DNA from: Bryoerythrophyllum caledonicum
Lineage: Eukaryota; Streptophyta; Bryopsida; Pottiales; Pottiaceae
Length of the DNA stretch: 64,000 nucleotides
Direction of reading: 5' to 3'
Assembly (NCBI GenBank): GCA_963971425.1
Contig: OZ020525.1
Location: forward strand, 11,600,187-11,664,186
The translations under genes and the position numbers were made by a program. The notes beneath the pieces were generated by a model. It had not been told where the DNA came from. It saw nothing but the letters and a program-made list of their open reading frames with translations, and searched no databases. Shown one piece after another: positions 1-64,000 of the stretch. How positions within the stretch are numbered: position 1 is the stretch's first letter; each line of letters starts with the position of its first letter.

Positions 1-1
1 C

Positions 2-889
2 TCAGACTCCGTCCGGAGCCGCTGTGCTACCGTGCTTGACCACGCTGTGAGCTCAGTCCTTTTGGCTAACATGAAGGCTGCTATCTTCCAGGTAACACCG
101 GATCATTGCTACCTTGGTGTTTATTTCCATTTCAGATTTGGAGCAAATTGGTCACTGATTGCCATGTTGAGATTCTCTGTTATTTGCAGGCGACTTTTAC
201 TTGGCTTTTGGACACGTGGTTCCGAATCCACTTTCGTTACATGTCAACGTTTCTTGCTATGTCGCAAGCCGTGTTTCCACTCTTCCCCAACTGGCTATGT
301 GCCTTCCCCGGAGGCGCACAGCTCGTACTGGAGGGGCGGTACGCTGAGGCCGCGGTGCTTGTGATCTTACACGTGTATGGGATGGACTACGGCTTGGGGA
401 AAATCCACATGGAGATTCCAGGCCATAATACTTACCTCACAGGGTTAAGCATCGCCGGTGGCATGGCCTTGTTTTCTCCAGCTATCGAGGTGCGTAATCT
501 GACCACCACTCTTTCAATATAGTCTATACAGTACAAATTGAATCAGCAGCTGACTTGTCAATGTCATGAGCATTCTTCAGTACACTGATTATTGCAAATA
601 GGGAGGGTGGGGTTTATCGTGAGGGAGGGTGATTAGTGAAGGTGATACTAAAATTTCAATCCATGAGGCTGTAGCAATTCCAGCTTGTGCTGAGATTTTG
701 AGGTTTTGCAAAACAGTGTCTGCTTTGGGAATCAATGTCACACATATTAGCAATGATTAGTGTGCTGATAAGTGGCTTTTCTGTGAGCAGGGTGTCATCC
801 TGGGACCTCTCATTATGACGGTGCTTCTCGCAGCCAAGAACCTGTATGGCGAGTTTGTGCTGGGAATTCCCATGGACCTGAAGTCTTGA
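2..889 (+). CDS. TMEM245-like multipass membrane protein (AI-2E transporter/UPF0118 superfamily), C-terminal part
   Basis: Only the 3' part of the gene is in the window. Three exons are supported by GT-AG borders and matching phase: 2-91 (open at the left edge), 190-489 and 791-889, ending in TGA and giving about 162 residues. The sequence has the hallmarks of the plant TMEM245 C-terminus: a hydrophobic TWLLDTWFRIHF segment, then YMSTFLAM, FPLFPNWL, LVLEGRY, a conserved MDYG, PGHNTYLTGLSIAGGMALF, and a final GVILGPLIMTVLLAAKNLYGEFVLG helix. Loops and helices alternate as expected for the C-terminal half of an integral membrane protein. TMEM245 proteins have no firmly established substrate, so I give no transport function. 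The splice sites are clean and there is no frameshift, so this looks like a working gene. MTP5 follows on the same strand 1.3 kb downstream. Confidence 0.8.
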
Positions 890-2197
890 ATTATTGAAGA
901 AAACTCATGGGTGACCAGACCCCCACACTCAGCAACGGGCATATTTGACAGAGAGGTGTTGATTTGCGAAATTGATTGATGCCCAAACGCTCAAGAATAA
1001 CCGCCACTTCTCAGCATATCCATGGCATCGAAGTTGATGGATTTTCGAAACTTGCACTAAGAGTATGGTACCTTTGATAGAGATGTGAAAGCTTGGCGAG
1101 TCAATTGGTAGAGATTTTTCTTCATTGAGTTGGAGTTTTTCGTAATCCAATGTTATATACTTGTGGCATGCCAGCATTGGCAGACTGAGTGTGGTGGGGA
1201 TTGCATTTTGGGGAGCGCCGGCCTTTCAATAACTGAAGAACGAATTTCCTGCTTCGAAGGTGAAATTCTCGTATGATGCAGGTATCTCATCTGAAGATCG
1301 CTCCATTGTAGATTATGTTTTGGTTTGAAGTCCAGTGTCCAACTTGGGTCTGGAAGTGGTCTTCTACAGCATGTAAAATTAGGTGTAATCATAAATGTAA
1401 TCTCGTGCACATTGATGAGGTACTGAAACAAAGATTGTGCTCCCAAAGTTGGATTATGGGAATGAGTCGTTGAATTTGGTCACGAATGAACGTCAACGCG
1501 GACAGTGGTTTCGCAGTCGGTTGGCTTTAACCCCGAAACGAATCTTTACAAGTACGAATGATTGTAAACAATTCTCTCGGGGAAACTTATAGAGAGTTAC
1601 AACCTGTTTGTACCTTGCGGCTATAGCCAGAACATGTTGAAGCTAGAACTAGTGGGGTGGGGTGAAACTTCCTAGTAGAAATTGAGCCAGTTCATGAACC
1701 TGGGAAGCAATACACGGGAATGGGTGCTGTCCCTCTAGGCATTGATTAGTGAAATTCATTCTCTATTAGAAGCTCACGGCCACACTTTGAATTCTCGTTT
1801 CCGAACTGTTATCTAGATAAGCTCAAAAGTTAGAGCCCTACATTAAACCTGGGCACTTCCCTGAGAGTATCAACTTGCTTTTAGTAGGTGTGTCTGGCTT
1901 TCTATCCCATCATTGATACGGTCAGAAATAAAGCCGACGTCACTCCCAATCATCACCCAACCACGATACCATGTTCGAAAATCCCAGCCTGAACGTTCAA
2001 GCTCCCAGAAACATTGAACCAGTCCTCCGCAAAATCTCGCACAAAAGCCTAAAAAATCTACCAAAACGCACCTGGAAACTGCCCTTGTCCATCAGAACGC
2101 GAGGATGCGATGCGCATTTCGGTGCCAGAGATCGAGAATGGGCACATGTGTGTGAGAATTTGCCGAGAAGGAGCTGTGGTATTTGTGGATTGAATCC
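890..2197. other. Intergenic: 3' flank of TMEM245-like gene and 5' flank of MTP5
   Basis: No gene is supported here. The short open frames on both strands lack recognisable motifs and splice logic. The last 200 or so bases before the MTP5 start are presumably its promoter and 5' UTR. I see no clear TATA box. Confidence 0.5.
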
Positions 2198-5100
2198 ATG
2201 GCGTATGAGTTGCTCCCGCTCACTGATCACGCAGAGTCGTCTTCCTCGTCGTATGCGCAACGATTCGAGCAGTTCCAGTACGTCTCGGAGAAGCAGCAGA
2301 GCCGGATTCTGAACCCACATCTCCACAACAACAACAACAAGCCCTCGTTCCTGTCGCGCGCCCTCAGCTCCACGCCGAAGCGCGATGCCTCGCCGTACCC
2401 CTTCAGCCGAATGTACGCGGGGAAAGCGAACGGCGGCGTCGGCAACGGCGTTGGGCGGAAGAGGCAACCTCAGGACTCTGAATCGGAGAAACGCAAGGAG
2501 GAGGGGTGGTACCGCGGAGTGGCGGTGCGCGTCATGAGGCAACCTGGAAACCGGCCCAGCAAGCGCCTCCTGGTGCTCATCGCGCTAAACTTAGCCTACT
2601 CTCTCGTGGAGCTCCTCCTCGGCCTCCTCACTCGCCGCACCGGTAACGACGTTCGCCTTCTAGATTCATGCTCTTCTCTCTTCGACCCATCATGGTGGTG
2701 AACTCATTCTCTACTCACAATCAGTTTAAAGTTGGTAGTGGAACTCAGCAGTGATTTTTACACCATTGTTGGTTTCGCAGGTTTGGTGTCGGACGCGTTT
2801 CATTTGTCGTTTGGATGCGGGGTGCTCACGTTTTCTCTCGTGGCCATGGCGTGGGCGGATCATCCGCCGGACACAGCTTACACATATGGGTATGCCCAAT
2901 TCTTGTTTGTGGTCTAGCAATTGTTGTTTTCTGAGGTCTTTTTAAAAGTTTTAAGGCTTTTTAGGTTGTTTTTAGGTTTTAGGCTTTTCAGGTTTTTTTG
3001 GTTTTGAAGTTTTTAAGGTATTTAAAGGTTTTTTAGGTTTTTTAAGGTATTTTTTTGAAGGTTTTAAAGGGTTCTTTTAGGTTTAGGGTTATGTGTTTGT
3101 ACTGTGAACTCTCAGGCGTTTTTAGGGTTAGTAAAGAGAAGTGGTGGTGGTGCAGGTACAAGAGATTAGAAGTCTTGGCGGCGTTTACAAATGCGGTACG
3201 TAGTATGCATGCAGATAAGTTTTTTGTCTAATCTAAGTGAACCCTAACGTGTCGATGCAGATGTTAGGTTTACCACTTGAGTAGAGAAAAATTTAATAAA
3301 CCAATAAAAAAGAGATAGCACAATTGGGAGTTCGTGATAACTGATCCTTCCTGACTTTGGTTTCATGCCTGCGTTTGTTATCGATTGGCGGTTTTGTGCA
3401 AAACTCTCTGGATGCAAATTCTAAGTGCAGTTTTAGGGTTTTTGATGCCATTTTCTTGTATCCGAAACATGCTCTAGTATGTGGGCATGCTAGATTTATC
3501 ACACGGGAAGAGAAAAAGTTACAAGTGAAGACCGCTAGGGAGTCTGAGAGGGGTCTTTTGCAAGGAAGGTAGAGATGATGGGGAAGTAAGTTAGTGACAG
3601 TGAGGTGCATGAGGCAGGTCTTTGGGTTGCAGGGGTTTTCCAGGATAACAGCATGCTGTCTGTGTGCGTGAGCAGCTGTTTCTGCTCTTCCTCGCCTTCT
3701 CCCTTGCCGTGGAAGCGCTGCACGCCTTCGTCCAGGACGAGGCCAACCACAAGTACGAAGCCACACCAACTACCCTCTTCATGACTAATCATGAGATGAC
3801 TGTTCATGTGCTGTTGATTGATTACTCTTGCTTTTTGCAGGCATTATTTGATAGTTTCAGCTGTGTCGAACCTTCTGGTCAACCTTCTCGGGGTCTGGTT
3901 TTTCCGAAGCTATGCGCGAGTTCATTTTGGTAAGTCAAAATTTTCCACATTGCCAGTTGTGCTATCTCACTTTGACATTAATTTTTTCATTTCTTCTCAT
4001 CTCATGTGATTAATCTAACTACATCCATACATTAGAGGTTATTTAGAGTACAAAATTGGTAATTTTTTTTTTATTACAATCAGTTTGAAATGCACCTAGG
4101 AAGTTTTACACAAAAAATGGCGAAAACTGCCCATCAATAACAAATATTTGCTTCTATTGGTAGAGTAGAGAAACGATACTAATAAAAAGGAATCTAGAAA
4201 ATACTGCCAATGGTACCAATCCATAACCAAATATAGCCACAAATTTACATTTATCATATCTTACGTGCATGCTTTTTAAAAATGTGCAAGTTTAATTTAC
4301 ACTTATCATTGATTTTATGTGCAGCGTATAGAAGAGCGCAAGATATGAACTTGCACTCGGTCTGTCTTCACGTGCTATCCGATTCTTTTCGAAGGTAAGT
4401 ATTGTTTAGGCTAAATCTCTTCAAGTTTTCACCATTTGCCTCTTTTTGACCAGTGATTGCACTTTTTTTCCCTAACCATGTGATAAATGTAACATGCAAC
4501 TATACAACTTAGAATCATACATAATGGTATAAAAACCCTGAAATTGTTTGAATTGCACTTATGATTTTGTATCTAGAAACTTTTGCCCATGTTACTAAAA
4601 ACCAATAGAACAGATATAGCGTCTTGTTGTAATATTCCATGTGCCTTCGTTTTTTATCAGTTTAAAACACCTTGGATCATCACTTCAGGTCTCATAATAG
4701 AGTTATATGTCAAGTCACTCAAAGTTTTAATAAGACACCCTTCTTTTGATTTACAATACTACTCTTTCCTCACTGTTAATAGCTATTAGACCTGTGGAAG
4801 AGCTCTAGTTCTAGCCAGCTTTGAGAACGAAGGAGGAGAGGTCATATTGTACCATAAATATCAAGAAAGAGAAAGATAGAGCTATTTAAGTAGCTGATTT
4901 TAGTAATTAAAAATGAGAAAAGGTTCAAAACTTTTTGCCTCACTTTACAAATAACTCTTTTTTTTTTTTGCAGTGCGGGTATAATCTTAGCATCTTGGCT
5001 TCTATCTCTAGGGTGAGTTTTTCCATATCCCCAAGCATGGATGCATTGATATTCTAGTGTTTAAAGCCCAGATAAAGGCACAATTTTTAGTTCCTTGAAC

Positions 5101-5955
5101 AATGCTCACCACCTTCTTTGTTTGATCTTAACAGAGTACCGTACGCTGAGACGCTGTGCCAAGGATTAGTCTCTATGACAATCCTCTACACAGCATTGCC
5201 AGTATTTCAAGCATCCGGAGGTATACTCTCACAAATGGCACCTTCTGGAACCACAGCAGCCGCCCTCAACAAATGTCTCCGCCAGGTGAGATTACTTTGT
5301 TCATTTTTCTTAAATTAGCACTTTTTAATGCACAACTTTATAGATGCACTTTTTTATGCACAACTTTATAGATGCAAATTGCAGTTTTTTTTTTTTTATA
5401 ATAAAATTTTCATATCAATTCTGTACATTAAGGGCTGATTTTAGTAATGAAAAGTGAGAAAAGAGGTCAAAACTTAGAGTATCTCATTGTGAGAATGGAT
5501 TTACGTGCAGGTGAGGATGCTGGATGACGTTGTGCAGTGTTACAAGGCTCGGTTTTGGGACTTGGTGCCGGGGTATATTGTGGGGACGCTAACCATGAAG
5601 GTAAATCAAGTGTTTTTATATATTTATAGCAGAATTCGTTAACTTATATATATTTCTTCTCTTTGATGGCCATTTTCGTTAGCATCTTCTAGGTTGGTTG
5701 TAATAGTTTTAAGTTCATTTAGGACCCATCCTGTTGAAAAGATTTCTAAACAGAAGACCCGCCCTAGCACTTGTTCTAGAATGTGATGAGTTTAGACACA
5801 TACTTTTACTATTGTTTTCCTGACAATTTTTTATTATTGATTATTTTCAGGTGAGGGAGGGAGCGGATGAGGAGAGTATCCTGAGAACTGTGCATAGCAT
5901 ATATAATGACATCGGAGTGAAAGATCTTACTGTGGAAATCGAGATTTATGATTAA
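2198..5955 (+). CDS. MTP5: MTP5-like cation diffusion facilitator (zinc transporter subunit)
   Basis: Ten exons with correct phases join to 404 codons: 2198-2642, 2781-2889, 3156-3195, 3676-3752, 3841-3929, 4325-4394, 4974-5012, 5135-5285, 5511-5600, 5851-5955. ATG 2198 is chosen because the in-frame codons before it are not ATG. The first ~120 residues are hydrophilic, then six membrane spans of the cation efflux family follow: ALNLAYSLVELLLGLL, LVSDAFHLSFGCGVLTFSL, LEVLAAFTNALFLLFLAFSLAVEALHAF, HYLIVSAVSNLLVNLLGVWF, LHVLSDSFRSAGIILASWLLSL and LCQGLVSMTILYTALPVF, plus a C-terminal domain. The zinc motif of TM5 is HxxxD (H269, D273). In TM2 it is HxxxG (H156, G160). The Arabidopsis MTP5 family is described as forming a Golgi heterodimer with MTP12, which fits a subunit that does not bind zinc fully itself. 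All introns are GT-AG and there are no frame breaks. Confidence 0.92.
2890..3155 (+). repeat. T-rich, degenerate TTTTAGG-like run in MTP5 intron 2
   Basis: The intron between exons 2 and 3 is built of imperfect repeats of T(3-6)AAGG/TTTTTAGG, about 2935-3130. It could be a decayed telomere-like or pyrimidine-rich simple repeat. No function is implied. Confidence 0.5.
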
Positions 5956-6455
5956 ACTGACAAAAACCATTCTCATTTGTAAGCCTTGTGAATTTTCTTG
6001 ATGACCCATCTCTTGAAGAGTGTAACGAAATCATACATGAAAAATCCAGCAACACACAACGCTGTTCCATTGCAACCAATACAAGCAAGACTCAACCCTT
6101 TGTCCAAGAGTGTTCCACCTTTTGCATGAGAAAAATCTGCCATCCAAAATCTACAACATAAATGAGATAAAAGTTTGTGAAAACCCTAAAACCTGGATAA
6201 AATGCACGAATTTGTAAAACTTAAATTCGAGAGGTACCTATTAGCGGCCAACAGCTAAACATGGTAGCACACTTTGAAAATTCAAAACTAATTCCCATAT
6301 GATCAGAAATTCATCAAATCACTTGGGTTGGAATTGTAATTCAACTCGGTATTACTGAAAAATAGATGTATAATTCTTTCTTTACTAGTATCGGTACCCG
6401 TCGTTCCGTCCGGAGAAGGTTTTTTTATTAGTGCTCCTCAGAATAAAATTTATTT
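5956..6455. other. 3' flank of MTP5, no gene seen
   Basis: AT-rich sequence downstream of the MTP5 stop. I see no coding exon, RNA gene or clear repeat. Confidence 0.4.
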
Positions 6456-6461
6456 GACGTA

Positions 6462-6700
6462 CTATATTTTTGATTGCAATTTGCATCCCTCGGAATGTCG
6501 TGCGTTGATCCGCGAAGCGTCGTCATTCCATGCGGCAAGGATGGCATGACTGCTGAAGTACTCGCGCGCATTTGCTTTCACGTCAACAATTCCTCCATAG
6601 ACGGCATTGATCAAGCCGTTCAAGGTGTGATTGCCGACAATCATCGCCCGTGGACACCTGATCATGTCATCCTTCACCTTCTCCAGCCTGTCCTACCCCA
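6462..6700 (-). pseudogene. Helitron/PIF1-type helicase relic
   Basis: The minus strand encodes about 70 residues that include LINAVYGGIVDVK, EYFSSHAILAAWNDDASRIN and a preceding DDMIRCPR block. These match the order of a conserved stretch in the C-terminal helicase domain of Helitron Rep/Hel proteins (LIxxVYPxL, then xYFxxRAILxPxNxDVxxIN). Only this short segment is recognisable, with no Rep domain or Helitron end. It is best read as a decayed fragment. Chance resemblance is possible because the match is short. Confidence 0.4.
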
Positions 6701-6781
6701 GTGCGAAGAACCACTCTGGAAATGTACGGTTGCCCAAATCCACACAACGTTCACCAACAACAGCGTGCATGTTTCGACGAA

Positions 6782-6868
6782 GTCTTAGGTTTAGGGTTTA
6801 GGGTTAGGGATTTAGGGTTTTAGGGTTAGGTTTTAGGGATTTAGGGTTAGGATTTAGGATTAGGGAGC
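6782..6868 (+). repeat. Interstitial telomere-like repeat (TTTAGGG-type)
   Basis: About 85 bp of imperfect tandem TTTAGGG, TTAGGG and TTTTAGGG units. TTTAGGG is the Arabidopsis-type plant telomere heptamer. The degeneracy and the internal position indicate an interstitial tract, not a chromosome end. Confidence 0.75.
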
Positions 6869-7202
6869 GCCGGATATACAAACTGACGCCTATTATATAG
6901 GTAGACATACACATTGCTGCCCTTGTTGGTTATGGGGGGTTTACCTTACCGCAAATCTAGGCTCTCTTTACACCGATAACTTTTACTGTCATGAAATGTA
7001 TATTACCAATCTACAAGTCCAACGCTATCCACAATTCCCATGCAAACTCCATATCTTCATCAAAATGCAGATCATGGCCTATGAAGAAAATCTAAGATAT
7101 ATAATGAGAGTAACGCCTATTTACAGGACGTGGTAAGCTTGTCCAATGGGCTGACGTGATGAATAATCATAGTAAGGATGACCAGTCCAATACCTAACAA
7201 AG

Positions 7203-7479
7203 GGCGTGGACATGACGTCCCAAGCTCGGACTTACCCGAGGTGGGCCCTCGTCTTCATTGCATGGGCTCATTTTTCTGGCCCTCCCATTTTGGGGGGTCA
7301 CAGCCTTTTTTTGGATTTTTTTTTACAAAATTGAGGCCTATGGCCTCAGATTAGTACTGAAGTCCCCCATTGGCTAGATTTAGGCCCCCATTCAAAAACA
7401 AAATAGGGGCCAGGTTTTGGCCCCACCACCTCTTCCCCCACCCGGTAAGTCCGAGCGTGGGGGATGTCCTATCAAATCG
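7203..7479. mobile_element. Mutator-type MITE nested in the Copia 3' LTR
   Basis: A 277-bp insertion is flanked by a perfect 9-bp direct repeat, CTAACAAAG, at 7194-7202 and 7480-7488. Removing one copy restores the LTR sequence seen in the intact right LTR (with one base difference). The ends are imperfect inverted repeats of about 36 bp sharing GCTCGGACTTACC. A 9-bp duplication with long TIRs is characteristic of Mutator-like elements. There is no coding capacity, hence a MITE. Confidence 0.75.
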
Positions 7480-7639
7480 CTAACAAAGTATGCTAACAGC
7501 CCCCCGCGAGACTTGACTCCTTACTTGTGGAGTTTTGGGAGAATTGTGAGTAAGCGCACAAGCAGGAGAGAGTTTCAAGGATGAAGGTATGATATCTTAA
7601 CTATCGTGTATAGAAGCAATAAAGAGAGGGCACGTGATG

Positions 7640-8960
7640 CCTAGTCCAACACGGTGTTGTTTAAACTTCGTGCGAGAAAGTGCTTTTGTAGGACTATTTG
7701 CTCGTTGGGAATCGATAGAAATATATTGAAGATCGAATTCCCCCCGTAAAACATGCTCTCGCACGAAGTGGTGATGTATTGCGATGTGCTATTCCGATTC
7801 GGTGGAGGACATATTCCGATTTGGTGGAGGACTTGGCAACAATTTGTTGTCGTTTGGATTGCCACGTGATGGTAGCTCCGGCGAGTGTGAAATAGAAACC
7901 CCCTCTGGATCGACATGGATTCATGGCACACCGCCCAATCGGCATATGTGAAGCCTTGAGTTGGATAGTGTCTTGGCGATTGTAGAAGAGACCATAAGAG
8001 GCGGGTTTCTTCACATATTTGAGGATGTGATGAACCGAGGCTAGGTGGGACGCTTATGGATGAGTCATATAGCGAGAGACTAATCCGACAAAGTACGCTA
8101 GGTCGGGTCTGGTATTTGTGAGGAAAATCAATTTGCCCACAAGCTAACAGTAAGAAGTGGTGTCTACTGGGGGAGATCCCATGTTGGTAAGTAGATGGAG
8201 ATCAGCTGGAAGAGGTGTGTTTTTTGGTCTACAATCTAACATGCCAAAGTCTTCTAAAAGTTTGAGTGTATACTTGCTTTGATGTAGAAAGATACCTGCC
8301 GGAAGATGTTCAAATTGTATGCCAGTATATTTGTTCATGAGTCCGAGTTTGGTATTGTTGAATTCTCGATGAAGTTGTTGCTTGAGCCATTGATTGCTTG
8401 TTTATTACCACGGGTGAGGAAAAGATTGTCAACATTAACTAGTAGAATTGTCTTGTTGTCTCCTAGGCCTTTATAAATTATAGTAAAGATTATGGCCGTT
8501 GTTGCTCTGCGTGAGGCCTTTTGAGAGTAGGAAGGCATTGATTCTAATGTACCACATTTGGGGACTCTGACGGAGTCCATAAAGTGCCTTTTTCAGCTTG
8601 CAAACTAGGTGTTCTTTACCTGGGTCTATTAAACCTTGGGTTGTTGTATAAGGACTTCCTCATCTAAGTTTCCGTAGAGGAATGCTGTATTAATATCCAT
8701 GTGATGAATATTGTGACGGAGCTGTGCAGCACGAGCTGTCAATGTCTTGATGGTTGACCATTTCACAACAGAGGCAAACACCTCGTCGAAGTCGATACCC
8801 TGCCTTTGTTAGAAGCCCCGTGCAACGAACCGTGCCTTCAGGCCGGGGTGCTTCACTTGGTGATGTTGTTTTTGTTTTGAACACCCATTTAGCAGAGATG
8901 GGTTTTTTTCCGAGCGGTAGGTGAACTAAGTCCCAAACCTCGTTGCAATAGATGGAGTTC
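7640..8960 (-). pseudogene. Copia reverse transcriptase/RNase H, broken
   Basis: Scattered frames on the minus strand. Near 8690-8960 is the RT N-terminal region with the sequence VWDLVHLPLGKKPISAKWVFK. Near 8400-8470 is LVNVDNLF in place of the YVDD-type catalytic motif. At 8144-8338 is GIQFEHLPAGIFLHQSKYTLKLL. RNase H lies at 7694-8014 (ITWQSKRQQIVAKSSTKSEY). Frames switch at least four times, so no functional Pol is expected. Confidence 0.8.
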
Positions 8961-9223
8961 ATTTTGTCTCACATGGCACTGATCCATCCTGGATGGCGAG
9001 ATGCTTGTTGGTAGTCAATATTGTCCCCTAAAATGTTTGCATCACTGGATTTTATGAAACATATGTCAAAATTCTCAGGGATATGTGCGGGGTATGTGCG
9101 GGGTGGAGCCGGGAGGGCGGGGATCAGATAACGTCCACCGTGCATGCCTAGCATGGCCTTGATTGGGCTGGGATCCCAATGATATGGGTTGAGAGTCAAA
9201 CCTAGGCAGTTCTTTGCGAACTG

Positions 9224-10520
9224 TCAGCTTGATAGAGTGCTGGGTGACGTAATGTTTTCAGGAGGAGCAATAGTAGTAGAGTCGAATATGGTAGATTGAA
9301 TTTGCGATGATGTTATGCCATTAAGAATCAGGAATTCATCAAGGGCTTCATAATCTATAGTATTTGAAGAAGAAGAAGTAGGGATGCCAAGTATTGCCTC
9401 ATTAAACTGGACATCGCATGATATAAGTATCTTAAAGCCCTCAGAGTCATAGCACATGTATGCCTTGGACTGGTCGTCATAACCAATGAATGTAGATATC
9501 ATGGATTTAGGTTGAAGTTTTGTACGTGTTTTGAGATGGACATAAGCTCTGCAGCCAAAAACGTAGAGATGAGAGACATCTAGTTCATTGTGGGAATAGA
9601 GTTCAAATGGAGTAGTCAGGTGAAGTTTGAGGTGTGGCATCCTGTTGATGATGTAGTTAGCCATGCGGAGAGCTTCCTCCCATAGAAGATTGATAAGTTG
9701 GCACCAAAAAGTAGCGTTCGCATGGTTTGTAAAGATGTCAATTTTTTCTCTCCACTATGCCATTTTGCTGAGGTGTATGAGCTGTTGTAAGATGACGCTG
9801 AGTTTCTTGTTGAGCACAATAGGTGTTGAAGTCATTAAAAAGTATTCTCCACCACGATATGTGCGAAGACATGCAATAACCTGCGAGATTTGCCTCTCTA
9901 CCATGTGTTGAAAGTTCCAAAATGTAGGAAAAGTGGTGTCGTTGGAGGCTAAGAAAAATACCCACATGTGTCATGAAAAGTCGTCAATGAAGGTGAGAAC
10001 GTACTTTGAACCTGTAAGTGATGTGATGAAATGGGCTACATAGATCCGAGTGAATAAGCTCTAGTTGTCTTGTAGTTTGGGTGAAGTTGTAACGAGGAAT
10101 AGGATGTATGTGTTGTTTCCCTAGAATGAAGTTGTAACAAGGAATAGGATGTATGTGTTGTTTCCCGAGAATGCAAGGTTCATAGGTTGGTTGAATGTTT
10201 TTGAGTAGAGGGAGCCCTGTAACTAATCCATGCCTGGAGAAATTGTTGAGTGGCCAAGTCTCCTATGTGATAGTTCTGTTAATCCAGGAGGTGAGGGAGC
10301 TGCAATATTTAGTGAGAGAGGTGGATCTAGAATTGCATTACCTACGAGTGAGGTATTGAGCCTATAGAGATTGTTGGAATGAGTGCGTGCACTTGTAAAT
10401 ATATCCCGTTGAGAATTATTTTTTGCAAATACCTTGCAGTTGCATAGTCCAAATAGTATAAAATAGCCCTCATCATCAAATTTCCCAATTAATAGCAAAT
10501 TCCTGTATAAACCAGACATA
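9224..10520 (-). pseudogene. Copia integrase and GAG-pre-integrase region, broken
   Basis: The minus strand carries ELSHRRLGHSTISPGM (10223-10300), the His/Cys GAG-pre-integrase region. It is followed by integrase core pieces with RGGEYF and TAHTPQQNGIVERKN (second Asp lost or shifted, catalytic Glu region present). A post-integrase segment at 9224-9664 contains PHLKLHLTTPFELY and FGCRAYVHL. Stops and shifts separate the pieces. A local tandem duplication (10083-10172) further breaks the frame. Confidence 0.82.
10083..10172. repeat. Two-copy tandem duplication inside Copia integrase
   Basis: A segment of roughly 50 bp containing GTAACRAGGAATAGGATGTATG is present twice in direct tandem with very few differences. 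It duplicates part of the integrase coding region and is probably a replication-slippage or recombination scar. Confidence 0.7.
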
Positions 10521-10570
10521 TAAAGAACATTGGAGATCCGTATGTTCCCAGGTAAAATAATTGCGTTTAA

Positions 10571-11313
10571 TTACAAGAAGTGCTCAAGCATTTGTGGTAG
10601 TGATCTGAGAGTTGGGTCCTTTCCTGAGACCGAATAGAAGGATTCTATTACCAGTAACATGAGTCCTAGCGCCGTTGTCCAAATAACACTTATTAGAGTG
10701 GGAATACAGCTACATGAGCTTCGGAGTTGCATCTCTAGTTGTTTACGTTTGATCCTTGGTAGTTGTTTGTCGTGCATGTCATGGATCTTCTATTCTAGAA
10801 ATGTGATTTCGCAAGTATCTGCCCAATGCTCCACACTTATGGCAAGCTATTATTTCTCAGATGTTCCTCAGTATTTTACTTGTTAGTCATCCTAAGATTA
10901 TACAACTGATTTTTAAGAGCTAGCCATCTGTTGATTGAGGTGAGCTCAAACAAGGTACGTAGCTTAATCCACATTTGTCTAGGCTCCTTACACTGCATAA
11001 TGTGAGAGAAGAGAGAGTCCTCAACTGTAGCGATTATGATGCGCTTCGCGTTCGTCTTCTGTCTTTGCAGCAGCTGCAGATCTGCGATCTCTGAAGTAGG
11101 ATTCTTGGCCTTGCCTCGAGCTCCTGCTGTGTTGATAGTGGTCATTGATGAATCTCTGGCTTCAGATTTGCCGGTGTGCTCCGGTGAATCGGTTGTGGGG
11201 TCTGGATCCGCTGTGTGCCACAGGAGCTCATCTTGTAGCGTCATGCTGATCTTGTAAGACCATAGCGCATAGTTAGTCGCTCCTTGCAGCTTGACGCTCT
11301 CACGTGTGTCCAC
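10571..11313 (-). pseudogene. Copia Gag (UBN2-type) and protease region, broken
   Basis: The frame starting at 11313 opens with a Gag_Copia-like N-terminus (KLQGATNYALWSYKISMTLQ) and continues to NRWLALKNQLYNLRM. Downstream, near 10840-10800, is CHKCGALGRYLRNH, a degenerate CCHC knuckle. Near 10700 is YLDNGARTHVTGNR, a Copia protease active-site region with Asp kept. Frame changes lie between these parts. Confidence 0.78.
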
Positions 11314-11700
11314 ACCGTGTAGGGGCTGGAACCATTGAGCTGACTATAACAACTCATGAGAGAGCCCATGTAGGTGTAGCTAAAAACTGATGGTTTCTGT
11401 GCAGCTTGCCTGAAGACAGTGTGTTCGGACTTGTGCTAGTGGGAGATGGCGATGTAGCAATATATGTGTATAAGAGCCACAACTGTCCTCAAACCTAGTT
11501 CTAGGTAGTAAAGTGTGGTAAAAGTCTATTGCAAATGCAAATTGCTGCACTACAAAGATTGAGTAGAGATCTGATCTGGTACACTAGAGATCTCAGATCT
11601 GAGTAGGAATACTTGGGAGAAGAGAAAAAATTGATCACTCAGTGAAGGTGATGAGAGGGAAGAACATGATTGCTCTAAGAGCGAGATTGCTCTAATACCA

Positions 11701-11865
11701 TGATTGTAAGGTTGTGATGAGAGATGGAGTACAAGGCCGAAGGGCCAAGATATATACAGAGAGTAACGCCTGTTTACAGGATGTGGTAAGGCTGTCCAGT
11801 GGGCTGATGTGATGAATAATCCCAGTAAGGATGACCTGTCGAGTACCTAACAGAGTATGCTAACA
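11701..11865 (-). repeat. Copia 5' LTR (right end of element)
   Basis: This is a complete 165-bp LTR bounded by TG...CA on each strand. The primer-binding site is immediately inside, and the outer end is only 14 bp from the stop codon of the neighbouring glycosyltransferase-like gene. Confidence 0.8.
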
Positions 11866-11879
11866 GATAGAGATGCAGA

Positions 11880-14182
11880 TCAAGTGCCCTTGGCGATGGC
11901 CTCGTCGTAGCTGGGAACCACGAGCTTGGTCACGACAGCGGGCTTTCGTCGCGCAGCGGCGCAGTACTGGTCCATGGCGTGCTCCGAGACCTGGCCCGCA
12001 GCGTCGAGGCCTGCAAGGCTGCGCAGCTTGCGCAAGTCAGCGCTAATGGGCGACTGCCAGGGCGAGTCCCACCACGCGTACGGCATGAGGGCGGTGCGCG
12101 CGCACTGGAGGGGCTGGTTGCGGCACCCGAGGCGGCCGCCGAAGGGGCGCCACGAGTGTCCCCAGCCGGACTGGGTCGCCAGCCCGGACGCCAGGAGCGG
12201 CGCCTGCAGGCTGCTGTAGTACATGCACCCGTCTCCCTCCTCCAGGGTGTTGGCGTTCGCCAGGGCTGCCACGAGCTGCGCGTAGGTGGTGCTCACGCGC
12301 CTGTACGCGCCCGAGATGACCGCGGTGCGCGCGCGCGCCGCCAGGAAGAAGTCCACCAGCGCCACCCAGCGCGGCATCGCGCCCCAATCGCGCTGCCGCT
12401 TGTGCGCCGGCATCCCGTAGCTCAGGCTGAAAACCTCGCTGCGATTCGTCGCCTGCAGCTTCGCGAACGCCACGTGGTTGAAGTGAATCAACTCCACTGT
12501 CTCCCGCAGCGACTTCTGCAGCTCCGGAATGATCGCGGGCGTGTCGGTCACCACCACCACGCGAGGGCGTCGCGCACTGCAATCAACGTCGGTCTCACAG
12601 ACTTAAGTAGTCACTTCAAACTTGTGACGAAGGTGAAATGAACTCGATCTCGGTACCTGCTGAGGCGAGAAGGGTCAGGGATTCTCTGGATCATGCGGTG
12701 GATGCAAGTGGCGGCAGCGGCGGGCGCGGGGCGGGTGCGGCTGTGGAGCATGCGGAGGTGCAACGTGAAGTCGGGGTCAGGCCCACCCTGGAGCGTCCAC
12801 CGCACGGCTTCCTTAATGTCTTCGTTCGGCGCGATGAATCCCCGGAAGAGCTCCCCGAACACGTTGGGACGAGACCTCGGGATGGCGGGGTTGCCCAGAA
12901 GCCTGGCGGCTGCGCGCCGCATCTCTGGGTGCTCGTTCTTCAACAGGAGCTGTATGGCGCCTGCGCCGATAGCGCCACTGAACTCCAGGATTGGCACAGT
13001 GAGAGTGGTCCAGTCGTCACAGGTGCATCTTCTGCACCGGAACCCCCTCTCCATCACTTCGTTGTGGATCATGAGAGGCCGCTCACATCCGTGGACCGCC
13101 CACAGACGCCTCACCTCGCGTACCGTGAACACCTGTTCTGAGTAATCCAGGTAATCTCCAAACGCAGGTTTCCTCATGTCCTTCCGGTACAAATAGCTTG
13201 GGTTGGTACCTCCTCTCTCCCCTGCAACAATTCTCCCACTCATAAGAGATGGTTTGATGAGCTAGCTAGTCCTGAACTTCAAATGGACATATACCTATGA
13301 TGAGTGATCGGTTGAGCATGACTGCGAGACCGGCCGCGGTGAGCACCTTGTACATGTTGTTGCCGAATCCACCTTCCTGAGCTTGCCCAAGCACGAACCC
13401 ACGCTGACAAAACTCCACCCCTGGAAGAGCGCCTACTCTTTCCGCGCCATGCTCTGTGATGAAGTCCCGGATCATGGCGCGCAAGCGCAGGCTGGCGCCT
13501 CTGGTGTCGCCCACTGTCGCAGCTCCCATCTCCTCCGCTGTTGCGCACTTCTTCGGTGGTTTCCACAGCTTCGGAATAGCTCTAGGAATGTCCCACTCCA
13601 TGGTCGAGTTCAACCCATTTGGTTTTATTATCTCAGCGCCGACGTCGGTCATCACTCCTGCATTTGAGTCCAAAATCTCGGTGCCACTCGTCTTCTCGGA
13701 AATCAATGTAGAAGTAGTGTTGGTGCTCGTGAAATCTGAATCTAACTCTTCTGCGTCATCGTCGTCATTTTCTTCCACCGAAACAGCATCATCATCTGTT
13801 TGCATAATCTTAAGTTAAAATTGCTACAATTGTTGCGTGAAAGGAATCAAAGGCTGTGATTGCAACTGATAGAGTGAAGGGGATTAGAGTAGAGCGCACC
13901 TGAGGGATTTACATCGTCCGTGTTCATCTCAACGTCCAATATCTGATTTTCATCAGTGTCATTGTGCACTTGCGGAGCTGTAACGCGCGGAGCCCGTGCA
14001 GGTTCTTGACCTAATCCGAGGAGGAACTGAGTGTAGCGCACATCGTACACTAGGACAAAGGCGCAAGTGCACAAGAGGAAAACACCGAAAATGGCGCCCT
14101 TTACCGACAAACTAATAAAAAAGCCACGAGCCTTGCGTGGAGGATCCAATCCCTTGCCGAAGTTCTTCGTTGGAATTCCCAT
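11880..14182 (-). CDS. Type II membrane protein, probable Golgi glycosyltransferase (fucosyltransferase-like)
   Basis: Four exons with consistent phase join into 681 residues: 14182-13900, 13795-13295, 13221-12657, 12576-11880. The protein has a short basic N-terminus, one membrane span at about residues 30-48 (AIFGVFLLCTCAFVLVYDV), an acidic stem region (about 95-150), and a large lumenal domain: the classic type II Golgi enzyme layout. The catalytic-like region has GFVLGQAQEGGFGNNMYKVL then LNRSLIIG, recalling the substrate-loop glycines near the start of GT-B fucosyltransferases. A later DFTLHLRML (a His-x-Arg element) is followed by RPRVVVVTDTP. I cannot assign a GT family. Exons 3 and 4 are GC-rich compared with the flanking DNA, which is common for plant CDS. 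No frame breaks are seen. Confidence 0.7.
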
Positions 14183-15280
14183 TGTTCGTCGGGCTCACCG
14201 CAGTAGATCAAACCTCCTCCGTGTGTGGTCTGAAACTGCAGAGCCAATTAAATCAACATGACCTCATGAGAACCGTAACGTAAGATTCTAATTATGTGAT
14301 AAACGTTCAATCATCACGATGTCATTACCAAATGACACACAGGAATGAAGTGAGGACGTCTGACCAGTGCCAGTCGGTCAACTGTGAGGGCCCACATTCA
14401 CCACAAGTAGCACTTACTTCGGCGTGAAAGCAGTAACCTTTGGCGCTCATCACCAACACAGCTACCATTATTCTACACACTGACTGACGGCTGGGCAGGA
14501 AATGCGTGTAATAATCAACCATGTGAATAATGGAACGACCGGACGTGCAGTATCATTTAGATTCCAACACGAGCCTCGCTTCAGGGATGGATCTGTACAC
14601 AGACGATTCTTCGAAACCGCGCGGCAGAAGAAAGCTCTGCCTTCTAACGTGGGCAAAAACACTGGAGAAAACAAACTCGAACCCGAAACTGCATTGGAGA
14701 AAACGAAATTGGAAAGGAACTGCGACGAATCTAAAGCATTGCAGTGAGGGTTCTGACTCCTCGCTAAACCATGATGGTGATTATCAGCATAATCCCGACC
14801 AGCAAAGTAACAAAACCGCAAGTTATTATCGCAATCTCCTGACCACGCCAAACAGAAACCCCCCCTGAATCAATCAATGAAAGACCTGGAAATGAAAGGA
14901 AGCAAGAAATGATTTCGAAGCGGCCAACCCACCTCCTTTCGAATTCTTGATCCACCTTCACAAGTCTTCCAAACTCCGAAACGGCCATCTTATCTAAGCC
15001 ACAAACTGCCACGCCTTCCAACTTCGATGTCGCCTCCACTCAGCTCCCTGCCTATCACTAAACCAGAAATTAGGTGACCAGAGACGGGAAAAAGTTCATC
15101 CCGACTGTAAGAAATCTATACGCACTACGGTAATCTGCAAACACTTTCAATCTCGAGGATGGAAGAAGAGGTCAACTCTCTAAGACGTCAAGGTACTTAC
15201 TTGGGGCCGTGTTGGAGGATCCAGTGATCAAAAGGCACCCGCTTTGCATCAGTCCCCTCAACAGTAGCCTGACGCACATG
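14183..15280. other. 5' flank of the glycosyltransferase-like gene
   Basis: No gene is firmly supported. A minus-strand 91-codon frame (14764-15039) ends in a hydrophobic segment (IAIITCGFVTLLVGIMLIITIMV), but it has no homology that I recognise. A good splice donor inside it (near 14930) suggests either a small gene start or an upstream UTR exon. Confidence 0.35.
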
Positions 15281-15287
15281 AGCTCCG

Positions 15288-15390
15288 TGTGGGAGCTTTT
15301 GCTCCCACATGCGGGAGCGCCGGGCGGGCTGGTTCCGCCCATTTCGGCACAACTCAAATCGAAGTGGAACCAGGCTGTGGAGCCTGGTTC
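15288..15390. repeat. Pair of perfect short hairpins
   Basis: Hairpin 1 (15288-15309) is a 9-bp stem GTGGGAGC-type with a TTTT loop. Hairpin 2 (15367-15390) is a perfect 10-bp stem, GAACCAGGCT, with a GTGG loop. The sequence between is GC-rich. This may be part of an unclassified MITE. No Helitron CTRR end follows. Confidence 0.6.
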
Positions 15391-16931
15391 AGTAATTTTT
15401 GGGTCGTTTTACCCCACCTTTTCCCCCACTTTCTCCCCCAATTTTACCATTCGGGTTCTCCAATTCTCTAATACTCTATTTGTGTTTCGCGTTTGAGGTC
15501 GACCTTAAACATGCATAATAAACGAGAATTACTCTATCAAATATTAAGTTCATGAAGAGTACGTAATTAATGCATTACAATTTTTCATTTTTCATTTCTT
15601 AACCTAAGTTGGCCCAAGGCATTTTCACACCATGCATTACTATTTTTCGAACTCCTTGTTTTACTGCCATGACTAAGGAGGGAAACAAAAACTAGTTTTT
15701 TTTTACCTCTAACCGTGGTATCTCGATTAAGACTTACTAAGTGAGGTCCTGTTGAAATTTCAGAATATTTGATCGCCCAGATTGAAAGATTATATGGTTT
15801 GAAGTAGAGAAAACCATTCATTTCTTCCTTGCATTGAGTAGAACATTCAGAGAGGACCAAACCTTGAAATTGCCATTTTATGACACTTGGTCCCTCCGGG
15901 GTTAAACATTCACTTATTCAAATTCACGTACCCTGATTAACCTAAATAAGTGTTATTTTAGTAATGATTGTTCTAAACCCAGTAATTTCTCTAAATCACC
16001 GCATATTATACAAGTGGTGGGTATGAATCCCAATGATGAGAAAATTGTGAACTAAAGAAGTACACCCAAAATGCCCCTCTCAATATTAATAGAGGTTGTG
16101 AAATAGTATTTTACATCCTTGATATCTAAGCACGTACAACTACTTTTAATGGATATTCACTAAAGCATAATCTAAATTGTGATTTCCTCACGTGTGCTCT
16201 AGAAAAAAAACTAGAAAAGAAGTTGTACAAAATCCTATCCGAAGTTCATTTTTTATTGGAAGTCTCAACTAACAAACACGACCCTATAGGCACCTACAAC
16301 AGAAAAGATACACCCAAAAGACACTCGACAAATGCCTGGAAACATTCTAATACATTAATGACAGCAAAACATTGACAAGACTACATACCTCGTGCACGGT
16401 GCGGTGATGTTCAGTTCAACCTCCAACAAACCCTTCCACCACCTACGAGAAGGTAAAAGATAATTTCAAAAGAAATTAGGTCATCTTTTATGTTTAAAGG
16501 CAACCTCTATCGTATGTCGCTAAGTGGCAAGTATACTCAAACACAAAGGTCTTTGAAATTTATGATTGCAAATCTAAGAAACGCTTTTGTTCATCTAATA
16601 TCAATTTACACTTAGGAAAAAACAAATTAAAATGAAATATATAAGAGAAATACCGTGTGGAATATATATATTTTGCCTTGCACAAGAGCAACCTGGAGAG
16701 GAGAAAAGCATGTAGGCAAGGATTTTATCTTAAAAAATGAATAATCAATAGGGGGCCGAGAGCCAAAAGTAAAATGAGCTGGAAGTAAAAAAACAAAACC
16801 AAAAGTAAAAACTAAACGCCGGCAGGTTGTCATGTGCGTGCGTGGGTGAGGAATTGGGCCCCATCGGATGGGACCCGCCACCGCCCACACGGCAGCCGAC
16901 GGCCCCTCGTTCGGGGCCATGTGCGTCAGGC
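15391..16931. other. AT-rich intergenic DNA, nothing recognised
   Basis: No exon, RNA gene or repeat is supported in this 1.5 kb. Confidence 0.4.
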
Positions 16932-17189
16932 TAGTAGGGATAGTCACAGTGCGTGGGAGTGGAGAGAGTCTCTCCACGGAGAACTTCTCCCACCTAGTTC
17001 CCCGGGACCAATGGAAAGAGTTCTCCACTCCCCGCAACTGTGACGACCCATACAAGCATGCTTGTGAAGAAAGGCCCCGCTAATGTGAAGAGTTTACTAA
17101 GAAGTGAAAGCCATCCGTGGTGCTACAGTAGCTTGTTCAAGGACATGGTATTGACGTGCAAGGCTTACTCAAACAATTCGATGTTGTAA

Positions 17190-17554
17190 GAGCATCTCCA
17201 CTCTTGGCGTGGAATTTTCCATGCTAGATCGGAAAATCTACTCCACGCGAGGAGTGGTTTAGGGTTTGGAGTTATAAGAGCTCCACCGCAAAGCTCCAAA
17301 TTTTTCAACCCACAAATATGCTTTCACCTTTCACCTCCCACTACCAATGACACGGCGCCACGTGTCGCAAGGGTATGGGTGTGTTGCCAACATAAAAAAA
17401 TGGCGCACTCCCCCCATCCAAGGAGATTTTGGTGTGCCATGCACCAAAACTTCTAAAATTTTATAAAGTTTCCCCATTTTGAGGTGTTGGGTGCAACTTT
17501 TTGACCTCTCAAAACTCCAATTTGGTGGTTCTCTGTCTCCGGGTGGAGATGCTC
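17190..17554. mobile_element. Tourist/PIF-type MITE nested in the Harbinger element
   Basis: A 365-bp element with 14-bp TIRs, GAGCATCTCCACTC and GAGCATCTCCACCC (one mismatch). It is flanked by the 3-bp duplication TAA at 17187-17189 and 17555-17557, the signature of Tourist-like MITEs mobilised by PIF/Harbinger transposase. It has no coding capacity. Confidence 0.8.
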
Positions 17555-18003
17555 TAAGCATGTAATTCAAACACAATGTAATTGTTTAATTATTTAAGAA
17601 TAATTTCCTTTCAATTTTCTAATTGGAAACATCTTATAAGTCTTTCAATATATTTTTTAACATTGCTCATTTCTTCATCTTCTTCTTTTAAAATTGTTAG
17701 GCTATACAAAAAAATACAAATACAAAAAGTAAAAGACATTTATATTTAAAGTAAAAGAAGAAAATTGAAAGTGAATCATATTCATTATTCATTGAACAAA
17801 GTAAACAAACATTATAAGATTAGTTAAAGTAAAACAAATCATTCAAAAATATATATATCATTACCAACTTCATGAACTTCTTTTGTTTATTTTCAAACAT
17901 TATATTTTTCATATTACCATATACATGTTTTCCCATATCTGTATACATGTATTGCATTTTGTCTTTCCTTCATCATTACTAATTACCTCGTCATTTTATA
18001 AAT

Positions 18004-19291
18004 ATGCCTCAACGTAGTGAACGAGCAAAAGCTATGGAAGACCTAGAAAATCGTTTGGCGGCACGTATAATATCATCATCTACAGAAATGATAGATTCAT
18101 CTTCCGATTCACCTGAAAATAATAGCAACTCTAATAGTTCTGATAGCGATGACGATGTTATTTCGGATGGACTTCAGATGATTCACAATGCCTTAGCTTC
18201 AAGCCGATACATTTCTAAAAGGCAACATAGAAGGGTAGATTCATCACGTATGACAGAGGATGTACTTTGTCTAAGTCCCACTATGTTTAAAAGCTAGATT
18301 TAGAATGACAATACCCGCATTTGAAAGAATTTGGACTATGATCGAAGGCCATACAATTTTCACAAACAACGCTATTGTTCCTCAATTCAATTTGAGGTTG
18401 CAATTCTTAATTGTCCTTTTCAGATTTGGAGCCTATGGAAATTGGGCATCAAGGGCCAATACTGCTACAACTTTTAATATTTCCACAGGTATTATATCCA
18501 AATTTACAAAACGTGTCATGGTTGCTCTTTTGAGCCTCAAAAAATCTGTAGTGTGTTGGCCTAATGATGCTGAAATTTTTTTATCAAAGATTTCATACAA
18601 GAATCACATGGATTCCCCAATGTTGTAGGAATCATGGATGGAACTCACACTATACTTAATTCGAGACCGAGTCACCAAGGAGAACAATATTTTAATAGAA
18701 AGAGTTGGTATTCCATATCATGCTTGATTGTTAATGACCAAAACTGTCGGATAACGCATTTTTATGCTGGTTTTTCTAGCTCTGCCCACGACAACCGTGT
18801 TTTTGTAAATTCCCAAATTTGGAATAGACATGCCAAATTCTTTAAATCGGATGAATACTTATTAGTAGACACAGGATATCCTCTCACCAAAATCACAAGA
18901 CGCAGGTAGCTACAAGCTACCTGCGTCTACAATATGGGCCAATCAGCAATTCAATCGTCACCTATCTTCAATCCGTGTTAGATCTGAATACACGATTGGA
19001 CAAGTGAAGGGCAGGTTTCAAAGTCTTCGAGGTCTGCTCACAGTGATCTCCGGAACTGAAACACATACAATTGTTGTTCTTTGGATTTGTTGTTGTGTTA
19101 TTCTACACAACCTTCTTCTTCAAGATGGATATGATTCAAGTTGGGAGGGTGCAGCAGAAGACATGGATAGGATTCCTTCCGATGAAACATTAGACATTAC
19201 TAGCCAAGTACTTCCTTATAATGATGCTTATGCTAAAATCAAAAGAGAACTCATAAAAGCACTAGTGTTACAATACAATGGAGATGTATAG
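18004..19291 (+). pseudogene. PIF/Harbinger (HARBI1-like) DDE transposase, frameshifted
   Basis: Reading through breaks, the order is an acidic Ser/Asp-rich N-terminus (18004-18297), a helical region with MTIPAFERIWTMIEG, then the nuclease. First catalytic Asp in GIMDGTH (near 18634), conserved HQGEQYFNRKSWYSI and SSAHDNRVF, second Asp in LLVDTGYPL (near 18870), and the Glu in RSEYTIGQVKGRFQSLRGL (near 19000), with a C-terminal VILHNLLLQ. This is the DDE_Tnp_4 pattern. Breaks lie near 18295 (stop), 18620 (frame change) and 18905 (stop). All three catalytic residues are still encoded, so decay is recent to moderate. Confidence 0.85.
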
Positions 19292-20630
19292 TAATGTTGA
19301 CAATATAAATAAAGAGCTTCCACCTCACTCTTTTCATGCATATTGTCTAATTTATTTCTTGCTTAAAAACAAGTGTAATACGTAGAAAACTTGTATTCAA
19401 ATTAAATACTAATAAAGGAGTGTACTTGGTAGATATTTTTTCAGTGTGCTAGTAATGACATAGACATTTCCTATTACTGAAAACAAATATTTCTAAATTT
19501 GATAAGCTTCATAGTATGAGTAACCAGTTTATGCTCCTATATTCATCTTCTAAACGTTGCATAGATTCAATCTAACATTCTACTTCATTCTTGCTTGGAT
19601 GATGATCATCCGCTCATTGTAAACACAGTCAACCACAATTGCGTCCTACCTATTCATTTGGAATAGTATAACTAGAAAATATATTTTTAGATAATTACAA
19701 ATGTGCAAGTATGTTTAAAATCCCTTAACCCCTAAAGGACCACGACCACTTTCGCTCTAAAACCAGTCCAAAACTGTCAGTGCCAAAAAGAGACATGAAA
19801 ATCACATTTTAAAGTGAATTTTGGATTTCCAACCATAATATCTTAAAATAGACTTCTATATAAAGATGCTGCTAAGTTTTGGTTGCGATTCACCACACGG
19901 ATTGATAGATTTTAGTGTTTACAGTCAAAACAATGGTTCATTTTCTTCCCTACGTTGAGTAGATCGGCAGACTTTGACTTCACTTTCTATCAAACTTTTG
20001 CATTGTACAAGGTCTAAATATTTTACCATTGTCTTAAGCATGATGTTATTTCCCAACACACCAATTTTTAGAGGTATAAAAGGGGTGTAGCATATTCAAA
20101 ACAAGTGTGCAAGGAGTGGAAGTTCAAAAATTGCCATAAACAATTTTTATTTTTTTTAACTACGTATGTAATAAAATGATAATCCAAAGGTCAATAAGAA
20201 GGTTTTTACCACATATTGTTGTTGTAAAAAAAAAAAGTAAAAAATATGAAGATCTTTAGGTTTTCTGTAGAAAAGATGAAGTTTTTTTCCCCCGTTGCCC
20301 GACAATGTGTGAAAATGTTTGACTTGGAATAAAATGCCTTTTTACACTAAAGACAAGATTTTTTTTGAAAATTTCCAAAGAAGGAAATATTCTTTATATG
20401 TGTGAAAAATCTCAATGTCAATAGAAACTTGTGTCAAAAATTTTGGAGGTGCCCGGAGTCCCCATTTTTGGCTTTAAGTGGTACTAACTTTCAAACCACA
20501 AATCCAAAAAATAATATAAAAATATGTCCACGACGCTCTTATCAGATGCAATCTAGAATAAACATTTCAGAGAAAAATGATTTTTTAAAGAATTTTAGGA
20601 ACGTGCCCAAAATCAGAAATCGTTCCAGAA
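19292..20630. other. Harbinger-internal AT-rich DNA between transposase and captured fragment
   Basis: No exon is recognised. Confidence 0.4.
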
Positions 20631-20637
20631 CGACATG

Positions 20638-20793
20638 GATGAGAACACGATTCCTGAGATTCAGAGAACAAACTTGAGCAATGTGGTACTTCTGCTGAAG
20701 AGTCTTGGCATCAACGATCTCATCAACTTCGACTTCATGGACACACCTCCGGCAGAAACTCTTTTAAGGACTATGATCGAATTTGGACTATAA
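20638..20793 (+). pseudogene. Captured DEAH-box RNA helicase fragment (DHX8/PRP22/PRP43 type)
   Basis: An uninterrupted frame of about 50 codons reads [21 protein letters not shown], then [20 protein letters not shown], and stops soon after. This is the conserved end of the second RecA-like domain of spliceosomal and related DEAH helicases, just before the winged-helix/ratchet region. Nothing else of the helicase is present on either side. It lies inside the Harbinger element, so it is a host gene piece picked up by the transposon. Confidence 0.82.
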
Positions 20794-21026
20794 TATCATG
20801 TAATTAAAACACACTGTAATAGAACTTGTCAATGCTCTCCCTGATTTGCCTGCAAATCAAATATTCATAAAACTCAGTTACAAATAATATTCCGACAGAA
20901 ATGAAGAGAAGTGAAAGAGACAAACGAAAGGGCTTATAAAAGTGACCTACTAACTCGGAGAATCACAAGCAATGAGCACGCCATGTGTTGGCCCATGCAC
21001 ATGGCTGGAAGGTATCTCTCTAACTT

Positions 21027-21260
21027 CCAATTCATGCAGGCAATGACATGAACATGAAAATGAACACAGAATGCTCCCATCCAGAAACACAGTTCATGAA
21101 AATGAACACACAATGAACACACTTCATGAAAATGAACAAAGAAGAAGAAGAACGCCGGTTCCCGAAGGGGACCGGCGTGAATAAAGTATCTGTTCGTTCC
21201 ACTACTAAGACCACTGAAAATGAACACACAATGCTCCCATCCAGAAACACACTTCATTTT
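21027..21260. repeat. Short tandem repeats rich in AAAATGAACACA
   Basis: Imperfect repeats of GAAAATGAACACA and CTCCCATCCAGAAACACA are present on both sides of a small LINE-tail insertion. They are part of the interior of the Harbinger element. Confidence 0.6.
21139..21214 (-). mobile_element. 76-bp LINE 3'-tail insertion with target duplication
   Basis: A GAAGAAGAAGAA run followed by a GC hairpin (GCCGG...CCGGC) and GTGAATAAAGTATCTGTTCG matches the 3' ends of the LINE copies at 60-64 kb. It is flanked by a 12-bp direct repeat, TGAAAATGAACA, at 21127-21138 and 21215-21226. It is an extremely 5'-truncated retrotransposition event. Confidence 0.8.
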
Positions 21261-21329
21261 CATTTTCATGAAGCTGAACATGACTCGGCTTCAGGGCAAT
21301 GACAAGGTAGGAATGGATGATTTACGACA

Positions 21330-23094
21330 TACCTTTGCAAGATCCACCCGTAGAGTCAATTCACGAATGCGTGCTTCTTGTCGTTGCTACTCACGTTCTT
21401 CCTTTCTGTCACAGTCCTCCCTTTCTAGATCACGTTCATGTCGTTGTTGTTCACGTTCTTCACGGCGCTCGTCACGTTCTCGGTCCATCCTAGTGAATTC
21501 CAAGTCGAGTCGACGGCTTTCAAGATTGAATTTCTATTGTGCTTCTTCACTTAGAAACATCATCCTCTGATCCTGATGCTGCATTCGCATCTCCAATTTT
21601 TTTTCCATTAACACACGATTCTGTTCTTGCATATCCTGCACAGACTCTTGGAAAGATTTCGGTTTCTTCTTTTTCGGTTGGGTCTTCCGAGTGGCAGCAC
21701 TTCTAGATTGCACAGCATCTGCAAGTGGAGATGTACCTCTACAATGCCAAGTAGCAAATTCTAGAAGTGTGTACAGTAGCAGGCGGATAGCATGCATACT
21801 TTGAGACACTCGTCTCTCAGTTTCTATTACGTGAGAAGTGTTATCATGCATCGGACCTATACCTCGTATAAAACTGCTCTTCTCAACATTTGTTTTTAAG
21901 GTTTTCGTTTTTAAGGTTTTTGTTTTTCAGGTTTTTTTTTTTCAGGTTTTTGTTTTTCAGGTTTTCGTTGCTGCTTTAAAAATTTCAGGTACTCGTTGCT
22001 GCTTCTAAAAATTTTAGGTTTTCGTTCGTGCTTTTAAAAATTTCAGGTTTTCGTTGCTGCATTTAAAAATTTCAGGTTTAGCTTTATTAGGTAGTTTTTT
22101 TAACATTGGCTTTTTTTCTCTTTCCTACAAGCGGCATTTGATTTTAGAAATCTTAGCTATTTGTAGTATGATTTTCGGTTATTTAGTAGCTATTACTCAA
22201 GCAAGTATGAAACGATGAAAATTCAAGTGTCAAAGATCTTTACATATCCATAACCGAGGCACTTAGTACAAGTTCGGTAGCATAACAAAAGGAATGAGAG
22301 CAAATTCCATAAACTCTTACCTACGGAAGGAGGCTGAGGATTCACACTTTGCTGTTGTGCAGAAAGTTCTGCCTCAGAATCGGGCTCGTCATCATCACTT
22401 GACTACTCTCTCCAAGCTCTAAGTCGTTTCCTTCTTCGGTTATGGAGTCATAGAGTCCTCGCCCATCAGAGGTTTCAAATAGCATTTCCTCAAAATCTTC
22501 AGCTGTACCTGTCTCACCAGTGTATGGCGGATTCACACCCACGCTTTCGGACTGAATAGATTTAGCCTGGTAGTAAAATGGACAAAGAGAGAGGACTTTG
22601 TCTCGAATGAGAGCAATCCCCGTTTTCTCATCAACAATGTTTAAACCTTCACCTGTACCTCGTAAGTAGTCTTCAGCCTCTTTAAATTTCTTCTCAATGT
22701 ACCTCATTTTTCTCATCACTTGCTCGGGTGTTTTATTCGTCTGCAAGTTGTTGAGGTGGTGAGAGATGATGAGTGTTACAGCCTTCTTGGTGAGCCCTGA
22801 GGTCCTTGTGGATCGGCTTGAAGTTTTAACACGTGCACACTTCCATTTGTCGTAGTTTCCAGGCTCCTCTAACCATTGAAACAATTGAGATTGAGCTGTT
22901 TTGGTCCAAGAAACATATGCAAATTTCTGGATTAACTCCTGGGCTGTCGAGAGACCTCCTGTGTCAAAGGTAGATTCTGGTGTTGGTATGGAAGGACTCA
23001 CAGGTGGGGTACGAGCGCGCTTCCTTCGTGGTTGTGGTTCTTGTGAGGTTCGGAGCTGTTTGAACGGAGTCCGACACGAACTTTGGAACTCCAT
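21330..23094 (-). pseudogene. Harbinger accessory gene: Myb/SANT-like DNA-binding plus coiled coil
   Basis: Exon 1 starts at ATG 23094. A basic/Pro-rich N-terminus (RRKRARTPPVSP) precedes a helical domain, SWTKTAQSQLFQWLEEPGNY then TKKAVTLIISHHLN and RKMRYIEKKFKEAEDYL, consistent with a Myb/SANT-type DNA-binding module used by PIF/Harbinger ORF2 proteins. A one-base shift near 22400 moves into an acidic stretch ending PQPPS before a donor near 22325. A second exon (21851 down to about 21330) gives ETERRVSQSMHAIRLLL and then a long Arg/Glu-rich coiled coil, interrupted by a stop at 21534. It is convergent with the transposase. In known Harbingers this partner binds the TIRs and helps import the transposase. 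Here that role is inferred. Confidence 0.65.
21885..22085. repeat. Tandem T-rich repeat in accessory-gene intron
   Basis: About nine imperfect units of TTTCAGGTTTTCGTTGCTGC or TTTTTAAGG lie in the intron of the Harbinger accessory gene. Confidence 0.65.
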
Positions 23095-23317
23095 CAGTGA
23101 AAGTTGTCTGCAAGCAGAAGAAATGATGCCCTAAGAATTGCATCGGTGGAAGCAAAACATTGTTGATTAAAGCGACATTGAAGCACATCAGTGTCGACTA
23201 AAACAACATGAAAGCACAAAATTAAGCACGGCATGAGTAGTATACATCTTCAATTGTGTTTGCAGTTTAAAGTCATAGATGACTCGAAAGGGCTGCACTC
23301 ATACAAATTTCAGAAAC

Positions 23318-23572
23318 AACATTCCAATTAAGCTTAGCATGACAATCCTAAATCAACTTAGCATGACAACCCTAAATCAGCTTAGCATTCTAATTAACGC
23401 AAGCATGACAATCATTAAACCCTAAATCAGCTTAACATTCCAATTAAGCTTAGCATCCGAATTAACGCAAGCATGACATTCACTAAACCCTAAATCAGCT
23501 TAGCATTCGAATTAAGCTTAGCATCCGAATTAACGCAAGCATGACATTCACGAAACCCTAAATCAACCAACT
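23318..23572. repeat. Minisatellite with AAACCCTAAA boxes upstream of the accessory gene
   Basis: About four imperfect ~58-bp units contain AAACCCTAAATCAGCTTAGC, ATTAACGCAAGCATGACA and related blocks. AAACCCTAA resembles the plant telo-box promoter motif. It lies 0.2-0.5 kb upstream of the accessory gene start and could act in its promoter. Confidence 0.65.
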
Positions 23573-24065
23573 TCCAACACAGGAATTGGAGCTGAAGGGG
23601 AATAAAAAAACCTGGTGGTTTGTTCACAATCCGCAAGCCCCGACGCCAAGCTCCGACTCCAACCTCCGACCTCAAGCTCTGATGCCAAGCTCCGACCTGC
23701 AGCTCTGACTCCAAGTTCCGAGGAGACGACGGTAAAAAAAAAGTGGGGACGGTGGGAGTGAAGAGATAGGTGAAACTTAGAGCTGGAAGGTGAAAAAATT
23801 TGCACGCGAAACTCTCTCATAGGCTTCTCTTCACCTCCGGAGCAAGAGAGACCACCGTGCGAACCATTCACAAGATAAGTATATTTGCTTGCGGGGGCGT
23901 CAGAGAAAGCCACTCTCATCTAGCCACGTTCGCAGCTGGTGGAGAAAGTTTCTCATTCTCACGCACTGTGACTACCCCTAGTAAGTTCTCTGTCTATAAA
24001 GACAAACTCCGGTTACAGAAATCATTTGCAAGTCCGGGACCCCACTTTCTGGGATCTCAATAAAT

Positions 24066-24302
24066 TGGTTGCTTGAGCCATTGGAGGAGGGGGTTGGGGT
24101 AAATCCTAGCCCCTATCTTATTTTTGGATGATGATATATTTATAGCAACAAGGGCCTCCAAGAGTACGTTGGAGCCGCAAGCCACAAATGTGCCAAAAAA
24201 TTCTTCACAAAGCCATTAGACCCCCTACAATGAGAGGGCCATACAAATGAGAGGGTGCCATTAAATCAAGGGCCCACCTCCCCGAAATGGCTTGAGCAAC
24301 CA
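24066..24302. mobile_element. Foldback MITE candidate
   Basis: Terminal inverted repeats of about 27 bp: the left end begins TGGTTGCTTGAGCCATTGG and the right end (reverse complement) TGGTTGCTCAAGCCATTTC. The interior has no coding sequence. I could not define a clean target duplication, so the superfamily is open. Confidence 0.5.
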
Positions 24303-24309
24303 CAATATT

Positions 24310-25640
24310 GCTTTTTGGGTTGTTTGGAGACATCATGTCGGACCCACAAATGGTATATTGTACTACTGTTGCAATGACTTGCCCTGCAAACATGAGTGCG
24401 TATGGGGCTCCGTTGGGCCCCAATCCGCCATAGTCGGACTCATCTCCGCACCCACCTTGCCCCGACGTAAACTGGCCAAAAACTCATGGGGTTCACAACC
24501 TCCTCTCTTCACAAGGGGTAAAGCATTATATAATTTACTTTTTGTAACTTTCATGTAATTGTTCGTAACTTTTCAGGTACATTTCATAACTATTCAAGTA
24601 CCTTTAAGTCCCCTTGAGTTGCAAGTCTGAGCATCAACGCCCCCATGGGGCTGCGGATGGAGGCTTCATGTGCTCAGACCAACTTTCAAGGTGCACGCAC
24701 TCCGCACTTGAAGTCTGCAACGAATCACGATCACAAAGGCAATTACAATCGAATGAGGTGAACACAGCCGCGAAACACAATTGAATTTCTATTGTTGAAA
24801 TTTGGTTCTCGTCGCTGTTCAAGCCAGGGTCTATTATTGCTTCATGAAGAACAGTAGAAACCAGGAACATTGTGAAAAAGAGGAATAGTAATTTAATGAT
24901 AAAAAGCGTTACTTTAAAAATATCTACTGTGACAGAAAAGAAATTGCAGCTCGAGGTGCTCGGCGCAATCAGCGCGTTTACCTTGATCCCATAAATTTGG
25001 CACTCTTTACAACTTTGCGTGCATTGCGCGGCGGCGCGAGTCGCCATCGATGTGCCCCACTACAGTACTGAGTACGCTCGGAATTCTACGTTTTCAGTTC
25101 GGTTACTACTTATGATAACACCGCTGCAAGTTCTAGGGTTTACAATTAGTGTTGGGAACACTAAACATCACTTTTAGTGTACATGCCCTTGTAATTTTCT
25201 TACTCCCAACACAACCTTAAAAGAGATTCCACAGTAGCTACATTAGAGTGGCATCTTTCTTTTTCTAAAACGGACTGCGCTTTATTTGTCATACAAAGAA
25301 AAAGTGTCGTAAATATAGACTCAGACAAGTGTCCTTACAAGTCGGGTACAAGAACAACCCAGGATCAATTGCAACAATCATTAAATTAACAAATTGAGGA
25401 AAAAATAGACCAGTAGTTTGACACTCTGTTCTACCAAGTTGTATACATCCAGGAACCGCGTCCCACCTCGCTCTGAGTTGACTTCACGTCTCAACACAAG
25501 CATCGACTTCTAGCCTTGTGTAATTCACACATAAGAATTCCGTAATTGCCCTACAACTGTAATCATAGCAAAAACATGCTAAAAATAAATGAACTGATGG
25601 CGTCTTGTAGGATTCGCTTAACTGATTTACTCGAACGTTC
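24310..25640. other. Intergenic, 3' of HDS
   Basis: No gene is supported. A minus-strand 137-codon frame (24634-25047) has one hydrophobic stretch but no recognisable family, and I do not call it. Confidence 0.4.
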
Positions 25641-25644
25641 TCAC

Positions 25645-28600
25645 TTAATTATCAACTGGTTCTGGATCTACCCAACGACCATGCTCCTTGATCAGGGAAA
25701 TGAGTTCATTGGTAGCTTTCTCCATGGCGATGCCTCTTCTAACCACTTCCTGCAGATTTAAACGGTTTATCCAGTCATGAGCTCAACGGAGTGATAAGCA
25801 TTTCATGACGAGCGCAACGAAATCGAAAAATGTAGCAACGAAATCGGGAAATGTAGGAACGAAAGATCTACCTTGCCGACATAGAGATCAATTTTTCCCG
25901 GAGCGCCACCCACGTATCCAAAGTCAGCATCTGCCATTTCTCCAGGACCATTCACAATGCAACCCATGATTGCAATCTGCGGAAGAAGATCGCAACAATT
26001 CTGGTCAGGAAATATAATTATGAAGTCGGACCTCAAGTGCTTGTGATTGAAGAAACTTCACGACACGGAGCTAATCTGTCGATGATAGAAATAAGTTCAT
26101 GTAATGACAAGATCACGGTGTGTGGAGATGACATACCGAGACACCAGGCAGGTGGTCTGTCTTCTCCCTGATTTCTGCACTGACGTCCTGAAGATCAAAG
26201 AGCGTCCTCCCGCAAGATGGGCATGACACGTATTCCTGAGCCCCCATTGAAAAAAACAATTAGAAGGATTGGCCGCAGTCACGGAAATATTTATATTGCT
26301 GAGAACACAGCACCAAGAAGCTGAACAATTTCCACTATTTAGAAGGCAAGCATGACATTCAGTAGTAAATATCCCAATATTCTGAGGATTAATGGCAGTC
26401 CTGGGTATCTTCATTTGTGTTACATAGCTGCAGCTTCAACTGATTGCCTAGCTTGACCAAACCATAGTCTTAAACGGTACACATGCACGATTTGGAACGT
26501 AGGCGTTCAGATATTATAAAACTGCCCCAGAGAAAACTCGAGCTTCTACTATCCTTTCAGAAGTAAGAAACAAGAAGCTCAAAACTCACAGTCTTTGTAT
26601 TCCGCATACGGCATCCCTGAAGCATGCCAAATGACGTATTCCTCAGGAACTCGAAGTCCTGATTGGCAGCCTCCAGTAAGACTCCATCTCCCAGGCCATC
26701 CACAAGCATAGCGCCGGCTTCACTGCCTGCCTTGATAACCAAATCGTCTCTGCAAAATTTCAATTTTTTATTAAAAACAATCTTCTAATTCAAAATTCTT
26801 CAACTTTAAAAGCGTCATCTCGAGCTTAATTATATTGCTGCAATTCAGGAGTAGAACTAAGACTATCTATAATCTAGTTACAGTAGTCTTTTCACACATA
26901 CGCTATCCGAAATACCTGTCAGTGTTCGCAGGGAATTGAAGGTGATGAATAACTGGGAAGTTCAGCTCATTCGTCTGCAGATATTCAAACAACCTGCACA
27001 GGACCGACAAAAGTTGATGTCAAAAAACAATTTCAAGCCTTGAATTAACCCACAAACTAATATGCTTCGGACTAAAACCAACAGTTTGCAATAAAAGACC
27101 AAGTTACACACTATAAAAAAGGAACCGCACAGAAGGACGCGGTCAAAATATCCTGGGGGAGATACCTACCTCCGTGAGGCTTGCACACGGCTTGCCTTCT
27201 CATCACCTTCTGGTAGATATTGCAGCAACATGATAAGATCCAAATCTTTCAGCATTTCAAGTCTCTCTTCAGGTTCATCTCCACGAAGGGTAACAGCAAG
27301 ACGAGTGCCTGAAAACATGCACTACACCCGTTAAGATACAAAAGTACAAAGATTTGCATGAACTAAAACTTGTTACTCCTTTCTCGTCCTGATATTGATC
27401 ATGAGTCTTGGCCTCATAAGTATGGTCATGAGGTGATCGACATGACATTGACAATAAAGCATGTGCATTAAACAAACTACGCATTGTACCTGCAGGCAGC
27501 TCTTTGTGGGCTCCAGAGGAAATTTCATCAAGGGAAGCGAGAGCCATAGCATGTGGAAGTGGATTAGCAAGCTGCTCAGCTACGGGAGCCAGCACTCCTA
27601 TACCAACGTCCGTCAATCTCTTCACTGCCAGTCTCTGCATTATGGGCAGACCATTAAGCAAGTCAGAGGATGCCGATAGAGAGGAGCATAGTCAGCAAAG
27701 CCGGCAACACTCGGATAGCCAACTGCGCTACAGACTATCTAAACGGATGCAATGATCATAAACGAAAAGCTGATTCACTGACCGATGCTTTATCTCCCAC
27801 AGCTGGCAGTTTATTCAAGAGTATCGTGTCAACGGTAGCCAAATCCTGCACTCAGCAGATGAAGACGGTTTCAGCACCCGGTTTCGTACCAAAAAGTAAG
27901 TGGCTCATAAATTTGACTGTACATAAGTTTTCCGCATCGAAAGCCATGTGCATAAATTTGAGCATGGAATGAGCGTACTAAGGCAAAAGCAAAGATGTCA
28001 AGTCGGCATCTCACTCGAGCAGAATAAGATAGATAACACTCTTATACCATGTACCTTTTAACCTGGGAAAAAAACCAGTGACATTACTCTCATATTCAAA
28101 GGCTGCACATACGTTACATAGAATTACCTTGTAAGGCATACCAATGATCAGCTTCGTAGCCAGGTTTCTGTATAGGGTTTCTGGATTCTGCACACAGCAA
28201 GAACCGCTAGAGTTAGGGACATAAAGAGTCATGCCTCTGAAAAACCATTTCACATGAGAGGAGATGTGCATCAACACAACCGTAACGAGGCGATCTATCA
28301 ACGCCCTGAAACTTGGAATCCCCCCCATAACATTTCTGAACCAATCGATATTTCCATCTCAAAAAATGTGGACGCTCTTGTAAATATACAATTTCAAGGC
28401 ATGTTACCTTCAATTGGTCCAACGTCACTGACATCAAAACGGACCCATCACGGTGCAGCACGTTTCTGTAGTCTACCAACTCCCCCTGTCCAGTGTCAAC
28501 ATCAGATTGCTAGTAAATAGAAGTTCCATCTCCGATACGGAAACCAACTTTTGGATAGCAAGACATTGAAACTCACGCTTTGCAACTAAAAAAGTAAAGT

Positions 28601-31600
28601 CGCACCACTGTGCAGCACATGAGACAAAACAAACTTAGGGGCTAATACATAAGAACCAACATGGCAGCACTGCACTTGCGAGATAATACAGTCAATCATG
28701 ACATCTACACGTATTATCTGACCCTGGGCGACTATACCTGCGAGTACTGCCATCTTTCTATCAGTACTAATAATCAGTCAGTACTTGCACGAGGCATAAA
28801 CTAACCTCTTTTTGCAGTGGAAGTTGACCAGTCCGCCGTTGAAAGTCAAAGTAACGCCTGTTCTTCTCTTGGAATTCAGCCTGAAAATTACACACATAGC
28901 AGTTCATCATTAACCTTTTCAACCAGAATTCTACACTATATAACTAATGAGGAATACATGGCACCAAAACACAAAACGCTCCACCTCTATGAGCAAAAAT
29001 CAGCTTTCGGACGATTTTTAATGTTCAGGTTAAAATCGGCCACCTGATTTCCATAATAAGAATATAACTTGTGAATGATTGACGTGTTTAATGAGAAGGT
29101 AAAAATTACCCGCAGAACTTCATTGCACTCAATTCTCAGACACATTAATAAGATACATGCGGGTGCAGACTCACCACTCCTTTCTGCTCGGCAGATATCT
29201 TCATGCCAAGCTTAGCAAGTTTTGTGCAAGGGTCAATTTCCTCTTCAGGAGCTTCAGTCAATGAAACACGAATAGTGTCACCAAGACCATCCTGCAGGCA
29301 AATCATATGTCAATGATCACTGAAGGAAAACACGTCCAGTCTATACATTGAAAAACAGTCGAGACCAGATCGGAATTCTAGATTGCATGCAGAGACTATA
29401 TCCCAAGGTTGGACCTGCATTACCTTAACAGACATGCGGAAAATGTTTATCATAAGGACAAAAATCGAACCTGGAGTAATGCACCAATACCGATCGCTGA
29501 CTTCATGCGACCATCTTCTCCCTCTCCAGCCTCAGTAACACCAAGATGCAATGGATAGTCCCAGTCATTCAAATACATCTCCGACACAAGAAGCCTGTAT
29601 GCTTGCACCATTACTACTGGGTTGCTTGCTTTCATAGAAAAGACGAAATTGTGGAAGTCAAGTTTGCGGCATATCCTTGCAAACTCAAAGGCTGACTCTA
29701 CCTGCGGAAGCCATATTTAAAGCGTTGTTGATTAAGGATAATAAATAACGTTGTGAACTTCCTACAAAAACTTAAATAAAATCAAATAAGCCCAGAAATT
29801 TTATTTGGAAACATATTATTCTCGTAAGCTCATCTTCCGAATGGCAGCAGCGTTTACAAGATGAATCATAATTATATTCTAAAAGAAGATCATACATAAA
29901 TGTTAAACTATACAATATAAGATACACTCTCGAACTTTTAAAAGGAAAACAAATGACTAACAACAACCCATGACAGCACAAAGTGAGGCAAAATTCAATC
30001 CAAAGGAACTCCGAAAATTACCATGCCTCTTGGAGAGTCACCATAGTAGCTCATGATGCGATCGGATAAACTTCCATGGTTTGTCCCTATGCGCATGGCT
30101 CTTCCATACTTCTTGCACTTCTCTACTAATGGAGTAAACACCTGGTTCACGTAAACCCCATTCAACGTCATTAGCCACCACCAAAGCTATTTTACATTCA
30201 CCTCTTCACAATTAAAAAAACAAAAAAACTTGGTCTCTACAAACCTCTTCGATGTGCCGCAGTTCATCCTGGTAGTCAGCTTCTGTGTACTCCAACTTCT
30301 CAAACTGGGCGCGCCGATCAGCTGCATGACATTAAAGAGTCCATTACGATTAGGTTTACTTAATCAGGAAAAAAGCTGCCATGTAGACGCCGAGTATGAC
30401 AAAACAGACACTGCATATAAAGGAAGAATTGATAAGCCGCATCGTGCAAACAAGAACAAGCTCGGTGTATAAATAATACGGTGAACAAGGGGCGAATGTG
30501 CTCACCAAAGTTGCCAGGGTTGATACGAATCTTGTCAAAGCACTCGGCAACTCTCATTGCGATTGGTGGCGCAAAGTGAATGTCAGCAACCAGAGGTATA
30601 TTGTACCTGTAACCCTCAACAAGGTGAATGCTGAGTTAGGGAACAGATTTATGGACTCTAATATCAGAAGCAACAGCCTCAGCACAAGACCATCACCAGA
30701 TAAAATGCTTCACAGACACTAATTTTTTTGCTAACAGAAATTAAACCGCCGAGGACAAAGAGGGCAGGGTAGTACCCTTTCTGCACAAGAGTGTTCTTGA
30801 TATCATAGCAAGCATCAGCCTCTCTCTTCCCTTGAACCGTGATCCGCACGATATCACAACCTCTATCTGCAATCCTCATCACCTGGGAGGCCCACGACCA
30901 AACAGATGTCACGTTACGGCACGTTGTCAACTTGAACTACATCTCGCTCAAGACAAACTATTAGGTCAGGTCCATTGAAAGACGTAAAGGACAAACGATG
31001 AACACCTGCTCCACAGTGCCTTGGACATCCTTCGTGTCCGTGGTGGTCATGGTTTGCACTCGAATGGGATGCTCACTGCCCACAGTTACACCGCCAACAT
31101 TCACGGTCCTCGTCTTCCTCCTTATCGGTGTGTATATTGATTCACAGTACTTCTGCCGAGGCACTGCTTACATGCAACAATTCCACCACAACCGATTAGA
31201 ATACTCCAACAATAGAGACTAAGTAGGGAAAAGCAATCATGATCTCGCCGGAATTTTTTTTAAAAGCCAACACCTTTCGCACAAGTTCCAAAAAAAATTC
31301 CGGCATCTCCTAGTCTTGCCACCCCCGGAATTAACTGCAAACGATATCGCGATCCTCAACGACTTCCATTTAATAATGAAGGAACTTTGCAAAAATATCT
31401 ATAAAAAATTACTCCCCGAAAATATCTGCATTGCTCTCTTATCGTTCCTAGATGTAAACATCAAACCTAAGAAAAAACTTCAGCAAAACTAAGCCGGATC
31501 ACTCGGCAGTAAATGTACGCAAGAACGCGTTCAATCCCGACAAATTCGACACTTTCGGAATTCCCTGACAAAGAATTCTATAAACCCCCCATTACATTGC

Positions 31601-32028
31601 AAAGACAACGACAACGCAGATTAAGTCTCTTTCCTGAAATTAATTTGAGCAAGAATTAAGCAGCCAACGACAGGAATGTCGCAGCGAAACTACTTCAAAC
31701 TAGGACGCAAAAGTTGGTCACGAATTAAAAAAAAGCAGAGTGCGACAATGCGGCTAGAAAACAATGCGCGCAGGACGAAAATCAAATCACCTAAAAGCTG
31801 GCTGCCTTGAGACGCAGGCTCCATCTCCACGACCTCGGACGGCGCCATACTGCGCACCCCCGCGACGCGCACCCGCTGTCCCCTCGACAGCCGCTTCTTC
31901 TTCGCCTTCAATTCCACCGCCATAGCCTGCTGCAAACTACCCCGGGGCGAGAGAGAATCCGTCTTCCGCAAGCCCGAAAACGAGCTCGCAATACCAGCAG
32001 CAGCCATGGCAACGTTCGTCGCCGCCAT
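25645..32028 (-). CDS. HDS: 4-hydroxy-3-methylbut-2-enyl diphosphate synthase, plastid (HDS/IspG)
   Basis: Nineteen phase-consistent GT-AG exons give 751 residues: 32028-31791, 31163-31006, 30882-30776, 30606-30506, 30321-30245, 30141-30022, 29701-29471, 29291-29175, 28880-28806, 28485-28408, 28187-28128, 27845-27783, 27634-27490, 27308-27170, 26993-26916, 26749-26590, 26235-26137, 25976-25872, 25749-25645. HDS converts methylerythritol cyclodiphosphate to HMBPP in the plastid MEP isoprenoid pathway. Residues 1-75 look like a chloroplast transit peptide (Ala/Ser/Arg-rich). The TIM-barrel ([46 protein letters not shown]) is followed by the plant-specific insertion and the iron-sulfur domain. 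Its ligands C654 and C657 (CPSCGRT), C688 and E695 (GCIVNGPGE) are all present. Length and exon number match Arabidopsis HDS closely. It looks intact. Confidence 0.96.
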
Positions 32029-32690
32029 CGCTCCAAATCTTCCTCACCTCGCCTATCTCCCTCCGTCAACCAAATTACATTTAGAAAAGCACTGAACTAT
32101 CAGAAACCTAAGACACAGCCAAAAGATAAAGCTCGGAGCAGCGGTTTTAAACAAACGCCGGCCCGGCGGACGATTCTTTCCCCGAGACGACGATGGAGAA
32201 TAGAAAGCACACAAGAATGTGACGACAACCTCATCAGGTGACAATCACGAACAACGGAGAATCTGCACCAGGAGTACATTTTCTGTTGTACATGTACGAC
32301 TAAGGTAGATAATTTTGGTGGAACAGCCGACGAAGACGACGAGGAGGATAAAGAGACCTTAAACCGGTATTCTCCTAGGAGAGTGTACAATTGAGGTTGA
32401 GGAATTTATTTATTTGTAGATGGAGGTGAGCGGTTTTTGGATCTCCGTGGAATGGGAGGTCTCGGTCAGCGAAAGTACATGGCGATGACGATAGTCGGAG
32501 ATCCCGGGGCGATCCGAATAGGACCGAGTGCGCTGGTACTGTATCCGGGTATTCTGGGCCGTTTTATCCGGTTCCCTGCCTGCCCGGGTATCTCGTCGCT
32601 CTAATATGGTAAAGAATTCATGGGGCCATGTACATGCCCAGGGCGAACTGACCCCCTCGTTGGGCGAGGCCGACGGACGGAGGGTCAGTC
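32029..32690 (-). promoter_or_regulatory. HDS upstream region between gene and giant element
   Basis: About 660 bp separate the HDS start from the end of the 15-kb element, and this must contain the HDS promoter and 5' UTR. Just before the element, 32647-32689 forms an inverted pair (ACTGACCC ... GGGTCAGT). I see no obvious TATA box. Confidence 0.4.
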
Positions 32691-32870
32691 GTATGGAATG
32701 CCAAAAAGGCTAGGAATTGACATTTCTTGGTACCCTGGGGAAGATTCCCGTTACCCCCGGTAACATTCTCTATACCCTGGGAAAGATTCTCCACCCAGGC
32801 TATATTAGCAGGATAGTTTCTTCGACCGGGTATCAACCTGTATTCATACGAGACTGGTTGTATTTTGTAT
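32691..32870 (+). repeat. Left terminal inverted repeat of the 15-kb element
   Basis: Starts GTATGGAATGCC and includes about three 21-bp motif units (ACCCTGGGGAAGATTCCC and similar). It matches 47440-47713 inverted, including the inner block ending near TGTATTCATACG. Confidence 0.8.
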
Positions 32871-32939
32871 GAATTTTTTTTTCCTGCCCGATGATCCATC
32901 TTGACCGCCGATCAAGATTAATCGTGTCCATCCGATTTT

Positions 32940-33480
32940 GATCTCGAGCTTGAGGAATTGGAGGAGTCGTCGTCGTGCGATTCCGTTTTTGTTTTGTTTC
33001 AAACGTCCTCAAGAAATCGGCGAAGGGGCGAAGATTGCAGGAAATGGTGAAAGCTCATGCACATCATTGAGGTAAGTTTCTATTGGCTTCGTTTCCAGTC
33101 CAGACGTTGCAGCAACGAAGTCCTAATTTAACAATCAGATTCATCACAAATCAAGAGAGTCTGGAAAACATTTCTCAAAAACTCTTTGACTTTGCTTCCA
33201 TGGTCTCAAACCCTAAGCTGTTCATTTCCCGCTTGCAGGTGTGATGACTTGAAACCTTTAGTTAGGGTTTGATCTCGACCTTGGGAAATTGGGAGAGTTG
33301 TCCTCGTGCAATTCCGTTTCCGTTTTGTTTCACACATCCTCAAGAAATCGGCGAAGCGGCGAAAATCTCTGGAAATGCTGAAAGCTCATGCACTTCATTG
33401 AGGTAAGTTTCTATGGCTTGTACGAGTGCAACTTTGGCTTCTTTTCCAGTCCAGACGTTGCATCAACGAAGTCCTTATTT
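32940..33480 (+). repeat. Tandem duplication (about 330 bp) upstream of the integrase gene
   Basis: The segment starting at TTTGATCTCGAGCTTG (about 32937) recurs about 330 bp on, with shared blocks CAAGAAATCGGCGAAG, CTCATGCAC.TCATTGAGG and CCAGTCCAGACGTTGCA. Each copy carries a potential splice donor (GAGGTAAGTTTC), so it probably duplicates a promoter or first non-coding exon. Confidence 0.7.
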
Positions 33481-33581
33481 TACAATCAAATTCTTGTACT
33501 TTTGCTTCAGGTTCCCTGTTATTTGTAAATCTTATATTACATTTTGCTTACCTGCTCAGGAACTACACACTGTTTGCAACT

Positions 33582-35436
33582 ATGGAAGGCACGGAGTTGC
33601 CAATAGATTTGGTGAACTATGTTCAGAGTATGTTGAGTGAAAGAGTTCCACTGAAAAGCATTGCTACAGCATTGAATATCTCAGATCCAAGGAGGTTGAA
33701 GAGGCTCATGAGTAAGGTCATAGGTAGAGATTTCAGGGTGTACGATCAGTTCACAATCGAAGAGCTCTCCAGCAGAATCCAAGCTCTCCTTCCTGTTCGG
33801 GAGCATGGAGCCAATTGGGGTATTCTCCATGTCAAAGCTGCCTTGGGACGATTACATATGAGACCTCCAAGAAGGAACATTGCAAGAGCATTGCAAGTAT
33901 TGTCAGGTATGTTTGTTTCTTTACTACTATTGTTGGTTAAATTTGTAGGTGAATTCTTGCCCATGGTATAGGGAATATTAACCAGGGTATAGGGAATATT
34001 ATCCAGGGTATAGGAAATATTATCCAGGGTATAGGGAATATTACCCAGGGTATAGAGAATGTAATCCAGGGTATAGGGAATATTACCCAGGGTATAGAAA
34101 ATTTACAGGTGAATTCTACAGAAGCTCATTATGAAAGGAGGCGTTTGGGGCTGCCATTAACTCGGCGACAATACAATGTCACAATGCCTATGGCATTGTG
34201 GCATATTGATTGTGAGTTCAATTTACATTATCAAGTTTATGTTTAAATCCAAAATGCACACTATGTGATGATCAGCCAATTGTCTTTCATGTTATGCCTT
34301 TTGTTATTTTAAATTTTAAAAAAAAGTTGTGCAGCATACGACAAACTTGCCATGTACGTCTTGCGCATTCACGGATGTATTGATGGTGCATCACACTACG
34401 TACTCTACGCAAGAGATGCTGCAGATAAGACTCAAGAAACCATTTTTGAGCCTTTCAGAGCAGCTGTAGAGCGGTTTGGTACCCCTCTACGAGTACGGTC
34501 AGATTTTGCTGCAGAACATGTACTCATTCGTGAATACATGGAAAGGGCACGGGTGGAAACAAGGAACCCATTTCTAGTTGCTTCTTCAGTGCACAATCAG
34601 GTAAGTATTATGTTTTTTTTTAAGCATCTCATGTCTGTAATATTTTGTGTAATAACTTGATCTCTATTGCGCACTGTGTGTGCAGAGAATTGAACATTGG
34701 TGGCGACATCTATGGGAGAAAGTAATCTCGTACTACAAGAATGCTATCAAAGAAATGGTTACTGCAGGTCTCTTCATTCCAGATGAGCCTTACCAGAGGG
34801 CGTCATTCGTAGCTGTATTTCTTCCAATACTACAAGAAGTGGTTGATGAGTATATTGGCGTATGGAACTCCCATCTAGTTTGCCAGATCAATGAAAATGG
34901 CAGATATCGCCCTTCCCATGTACCAGCACGTTATTTCCGTGAATTTGAGAGATTGCATAGGTGAGTTTCGTTCACTTAAATGAGTTTTTGCTTTCTCAAA
35001 CAGTTCAATCTATAACAACAGAAGTAAGATATTATTGATTTTATATTGGCTGTCTCTTTTCAAATTGGAGTCCCATGTCCCAGACATGCATATCGCTGAT
35101 GACCTTGAGCACATTGGCACTCAAGACTTAGGACCCCCTGGTCCACAGACTTGGAGGTCTCGTCGTCGAGCTCCGGAGCCAACAATATACCAAGTCCCAG
35201 AATTGCCAAGTGGGCTATCTAGCTTACGAGATTTGGCATATGCCAGAGGGAGGTTAGGGAAAGACAATTTGCAATGTTTTCATTTGCATTTTTTCTTGTC
35301 GTATTACTGTCATTTAGCTCATGAGAGTCACTTGCATGTGAACCAGGTAGATATTGTCGACCACTCCAGTGAGAGCAGAGAAGCCTATGCTCTCCTAGTA
35401 GATTTAGCCTCTAGGCATGAATCAAGTGACATCTAG
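33582..35436 (+). CDS. Integrase-core (DDE, rve-like) transposase of the 15-kb element
   Basis: Exons with matching phase: 33582-33906, 34122-34211, 34335-34600, 34686-34960; a last part lies within about 35024-35436 but its acceptor is unsure. The N-terminal region (residues 1-108) is helical with a helix-turn-helix-like SIATALNISDPRRLKRLMSK. The catalytic core follows: Asp1 in ALWHIDS (34208-34210), RIHGCIDGASHYVLY, Asp2 in VRSDFAAEH (34502-34504), then SVHNQRIEHWWR with the Glu (34692-34694). This is the integrase-core family with the SVHNQRIE signature that is repetitive in fish, cnidarian and fungal genomes. The usual GGEN after Asp2 is AAEH here. The triad is intact and no stop breaks exons 1-4. 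Intron 1 is mostly a 21-bp repeat array. Confidence 0.82.
33968..34110 (+). repeat. 21-bp motif array A (integrase intron 1)
   Basis: About seven tandem units with core GGTATAGGGAATATTA.CC. It lies entirely within the first intron of the integrase gene. The core GGGAATATTACCC is nearly palindromic. Confidence 0.85.
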
Positions 35437-35439
35437 CTC

Positions 35440-35526
35440 CACCTTGGAAATCTTTCCCAGGATCCTGGGAATCTTTTCCGGCCTCCTAGGAATCTTACCT
35501 GGCCTCCTGGGAATCTTTCCCGGGTC
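35440..35526 (+). repeat. 21-bp motif array B (3' end of integrase gene)
   Basis: About four units with core CCTGGGAATCTTTCCCGG. It starts within a few bases of the integrase stop codon, so it lies in the 3' UTR or terminator region. Confidence 0.8.
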
Positions 35527-35529
35527 TTA

Positions 35530-38500
35530 AGAAGTTCAAAGGATAGCACAATATCCTAGGGGTTGGTTTGTGCCTCAAGCCATTGTGGAGAAGTTCTTCC
35601 TCTAGTTGCCGCCTTATCTCAGTCACTCCATGCGTGTGTGTATATGGCCTTTTCAAAGACCTTTTCAAAGGCGAAAACTGTGGTCTTCGCAGCTCTAAAC
35701 AGCATTTATGCCAGGCATGAGTTGTTGGAAGAGCAAGCAAATAAAGACGCCCTGGCGCAGGTAAATATTTCTTTGTGGATGGCAATCTCTTACAGTTACC
35801 TCTCATTTTGCTTGATTTTGTTGCACCTTGTACAAAATTGATGTTATGAGTTAAAGCAATTTGACCACTTGATGAATTAATCAGTGTTCCCCGCACGGCA
35901 ACCAAAAATAGGACATCTTTTGAAAATCGCAGTAAAACCCGGTGCAACACTTTGAGAAGACGTCGAATGATTGACTTGACGTTGTCTTGCAACAGCTCTC
36001 CGTCGTGGAGCCTTAATTATAACTAACTCCAACATGTGCACTCAATCATCAGTGTCGGTCAAGGATTCCTGCTGCTGTGTTGTTGGCCTCTAAGTCCTCA
36101 TTCCAATTGCTGGTTCCAAGTGTAGAAGCTGATGCTGGCGATCGATCGATCGATCACCTTCCTGTTTGAATGGGGCTATGTGGAAGGGCTCCATATCTGT
36201 TGATGAGAGAGGCCATGACTGTTCTGTAAGAGATGGTCAATGTGCTCATGAGCATCTCCACAGCTGCAATCCATCACTGAGATTTGCATTTCGTTTGAGA
36301 GGTCCTTTCAGATTTCAATTTAACTGCCTCGTTATTCACACAAATATCAGTCTAAATTAGATGACAACCAATCAAAAGCTGTTGCATGAACAGTGAAAGT
36401 CAAAGTAATCTTTGACATAATCATCTCCATTATATAATCTAAACGTGCCCTCCTACCACTTATGTAATGACTATTTTTGTAAAAGGGCCACGGATTTTTT
36501 TAATTAAAATTTTGGTGCTTCATTCTTGTTTGGAGTGCAATTGTGAGGATGCTTTGAAATATAGGAGTTTTGGCTTCTTTTGTCTATGTTGAGCCCTAAA
36601 CAATAGAGAATTATAAAGGTTTGTGGTTAGGTAATTGTACTGGGGAGTTTGATTGTGAGTAGCAAATAAAAATAAGTTTTACTATTTAAAGATCATGAAA
36701 GGCATTATAGAAGTTGATAGTACCTTAAGGTTACTATAATCTTATTATATGGAGAACATTATTCATCACTAATGCCTAATCAAACTTGTGACCAAACCCT
36801 TTGTTATAGCCACCTAACTTCTAACTTTTAAATTGTGTTTATTAATGTGGAAAAATGAAAGTTTTTTTTTTGGGGTGCCCAAGAACTTTGACTCTTCTTG
36901 GAGTGAAATTTTTGCACTAAAGGAAGTATTATTTTGGTGAAACCTCAAAGGAGGTTGTTTTAGTTGTACACAAAGTTTCAAAGCTATTGGAGGATCTTAG
37001 TAAACTGTCCAAATTGCCCATTCTTGCAAAAAAACCACTTCCACTAGCAAAGCTTTTTCATCAAATGTCCGATTTATAAAACATTACACTCCTACAAAGC
37101 TCTTACATTTCCCCTTCTTTAGTAAAAATCTCAAAACCATTTGTTGAAAATTGACATCATAAGAACCTGCTCAAATGTTCGGAAAACCCACCGCTAGACA
37201 ATTGCTCCTTTAAGGATTAAAAGTAAATTCTATTTTTTTTAACTATAAGACCTTAAAAAGACTAATAGGCAATCAATTCAAATGAAATTTAAAGTTTTTA
37301 ACAGAGAAATTGAAAGATTATAGTGTTTGAAGTAATTTTTTATAGAGCACCATATTACTTTTTAGCATACAACAACCATGGCTAATGTTTGGGTCCACGG
37401 TTATAATGCTAGTGAAGGTGGTATCATCTTTGGCTTTAATAAAGATCAATTTTAATCCTCCAAAAAATTTGAAAGGTAAAGATGGACAAGATGTTAAACA
37501 TTAAGAACTTGACGCCTTGAAATTTTGTGTGTTTAAATGTGAAAAGATTGAGAATATCAAGAGCAATTACAAGTTGTGCTAAAAAGTTGTCTTGCAATTA
37601 TTGCAAAGATTTTTTGTTGACTAATACTAATTTCTAATGAACGGTGTATGAGATGCTATACCATGATTGTCATATTGCATGCTCTTTGCATATGAGCATT
37701 TGATATGAACAAATGTAAATCATACAGATTTTTAAGTCTCACATGACACTAATTTTACACTAAAGTTAAATTTAATATCACCTTCAAGAAGGCAGCTACA
37801 TGCAAAAAATTACACATGACAAATGGATCTTGAGGAGGTCATTGGTGATTTTTTTGAAAAACTATGTGAGTTAAAAAATAAGGTCCATTTAATTAAAAGG
37901 GCAAAATTTTATATTACTTGTAGGGATGCTACAAGGTCCATAAAATGCTACGTATTCTATGATATATTAATTAGGCTATATAAAAACATCATATAGTAGG
38001 ATTTTTTAAAAATAAGTTAGCCTTCATAAAAAGAAGATGTGAATTTTTTTCATAATACAATTTAAGGTGAAACATCCAAAAATGTCCTTGGATACTTTAG
38101 GCCACCTTTTATTGGAATACATGCATGAAAATTCAATAATAGAAACACATATATAGTAGGAGATTTTAAGGTTTAGGGCTCAAGAGATTTATTGCTAATA
38201 TTTGAATTAAATCCCATTTCTTAAAGAGCTTCTATTTTGTTATTTAAAAATATTGATAGACTTCATTTGGTACAAAAATTTAAATAAATATAGAACTTGT
38301 TTGTTAAAAAAATTAAAAAATCCAAACCTAGCTTATTATAAATTGTAACTTTTTCCTTAAATATAGACTATTATATTTATATTTGGATTTGTTTAAATTA
38401 ATTCTATGTTCTTTATACTTTTAATTTTAATTTAATTTTATGATATTTATTTCTTTAGATTCTAATTTTTAGCAATCATTTGTTTTATGACCCTAAATAC

Positions 38501-38590
38501 AAAACCAAATGAATCATGAATCCACACTATATTCAGTGAATAAGATACAAAGTATAAGATTTTCATATATCCTTCATATTTCATTTTGAA
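35530..38590. other. AT-rich interior of the 15-kb element, no gene seen
   Basis: About 3 kb with no convincing coding frame. A GATC microsatellite run (36137-36155) is the only local feature. It separates the integrase and HECT gene blocks. Confidence 0.45.
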
Positions 38591-38629
38591 TTGATATTAC
38601 CCAATTTCAACATCACTTTCTTTTGCTAC

Positions 38630-38868
38630 GTCCAAGGAATCTATCCCGAGCTCCAAGGAATCTATCCCGAGCTCCAAAGAATCTATCCCGGGGTCCAAAG
38701 AATCTATCCCGAGGTCCAAAGAATCTATCTCGAGGTCCAAAGAATCTTTCCCTTTGTCCAAAGAATCTTTCCCTCAGTGCAAGGAATCTATCCCTTAGTG
38801 CAAGGAATCTATCCCTTAGTGCAAGGAATCTATCATTGAGTCCAACGAATCTTTCTTGAGCACCTTTC
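38630..38868 (+). repeat. 21-bp motif array C
   Basis: About eleven tandem 21-bp units with core TCCAAGGAATCTATCCC, the longest and most regular of the arrays. It is open in several frames on both strands only because the unit length is a multiple of three, so I do not call a protein. Confidence 0.88.
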
Positions 38869-39602
38869 ATGAAATATCAATTCTGGAATTACAACCATGT
38901 GACTTGGCCACGTTTTTCAAACACATAATAAAAAGTGATGTTCTGAAAAATGTAAATCTTTTCACGTACAATGGAAAGTGATGGCACTATCACACGAAAT
39001 GACAACATGGGCATACCACCTTTTCGCCTTTGTCTGTTTAATCTCAAATTGCTCGTCCAACTTTGCTTGAACTACTCTCTTGAAATGTCTCGGTTGTGAA
39101 TTTCATCTTCTGTTACTTCTTGTTTCATATTGTGTTTCTTGTGCGGCATCTTCACCATGACACCATGAGGATTAAGAACACATAGGGTTCAAGAAGAGGT
39201 AAGCATTATTTTTCTTGCAGATTTTTCTCGCTAAAGTTTTCAAACATGGGCGAGACGTTTTCTTGCAGCATAGACAACTAATACTGGTACATCGTGCACA
39301 GGAATCATTCAATACATATGCGTTTCCCTTGGAGAGCAACTTCTCTGGTTCCAAATTTGATCTGAACCCTGCCAAATCTGTTCACGAGACCACACACGTG
39401 AGCGCTTGTTCCAGGTACTGAATTCGTACATTGTTTTCAGTATAACATTTTTATTGATGGGGGGATGTTAAGTACTTACATGTTTTCACTTGCACATTTT
39501 TATTGCTCATCTTCACAGCAAAATTCTTGGAAACTGGCATGTTCCCTGAATCTTTTTCTCTTTTCTCCTGGTGTGCAGTTGACGGTGAGGATTGCGTCAC
39601 TG

Positions 39603-42600
39603 ATGGTCGCTGCTGGTGGTGGACATCAACTGAACAGAATGGACGAAGATGAGTTTCAACCGGACTCAACAGGCACACAACAAGAACGCATCCAACCAAG
39701 CATGAGAAATACTGTCTTTCCCATGCCAACAGTAAATAGGGCTCAAGACTTTTCATACAACCCACAATTCGGGGCACCAAGACAAGGAGGGGCGGCAGGA
39801 CGAGGAGGGGCGGCAGGACGAGGAGGGGCAGCAGGACGGGGAGGTGCAGCAGGACGAGGAGGTGTAGGAGGACGAGGAGGGGCAGGAGGACGAGGGGCAG
39901 GAGGACGAGGAGCACCAAGTGAAGATGTGACCAGTGAGCGGTGCTCACTCACAAGGACTGTCTACTTCCTACCAGAAAATACCTTGTGGATTTTGGACAA
40001 GGTAGGGGAGCTGATTCCATTTTTGGAGTCTTGGCAGGCAGACTCTCCTAGTGTGCTTGTAACCCTGCCAAGTACAACAAAGTGGGGAGGCTTAGTCCAT
40101 CCATTCTCAGCAGATTCAGTGGAACATGGTATTGCAAGGGCATTTGCAAGAGCCCTTTCATCAACTACATCAAACTACACAGGACTTTTCTACAAGAGGA
40201 GCAAGAAACGGAAAAAATGTGGAAATGATTCTGGATTTTTCTTGGAGCCCTACATCAGACCTAAGGGAGCGCCCTTTGGATCACTGCCAACACAAACGAA
40301 TATCATCTATTGTCCAGACCCTACTCTACTTCCACAAGCTGGAGTGGATTCTTACTATAGGAGCGTAGCAGCAGGACCTCCTCCGCCCACCACCATACCA
40401 TTGATTCTATCAGTGTATGCTCCAGCACCTGCTGAACAATCCAGGTATTACATTTGTTACCTTATTCCAATGTTCTATTCTGATTCATTTTACATATAGA
40501 CCTATTCCTACTAAAGTTGATACATTATTGTCTACCTTAAAGTCTTGGGTCCTGAAAATCTTTTGCAATGGTCTTGGAATCATTCCCAGGGTCCTTGGAA
40601 TCGTTTCCAAGGTACTAGGAATCTTTCCCGAAGGCTTGAGAATCTATTCCAAGTCCTCTGAATCATTTCAAAGGCAATGGTTTCTCTTGAACAACAGCTA
40701 AATTCATCAAAAACATTGCATTTAAAATGAAGTATTGTTAGGAATAAAAAAAGCTTGACAAATTTAAAGACATGCTAATTTTACAAAAATATTTGCTTAC
40801 AGCTCCAGTTCATCTGCTCCTCCAATTGCATGCAATTCTGGACGCCTAGCTCTCCCAGCTCCTACTCAAAGTGGAGTTCCACCAACTGCTCAAGAGACAA
40901 GGTAAGAGTTCCACCAACTACTTCCAATAAGTTTTTTTTTTATTTGTATGTCTTTCACTATCATAAGACAAATTCATTTACAAAACCTACTAAATGTAAT
41001 CATGTTATGCTTCTTACAGTGTTGCTGGAATTGCAAGTTCATCTACGAGCTGGAGTGCTCATGTACCCACACCTCCCACACCTGGACGCACATCAACATT
41101 TATTGACATTAGCGGACAAGTGTATATCAACAGCGAGAGTCATTTAGACTACCTATCAGAAATATGGGTAGAAGCGGAGAAAGCATACTACACAGCTCTG
41201 GAGAGAAGAAATTGTAATGCTCACCAAGTCGCTAACAGTGATCCACATAGCCGATTGTTCTGGCGAGCCATCCAAGAATTGGAGACAACAGTGTTACAGG
41301 GAGCTGAAAAGCAGCAACCAGAGATCGAGTCCATCACAAGACAACTCATGAAGTGCAGAAACAATCGCATGGGACTAACATGTCCAGAGAGTGATTTGGT
41401 GAAATTCATAGAAGAAGATACTGTGCGGGAGATAGCAATGTATATGGCTGCAGACATCAGGAGGGAATTTGAGTCTAGTGCTAGACCGTTCTGGAGAGAA
41501 TGGGAAGAATTCGGATGGTTAGTTCACTTACTTCCAGGTGATGCACTTTGCAAGGAGCACTCCCTCTTGATTTTGCAAACCTATGGTGAACAAGGCACAG
41601 AGCACATTAACATGTTAGATGAAGTATATAACCTTCCTTCTAACAAGAGAATCAGCAAGAGTTTGTTGAGGTTAATGTGCGAATCAAGAAATGGAAGAAT
41701 GGACGAAAACCTTGGGGAGGAAGATCTTATTCAGAAAAGGGAAGCAGTGGAGGCAGCACTATTGGCATTCCAGAGATACTACATTGAGAAGAAAGTGTTC
41801 TTCCCTTTCAAATTCTTCTGCGACTCTTCATCCTTGGTACCTGAAGAAATCATTAAGGTAAATTGTAGAATCACTTAGAAAATATAATGTCAACAACAGT
41901 TGACAAAAATGATATACTAAAAACAATGTTTGTACTTGAATTCACGTGCATCAAGGAAAGGAATACAAGGCTTTCTGTGAGAAATGGAACGATGTAGTTC
42001 TGGAGAACAAAGCCTGCTACAACGTGAAGATCAAATTCGTCCACAAGAGCGGGATAAAAGAGAAGCAAACAATTGATGTGGATGGATTAAGAAACGCTTG
42101 GCTTACCTCATGCTGGAAGCAGTTTGTCTCCTATCAGTTTGTAAGTCCCTACCATCTGAACCTACAATTCAACAGTGAAACATGATTTCAGAGAATATTT
42201 CTTAGGGTCCAGGGAATATTTCTTAGGGTTTAGGGAATATTTCCCAGGGTACAAGGAATCATCCCTGAGGTCCAAGGAATCATTCCGGAGGTCCCAGTCA
42301 TTTGTCTAAAATCTATTTCAAATTAGAAGATTTGAACAAATCAAGTACTGAATACAATTTGTGCTATGGACAGAATTACAGCGAGATTTTCGAGTATCCA
42401 AACAATCGGGAAGGAACGATTCTACACCCATTAAAAGATGGAGATATCATCGCACCTAAGAGACAACTTGATGTGGTATGTATTACTTATGTTCAATTTG
42501 AATATTTCAGTATTCAAACTTCATTGCTGAATATATTTACTGAATTTCAAATCAATGCAGGCACGCATGTTGGGACACCTGATCTGGAGTATCGCATTCA

Positions 42601-43391
42601 ATAACTTGGAGGTTAATCGCCCATTCACATTTTCTACGCTGCTCATGATGTGTGACATGGTTCCTAAGGATTTATCAAGTATTGACCAACAGTTACGATG
42701 GTCTTTGGAGAGGGACTTTCGATTATGCTTCCCCACAAAATGGAATATCCTGAAACAACTAAGGAAGTCGTATGAAGAGGCATCAGCACTAGTCACTCAC
42801 CTTTGTGACGAGGAGATAGACGACAGCCTAGGTTGGTCATTTCAGAACTTCGTGATCGATGAAGGCAAGTGGAGCTCGGAGGTTGAAGGGAAGATCGGTG
42901 CAATCATCTGGACACATTTGTTCAAAGACAGGGCGTTAGTGGGTGCAGCATTGAGGGAAGGATTCTTCATGAGCGTGGAGACAGCTCCAATTTCGCCTGT
43001 GGAGAAAGCTAATTTTCTAGCAGACTTGGCTCTACTAAACCCTGAGTGTTTGAAGATCATTTTTTTAGGGGCCTGCTCTGTGGATGCTACAGAGTTCATG
43101 AAGGCTGTTCACTTCAGGGCGTCTATTGCACATCAACAACAAGTATGGTTTGAAACAACCGTTCATAGCATGACTAACATGGAGAGGACAAGATTGGCTG
43201 TTTTTATTACAGGGAAAGAGTACTTCAGCAATGCAAACATCACAGTTGAGTTATTGGCTAGAGACGACGAACCTTGTGTACAAGCGAGCACGTGCTTCAC
43301 CACCCTTCTTCTGCCGCTATACAAATCCCTGCAAAGTATGTTGCGGAAAATCAACATCTCAACTATGGACACTAGTTATGGACGCCCATAG
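39603..43391 (+). CDS. RGG-rich protein with C-terminal HECT ubiquitin-ligase-like domain
   Basis: Exons 39603-40444, 40803-40901, 41020-41857, 41961-42140, one around 42300-42476, and 42561-43391 (stop). Phases agree except at the 42.2-42.3 kb junction, which spans a repeat array. Residues about 60-106 are an RGG/Ala-Gly tract (repeated GGAAGR), typical of nucleic-acid binding. A middle helical region (41.1-41.86 kb) is unassigned. The end fits a HECT domain: VKIKFVHKSG...DVDGLRNAWL, ARMLGHLIWSIAFNNLEVNRPF, and finally QASTCFTTLLLPLYKS with the catalytic-type Cys at 43293-43295. HECT proteins (G2E3-like) take ubiquitin from E2 as a thioester. Whether this one is active is unknown. Beside a DDE integrase inside TIRs, it is probably element-encoded. 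Start at 39603 is inferred; there may be an upstream exon. Confidence 0.7.
39780..39915 (+). repeat. In-frame 18-bp coding repeat (RGG tract)
   Basis: About seven units of GGACGAGGAGGGGCGGCA-type sequence encode the Gly-Arg-Ala tract of the HECT gene. The region is GC-rich against an AT-rich background. Confidence 0.85.
40548..40680 (+). repeat. 21-bp motif array D (HECT gene intron 1)
   Basis: About six diverged units (CTTGGAATCATTCCCAGGGT and relatives) inside the intron 40445-40802. Confidence 0.8.
42186..42300 (+). repeat. 21-bp motif array E (HECT gene intron)
   Basis: About five units with core AGGGAATATTTC..AGGGT, shifting to AAGGAATCATTCC. It lies in the intron following exon 42140. 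Confidence 0.8.
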
Positions 43392-43779
43392 AATTTGATA
43401 TTTTCATACCACATAGAGTTAGATGAGTTGTTGGATAGCTCTCAAACTACAACTCTATGATTTTTCTCTAAATGCTATGTTAAAAGATGTCATGATGTGA
43501 ACAATAAATTTTGGTGTAGAACAGCAGAGTTCAAAGGATACCGACCGGGTTGCGTCTTTCTCAACCCAAGGACTGAAGACCAGAAAAATTCGAATACGAT
43601 GTCGCCCGTGAGCTTTACCGTGAAAGTTTTTAACTGCAACATGATAATTGCTATCAATCTCGACTGTATGGAAGTTTTCATTGTATAGAATCAGCTCAAA
43701 GGAGACTAATATTCATCTTGGTTGATCTCATGTGCAAACTCTCACTTCACTCCCAAGGACAACTAAAACTACCTTGAAT

Positions 43780-44085
43780 TGAGTTTAAAGACCACCGAGC
43801 TCTTCTATGATCAAACAACTATAATAAAAGAAAACTACCAAGCTCTTCCATACCCAATCCAACAACTCTAATACAAAAACAATCAGCTCTTCTACCAATC
43901 CAATAACTATATAGAGTAAAAAACAGTACCACAATAAATCAGAAGAGGAGGAACCTTGAAACTCTAGAAACACAGGCTCCACAAGCTCTCCAATCAATCC
44001 AATATCCATATGGAGCTAAAAAAACGGTACCACAATAGACCAAAAGAGGAGGTATCTTCAAGCTCCAGAAACACAGATTTTCCAC
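43780..44085. repeat. Two-to-three copy tandem repeat (about 100 bp)
   Basis: Blocks CCAATCCAA(T/C), AACAGTACCACAATA and AGAAGAGGAGGAACCTTGAA recur with ~10-15% differences. It is non-coding, between the HECT gene and the captured host fragments. Confidence 0.6.
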
Positions 44086-44112
44086 AACAAATGAGGTGAT
44101 GAGAAGAACCAA

Positions 44113-44463
44113 CCTGGATAAGTAACAGTAGTGCCATTTAGGGCCTGTGAGACACTAGTGTACCGAGCACTCCAGGTGGAGTGATTCTTGGCCTCAACGA
44201 GCTGTGTCTGGGCGAAGAACGTGTAGAAGCTGCGAATGGATTAGAGAGGATTAATTGTGGTGAGGGGCTCCAGCAGCTCGAAGGTGCCCTTGGTGTTGGA
44301 CAGGACCTCGAATAGCATGGTTAGGCGCAGGAATGGATTTGGGTCAGTCTGGCGCGGCAGCTTGTACACGATGATCTTCACTTTTGAGTCAAAGGTGGTC
44401 GTCGTGGGAAAGATGGTGGCGTCTAATGGCGCGAACTGACCGTCTGTGAAGATCACTATCACC
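44113..44463 (-). pseudogene. Captured exon of a VWA-domain protein
   Basis: An exon-like block with a GCACAG acceptor at its 5' side and a TATCCAG/GT donor at its 3' side. It encodes VIVIFTDGQFAP (von Willebrand A-type TDG motif), VKIIVYKL, GTFELLEPL, then SFYTFFAQTQ, resembling VWA proteins followed by a cache-like segment. A stop interrupts it after NPL. I am not sure of the parent gene. Confidence 0.5.
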
Positions 44464-44961
44464 TGTGCAAGAAAATTAGAACTGTTCTTTGTATAGCGAG
44501 GCAAAGATACCATGATTATTGTACTCTTTTTTCAATTTTAATTAGTAATGTCTACACTTAATAGCTAAAAATATCTATAGTCAGCTCAAAGACAAAAAAG
44601 TATTTTGTGAAGTCGCCCAAAGTTTTAATGAACTTCTCTTTACTGAACTAATGTTTTAGATTCGGATTTAATTTTTGCTGTTATAATGTTTATGATCCTT
44701 AACCCTACTCACTTCTCACTCTTAATAGCCATTAAAGCATTGGAAGAGCTTGGTGGTGAATCCTTATTGGTGGTCTCTAAACCAAGGCAAAGCAGTTACA
44801 GTGAGAGTGAAGAAAGAGTTTGCACAAAGTCAATCATGAATACTAGTCGCTTTTCTCTAATAGAGAGCTATTCACGGGTGGATTTCACTGTGAGAAAAAG
44901 TGGGCATATCTTACACAATTTTGGGTGACTTTAGAAGGAACTGTAGTGTGTTATGTTACTC

Positions 44962-45960
44962 ACCGTCAAGGCGGATCCGAGCGTGCATCAATTTGTGCGC
45001 TAGTGGATCCTGTTAATAATCTGCACGCTCTGCACGCCCAAATGACACATAAAATGCTGGTCAGATTTTAATGTTGAAGTTTGAGAACGTGGTGTAAACT
45101 AATTTACGCTTGCCAAGATGCATGTTAAGAAAGGGCTACCAAGGAAAACACTGCCAATAAATGTATTTTTCTGGGAGCAAAGCATTGTTGACATACAAGC
45201 ATGATCTCAAAACAAAGTACATACCTGGGTAATCCTAAAAGAACAAGAATTGTTGTCACCTTGCAATGGCGTGGCATTTTCCGCATTTCTGCCATAGGGC
45301 AGCTGCTATGAATACCTGCGTTGTATATTTGTTCCAAAAATCATCCAGATTAATAAAAGGAGTAGGTAATGCAGGCCCTTCGCTTAAATTAACTAGTTCA
45401 AGAAAAGGGTAAATGACAGTTGCAAAAGCATGATAGAAAACATCACATTAGAAGAATTCCTACAACATTTCATCGAAATGGAAAAAATTATTAAAAAGTA
45501 GAAGTCCGGTTTTCTTACAGGAAGGATATGCTGTTCTGACAAAGAAAGATCTCGCATTTTTGGAGCGTGAGTGTGTCCCTGCATAGTGTTCGCTAGATCA
45601 AAGTCCAGGCTGCATAAAAGGAACCAGAATTGAGAAACGGATATTAAGGTCCAAACTATAAATCCTGATTTGAACAAAAGAGAGTTCACATCAAAGTGGA
45701 AGAACTTCTTACATCTTTCTCAACTTCATGGGCGTTGTTGAGGGCCTCTTGCTCCACCAAAAGCATGGGTAGTTCTTGTTCAGTAGGCATTCCCAGGGTC
45801 ACTCTGTAGTATTTCAGTATGTCAAGGTATAGAGGCTGGCAATCCTTGGTCGCCATCACTGCATCCTTCAAGCTCCTGTAGCACTTGCCACACACCTTCC
45901 TTCCATCCTTCAAGCTCTTGTACCGTTCATCAACTGGTTGCAAAATCATCAAAAAAAAAC
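44962..45960 (-). pseudogene. DA1: Captured DA1-type LIM-peptidase fragment
   Basis: Four exon-like pieces in the order of the DA1 gene: (1) about 45712-45937, QPVDERYKSLKDGRKVC then CQPLYLDILKYY and ELPMLLVEQEALN; (2) about 45520-45585, GHTHAPKMRDLSLSEQHILPV; (3) about 45228-45290, RHCKVTTILVLLGLPR; (4) about 44962-45033, LLTGS then LAHKLMHARIRLDG. DA1 is a ubiquitin-activated metallopeptidase that limits organ growth. Its zinc site HEMMH appears here as HKLMH, and a frameshift precedes it, so this copy cannot be an active peptidase. The N-terminal UIM region and the rest of the peptidase are absent. Confidence 0.85.
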
Positions 45961-45967
45961 TCCCCAT

Positions 45968-46690
45968 CTAAACCCTAAACCTGCACCACCTTCTGGCCCT
46001 TGCAGGCTTGCACTGCCCTTACACTTACCTTCTCGCTGATGGTCTCGCCTGAGCCGCAGCAGTCAGAGCAAACATGTTGAATCTCTTGAATCATGTTGAG
46101 GCCCAGCTGCCAGATGGACACCTTCACGCCTGAACCCTGACACCCTGCGCACCAACTCGATGCACCCGTCTTCAATCTTTTCCTGGACAATTAATTACAT
46201 TGGAACCTTAGGAGCTGGAAAGTTTTCCACAGTGCAATCCACCTCACGTTTCACTTAAGGATTGGTAATGACCACATGAACTTCTTCTAATGCATTTGGA
46301 ATGCACGTTCTTATCCCATGCATGCAAGACTGCGGAAACACGCTCGGCACCCAGTTCCTAATCAATCACGCACCATTGCACATCTCGCACACCCCCCATT
46401 ACAACAACCAAAAACACAGACACACACATGAACGTCCAAATCCCCGAAAAACCACGCGGATCCGCGATGCCGCACCTGCGAAAGGGTTGCCGCCACCCTC
46501 GAAGAAAGACTCGAAAATGTCGAATGGATTGTGCGAGGCACCGCCTTGAGAGCGTCCTCCCCATACTGATCGTAAATCTCCCTCTTCTCGGGATCACTCA
46601 GCACTTCGTACTCCTGGGCGAGCTCCTTGAACTACGCACACCAAACAATTCACGCCCCATCGATCAACATAACATACCTACACCGCCTTC
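45968..46690 (-). pseudogene. Captured DnaJ (type I, ANJ1-like) fragment
   Basis: The minus strand encodes the end of a J domain (FKELAQEYEVLSDPEKREIY then DQYGEDALK). After a small frameshift comes the Gly/Phe region (GGASHNPFDIFESFFEGG), and then part of the DnaJ cysteine-rich zinc domain (CAGCQGSGVKVSIWQLG, HVCSDCCGSGETISEK, ACKGQKVVQ). The HPD helix and the C-terminal substrate domain are missing, and some zinc Cys are lost. It is followed at once by the DA1 fragment on the same strand, so the two host pieces are fused end to end. Confidence 0.88.
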
Positions 46691-46957
46691 TCCATGACGA
46701 CAAGGGGAAATCAGCAGATCCGGCGACGACCACCCCCCAGTGAACATAAAAACGACGTCTTTCAGAGCAAGAGAGACTTCACCCGCCAATCTCGATTAAA
46801 AGCGGAGCACAAATCCGATAGGGCCACAGGAGGCACCAATTCAACACATCCGCGACGCAGAAGCGGGACGCATGAGCAAAGCTACATAAACATGACGAAG
46901 CTACATAAACCATGACGACACTACATAAACCAATACAAACCACAACACATCAACTGA

Positions 46958-47183
46958 CCTTTCAGATCTCGCTGCACCGATCCAACTTAACCATGCATTG
47001 AAGCAGAACTCGAGCAGAGAGAGAGCACGCTAGGGTTAAGACCGACAACAACGCAAACGCATCTAACAGACCTTTCAAATCTCGCTCCACCAATCGAACT
47101 TCACCGTGCATTAAAGCAAAACTTGCGCAGAGAGAGACATAGCACGCTAGGGTTAAGACCGACAACAACGAAAACGCATCTAA
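46958..47183. repeat. 113-bp tandem duplication
   Basis: Two direct copies beginning CCTTTCA(G/A)ATCTCGCT and ending AACGCATCTAACA, about 85-90% identical. It lies upstream of the DnaJ fragment and may be captured promoter DNA. Confidence 0.75.
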
Positions 47184-47439
47184 CACATAAAGACGGAGGT
47201 GGAGACGCAACTGATGTCCACTGCCGCAGCCTGCAACGTAGAGAGTGAAACTTAGAGAGTGAGGAGTGCGGCAAGAGAGCGAAGAGTGTGGCGTTGGAAT
47301 GCGGTGAGAGGATGCGGCCCAAAGCTCAGGGTTTGGGGTGTTGTCCTCACCTGAAACAGATGGGCGGAGACGATGAACTCACACGAACGGTATAGATGGA
47401 TCGTCGGGCAGTGTAGATGAATCGCCGGGTAGACGGGAT

Positions 47440-47713
47440 GTATTTTGGTAGAAATCTAATGTTGTACCCATACGAATACAAGCTGATACCCTGTTGAAAT
47501 ATACTAACCAGCTAATATCCGCTTGTGGGATAGAATCTTCTCAGTGTTCATCGAATCTTTCCCGGGGTACATAGCATCTTCCCAAGGTACATTGAATCTT
47601 TCCTGTGGTATAAAGCATCTTTCCCAAGGTATAGAGAATGTTACCGGGGGTAACGGGAATCTTCCCCAGGGTACCAAGAAATGTCAATTCCTAGCCTTTT
47701 TGGCATTCCATAC
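47440..47713 (-). repeat. Right terminal inverted repeat of the 15-kb element, with 21-bp array F
   Basis: The reverse complement of the left TIR. The outer ~95 bp is almost identical to 32691-32785. Inside it are about seven 21-bp units (GGTACATTGAATCTTTCC and similar) against about three on the left. Confidence 0.8.
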
Positions 47714-47759
47714 CCGCCGCCATGCCCGTACCCGGCCTACGACCCGCCTTATGCCCCAG

Positions 47760-49995
47760 ACCCCGCCCCGCCCTCCTAATACCCCCCGACCCGGTCCCAC
47801 CCACAACAGAGTTAGGCTCTCTCTCCCCTATCGCCGTGCGATCGCCCCCTATGGCCGTGCAAAATGCACAGGCATTGCACAGAACCTGTGCACATTGATT
47901 CACAGCTTCAAGTCACTAGAATCGTAGGATCACCACGTGCACAACATCCAACATCGTCATTCAAGTAAGACTCAACCTTCTCCTTTATTTTCATCCCATC
48001 AAAATGTTACATTTTGACCTACGTTTTTAAATTTTTAAAATAGGGTTTTTTGCATGATTAGTCAATGTGTATGATTTTGTTGCAACACAAATTGTGAATC
48101 TATATTTTTGAATCTTGGGTTTTCTATGGATATTGCAATAGGAGAGGGTATGACGTTTCTGAGGTTCTATTATGGTGACGGGTATTTCAATGGGAGAGAG
48201 TGAGGTGGTTTAAGTATGCTTCATTGAAGTAGAACTAGTGCGTGACATATTTTGCATGCTTGTGATGGTGACGGGTATTTAAACGTGAGAGGATGAGGGT
48301 GTTTAAGTATGCCATGTTGACCACATGTCCGCTTGGGGGACTCTTGAAGGTTTGGGCATGTTCGTATGGTGTCAATCAATAACAATTATTGTGAAATTTC
48401 AATTGTAGATGGACATTGCTAAAAGCTTCGGGTGATTATAATTTTTTTCTTAAATTCAACATTTTATGAAAAAGCTACAGGGTTTACAGTTTCACTTGGA
48501 GAGACAAGGGACTTTGGGCAACTCCAAAAACTTTTGCTAGGACAATCGATTGAATGTGAGATTTTCAATAGTAGCAAATAATATCATTTCCTTTCATATG
48601 GTGAAAAATAATCTCTTATCTTAAGTGGAAAATACCATAATAATCTAAGTCAAACCTTTTCAGACATTGTCACCTTTTGTCGAGCATGGTACCATAAAAA
48701 CTTATTTTCCACATAAAACGTTAAGATAATCATATTTCTTATAAGAAGATTTTTTCCACTACAAGATGTGGTGTAAACCTTTTCATTGACCTTTCGGATT
48801 ATCATTCTAAAACATATTTAGTTCACAATAAAATAAAATGTGAATTGGCCATTTTTTAACCGCCACTCCTTGCACATTTGTGGTTAGAATACGGTACATC
48901 CCTTCCATACCTCTTAAAATTGTTGTACAAGGAATTAACGTCATCATTAATAGGATAGTAATGTTTTCAAACCTTGTGTAGTCCAAAGTTAACATGATTA
49001 TAATGTTCTAACCTTGAGTAGTGTAGAACCCTAATACCAAGTGTAGTCAAAGTCAGCTGATCCTACGTTTGGAAGGGAAGAAAATTAACGGTTTTATCTA
49101 CTTCAAACACTATAATCTTTCAATCCTTATACTCAGAGTTTAGGAAATTTTATGAGGTCCTTCAAGTAATACTTAATCTTATCTTTTCTTTTTTTGCCAC
49201 CAAAAACTTGCATTTTGACACGTTTTTGTAATTTGAAATTAAGATTTCTTGCATGATTCGTCACTCAAATGTTTGTAATATATGTGAGTGAGTATATTAG
49301 GGTTTAGGTTTTGTTTTGGATATTGCAATAGGAGAGGGTGTGACCTTTTTTTGGGTACATAAGATGGTGACGGGTATTTTAATGTGTGAAGGTGAGGTGC
49401 TTTAAGTATGCTTCGTTGACGTAGAAGTAGTATGTGACATATTTTGGGTTATTGTGATAGTGACGGGTATTTAAATGGGTGAGGGTGAGGGTGTTTAAAT
49501 ATGCTTTGGTGACATAGAACTAGTGCGTGACATATTTCGGGTCAATATCACGGTGACGGGTATTGCATGGAATTCCAGGGACGTTTTATCTATTTTTTTG
49601 CACGGTGACGGGTACTGCATTGAAGTCCAGGGACGTTTTCTCTATGTTTTTGCATGGTGACTGGTATTGCATTGAAGTCCAGGGACGTTTTATCTATGTT
49701 TTTGCACGGTGACAGGTATTGCATGGAAGTCCATGAACGTATTATCTATGTCTTTGCATGGTGACGGGTATTGCATTGAAGTCCAGGGACGTTTTATCTA
49801 TGTTTTTGCATGGTGATGGGTATTGCATATTTATGGTGTGTGTATTGGTGACTACTTTGTTTTTTTAGGTGTTGTGACGGGTATTTTTAAGTGAAGCAGG
49901 GACGTTTTTCCATTTTTTGCATGGTAATGACGGGTATTGCACATTGTTGGATGTTTAGTAGTGACTACTTTTATCATTGTAGGTTGTGACATATA
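47760..49995 (+). repeat. Left MULE TIR arm, expanded by GTGACGGGTATT repeats
   Basis: About 2.2 kb. It contains many units ending GGTGACGGGTATT, including about five near-identical ~62-bp tandem units at 49553-49830 (GGTATTGCATTGAAGTCCAG ... GTTTTTGCA). It is longer than the right arm because of this expansion. Confidence 0.82.
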
Positions 49996-50167
49996 TAGAA
50001 ATCGCTTATTCTTATATGGAGTTCAACTATGAAGTGTATTCATTTTCATTGCATTGAAACTAAACAATATTTGTATTGATATTTTGAAACTCATTTCCTT
50101 ATTACAATTTTGAATATTACATTTAATCGTGTTTTTTTCATTTTAATCTTTTTGTGTGTAGTGCAAC

Positions 50168-52544
50168 ATGCCGAAGTCACGAGATACTCTCAACGTTCAA
50201 AATCCTCCCGAAGGACCATTTTCGTTCCTTGATATTACATGGAACCATGGAAGTAGGAAAGGATGGGGTAATGCAAGTGCTATTGTGCATGTATACATTT
50301 CTTATGACCGCGTGGGAGATTTCATACAAGGTCAGACTTGTGATGATGACTCATCAGTTGGTTGGAATGTGAAAGAGCGAAAGAAAGGGGAACAGAAAAA
50401 GAGGCCGTATATTTCATCATTTATTGAGCATGTGTGGTATGAATGTGCATATGGCCCGGAAGATCATAGGAATGATCTACGTTTTTCTAAATCCCAAAAA
50501 AGATGATGCATTGCCGAATTCTCGGTGAAGCAATTGCAATTGTATCCAGATGTTGCTGAAATTGCATATTACCATGTTGATCACACACGAGAGGATGGAA
50601 CTCCTGCTCACGGCCCTAGTGATCTAGAGTCTATTGGGAGAAAAACCGCTTACCAACGAAGGATGAGTGCAGAAATGAAGGCGTGGGTGAAACGGAAACT
50701 AAGCGCAAGATTCACATCTCTTCAAATATTCGAAGAACATCGGCGGAATTGGAATGACCGAAAGAACTCAAGTGTCCTTTATACCCGGGATGACTTCATC
50801 AAGCTCAAAGACATTGCATACATGGAAGGACGCCAAAAGATGGGAATTTGGCGTAGAGATCCGTCGGACTTTACTAGTGTCAAGATGTGGACTCAGACAT
50901 GTCCCAAGAACGTGTTTATGTGGCATGAACAAGACGTTGTAACGAGCTTGCCTTTCATTTTGGGTATCTAGACCGATTGGCAAAGAAGAATGATGTTGAA
51001 ATTCGGGCATGAGAGAACAATCTCGATGGACGCAACTCACGGTACGAACATCCCTAACTACCTTCTGTGGTCGCTACTTGTGTTTGATGACTGGAATAAT
51101 GGAATTCCTATTGCTTGGGTGCTATCAGTCGATCCACGGAAGAGGATTTGACAATGTGGTTAGAACCTTACGGCGTCATATTGAAAAAAATATGCCAGAA
51201 TTCTTACCGTCATGTTTCATGATTGACGATGCTGCGGAGATCCGTAACGCTATTAAACGTGTTTGGCCGGAGGACAATATTCCCATTTACTTGTGTGCAT
51301 TCCACATTATCAAGAATTGGAAGAATCATATCATGCTCAAGGTCCCTAATGTAGGAAACTTACGGGATCTCGTATACAAAGCTCTCCACCATTTCTTGTA
51401 CTTAAAGATTGAGTACAAAGAAGAAGAATCCGCTTTTTTGGAACGCGCAAAGAAGATTGGTGAAACTCTTTTCCAAAACTTCTACGTGGATAAATTTCAA
51501 AAGTACTTTGAAACTCACTACAAGCATTAAGGTATACGTATTCTTCTTGATCTTTTTTAATTTTGCATTTTTTGTATTTCAATTCTTCACTTAGATTTAG
51601 AAAGATGACAAGGAAAATGATGTCAATATATGTGCTAAATGTGTTGTATTTATAATGATACAGGATTATACCTCATTGGTCACCGTCGACATCATCATTC
51701 CAACCAAGATACTCAATCTAGTATTGAAGGTTACCATGGAACTCTCAAACGGTAGATGTTGGTCGATAATCGAGATAGGCGGGGGAGAAGATTGGATTTC
51801 CTAGTATGGCGGTTAACAAACCCCGTTGTTAACCACTACATGTACATGCAAGGCCAAAAGATAAACGGTTATATTCCAAACAAATCAGTCGAAGGAATTG
51901 TAAAGAGAGGAATCGCACGAGCGAAGACAATTCCCCTTGAAGATATTCAACCGCCAAAGGAAGGGGATTTACTACGGAAGGTAAAATCGCAATCCGCTGA
52001 ACACCGTTGGTATGACATTTCTGAACCATTCACTTTGTATGCTTGTTGCTCATGTGAGTGGAGTATACGTGGGAACATATGTAAGCATCAACTCGGCGTT
52101 CTCAAAGTCTGTCATGATTTGTCATGGAAGGCCATATTAGAATTTCTAGGAACTTGTTATGGTTCGATTCGAGGGGGGCTCGAACCCATGTTCTCTCACA
52201 ATGTTCCAAGTGACCCTTTTGAAATTGGGGATGATGAATACGAGGATGACGAGGACGTAGCGGAAGACAATGATGTTCATGGAGATGATAATCTATCGAG
52301 GGATGACATTGTGCCAGAATTCGACACTCCTGATGTGTTGATAGATGTTCTACGAAAAGAGAACATTGGTGATAACGAAGCTAAGAGGACTCCAATATCT
52401 ACGGAGGGTATTGTACGTATGATTAGAAGTTTGGTAGAGGAGGCAATACTTGAAGCTTCCAATGGTGGTGATGCCCTTCTTCACCACTTGCAATCGATGA
52501 TGTCTACCGTGGTATGTGACATACGTCGAATCCGTACTTTGTAA
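50168..52544 (+). pseudogene. MULE transposase with SWIM zinc finger, broken
   Basis: Reading through breaks, the N-terminal region is 50168-50960. The DDE core follows with the first Asp in RTISMDATHGTN (near 51025) and WNNGIPIAWVLS. The second Asp region is SCFMIDDAAEIRNAIKRVWP (near 51220) with CAFHIIKNWKNH. The Glu lies in an IEGYHGTLKR-like segment near 51725, and a SWIM finger CSCEWSIRGNICKHQ (52046-52090) is near the end. Damage: a stop at 50501, a stop at 50970 that looks like CAG to TAG, a frameshift near 51145, and another before 51756. This fits MULE architecture with recent pseudogenisation. Confidence 0.82.
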
Positions 52545-53100
52545 GAGGACGACATTTCTCATCCTCAAGCATCCTTTGAAATTGTATACACTGAAGATGG
52601 AAATTTGGTTGCAAGAAAGAAAGATTGGAGAGAAAAAATAGTGCACTCTCGAAAGAGGAGTAGAAATAATATCCTAATAGAATAGAAAATAGATAGATAT
52701 TACGTAGCTTTCCTAGTGAGTTGTTTTAAGCATTTTCTGTTGAATTTAAGGTTTTTTTCTGTACAAGTGCATTGAAGTAGTATGCATTGATATATTTTGT
52801 TATTTTATGAGGAAATATATTTCATAAGCACCACGTGATTTATAATATGTATTTGCAGTTGTATATAAAGCATTAACATACACTTTGTCCATGCACTTTG
52901 AAATTCTTTTGTTTCCTTTTTAATAGTGTGATATTTCTTTTATAAAAATTGTTTATTATCCATTTGAAATTAGGTACTCACATAAAAGATACAACAACTC
53001 ATTGAACTCATTCACTCTATTGTCAAAGAACACAAAATATGCAAATGTGAATTACATAAGAAATACAAAACCATAGAAGTCGATTACAACCAAATACTTC
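52545..53100. other. MULE interior between convergent genes
   Basis: AT-rich, no exon seen. It presumably holds the 3' ends and terminators of the two convergent MULE genes. Confidence 0.4.
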
Positions 53101-53112
53101 ATAAAAAAAACA

Positions 53113-54161
53113 CTAATCATCGTCATTCTCGGCATCATCCTCTCCTTCCTTTTCTTCTTCATCTTCTTCTTCTTCTTCTTCATCTTCTTCTTCATCTTCT
53201 TCTTCTTCTTCATCTTCTTCTTCATCTTCGTCGTTCTCCATATCTTCGGCATGTGCGTCCTCGTACACGGAACACAATGCTTCAACGCGCTCCATGGAAA
53301 GTATGTTCTTCAAGTGGAAGACACTCTTCTCCGCATCCACAAAGCGTTCAATAAACGCCTTCTTCCCCTCCTTGTAACAATAATTGAAAAAACACCACGT
53401 TAGAATAATAAATGAACTTAAAAGAAAATTCGAACATGTGGAATTAAAGAAACATAGGATTACAACACACATGAGAATAGAAAAAACTACGCTTACATGG
53501 CTTCAATGGAACATTGACGGTGCCATTCTACCAACTCCTTCACGGTCCAAGCTCTCCTCCGCAAATTCTTTCTCCAATTTTAGCGCTCATCAAATGCAAC
53601 CTTCACGTCCTTCAACCAAGCAATATCCACCACATTGGCACCACGGCTACACTCCAACTTGATAACAACCGCGGCAAAATCGGGATTGCGTGGAAGAGCA
53701 TCTACCATCATCGCATCCAACTCTCCAAACCCTTCCTTCTTTGCCCCAAGGTACGTCCAATACTTCTTCTTCAACAACGTGGCAAGTAATGGTTTGGCCA
53801 TTTTATCTCCAGTGGCCTTGGTCTCGACCTTCATCCACAAAGCCTCCGCCGCGTCTTTCCAAGCTTTGAGTCTTCTCCACAACTCCTTCCTTTGTCTCTT
53901 AAAAGGATTGGTCAAAATCTTCGCGTTCATCCGTCTGGAGTTGATATCGCGGAGCTTTGGGTGTGCCTTAGACGGACGTCCAAGAGACAAAGCAGCCAAT
54001 TCCATGGCATGGTGATCACGTAGGTGTTTACCTAAGTGTCTCCGATGCTTCCATGGTTCGAAACCACAACTCTCCACCGAACAGTGCCATGGCGTAGCCG
54101 TCGCGAGAACCTCCTTGAAGTCACAACCGAGAACAGCTTCAGGTAACCCAGAGAGCACCAT
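53113..54161 (-). CDS. MULE second gene: C2H2 finger, helical middle, Glu/Asp-rich tail
   Basis: ATG at 54161. Near residue 25 is WHCSVESCGFEPWKHRRHLG then KHLRDHH, a CxxxxC...HxxxxHH zinc finger. A Lys/Ala-rich helical middle follows (FKRQRKELWRRLKAWKDAAE). The first frame ends at 53580. A one-base shift carries on through ESLD.../ELVEWHRQCSIEAM to a donor near 53500, and a further exon (about 53370-53113) encodes EGKKAFIERFVDAEKSVFHLK and an almost pure Glu/Asp tail. It is convergent with the transposase inside shared TIRs. Accessory proteins are known from MuDR (mudrB), but I see no homology to mudrB. The apparent shift may be a real mutation or a missed intron. Confidence 0.55.
53145..53240. 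repeat. (CTT)n microsatellite coding for poly-Glu
   Basis: An imperfect CTT/CAT trinucleotide run of about 95 bp. On the minus strand it encodes the acidic tail of the MULE second gene. Confidence 0.85.
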
Positions 54162-54205
54162 CGCTAAAAAAAATCAACAAGAAAGTAAGAATGACATTGA
54201 CATAA

Positions 54206-55224
54206 TGTATGTCACGACCTATAATGATAAAAGTAGTCACTACCAAACACCCAACAATGTACAATACCCGTAACTACCATGCAAAGAAAGAAAAAACGTC
54301 CCTGTTCCACTCAAAAATACCCGTCACAACACCTAAAATAACAAAGTAGTCACCAATGTACGCACACAAGTATGCAATACCCGTCACCGTGCCAAAAAGA
54401 TAGAAAAACGTCCCTGGACTTCAATGCAATACCCGTCACAATGCAAAAACTTAGATAAAACGTCCCTGGACTTCAATGCAATACCCGTCACCGTGATCAT
54501 AATCCAAAATATGTCACGCACTACTACTATCTCAACAAAGCATACTTAAACACCCTCACCCTCTCACGTTTAAATACCCGTCACCATCACAAGCATGCAA
54601 AATATGCCACGCACTAGTTCTACTTCAATGAAGCATACTTAAACCACCTCACTCTCTCCTATTGAAATACCCGTCACCATAATAGAACCTCAAAAACGTC
54701 ATACCCTCTCCTATTTCAATACCCATAGAAAATCCAAGATTCAAAAATATAGACCCACAATTTGTGTTGCAACAAAATCATACACATTGACTAATCATGC
54801 AAAAAACCCTACTTTAAAATTTTAAAAACCTAGGTCAAAATGTAACATTTTGATGGGATGAAAACAAAGGAGAAGGTTGAATCTTACTTGAATGACGATG
54901 ATGGATGTTGTGCACGTGGTGATACTTCACCTCCTACAATGTCTTGTGATTTGCAAGTGTCAATCCTATCTGTGAACATGTTCTGTCAGTGCGCAGGTTC
55001 TCTGCACATTTTTATGCTGCCATAGGAGGCGATCACGGCGATAGGGGGCGAGTCAACTGGATGGGTCGGGGGTATCGGGCGGGGTAGGGGTATTGGGCGG
55101 GGTAGGGGTATTAGGCGGGGTAGGGGGTTACGAGGGTATCACACGGTCGCGGCTAGGTATTGGCGGGGGCTGGGTATTGGCGGCTGCGCGCGGCGTGAAT
55201 GCCGGACGGCGGACAGGCTGGCCG
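54206..55224 (-). repeat. Right MULE TIR arm
   Basis: The inverted counterpart of the left arm, about 1.0 kb, with fewer GTGACGGGTATT units. Its GC-rich outer end (55060-55224) contains GGCGGGGTAGGGGTATT tandem units and runs into the gap. Confidence 0.82.
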
Positions 55225-55424
55225 NNNNNNNNNNNNNNNNNNNNNNNNNNNNNNNNNNNNNNNNNNNNNNNNNNNNNNNNNNNNNNNNNNNNNNNNNNNN
55301 NNNNNNNNNNNNNNNNNNNNNNNNNNNNNNNNNNNNNNNNNNNNNNNNNNNNNNNNNNNNNNNNNNNNNNNNNNNNNNNNNNNNNNNNNNNNNNNNNNNN
55401 NNNNNNNNNNNNNNNNNNNNNNNN
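55225..55424. other. Assembly gap, 200 N
   Basis: Exactly 200 N, a usual scaffold placeholder. It starts inside the GC-rich repetitive end of the MULE, which is the likely cause of the break. Confidence 0.98.
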
Positions 55425-56047
55425 GGTCAGTTTTGGCACCTCCTTGCCATTTCATAAATTTTTCTCTTGGAACACCGGTCAAATCTGAGTGGTTCGGAGA
55501 CAGTGGTTAACACTGGGTATCACCTAGGCAATACATGAATATTACCTAGGTATTATATGTGTATCAAATGGGCGTCACACATGTCTCACCTTGGTATTAC
55601 ATGGGTATCACCTCAACATTACATGGGTATCATCTAGACAAATCTCTTGAATTTTCCAAATTTTTTTGGACATCCTCCATTGTGAATCAATTATGTACAA
55701 AATTGACCAATGCTTAGGGTATGCTAGTTGTACTTAAAAGATTTAGCTCTAAAAGGAAACGTTGGAGTAACATATTCAAGTTTTGGTTTAATTAATGACT
55801 TCAACATAAGGTGCACGATAAACTGCTAATAAGCCCCTCTAGCATGATATTTTGGGCACTGCAACGAAACCTGATTGTTTCGTGTCTTAATTCAGACACT
55901 GGAATGATTCTGTTCACAAGAATATTTGCATGAGAAACTCCTGGAAAACAGACGGAAACAGATCCTCATTTGACTAAAATTGAGGGAACTTGCGTATGTA
56001 ACTTTGACTTGGCAAATTAGATCCGGGCGAAAACGGGAAAGGCATCT
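55425..56047. other. Post-gap flank with GGTATCA/ATTACCTAGG repeats
   Basis: 55510-55640 has short degenerate repeats of TGGGTATCACCTAGG and ATTACATGGGTATCA. No gene is seen. Confidence 0.45.
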
Positions 56048-56059
56048 TTGCATGGTAGA

Positions 56060-57083
56060 ATGAGCCTCGCGACTGATGGCTTGGAGTGCCAAATATGCGT
56101 TTTAGCTGGAGCGATGCGTAACCAGCTGATCCATTCGAATATGTCGGAGACTGTTACGAGCAACAACATCGACTACTGCAAGGAGCATGGGCGAGACTTC
56201 TGCCATGAATGTTTATACTGTGTGTCCGATAGCCGGGTCTTAAAAATTCCAGAGAACGGTTGCCCGGAGTTTCCAGTTTTTGTAGACGATGCGACAGCAA
56301 GCGGTGGCTGGCGATGCAAAGGTGAATGTATAGTCGCCTTCCATCTGCGAAGCTGAAGTCTAGCTCTCAGGTTCCACTCCCGAAGCTGGAACTCAAGAAT
56401 GAGTTGATGCAGCAGGAGTCACTTCTTGGAGTATTTCGCCGGTTGCTGCCTATGTGCATGCACAACGCAATGGTACTTCTTCGCTAATCAGCCGCGCTTC
56501 GACATAATGAAGGACTTCGAGGCGTTCGAGGAAGCCATATTCTACCAGGAGTCGGCTCTTCACAGACCGGAATTCTCCATAGCGCGGATTCTCCAGGTTC
56601 ATGACGAGGTTTTTGATTTCGATATCCACGACATGGCTGCTGAGTTTAAGAGGAAGGCGAGAGCAGAGGTGAAGAAAGCTCTATTCCAATTCAGATTCGA
56701 CCATAATTCCAGCGAAATGAATTCCACAATGGCGGATTCACTCGGTATATTGAATGAGCGTCAGGTACTGGAAACATGCGCCAGAATCTCCCTCGTTTCT
56801 GCAGTCTCTCCTTGTCATGGAGCGTGACTGTCGGATGAAAAATAAAGAGAAGTTTTTCTGTCTCCCTGTCCTGAACACACGAGAGTTCACCTAGGAGATG
56901 TTTGATGCTTTCAAGCCTGCCTACACAAGGCTGTACCGAGAATCCATTCGTCTTGTTTGGAGATCCCAGGACCGGTCTCTTCTCTCCATTGAAGCTGTCA
57001 ACGCAACTGAACACCAACTGGCAATGAAGAAGAAGAAGAAGAAAAATAGACCACAAGGTTTACCACCAATCAATTACAGTTGA
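56060..57083 (+). pseudogene. Disrupted Cys-rich (zinc-finger-like) gene, family unknown
   Basis: The first piece (56060-56356) has CQICVLAGA and CKEHGRDFCHECLYC, a Cys/His cluster of MYND or B-box style. A second piece, in another frame, runs LPKLELKNELMQQESLLGVFRRLLP into (third frame, 56426-56827) FANQPRFDIMKDFEAFEEAI, HRPEFSIARILQVHDEVFD and AAEFKRKARAEVKKALF. A further segment near 56890-57080 reads MFDAFKPAYTRLYRESI. The pieces are collinear and well composed but shift frame at least twice without clean splice sites. It is either a decayed gene or a gene with introns I could not resolve. I do not recognise the family. Confidence 0.45.
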
Positions 57084-57089
57084 TTGGCG

Positions 57090-58060
57090 GTTTAGGGCAT
57101 TGCTAGTTGTGTTACCTCTCCTCGATCGATTTGTAACTCTTTCTCCACTCATGTGATAAATTCAACATGCCGTGTAAGTGCATCTACACGATTATTAGAA
57201 AAATGTTAGTAAAATTCTTTGAATGTCTGAGGTGTACTGTAAATGTAATTCTTGAGTTCACATGCACGTCTACAAAGCAAATTGATGAAATCTTTTAAAT
57301 GCACTTTGAAGAGGCTTCGAGATGGAGCATATGTAATTAAGGTTTTCCATGAAATGCCAAGGGCAAAGAGTTTCATTCGAAAAGCTACACCAGGTGATGG
57401 AATTGCAAATCCTAACATGTTTCTTAAGTTTCTGTAAATGATCAGTGCTCTTGCTGGAGGAGTTGACAGGATCGATTCAGCTTAGTATGTGGAGACTGAT
57501 CTGAGGTAATTGGTTCAACATGAAGATTGGAGGACGTTGCTGGGGAGTGCGCTCATACCCATGGTTTTGTTATGAAAAGGATAAACGGGAAAAACTAAAC
57601 CATGAATATTGAATTTTCAATATGGAGACTGTTACTTACAATTTTGTAAATGTATTACTATGTGAAGTTGGTTTTTGTTTCACAAAATGTTACAAGCAAG
57701 CAATTTCTTTTGGAGAGGGTGGGCGTGAGGTACGTTAGTGTCTGATTCTCAAGCAGAGTTTTTTATGTCACGAAGCAAACCGGTTCATGAGAACATGCCA
57801 ACGACCGCCCTAAAAATGTGACAGAAATATACACAAGCAAAATATTCAATTGGAGAAGCTGATATACACTTCCATTCTATCAGCGTTTCAATCAACGCCA
57901 CACATAATATTAAGCAAACCAAGCGGTACCACAAGCACTCCTGCGCTGATCAACGACGTTTAAACAAATGCACCAGAGATCTGTGCATGCTCCACAACAT
58001 CATTATTTAATATACTAACGTCAAAATCGATCCAGACAAAAGACTTCAACCAACATTAGA
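57090..58060. other. Intergenic, nothing firm
   Basis: 57270-57440 weakly resembles a pentatricopeptide-repeat relic (GAYVIKVFHEMPRAK), too short to call. The last 150 bp is presumably the 3' UTR of the LTP gene. Confidence 0.35.
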
Positions 58061-58065
58061 CGTCA

Positions 58066-58506
58066 CTACTGACCTCCAGGAATCACAAGACCTGCAAAAC
58101 ACATCAACAAAGACAACGTTAGAATCAAAGTGACAACTCCTACTATAGCATCGACAATCGAGTGTAATATAAACTCCTTACCGTTGCATCGTGTGCCAGC
58201 CTTGAAGCGGAGGTTGCACTTCTGAGGGATGAGAACCGCGAACTCAGGCTTGCCGCCGAGAGAGTTGAAGCCGGGGTCAGCCGAGGCCGAGCACACGCAC
58301 GCAATCCCGGCGTCTGAGTTGAAGGCGGAGACGGCCTGGCAGCACGCACCCGTGGGCACCACATCCGCCCTCGTCGCGGACAAGCACGAAGACAGCTTCG
58401 TCAGATCGCATTGCGCCTGCGTGGACTCCACCCCGAATCCCAGCACCACCACCATCACCACCACCATGCACATCGCTATGCCTGAACTCCTCCTCACCAT
58501 CGCCAT
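58066..58506 (-). CDS. Nonspecific lipid-transfer protein (secreted, eight-cysteine)
   Basis: Two exons, 58506-58182 and 58091-58066, phase 1 to 2, encode 116 residues. Residues 1-31 are a signal peptide with a hydrophobic VVVMVVVLGF core, cleaved about STQA|QC. The mature protein has the full eight-cysteine pattern: C33, C41, CC 55-56, CxC 70/72, C97, C107. The last exon adds only LVIPGGQ, a short-final-exon arrangement I recall from DIR1-like/type-d nsLTPs. These proteins carry lipids in the cell wall and in defence or cuticle processes. The exact ligand is unknown. There is no GPI tail. Alternative readings that run past the donor add a hydrophobic tail and are less likely. Confidence 0.9.
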   Translation of the reverse strand: MAMVRRSSGIAMCMVVVMVVVLGFGVESTQAQCDLTKLSSCLSATRADVVPTGACCQAVSAFNSDAGIACVCSASADPGFNSLGGKPEFAVLIPQKCNLRFKAGTRCNGKEFILHSIVDAIVGVVTLILTLSLLMCFAGLVIPGGQ

Positions 58507-59980
58507 AGCTCAATCCGCTGCTGTTATCGACGTTCTCGTTTATGACAGTTTAAGTAGACAACTTCATTGTAATATAGCAAACTTGGGGTGTGAGATCGGT
58601 GGACAGTATTTGCTTCGTGGTCTGGATCAAGTACACTGCATACGATGCTAACTCATTCAGTTGTAGTCCGTGAGTCTCGTGCAATTATCATTCGACAAAC
58701 TTGTAAGGAGCTCCTGCGAGACATGGACCCAAGGTTATCAGGTACGGAGTATTTTGTATATATTCCGTATTTTGAATACGATTATGTGTATGTAGTTGTA
58801 CTTTGTATCTTGAATTCGTCCGAGTACATGGTTGAGTGAGGTAGAGAGAACATTGTTAGCAACAACTGGAGTACAACGTGTACCAGTACTTCTGATTACA
58901 TGTATATGTCGAGTACATTCAAATACATGTATTCAATAACCTTGCTTGGACGTGTAATTGACTCTGGCTTTTGGTACATTTTTAACTCTACTTGTAGCAC
59001 TACCTCAATTAGGAGAGCTTGCAATATTGATACTTTTATTTTAAAATAATGTGGTTTTATTATATCTTTTTAGCATACTTTCTTGTATCTTCATTAACCC
59101 TTTAAGACCGAACGATAATATATGGGTCGTTTTGGCACAAGAACTTTTGTAGCAAACCCTATAGGCCACCTCAAAGGAAAAAATAGACCATGACTTAAAG
59201 GTGGAGGTAGATGGGCATAAATTAAGAACATTTCCACAACAATCAATGCAAGCATTGGCGAGCTACAATGATTTCCGTGAAATGAGTTTGTAGATTTTTG
59301 TGCTAAAATGTATCCATTGTGTAGATGTCATTATGTATGATCTAGAACACTCGTAGATTCTTAGAGGCCACAAAAGCTCATCGCCTTGAAGGATTATATA
59401 TATCAAGAATTGAAAATTGAAAATTTCAACTTCAACTTTGGAATGCTACCAAAGATTTGTAAAAACTTTCCATGAGACTTTGGAGGTATAGACGCTCATT
59501 CAAAATTATATGGGATATCCCTAGATTTGTAAAAAGTCTCCCTTGGAATTTTGGGGCTTAGGTATGAGTTCCAAAAAATCCTTAAATCTTTGCACAAATA
59601 CATTTAAAATTATCCATTCTAGTGTACAGTATATGGAAGAAAAAAAAATAGTATTTCCATCTCTATCTGCAAAATCCTAAAATAGACTACCTAAGGTTAG
59701 CTTTGACAGCTCCATGCCAAATAATCAAATAAATTTGGAGAAAGGCAATTTTCCTTTCAAAAGAACAATTAAGCAATTTTTGGCAAGAAACCACATATTA
59801 CTAAATTTATCCTATTTTGTAATCCATGGGATTTGAACCTAAGACTTTGGAATTCTAAATTGAATTCCCCATGCATGTACCCTAACAAACCAATAATTCT
59901 CCAAGCCCACTCTCCATTAATGTTACTTTCAATCACATGTGCTTCTCCCTTGGTATCTTTTTAAATTTTGGCAATCTAAA
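58507..59980. other. LTP upstream region and AT-rich intergenic DNA
   Basis: The LTP promoter should lie just right of 58507. 58740-58960 has short GTACATGTAT-like repeats. No gene is seen. Confidence 0.4.
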
Positions 59981-59989
59981 AGAAAAGAA

Positions 59990-60966
59990 CTTCGGGCCCC
60001 GGAGGAAACCGGAGTGAATAAAGCGTCTGTTCCAACTTCCTTCCACTATTAAATCCATGTCCACCAGACATAGGTTTAGTAGTATGGAACTACTCCTTCC
60101 TCTAGAGGGTAGACACTATGTAACCAATAACCAATTACTAGGAACCAAGGACAAGCCAGAGCCAAAGGACTCAATTCCAAGAGATGGTCTCTTAGGTTGG
60201 ATGTGTGTGTTGAGAGGGTTTTAAGGAGGATCATATAATTATGGGGGAGGTTGATTATTTTTAAGTTTTTGTTTGTGCAGGAGTATGGACATCGCATGTT
60301 GGATAGCAATGGTGTTAATTTTTGTGATTAATGTCTTTTAATTTGATTAATGAAAATATTGAATGTTTTTTCAAGACTTTTCATAGAGGGAATATAGGTA
60401 GTGGCTTTAGCTTTGGCGGTAATGACAATAATGGGGTCAACTTTCCATCCAAGAGCGGCAATATCATTAATAAGTGGTTGGTATTTATCAATTTTATTTT
60501 CAATTGCTTTTGGGGAGAATATATCATTACAATATTTGAATTTGGTAAATTGGATAGTGAGGTTTGTATTTATGTGGTCTGGTGGAGGGTTTGTATATGG
60601 TAGTCCTTTGATGCATAATATGTCTCGTTTAAATCAGGCATTACAATGGCATCTTTGGGTTTCACATGTGTATGAAAGTAGCTATCGAGGTTATGAGTTT
60701 TCTTGTGGGTTGTTGTTGAAGGTTCCGGTGTTCCGGCGTTCATGAATATAAACCATCAAGATTTATTTGAGGATATAATTAATTTTTTGGATTTTCCATA
60801 TGGCTTTGTTGTGCCTTTTGACAATCAAGGAGTGTGTGTGGGAGTTTTGGCATTTGAAGAGTACGTGTAGCCATGTGTTTGGGTTTGTGGAAGTGCATAT
60901 TGGGCATTTGTCAATGGGAATTGTTCTGTTCCAAAGAAGAGTTGTTTGCCGGCATTTTCCATATAT
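59990..60966 (-). mobile_element. LINE copy 1, 5'-truncated
   Basis: On the minus strand the 3' end has the family hairpin (CCGG...CCGG) and CTTTATTCACTCCGG. Upstream of it is a decayed copy of the family C-terminal domain: LGWKVDPIIVIT and IPSMKSLE, matching copy 3. The top is cut at NARKQLFF near 60960, within the region just after RNase H. Stops are present. Confidence 0.75.
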
Positions 60967-60974
60967 TTATATAT

Positions 60975-61095
60975 ATAAGTATTCTGGTTCCCGGAGGGGG
61001 CCGGAGTGAATTGAGTGTCTGTTCGTTCCACTATTAAATCCATGTCTACCGGACATAGGTTTTTTGTATGGAACTACTCCCCTTTTGCATGGTAG
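60975..61095 (-). mobile_element. LINE copy 2, only the 3' tail (about 110 bp)
   Basis: The tail sequence TTCCCGGAGGGGGCCGGAGTGAATTGAGTGTCTGTTCG and ACCGGACATAGG-type blocks occur once more between copies 1 and 3 in the same orientation, without coding DNA. Confidence 0.65.
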
Positions 61096-61362
61096 ACAGA
61101 AGAAGAAGAATACCGGTCCCCGGAGGAGGCCGGCATGAATAAAGTGTCCGTTCGTTCCACTACAAAGACCATGCCCACCGGGCAGGGAAAAAGTGAGCTG
61201 GAACTACTTCCCCCTTTCGAGGGTAGACACTATGTAACAGGTAGCCAGAAACCAACCAAGCAAACAATCAACCAAGCAAACAAGCAATCAACCAAACAAA
61301 TAGCCAAAACCACAAATCAACCAATTGTAATAAGTCGAAAGAGAGAGCGGGGTGGGGAGTAT

Positions 61363-61875
61363 TTAAGGGGGGTCTTGTGGAACGGGAAGGGCTTGGTTGT
61401 TTTCAATTTTTCGTTTATGTAGGAGGATGGACATAGCATGTTGTATGGCAATGATGTTGATATTTTTGAAAGTGTTTGTAATTGTGTCAATAGGAATTTT
61501 GAAGGTATCTTCCAGTGTTTTCATAGATGGGATAAAGGTGGTGGCACGAGCGCTGGCTGTGATTACAATGAGGGGGTCCACTTTCCATCCGAGGGCAGTG
61601 ATGTCGTCAATAAGTGGTTGGTATTTATTGATTTTGTTTTTGATTGTTTCAGGGGAGAATCTATCATTACAATATGTAAATTCGATGAATTGTATGGTGT
61701 AATCTTGATTTATGTGGTCGGGTGGGGGGTCATTGTATGGTAGGCATATAATGCAGAGTATGTCCGGTTTGAATCGAGCGTTGCAGTAGCACCATTGAGT
61801 TACACATGTGCATGGGAGTAGCCATTGTGGAACCGTATTTTCTTGTGGGTTGTTATTGAAGGTGCCGGCATTCAT
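61363..61875 (-). pseudogene. LINE C-terminal domain
   Basis: An open stretch of about 170 codons: CTCVTQWCYCNARFKPDILC, IICLPYNDPPPDH, FTYCNDRFSPETIKNKINKY, then LGWKVDPLIVIT and IPSMKTLEDTFKIP. It is conserved with the decayed copy 1, which suggests coding constraint in the active parent. Function is unknown; the Cys/His residues could bind zinc. Confidence 0.6.
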
Positions 61876-61977
61876 GAGGATGAAACATCTTGTTTTATTA
61901 TAGGAGGTGATTAGTTTACGGATTTCCCATACGGCTTTGTTATGTCTTTTGACAACTAGGGAGTGTATGTGGTGGTT

Positions 61978-62815
61978 TTAGCATTTAAGAAGAACATGCA
62001 GCCATGTGTCGGGGTCCGTGGAGGTACATATTGGGCATGTAATGGATGGGAATCTTTCAATACCAAAGAAGAGTTGTTTTCGGGCGTTTCCCATGTATTG
62101 TCCGGTACGGAATTTGATAAGGCATGTAATTTGCAAGTCGGTGATAATGGGATTTTTCCAAAAGTTTGTTGATAGTTCATTGTCTATATTGTTGTTACTA
62201 GTCCATTTTTCTATGTTAGGAAAGTTTTCTGAGATTGTGTCAAGGTTGTTATATAGGTCTTGTTTTTTGAGATATTTATTGAGGAATCTAACCGGTCCTT
62301 TATTGGGCGTGTCTTCTTTGGAGGGCCAGTCTTCTTTTTGGAAGTAGTATGGGGTCGTGTGGGCGTGTTCGTGTGGATCTTTGGCATTTTTGTGTAATTT
62401 TTCACGTCCCTCTTTTGCAAGTTTGTCCGCTTGTTCATTTCCGGCAATATTGGCATGTGCTCGAACTTTATGGAGTGTTGTGATTTGTCTTCGTTTTAAT
62501 ATCAGTTGGACCATTGATTTTAGTATGATTTGGTCGGGGTGGCTATTGTGAAGGGTAGGATGTGTTATTTGGGTATTTAATAGATATAGTGCGTTAATGC
62601 AGTCTGTAAAAATGTGTACTGGTTCATTATTGTATTTGTTTGTGACAATTTTGAGTGTTTTGTGGATGGCCATGAGTTCAGCTCTGAGGATATTTTGTAG
62701 CCCGTGTAGCCTTTTGGCTAATTGGATTTCTTTCGTAGGGTTATAGATTCCATAACCGGCTTTTTCTCTGTGCCAGTTACCTGGGCTAATTTATTCTGGT
62801 GGTTTGAAGGAGCCA
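61978..62815 (-). pseudogene. LINE RNase H domain and zinc segment
   Basis: The first catalytic position reads YTHGSFKPPE near 62812, where RNase H normally has Asp-Gly-Ser, so the first Asp is His. The Glu is in AELMAIHKTL (near 62670), the second Asp in IFTDCINALYLL (near 62610), and the His/Asp end in VRAHANIAGNEQADKLAKEG (62425-62480). CPICTSTDPDTWLHVLLKC closes the frame. A stop/frame change separates HGSFKPPE from the rest. Confidence 0.78.
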
Positions 62816-63476
62816 TGGGTGTAGTAGCTATGTGCGGGGTCAAATTTTGGTGAGGTGGTGGTTTGGTAGTGCGGTAGTGGTAGGGATTTTAAGCGGTAGT
62901 TGAGTGTATTATTGTTGTATTTTAGTTTTGACCATTTTTTGTTTTTGTTGACGGATGTTTGTATTGGTGTCGATGGGGCTATCTTTGTGTATAGCCAATG
63001 TATGTTTAGAGTTTTGGCTATGGAGGTAAGTTCTACCATTTGTGCTTGGGTGCCAAGAGTTTGATTTTGGTGGTGGACACATATTATTTGTAGTGTGGAT
63101 GGTTCTATCCGAGGTTTTTTTAGTTCAAGGGGGATAGTGGGCTATTCGTATGGTATTGAATCTGCTTCAAATATGGCAATGATATGGAAGTCTCGGAATT
63201 GATTTAATTGTTGATTAAAGTTTTGGTACCAATTTCTGTCTGGGGTGATGATGAGTGTAGATGTGTGATTTGGGTCATTTTTGGCTGCAAGGCGTCCCCA
63301 GTGTAGTGTTTGTTGTGTTTCTTCTTTGTTGTGGAGGTGTGCTATACCATTACCGATCCATTTGTGGTCAAAGGCTTTACCTTGAGAGCCAAATATTTTA
63401 TCCCTTTCAAATGGGGAGAAGAATTTTTTTAGTTTGGTGGAGCATGTGACAGGGGAGGAAAAGTATGATTGTTCAA

Positions 63477-63580
63477 GAAGAAGAAGAACGCCGGTCCCCG
63501 AAGGGGGACGGCGTGAATAAAGTGTCTGTTCATTCCACCACCAAGTCCATGCCCACCGGGCATGGGTTGGTAGGATCAAG
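63477..63580 (-). mobile_element. 104-bp LINE tail inserted into LINE copy 3, with target duplication
   Basis: A GAAGAAGAAGAAC run, GC hairpin and GTGAATAAAGTGTCTGTTC, flanked by a perfect 12-bp repeat, ATGATTGTTCAA, at 63465-63476 and 63581-63592. Removing the insert and one repeat rejoins the LINE reading frame (IEQS then YFSSPVTC). Confidence 0.87.
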
Positions 63581-63592
63581 ATGATTGTTCAA

Positions 63593-64000
63593 TGTTAAAG
63601 GATGATATAAGTGAGTCTAGTATGGGGGTAGGTATTGTGTATTGTGCATTTTTGAGGGGATTGTTTTTCGGGATTCGATATTTGTATCTTTGGTATAAAC
63701 AAATTGATTCGGTTTCAAATGATTGGATGATTGGTTCAATGTTTGTGGGTGTTTGTAATTTTGTATTGTATTGGTTCCATAGCCATTGGAGTCTAGTAGT
63801 GGTAATGGTTTGTAAGTGTCGGCCATTATCTTCATATAGGTGTGCTAGGTTGTTGTTTATTTTTATTGTGTTTGAGGTAATGAGGATGTCATTTTCGGGG
63901 TTACATTCTGTGGTATATATGTTTAGGAGTGGGATAATTATTGGTGGAGTTACGGATCTTGTATCTTGGATTTGTTCTTGGGGGTGGTGGGTTTGAATGA
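63593..64000 (-). pseudogene. LINE copy 3 continued (5' part, runs off the window)
   Basis: The minus strand continues the same LINE upstream of the nested insertion: PLKNAQYTIPTPILDSLISS, and further up LQWLWNQYNTKLQTP. It is outside the RT catalytic palm. The RT domain is expected beyond the right edge. Confidence 0.6.

Follow-up and report, generated by a model that had tools for sequence, protein, structure and literature searches.

Known elements and the present locus

Transposons of the IS3EU/GingerRoot type are marked by TAYGG..CCRTA termini, 6-bp target duplications, terminal inverted repeats (TIRs) longer than 30 bp and the lack of an HHCC finger, according to the available passages of PMC12730594 and PMC10045372, and those of the latter describe GingerRoot from a clubmoss. 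In the passages available from PMC2836005, most Ginger1 transposases are fused to OTU or Ulp1 proteases and the targets are CCGG-specific.

The element analysed here lies in the window (the whole stretch of DNA under analysis, 64,000 nucleotides) and has a predicted integrase-type transposase gene and a predicted HECT gene. Like IS3EU/GingerRoot, it shows TA..TA termini (TAYGG..CCRTA in fungal IS3EU), 6-bp duplications, a 100-nt TIR (that is, above 30 bp) and an integrase-type transposase without HHCC. Unlike the fungal IS3EU elements with their alpha-kinase and TET/JBP genes (PMC12730594, available passages), it has a HECT gene as accessory gene, and the main text of PMC12730594 contains no mention of HECT or ubiquitin. 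As its ends, duplication, TIR length and finger-less integrase all fit, the element, placed by published features, probably belongs to IS3EU/GingerRoot and not to a new superfamily. The first-pass annotation had thought of an undescribed superfamily, and a full-text literature search, which found no HECT-bearing transposon, plant ones included, among the papers listed, would agree with this; however, the termini, 6-bp duplications, TIR length, missing HHCC and IS481-type similarity are those published for IS3EU/GingerRoot, and a new superfamily now appears improbable. PMC4255032 and PMC10067951 were without a relevant passage on HECT or IS3EU.

As in Ginger1, an integrase-type transposase is linked to the ubiquitin/SUMO system, but the link is a separate HECT gene (an adder) instead of fused proteases (removers), and varied 6-bp duplications are found instead of CCGG-specific 4-bp ones (PMC2836005, available passages). 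Searches with Pfam gave no match to OTU or Ulp1 in the two spliced proteins. Polintons/Mavericks carry genes for DNA polymerase B, a packaging ATPase and capsid, none of which was found among ten reading frames (of 37 listed) and the two spliced proteins that were scanned. G2E3 is a HECT protein. Unclassified candidate repeats of a hybrid fish match G2E3, so that there, too, a HECT-type ligase gene is repeated in a genome, but the host is an animal and the available part of PMC5638112 links neither a transposase nor a TIR to these repeats.

A complete and recently active DNA transposon

The ends of the element are:

32692..32790, + strand: left TIR, begins TATGGAATGCC
47614..47712, - strand: right TIR, ends GGCATTCCATA

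Two inverted arms of 100 nt (32691-32790 and 47614-47713) are 98% complementary and have 14.8 kb between them, in agreement with the near-identical ends about 15 kb apart reported in the first-pass annotation. The full element spans 32692-47712 (TATGG...CCATA, ~15 kb) and is one base shorter per side than the arms because of differing bases there in other copies. Matches to the arm at 97-100% occur at no fewer than 20 genomic places, which make up exactly 10 pairs with 13-32 kb between partners (lower bounds, with 43 matches listed and 40 of 48 candidates scored), and this pairing excludes a chance origin of the inverted arms. The genome contains at least 10 near-identical copies, and in 10 of 10 both the integrase and the HECT gene are located between paired ends, so that the initial view of one mobile unit is upheld and the opposite case, with TIRs elsewhere but not around the two genes together, did not occur. 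The element at 32692-47712 is a complete DNA transposon, a single mobile unit.

Target duplications of 6 bp, varied in sequence between copies, are exact in 8 of the 10 young copies and in the diverged copy C6d, and agree in 5 of 6 letters in copy C2; beyond what had been noted before, the window copy is flanked by CAGTCG and CCCGCC and has no duplication. All 11 copies compared have TATGG..CCATA termini. The left end of the diverged copy C14d is TGTGG, and the CCATA end of the diverged copy C15d was not found within the portion fetched. Copy C7b interrupts a SHIPPO-repeat reading frame, which closes over 198 aa when the element and one duplication are taken out. For the joined flanks of copy C11a there are matches of 74% and 72% to two sites that are uninterrupted but diverged, and those of the window copy match C12:676659-676800 (78% over query positions 45-180); these candidate empty sites are paralogous repeats and provide weak support for insertion. 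Structure and mobility of the element are established, and it has recently been active in this plant genome. The plant host assumed at first fits with a TTTAGGG array, which we take to be the plant-type telomere repeat, at the start of contig C1 and with a DA1-like fragment that scores below the Pfam cut-off.

The integrase-type transposase gene and the 21-bp arrays

33582..34964, + strand: integrase-type DDE transposase gene, exons 33582-33906, 34122-34211, 34335-34600 and 34686-34964; predicted, 319 aa, 3' end uncertain

The spliced 319-aa model matches Pfam rva_4 (E 9e-40) and displays the triad D138, D195 and E230, the last two being separated by 34 residues, and so the intron-containing integrase-core gene with a D-D-E triad that was first described is confirmed. 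Similarity to the IS481 transposase NCBIfam model (2.8e-9) is below the model's own cut-off. There is no Cys among the first 130 residues and hence no HHCC finger. The model was ended at the TGA at 34962-34964, and a possible further exon is out of frame. Introns of both the integrase and the HECT model have GT/AG borders as predicted, and the integrase intron at HNQ^RIE is apparently common to the window copy and the far relative C7e. A PDB search with the integrase profile returned four matches, all weak and unrelated, a search of phages gave no relative of the integrase core, and none of 131 pattern matches in viral_contigs could be confirmed as an integrase relative.

Tandem arrays of 21-bp units are distributed along the element:

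33961..34097, unstranded: array in integrase intron 1, 6.5 units, unit resembles the TIR
35445..35523, unstranded: array between the integrase and HECT genes
38630..38860, unstranded: array between the integrase and HECT genes, ~10-11 units
40557..40674, unstranded: array in HECT intron 1
42189..42294, unstranded: arrays in HECT intron 4
47530..47652, unstranded: array overlapping the right TIR

We infer a cut-and-paste element, probably autonomous, whose transposase would recognise the long TIRs, for which the 21-bp units common to TIRs and internal arrays may serve, and would insert the element at 6-bp staggered, GC-rich targets.

The HECT gene

39603..43391, + strand: HECT gene, exons 39603-40444, 40803-40901, 41020-41857, 41961-42140, 42374-42475 and 42561-43391; predicted, 963 aa

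The spliced 963-aa model matches Pfam HECT over its C-terminal part (E 7e-14), with the catalytic Cys at residue 932, in the motif STCF, 31 residues before the C-terminal end; the multi-exon HECT-like gene with its Cys had thus been read correctly. Its N-terminal part is RGG-rich. STCF is invariant in six of six aligned HECTs, including that of the window, to which the other five are 27-77% identical, and is present in 10 of 10 HECT loci of another comparison. Pfam HECT matches all six HECT sequences. Pfam and PDB profiles match the C-lobe only, the N-lobe (E2 site) was not recognised above noise, and residues 547-732 align to WWP2 at noise level only. Among 36 pattern matches in viral_contigs, no HECT relative was confirmed. 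The window gene would most likely encode a ubiquitin ligase, although the failure to recognise an N-lobe speaks against it.

Pairing and past constraint of the two genes

A related, window-type HECT locus lies within 29 kb of 24 of the 38 integrase loci (0.25 expected within 40 kb), whereas none of the eight host-type HECT loci is near an integrase. The expectation that both genes are always found between TIRs held for the young copies (10/10) and failed more widely, as 14 of the 38 integrase loci are without a window-type HECT within 40 kb; likewise, an integrase is missing in the vicinity of 13 of 36 HECT loci. Pairing of integrase and HECT is usual, not universal. For the diverged relative C15d, an integrase and no HECT were found within the 19.4 kb fetched, and for the far relative C7e, a search of the 17 kb fetched for inverted repeats and TA..TA ends gave neither convincing TIRs nor a convincing 6-bp duplication.

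Over nine loci, integrase and HECT diverge in parallel (Mantel r 0.988, 0 of 20000 permutations), and the co-inheritance of the two genes is established. In comparison with copy C6d of a diverged subfamily, dN/dS was 0.155 for the integrase (295 codons) and 0.191 for HECT (877 codons), ratios that, with the invariant catalytic Cys, indicate past constraint on both proteins. Low dN/dS, the kept Cys, the proximity to the integrase and the parallel divergence mean that HECT is not a chance acquisition of the element.

The host-like gene pieces of the element, a further addition to the first-pass annotation, are found elsewhere:

43546..46479, unstranded: variable region with host-like gene pieces inside
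45686..45967, - strand: DA1-like fragment in the variable region, Pfam DA1-like 2.1e-4, 21.2 bits (cut-off 25)
46362..46631, - strand: DnaJ-like fragment, right border of the variable region, Pfam DnaJ 5.6e-5, 23.6 bits (cut-off 27.8)

The variable region has no match in copy C7b, which contains ~1.9 kb of other sequence instead, is mostly deleted in copy C1 (43933-46409) and has a 17-kb insertion near its left edge in copy C8. That host-like pieces do occur at 43.5-46.6 kb might suggest that HECT, too, was picked up passively from the host, in the same way as the DA1-like and DnaJ-like pieces. However, the region with these pieces is wholly or largely absent from 2 of 10 copies and the HECT exons are present in 10 of 10, HECT shows past constraint and a divergence parallel to that of the integrase, and the window HECT exon retrieved none of the eight host-type HECT loci at E 1e-3 among the best candidates scored. 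Passive capture, already disfavoured, is therefore highly improbable.

Proposed role of the HECT protein

That the two genes were mostly kept together while diverging suggests that the element exploits the host protein-tagging system. With a probability of about 0.62 for the joint reading, we consider the element a complete, probably autonomous IS3EU/GingerRoot-type transposon with a co-inherited HECT that is most likely a host-directed ubiquitin ligase. HECT, with its RGG-rich N-terminal region, would have accompanied the integrase from a time before the two clades found in this genome separated, as a second gene of long standing in an IS3EU-like plant lineage, and the ligase would serve the element in trans, most likely through ubiquitination of a host factor for silencing or repair. 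Ligase activity, the target of the ligase and binding to the 21-bp units are what we infer here. The first-pass annotation had likewise supposed that ubiquitin ligation might control the transposase level or host defence. In fungal transposons with TET/JBP genes and in the Vandal elements of plants, an accessory gene is likewise proposed to act on host silencing (PMC12730594, available passages), but its product is an enzyme that modifies DNA or, in Vandal, an anti-silencing protein and not a HECT, whose role here is proposed from sequence. If HECT counters silencing, this would be a new route for selfish DNA to escape control, and the idea can be tested on the young copies, which offer paired ends, duplications, and integrase and HECT as a matched pair.

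Parallel divergence would also be expected if HECT were part of the transposition machinery, for example by attaching to the 21-bp units, by binding the transposase or by setting the transposase level, and not an anti-defence protein; the RGG-rich N-terminal region is compatible with such a function, and two-protein DNA transposons are known, for instance Nuwa with its Myb/SANT partner (PMC12730594, available passages). Yet the 14 integrase loci without such a HECT nearby suggest that the transposase may not need it, and the kept catalytic Cys would be needless for pure DNA binding, so that a machinery role seems rather unlikely.

Extending the host-directed reading, it is tentatively conceivable that an IS3EU/GingerRoot lineage with a co-evolving HECT and with a third, dioxygenase-like gene close to the integrase in some members of one clade forms a modular kit that would attach ubiquitin to host proteins of silencing or repair, with a sign opposite to that of the Ginger1 proteases. 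The dioxygenase-like gene gave no Pfam match at 0.1 and no PDB match at 1; it is located near seven integrase loci, which recalls the fungal TET/JBP transposons (PMC12730594, available passages).

Decay of present copies

Within the young family, dN/dS was 0.36-1.45 for the integrase and 0.45-1.01 for HECT, values based on few changes; as they are not low, the present copies may be drifting. Only four of the ten copies, that of the window included, are stop-free in both genes. HECT exon 1 of copy C10 is split by ~2.4 kb of other sequence, and in the diverged copy C6d the first Asp of the triad is altered and the HECT frame is broken.

Ends, copies and target sites of the element

The window element, a transposon of 15 kb with an integrase-type DDE transposase gene and a HECT gene, is bounded by inverted arms of 100 nt that are 98% complementary, and comparison of copies places its ends at TATGG...CCATA (window 32692-47712). 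A search of the genome (437 Mb in 894 contigs) with an arm gave at least 43 matches, 20 of which showed 97-100% identity and made 10 pairs, the others (74-83%) being diverged ends or internal look-alikes; these counts are lower bounds, 40 of 48 candidates having been scored. The paired copies, here called the young family, measure 13.0 to 31.9 kb (10 sequences compared) and are about 95-99% identical to the window element across long aligned blocks, the longer ones carrying insertions. The first-pass annotation had proposed a mobile unit pairing the two genes and had suggested a genome-wide check of its terminal inverted repeats (TIRs); this check bears the pairing out, as exons of both genes were present in all 10 TIR-paired copies. 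Contig C1, which holds one of the copies, starts with a long array of TTTAGGG, the plant-type telomere repeat.

Exact 6-bp target duplications were detected in eight young copies (C10, C3, C11a, C7a, C7b, C1, C8 and C11b) and also in the diverged relative C6d, and in copy C2 five of the six letters agree. Comparison of the two flanks of the window copy (32686-32691 and 47713-47718) revealed no target duplication, and it is the sole young copy without any sign of one. Transposition of the whole unit is well supported. The DNA flanking the insertions is rich in GC (46-75% within 250 bp vs 42% for the whole window). When the flanks of C7b were joined with one duplication omitted, a single open frame of 198 aa was obtained in which Pfam recognizes SHIPPO-rpt (3.9e-14), as expected from a clean insertion into an exon. 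A gene with sperm-tail SHIPPO repeats as the site of a young copy would be in keeping with a plant whose sperm swim. The flanks of the window copy match both flanks of the C1 copy as well as one continuous stretch on C12, and therefore the window copy sits in a dispersed repeat.

A dispersed motif (TCGTTGGGC with GGGTCAGT) stands no more than about 90 bp from three of 11 insertions: it occurs in the flank at window 32392-32691 and in flanks of C11a and C1. The motif, which was picked after the flanks had been seen, is palindromic in the window flank and was not found elsewhere in the window (48 kb searched); its presence near insertions may reflect a preferred target or insertion into a different repeat.

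The two genes and classification of the element

The spliced integrase model comprises 319 aa, with GT/AG borders at its introns and an uncertain 3' end, where a trial further exon was out of frame. It matches the Pfam integrase domain rva_4 (9e-40) and more weakly an IS481 transposase model (2.8e-9; 36.9 bits, far under that model's own cut-off of 224). The triad D138, D195 and E230 is present, and the first 130 residues contain no Cys and thus no HHCC finger. The integrase is likely the enzyme that moves the unit.

Two sources (PMC12730594, PMC10045372) give as marks of IS3EU/GingerRoot elements TA-ended termini of the form TAYGG..CCRTA, 6-bp duplications, TIRs of more than 30 bp and an integrase without HHCC, all of which are seen in the window family. 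Judged by these sequence marks, the element is probably a variant of this known kind, with the HECT gene as an apparently new feature. Among the best-ranked matches of full-text literature searches (in one case the top 15 of 278), to which the original GingerRoot paper and Repbase were external, no HECT gene inside such an element was found; a HECT-bearing element may have been described earlier.

The gene models are separated by about 4.6 kb. The spliced HECT model (963 aa) contains five RGG motifs and matches Pfam HECT (7e-14) at residues 843-955; profile searches recognize only the C-lobe, the N-lobe match being no better than noise. In copy C10, HECT exon 1 gave only a partial match, being split by about 2.4 kb of other DNA. 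With stop codons as the sole criterion, four of the 10 copies, the window copy included, have both genes uninterrupted. The STCF motif was present in all 10 HECT loci inspected and, with the following Tyr, is invariant in six of six aligned HECT exons including that of the window; the Cys is kept even where the motif changed, as NTCF in C6d and SVCW in the decayed relative C14d.

Host-like gene pieces lie near the right end of the element:

window 43546-46631: DA1-like and DnaJ-like host-like gene pieces (Pfam, both below curated cut-offs)

The region of about 43.5-46.5 kb, in or at which these pieces lie, is largely deleted in C1; in C7b about 1.9 kb of other sequence stands in its place, and C8 carries a 17-kb insertion near its left edge. 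Such variation is what passengers would show, in contrast to the HECT gene.

The TIRs, integrase intron 1, the intergenic stretch and HECT introns 1 and 4 contain tandem arrays with a 21-bp period, some units of which are similar to the TIR. A degenerate motif chosen from these same arrays was found 10 times in the element and not at all in the remaining 49 kb of the window (mean 0.1 in 50 mononucleotide shuffles). Of the arrays in C6d, just those of the TIRs clearly belong to this type. The 21-bp units are putative binding sites.

Constraint and joint descent of integrase and HECT

Between the window element and C6d, dN/dS was 0.155 for the integrase (dN 0.069, dS 0.441) and 0.191 for HECT (dN 0.233, dS 1.220, near saturation), C6d itself being damaged (first Asp of the integrase changed to Asn, HECT frame broken). 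Against constraint count the ratios inside the young family (integrase 0.36-1.45, HECT 0.45-1.01, from few changes) and those of the decayed C14d (0.21 and 0.32, respectively).

Genome searches yielded 38 integrase loci (from 63 rva_4 rows) and 36 HECT loci (from 45 rows). A HECT locus lies within 29 kb of 24 of the 38 integrase loci, whereas 0.25 would be expected within 40 kb under uniform placement; the young family accounts for 10 of the linked loci, and at one more (C7:17214577) the neighboring HECT gene belongs to a young copy and not to the locus itself, so that 13 remain. No partner within 40 kb was seen for 13 HECT and 14 integrase loci, and none of eight HECT loci that we sorted as host-type is near an integrase. 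Over nine loci (the window for the young family plus eight other loci, a subset of the 24), the identity matrices of the two proteins correlate with r 0.988, a value reached in 0 of 20000 permutations. Taken together, constraint, linkage, parallel descent and the kept STCF indicate that HECT and integrase have moved as partners from the time the clades split, with the active site of HECT retained.

The genes share their reading direction in the window family and lie on opposite strands at C14:19.34-19.36, C6:8.13-8.14, C7:29.72-29.74 and C1:57.39-57.40 Mb. In the diverged relative C15d the integrase is present and HECT was not found in the 19.4 kb examined. Two inverted integrase matches about 14 kb apart form a mirror-image pair at C12:658083-673196, with no window-type HECT nearby; C8:7786902-7801215 holds another such pair, of two inverted HECT matches about 14 kb apart with no integrase match nearby.

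Proposed roles and a dioxygenase-like third module

The integrase would catalyze transposition of the unit, and the HECT protein, a predicted ligase, would act in trans. We favor a ligase that would tag a silencing or repair factor of the host. Its closest precedents are the OTU/Ulp1 proteases of Ginger1, tied by its authors to ubiquitin and repair (PMC2836005), and the genes by which Vandal elements and fungal transposons counter silencing (PMC12730594). The main rival is a role of HECT inside the transposition complex.

In C7e, a far relative of the window element, one more open frame was detected:

C7:30197000-30198076 (998-2077 of the C7e sequence), minus strand: dioxygenase-like open frame, 359 aa

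It is located on the opposite strand to the integrase, some 3 kb upstream. By eye, it shows an H-x-D...H pattern, as in 2-oxoglutarate dioxygenases; Pfam and PDB gave no supporting match. The family is large (102 rows, 78 loci), and a member lies within 10 kb of seven of the 38 integrase loci, vs 0.14 expected. Three of these seven loci have no HECT of the window type within 40 kb, and not one of the seven is a copy of the window family. According to PMC12730594, fungal IS3EU elements carry TET/JBP dioxygenases, and the likeness of these to the C7e frame is therefore worth testing.
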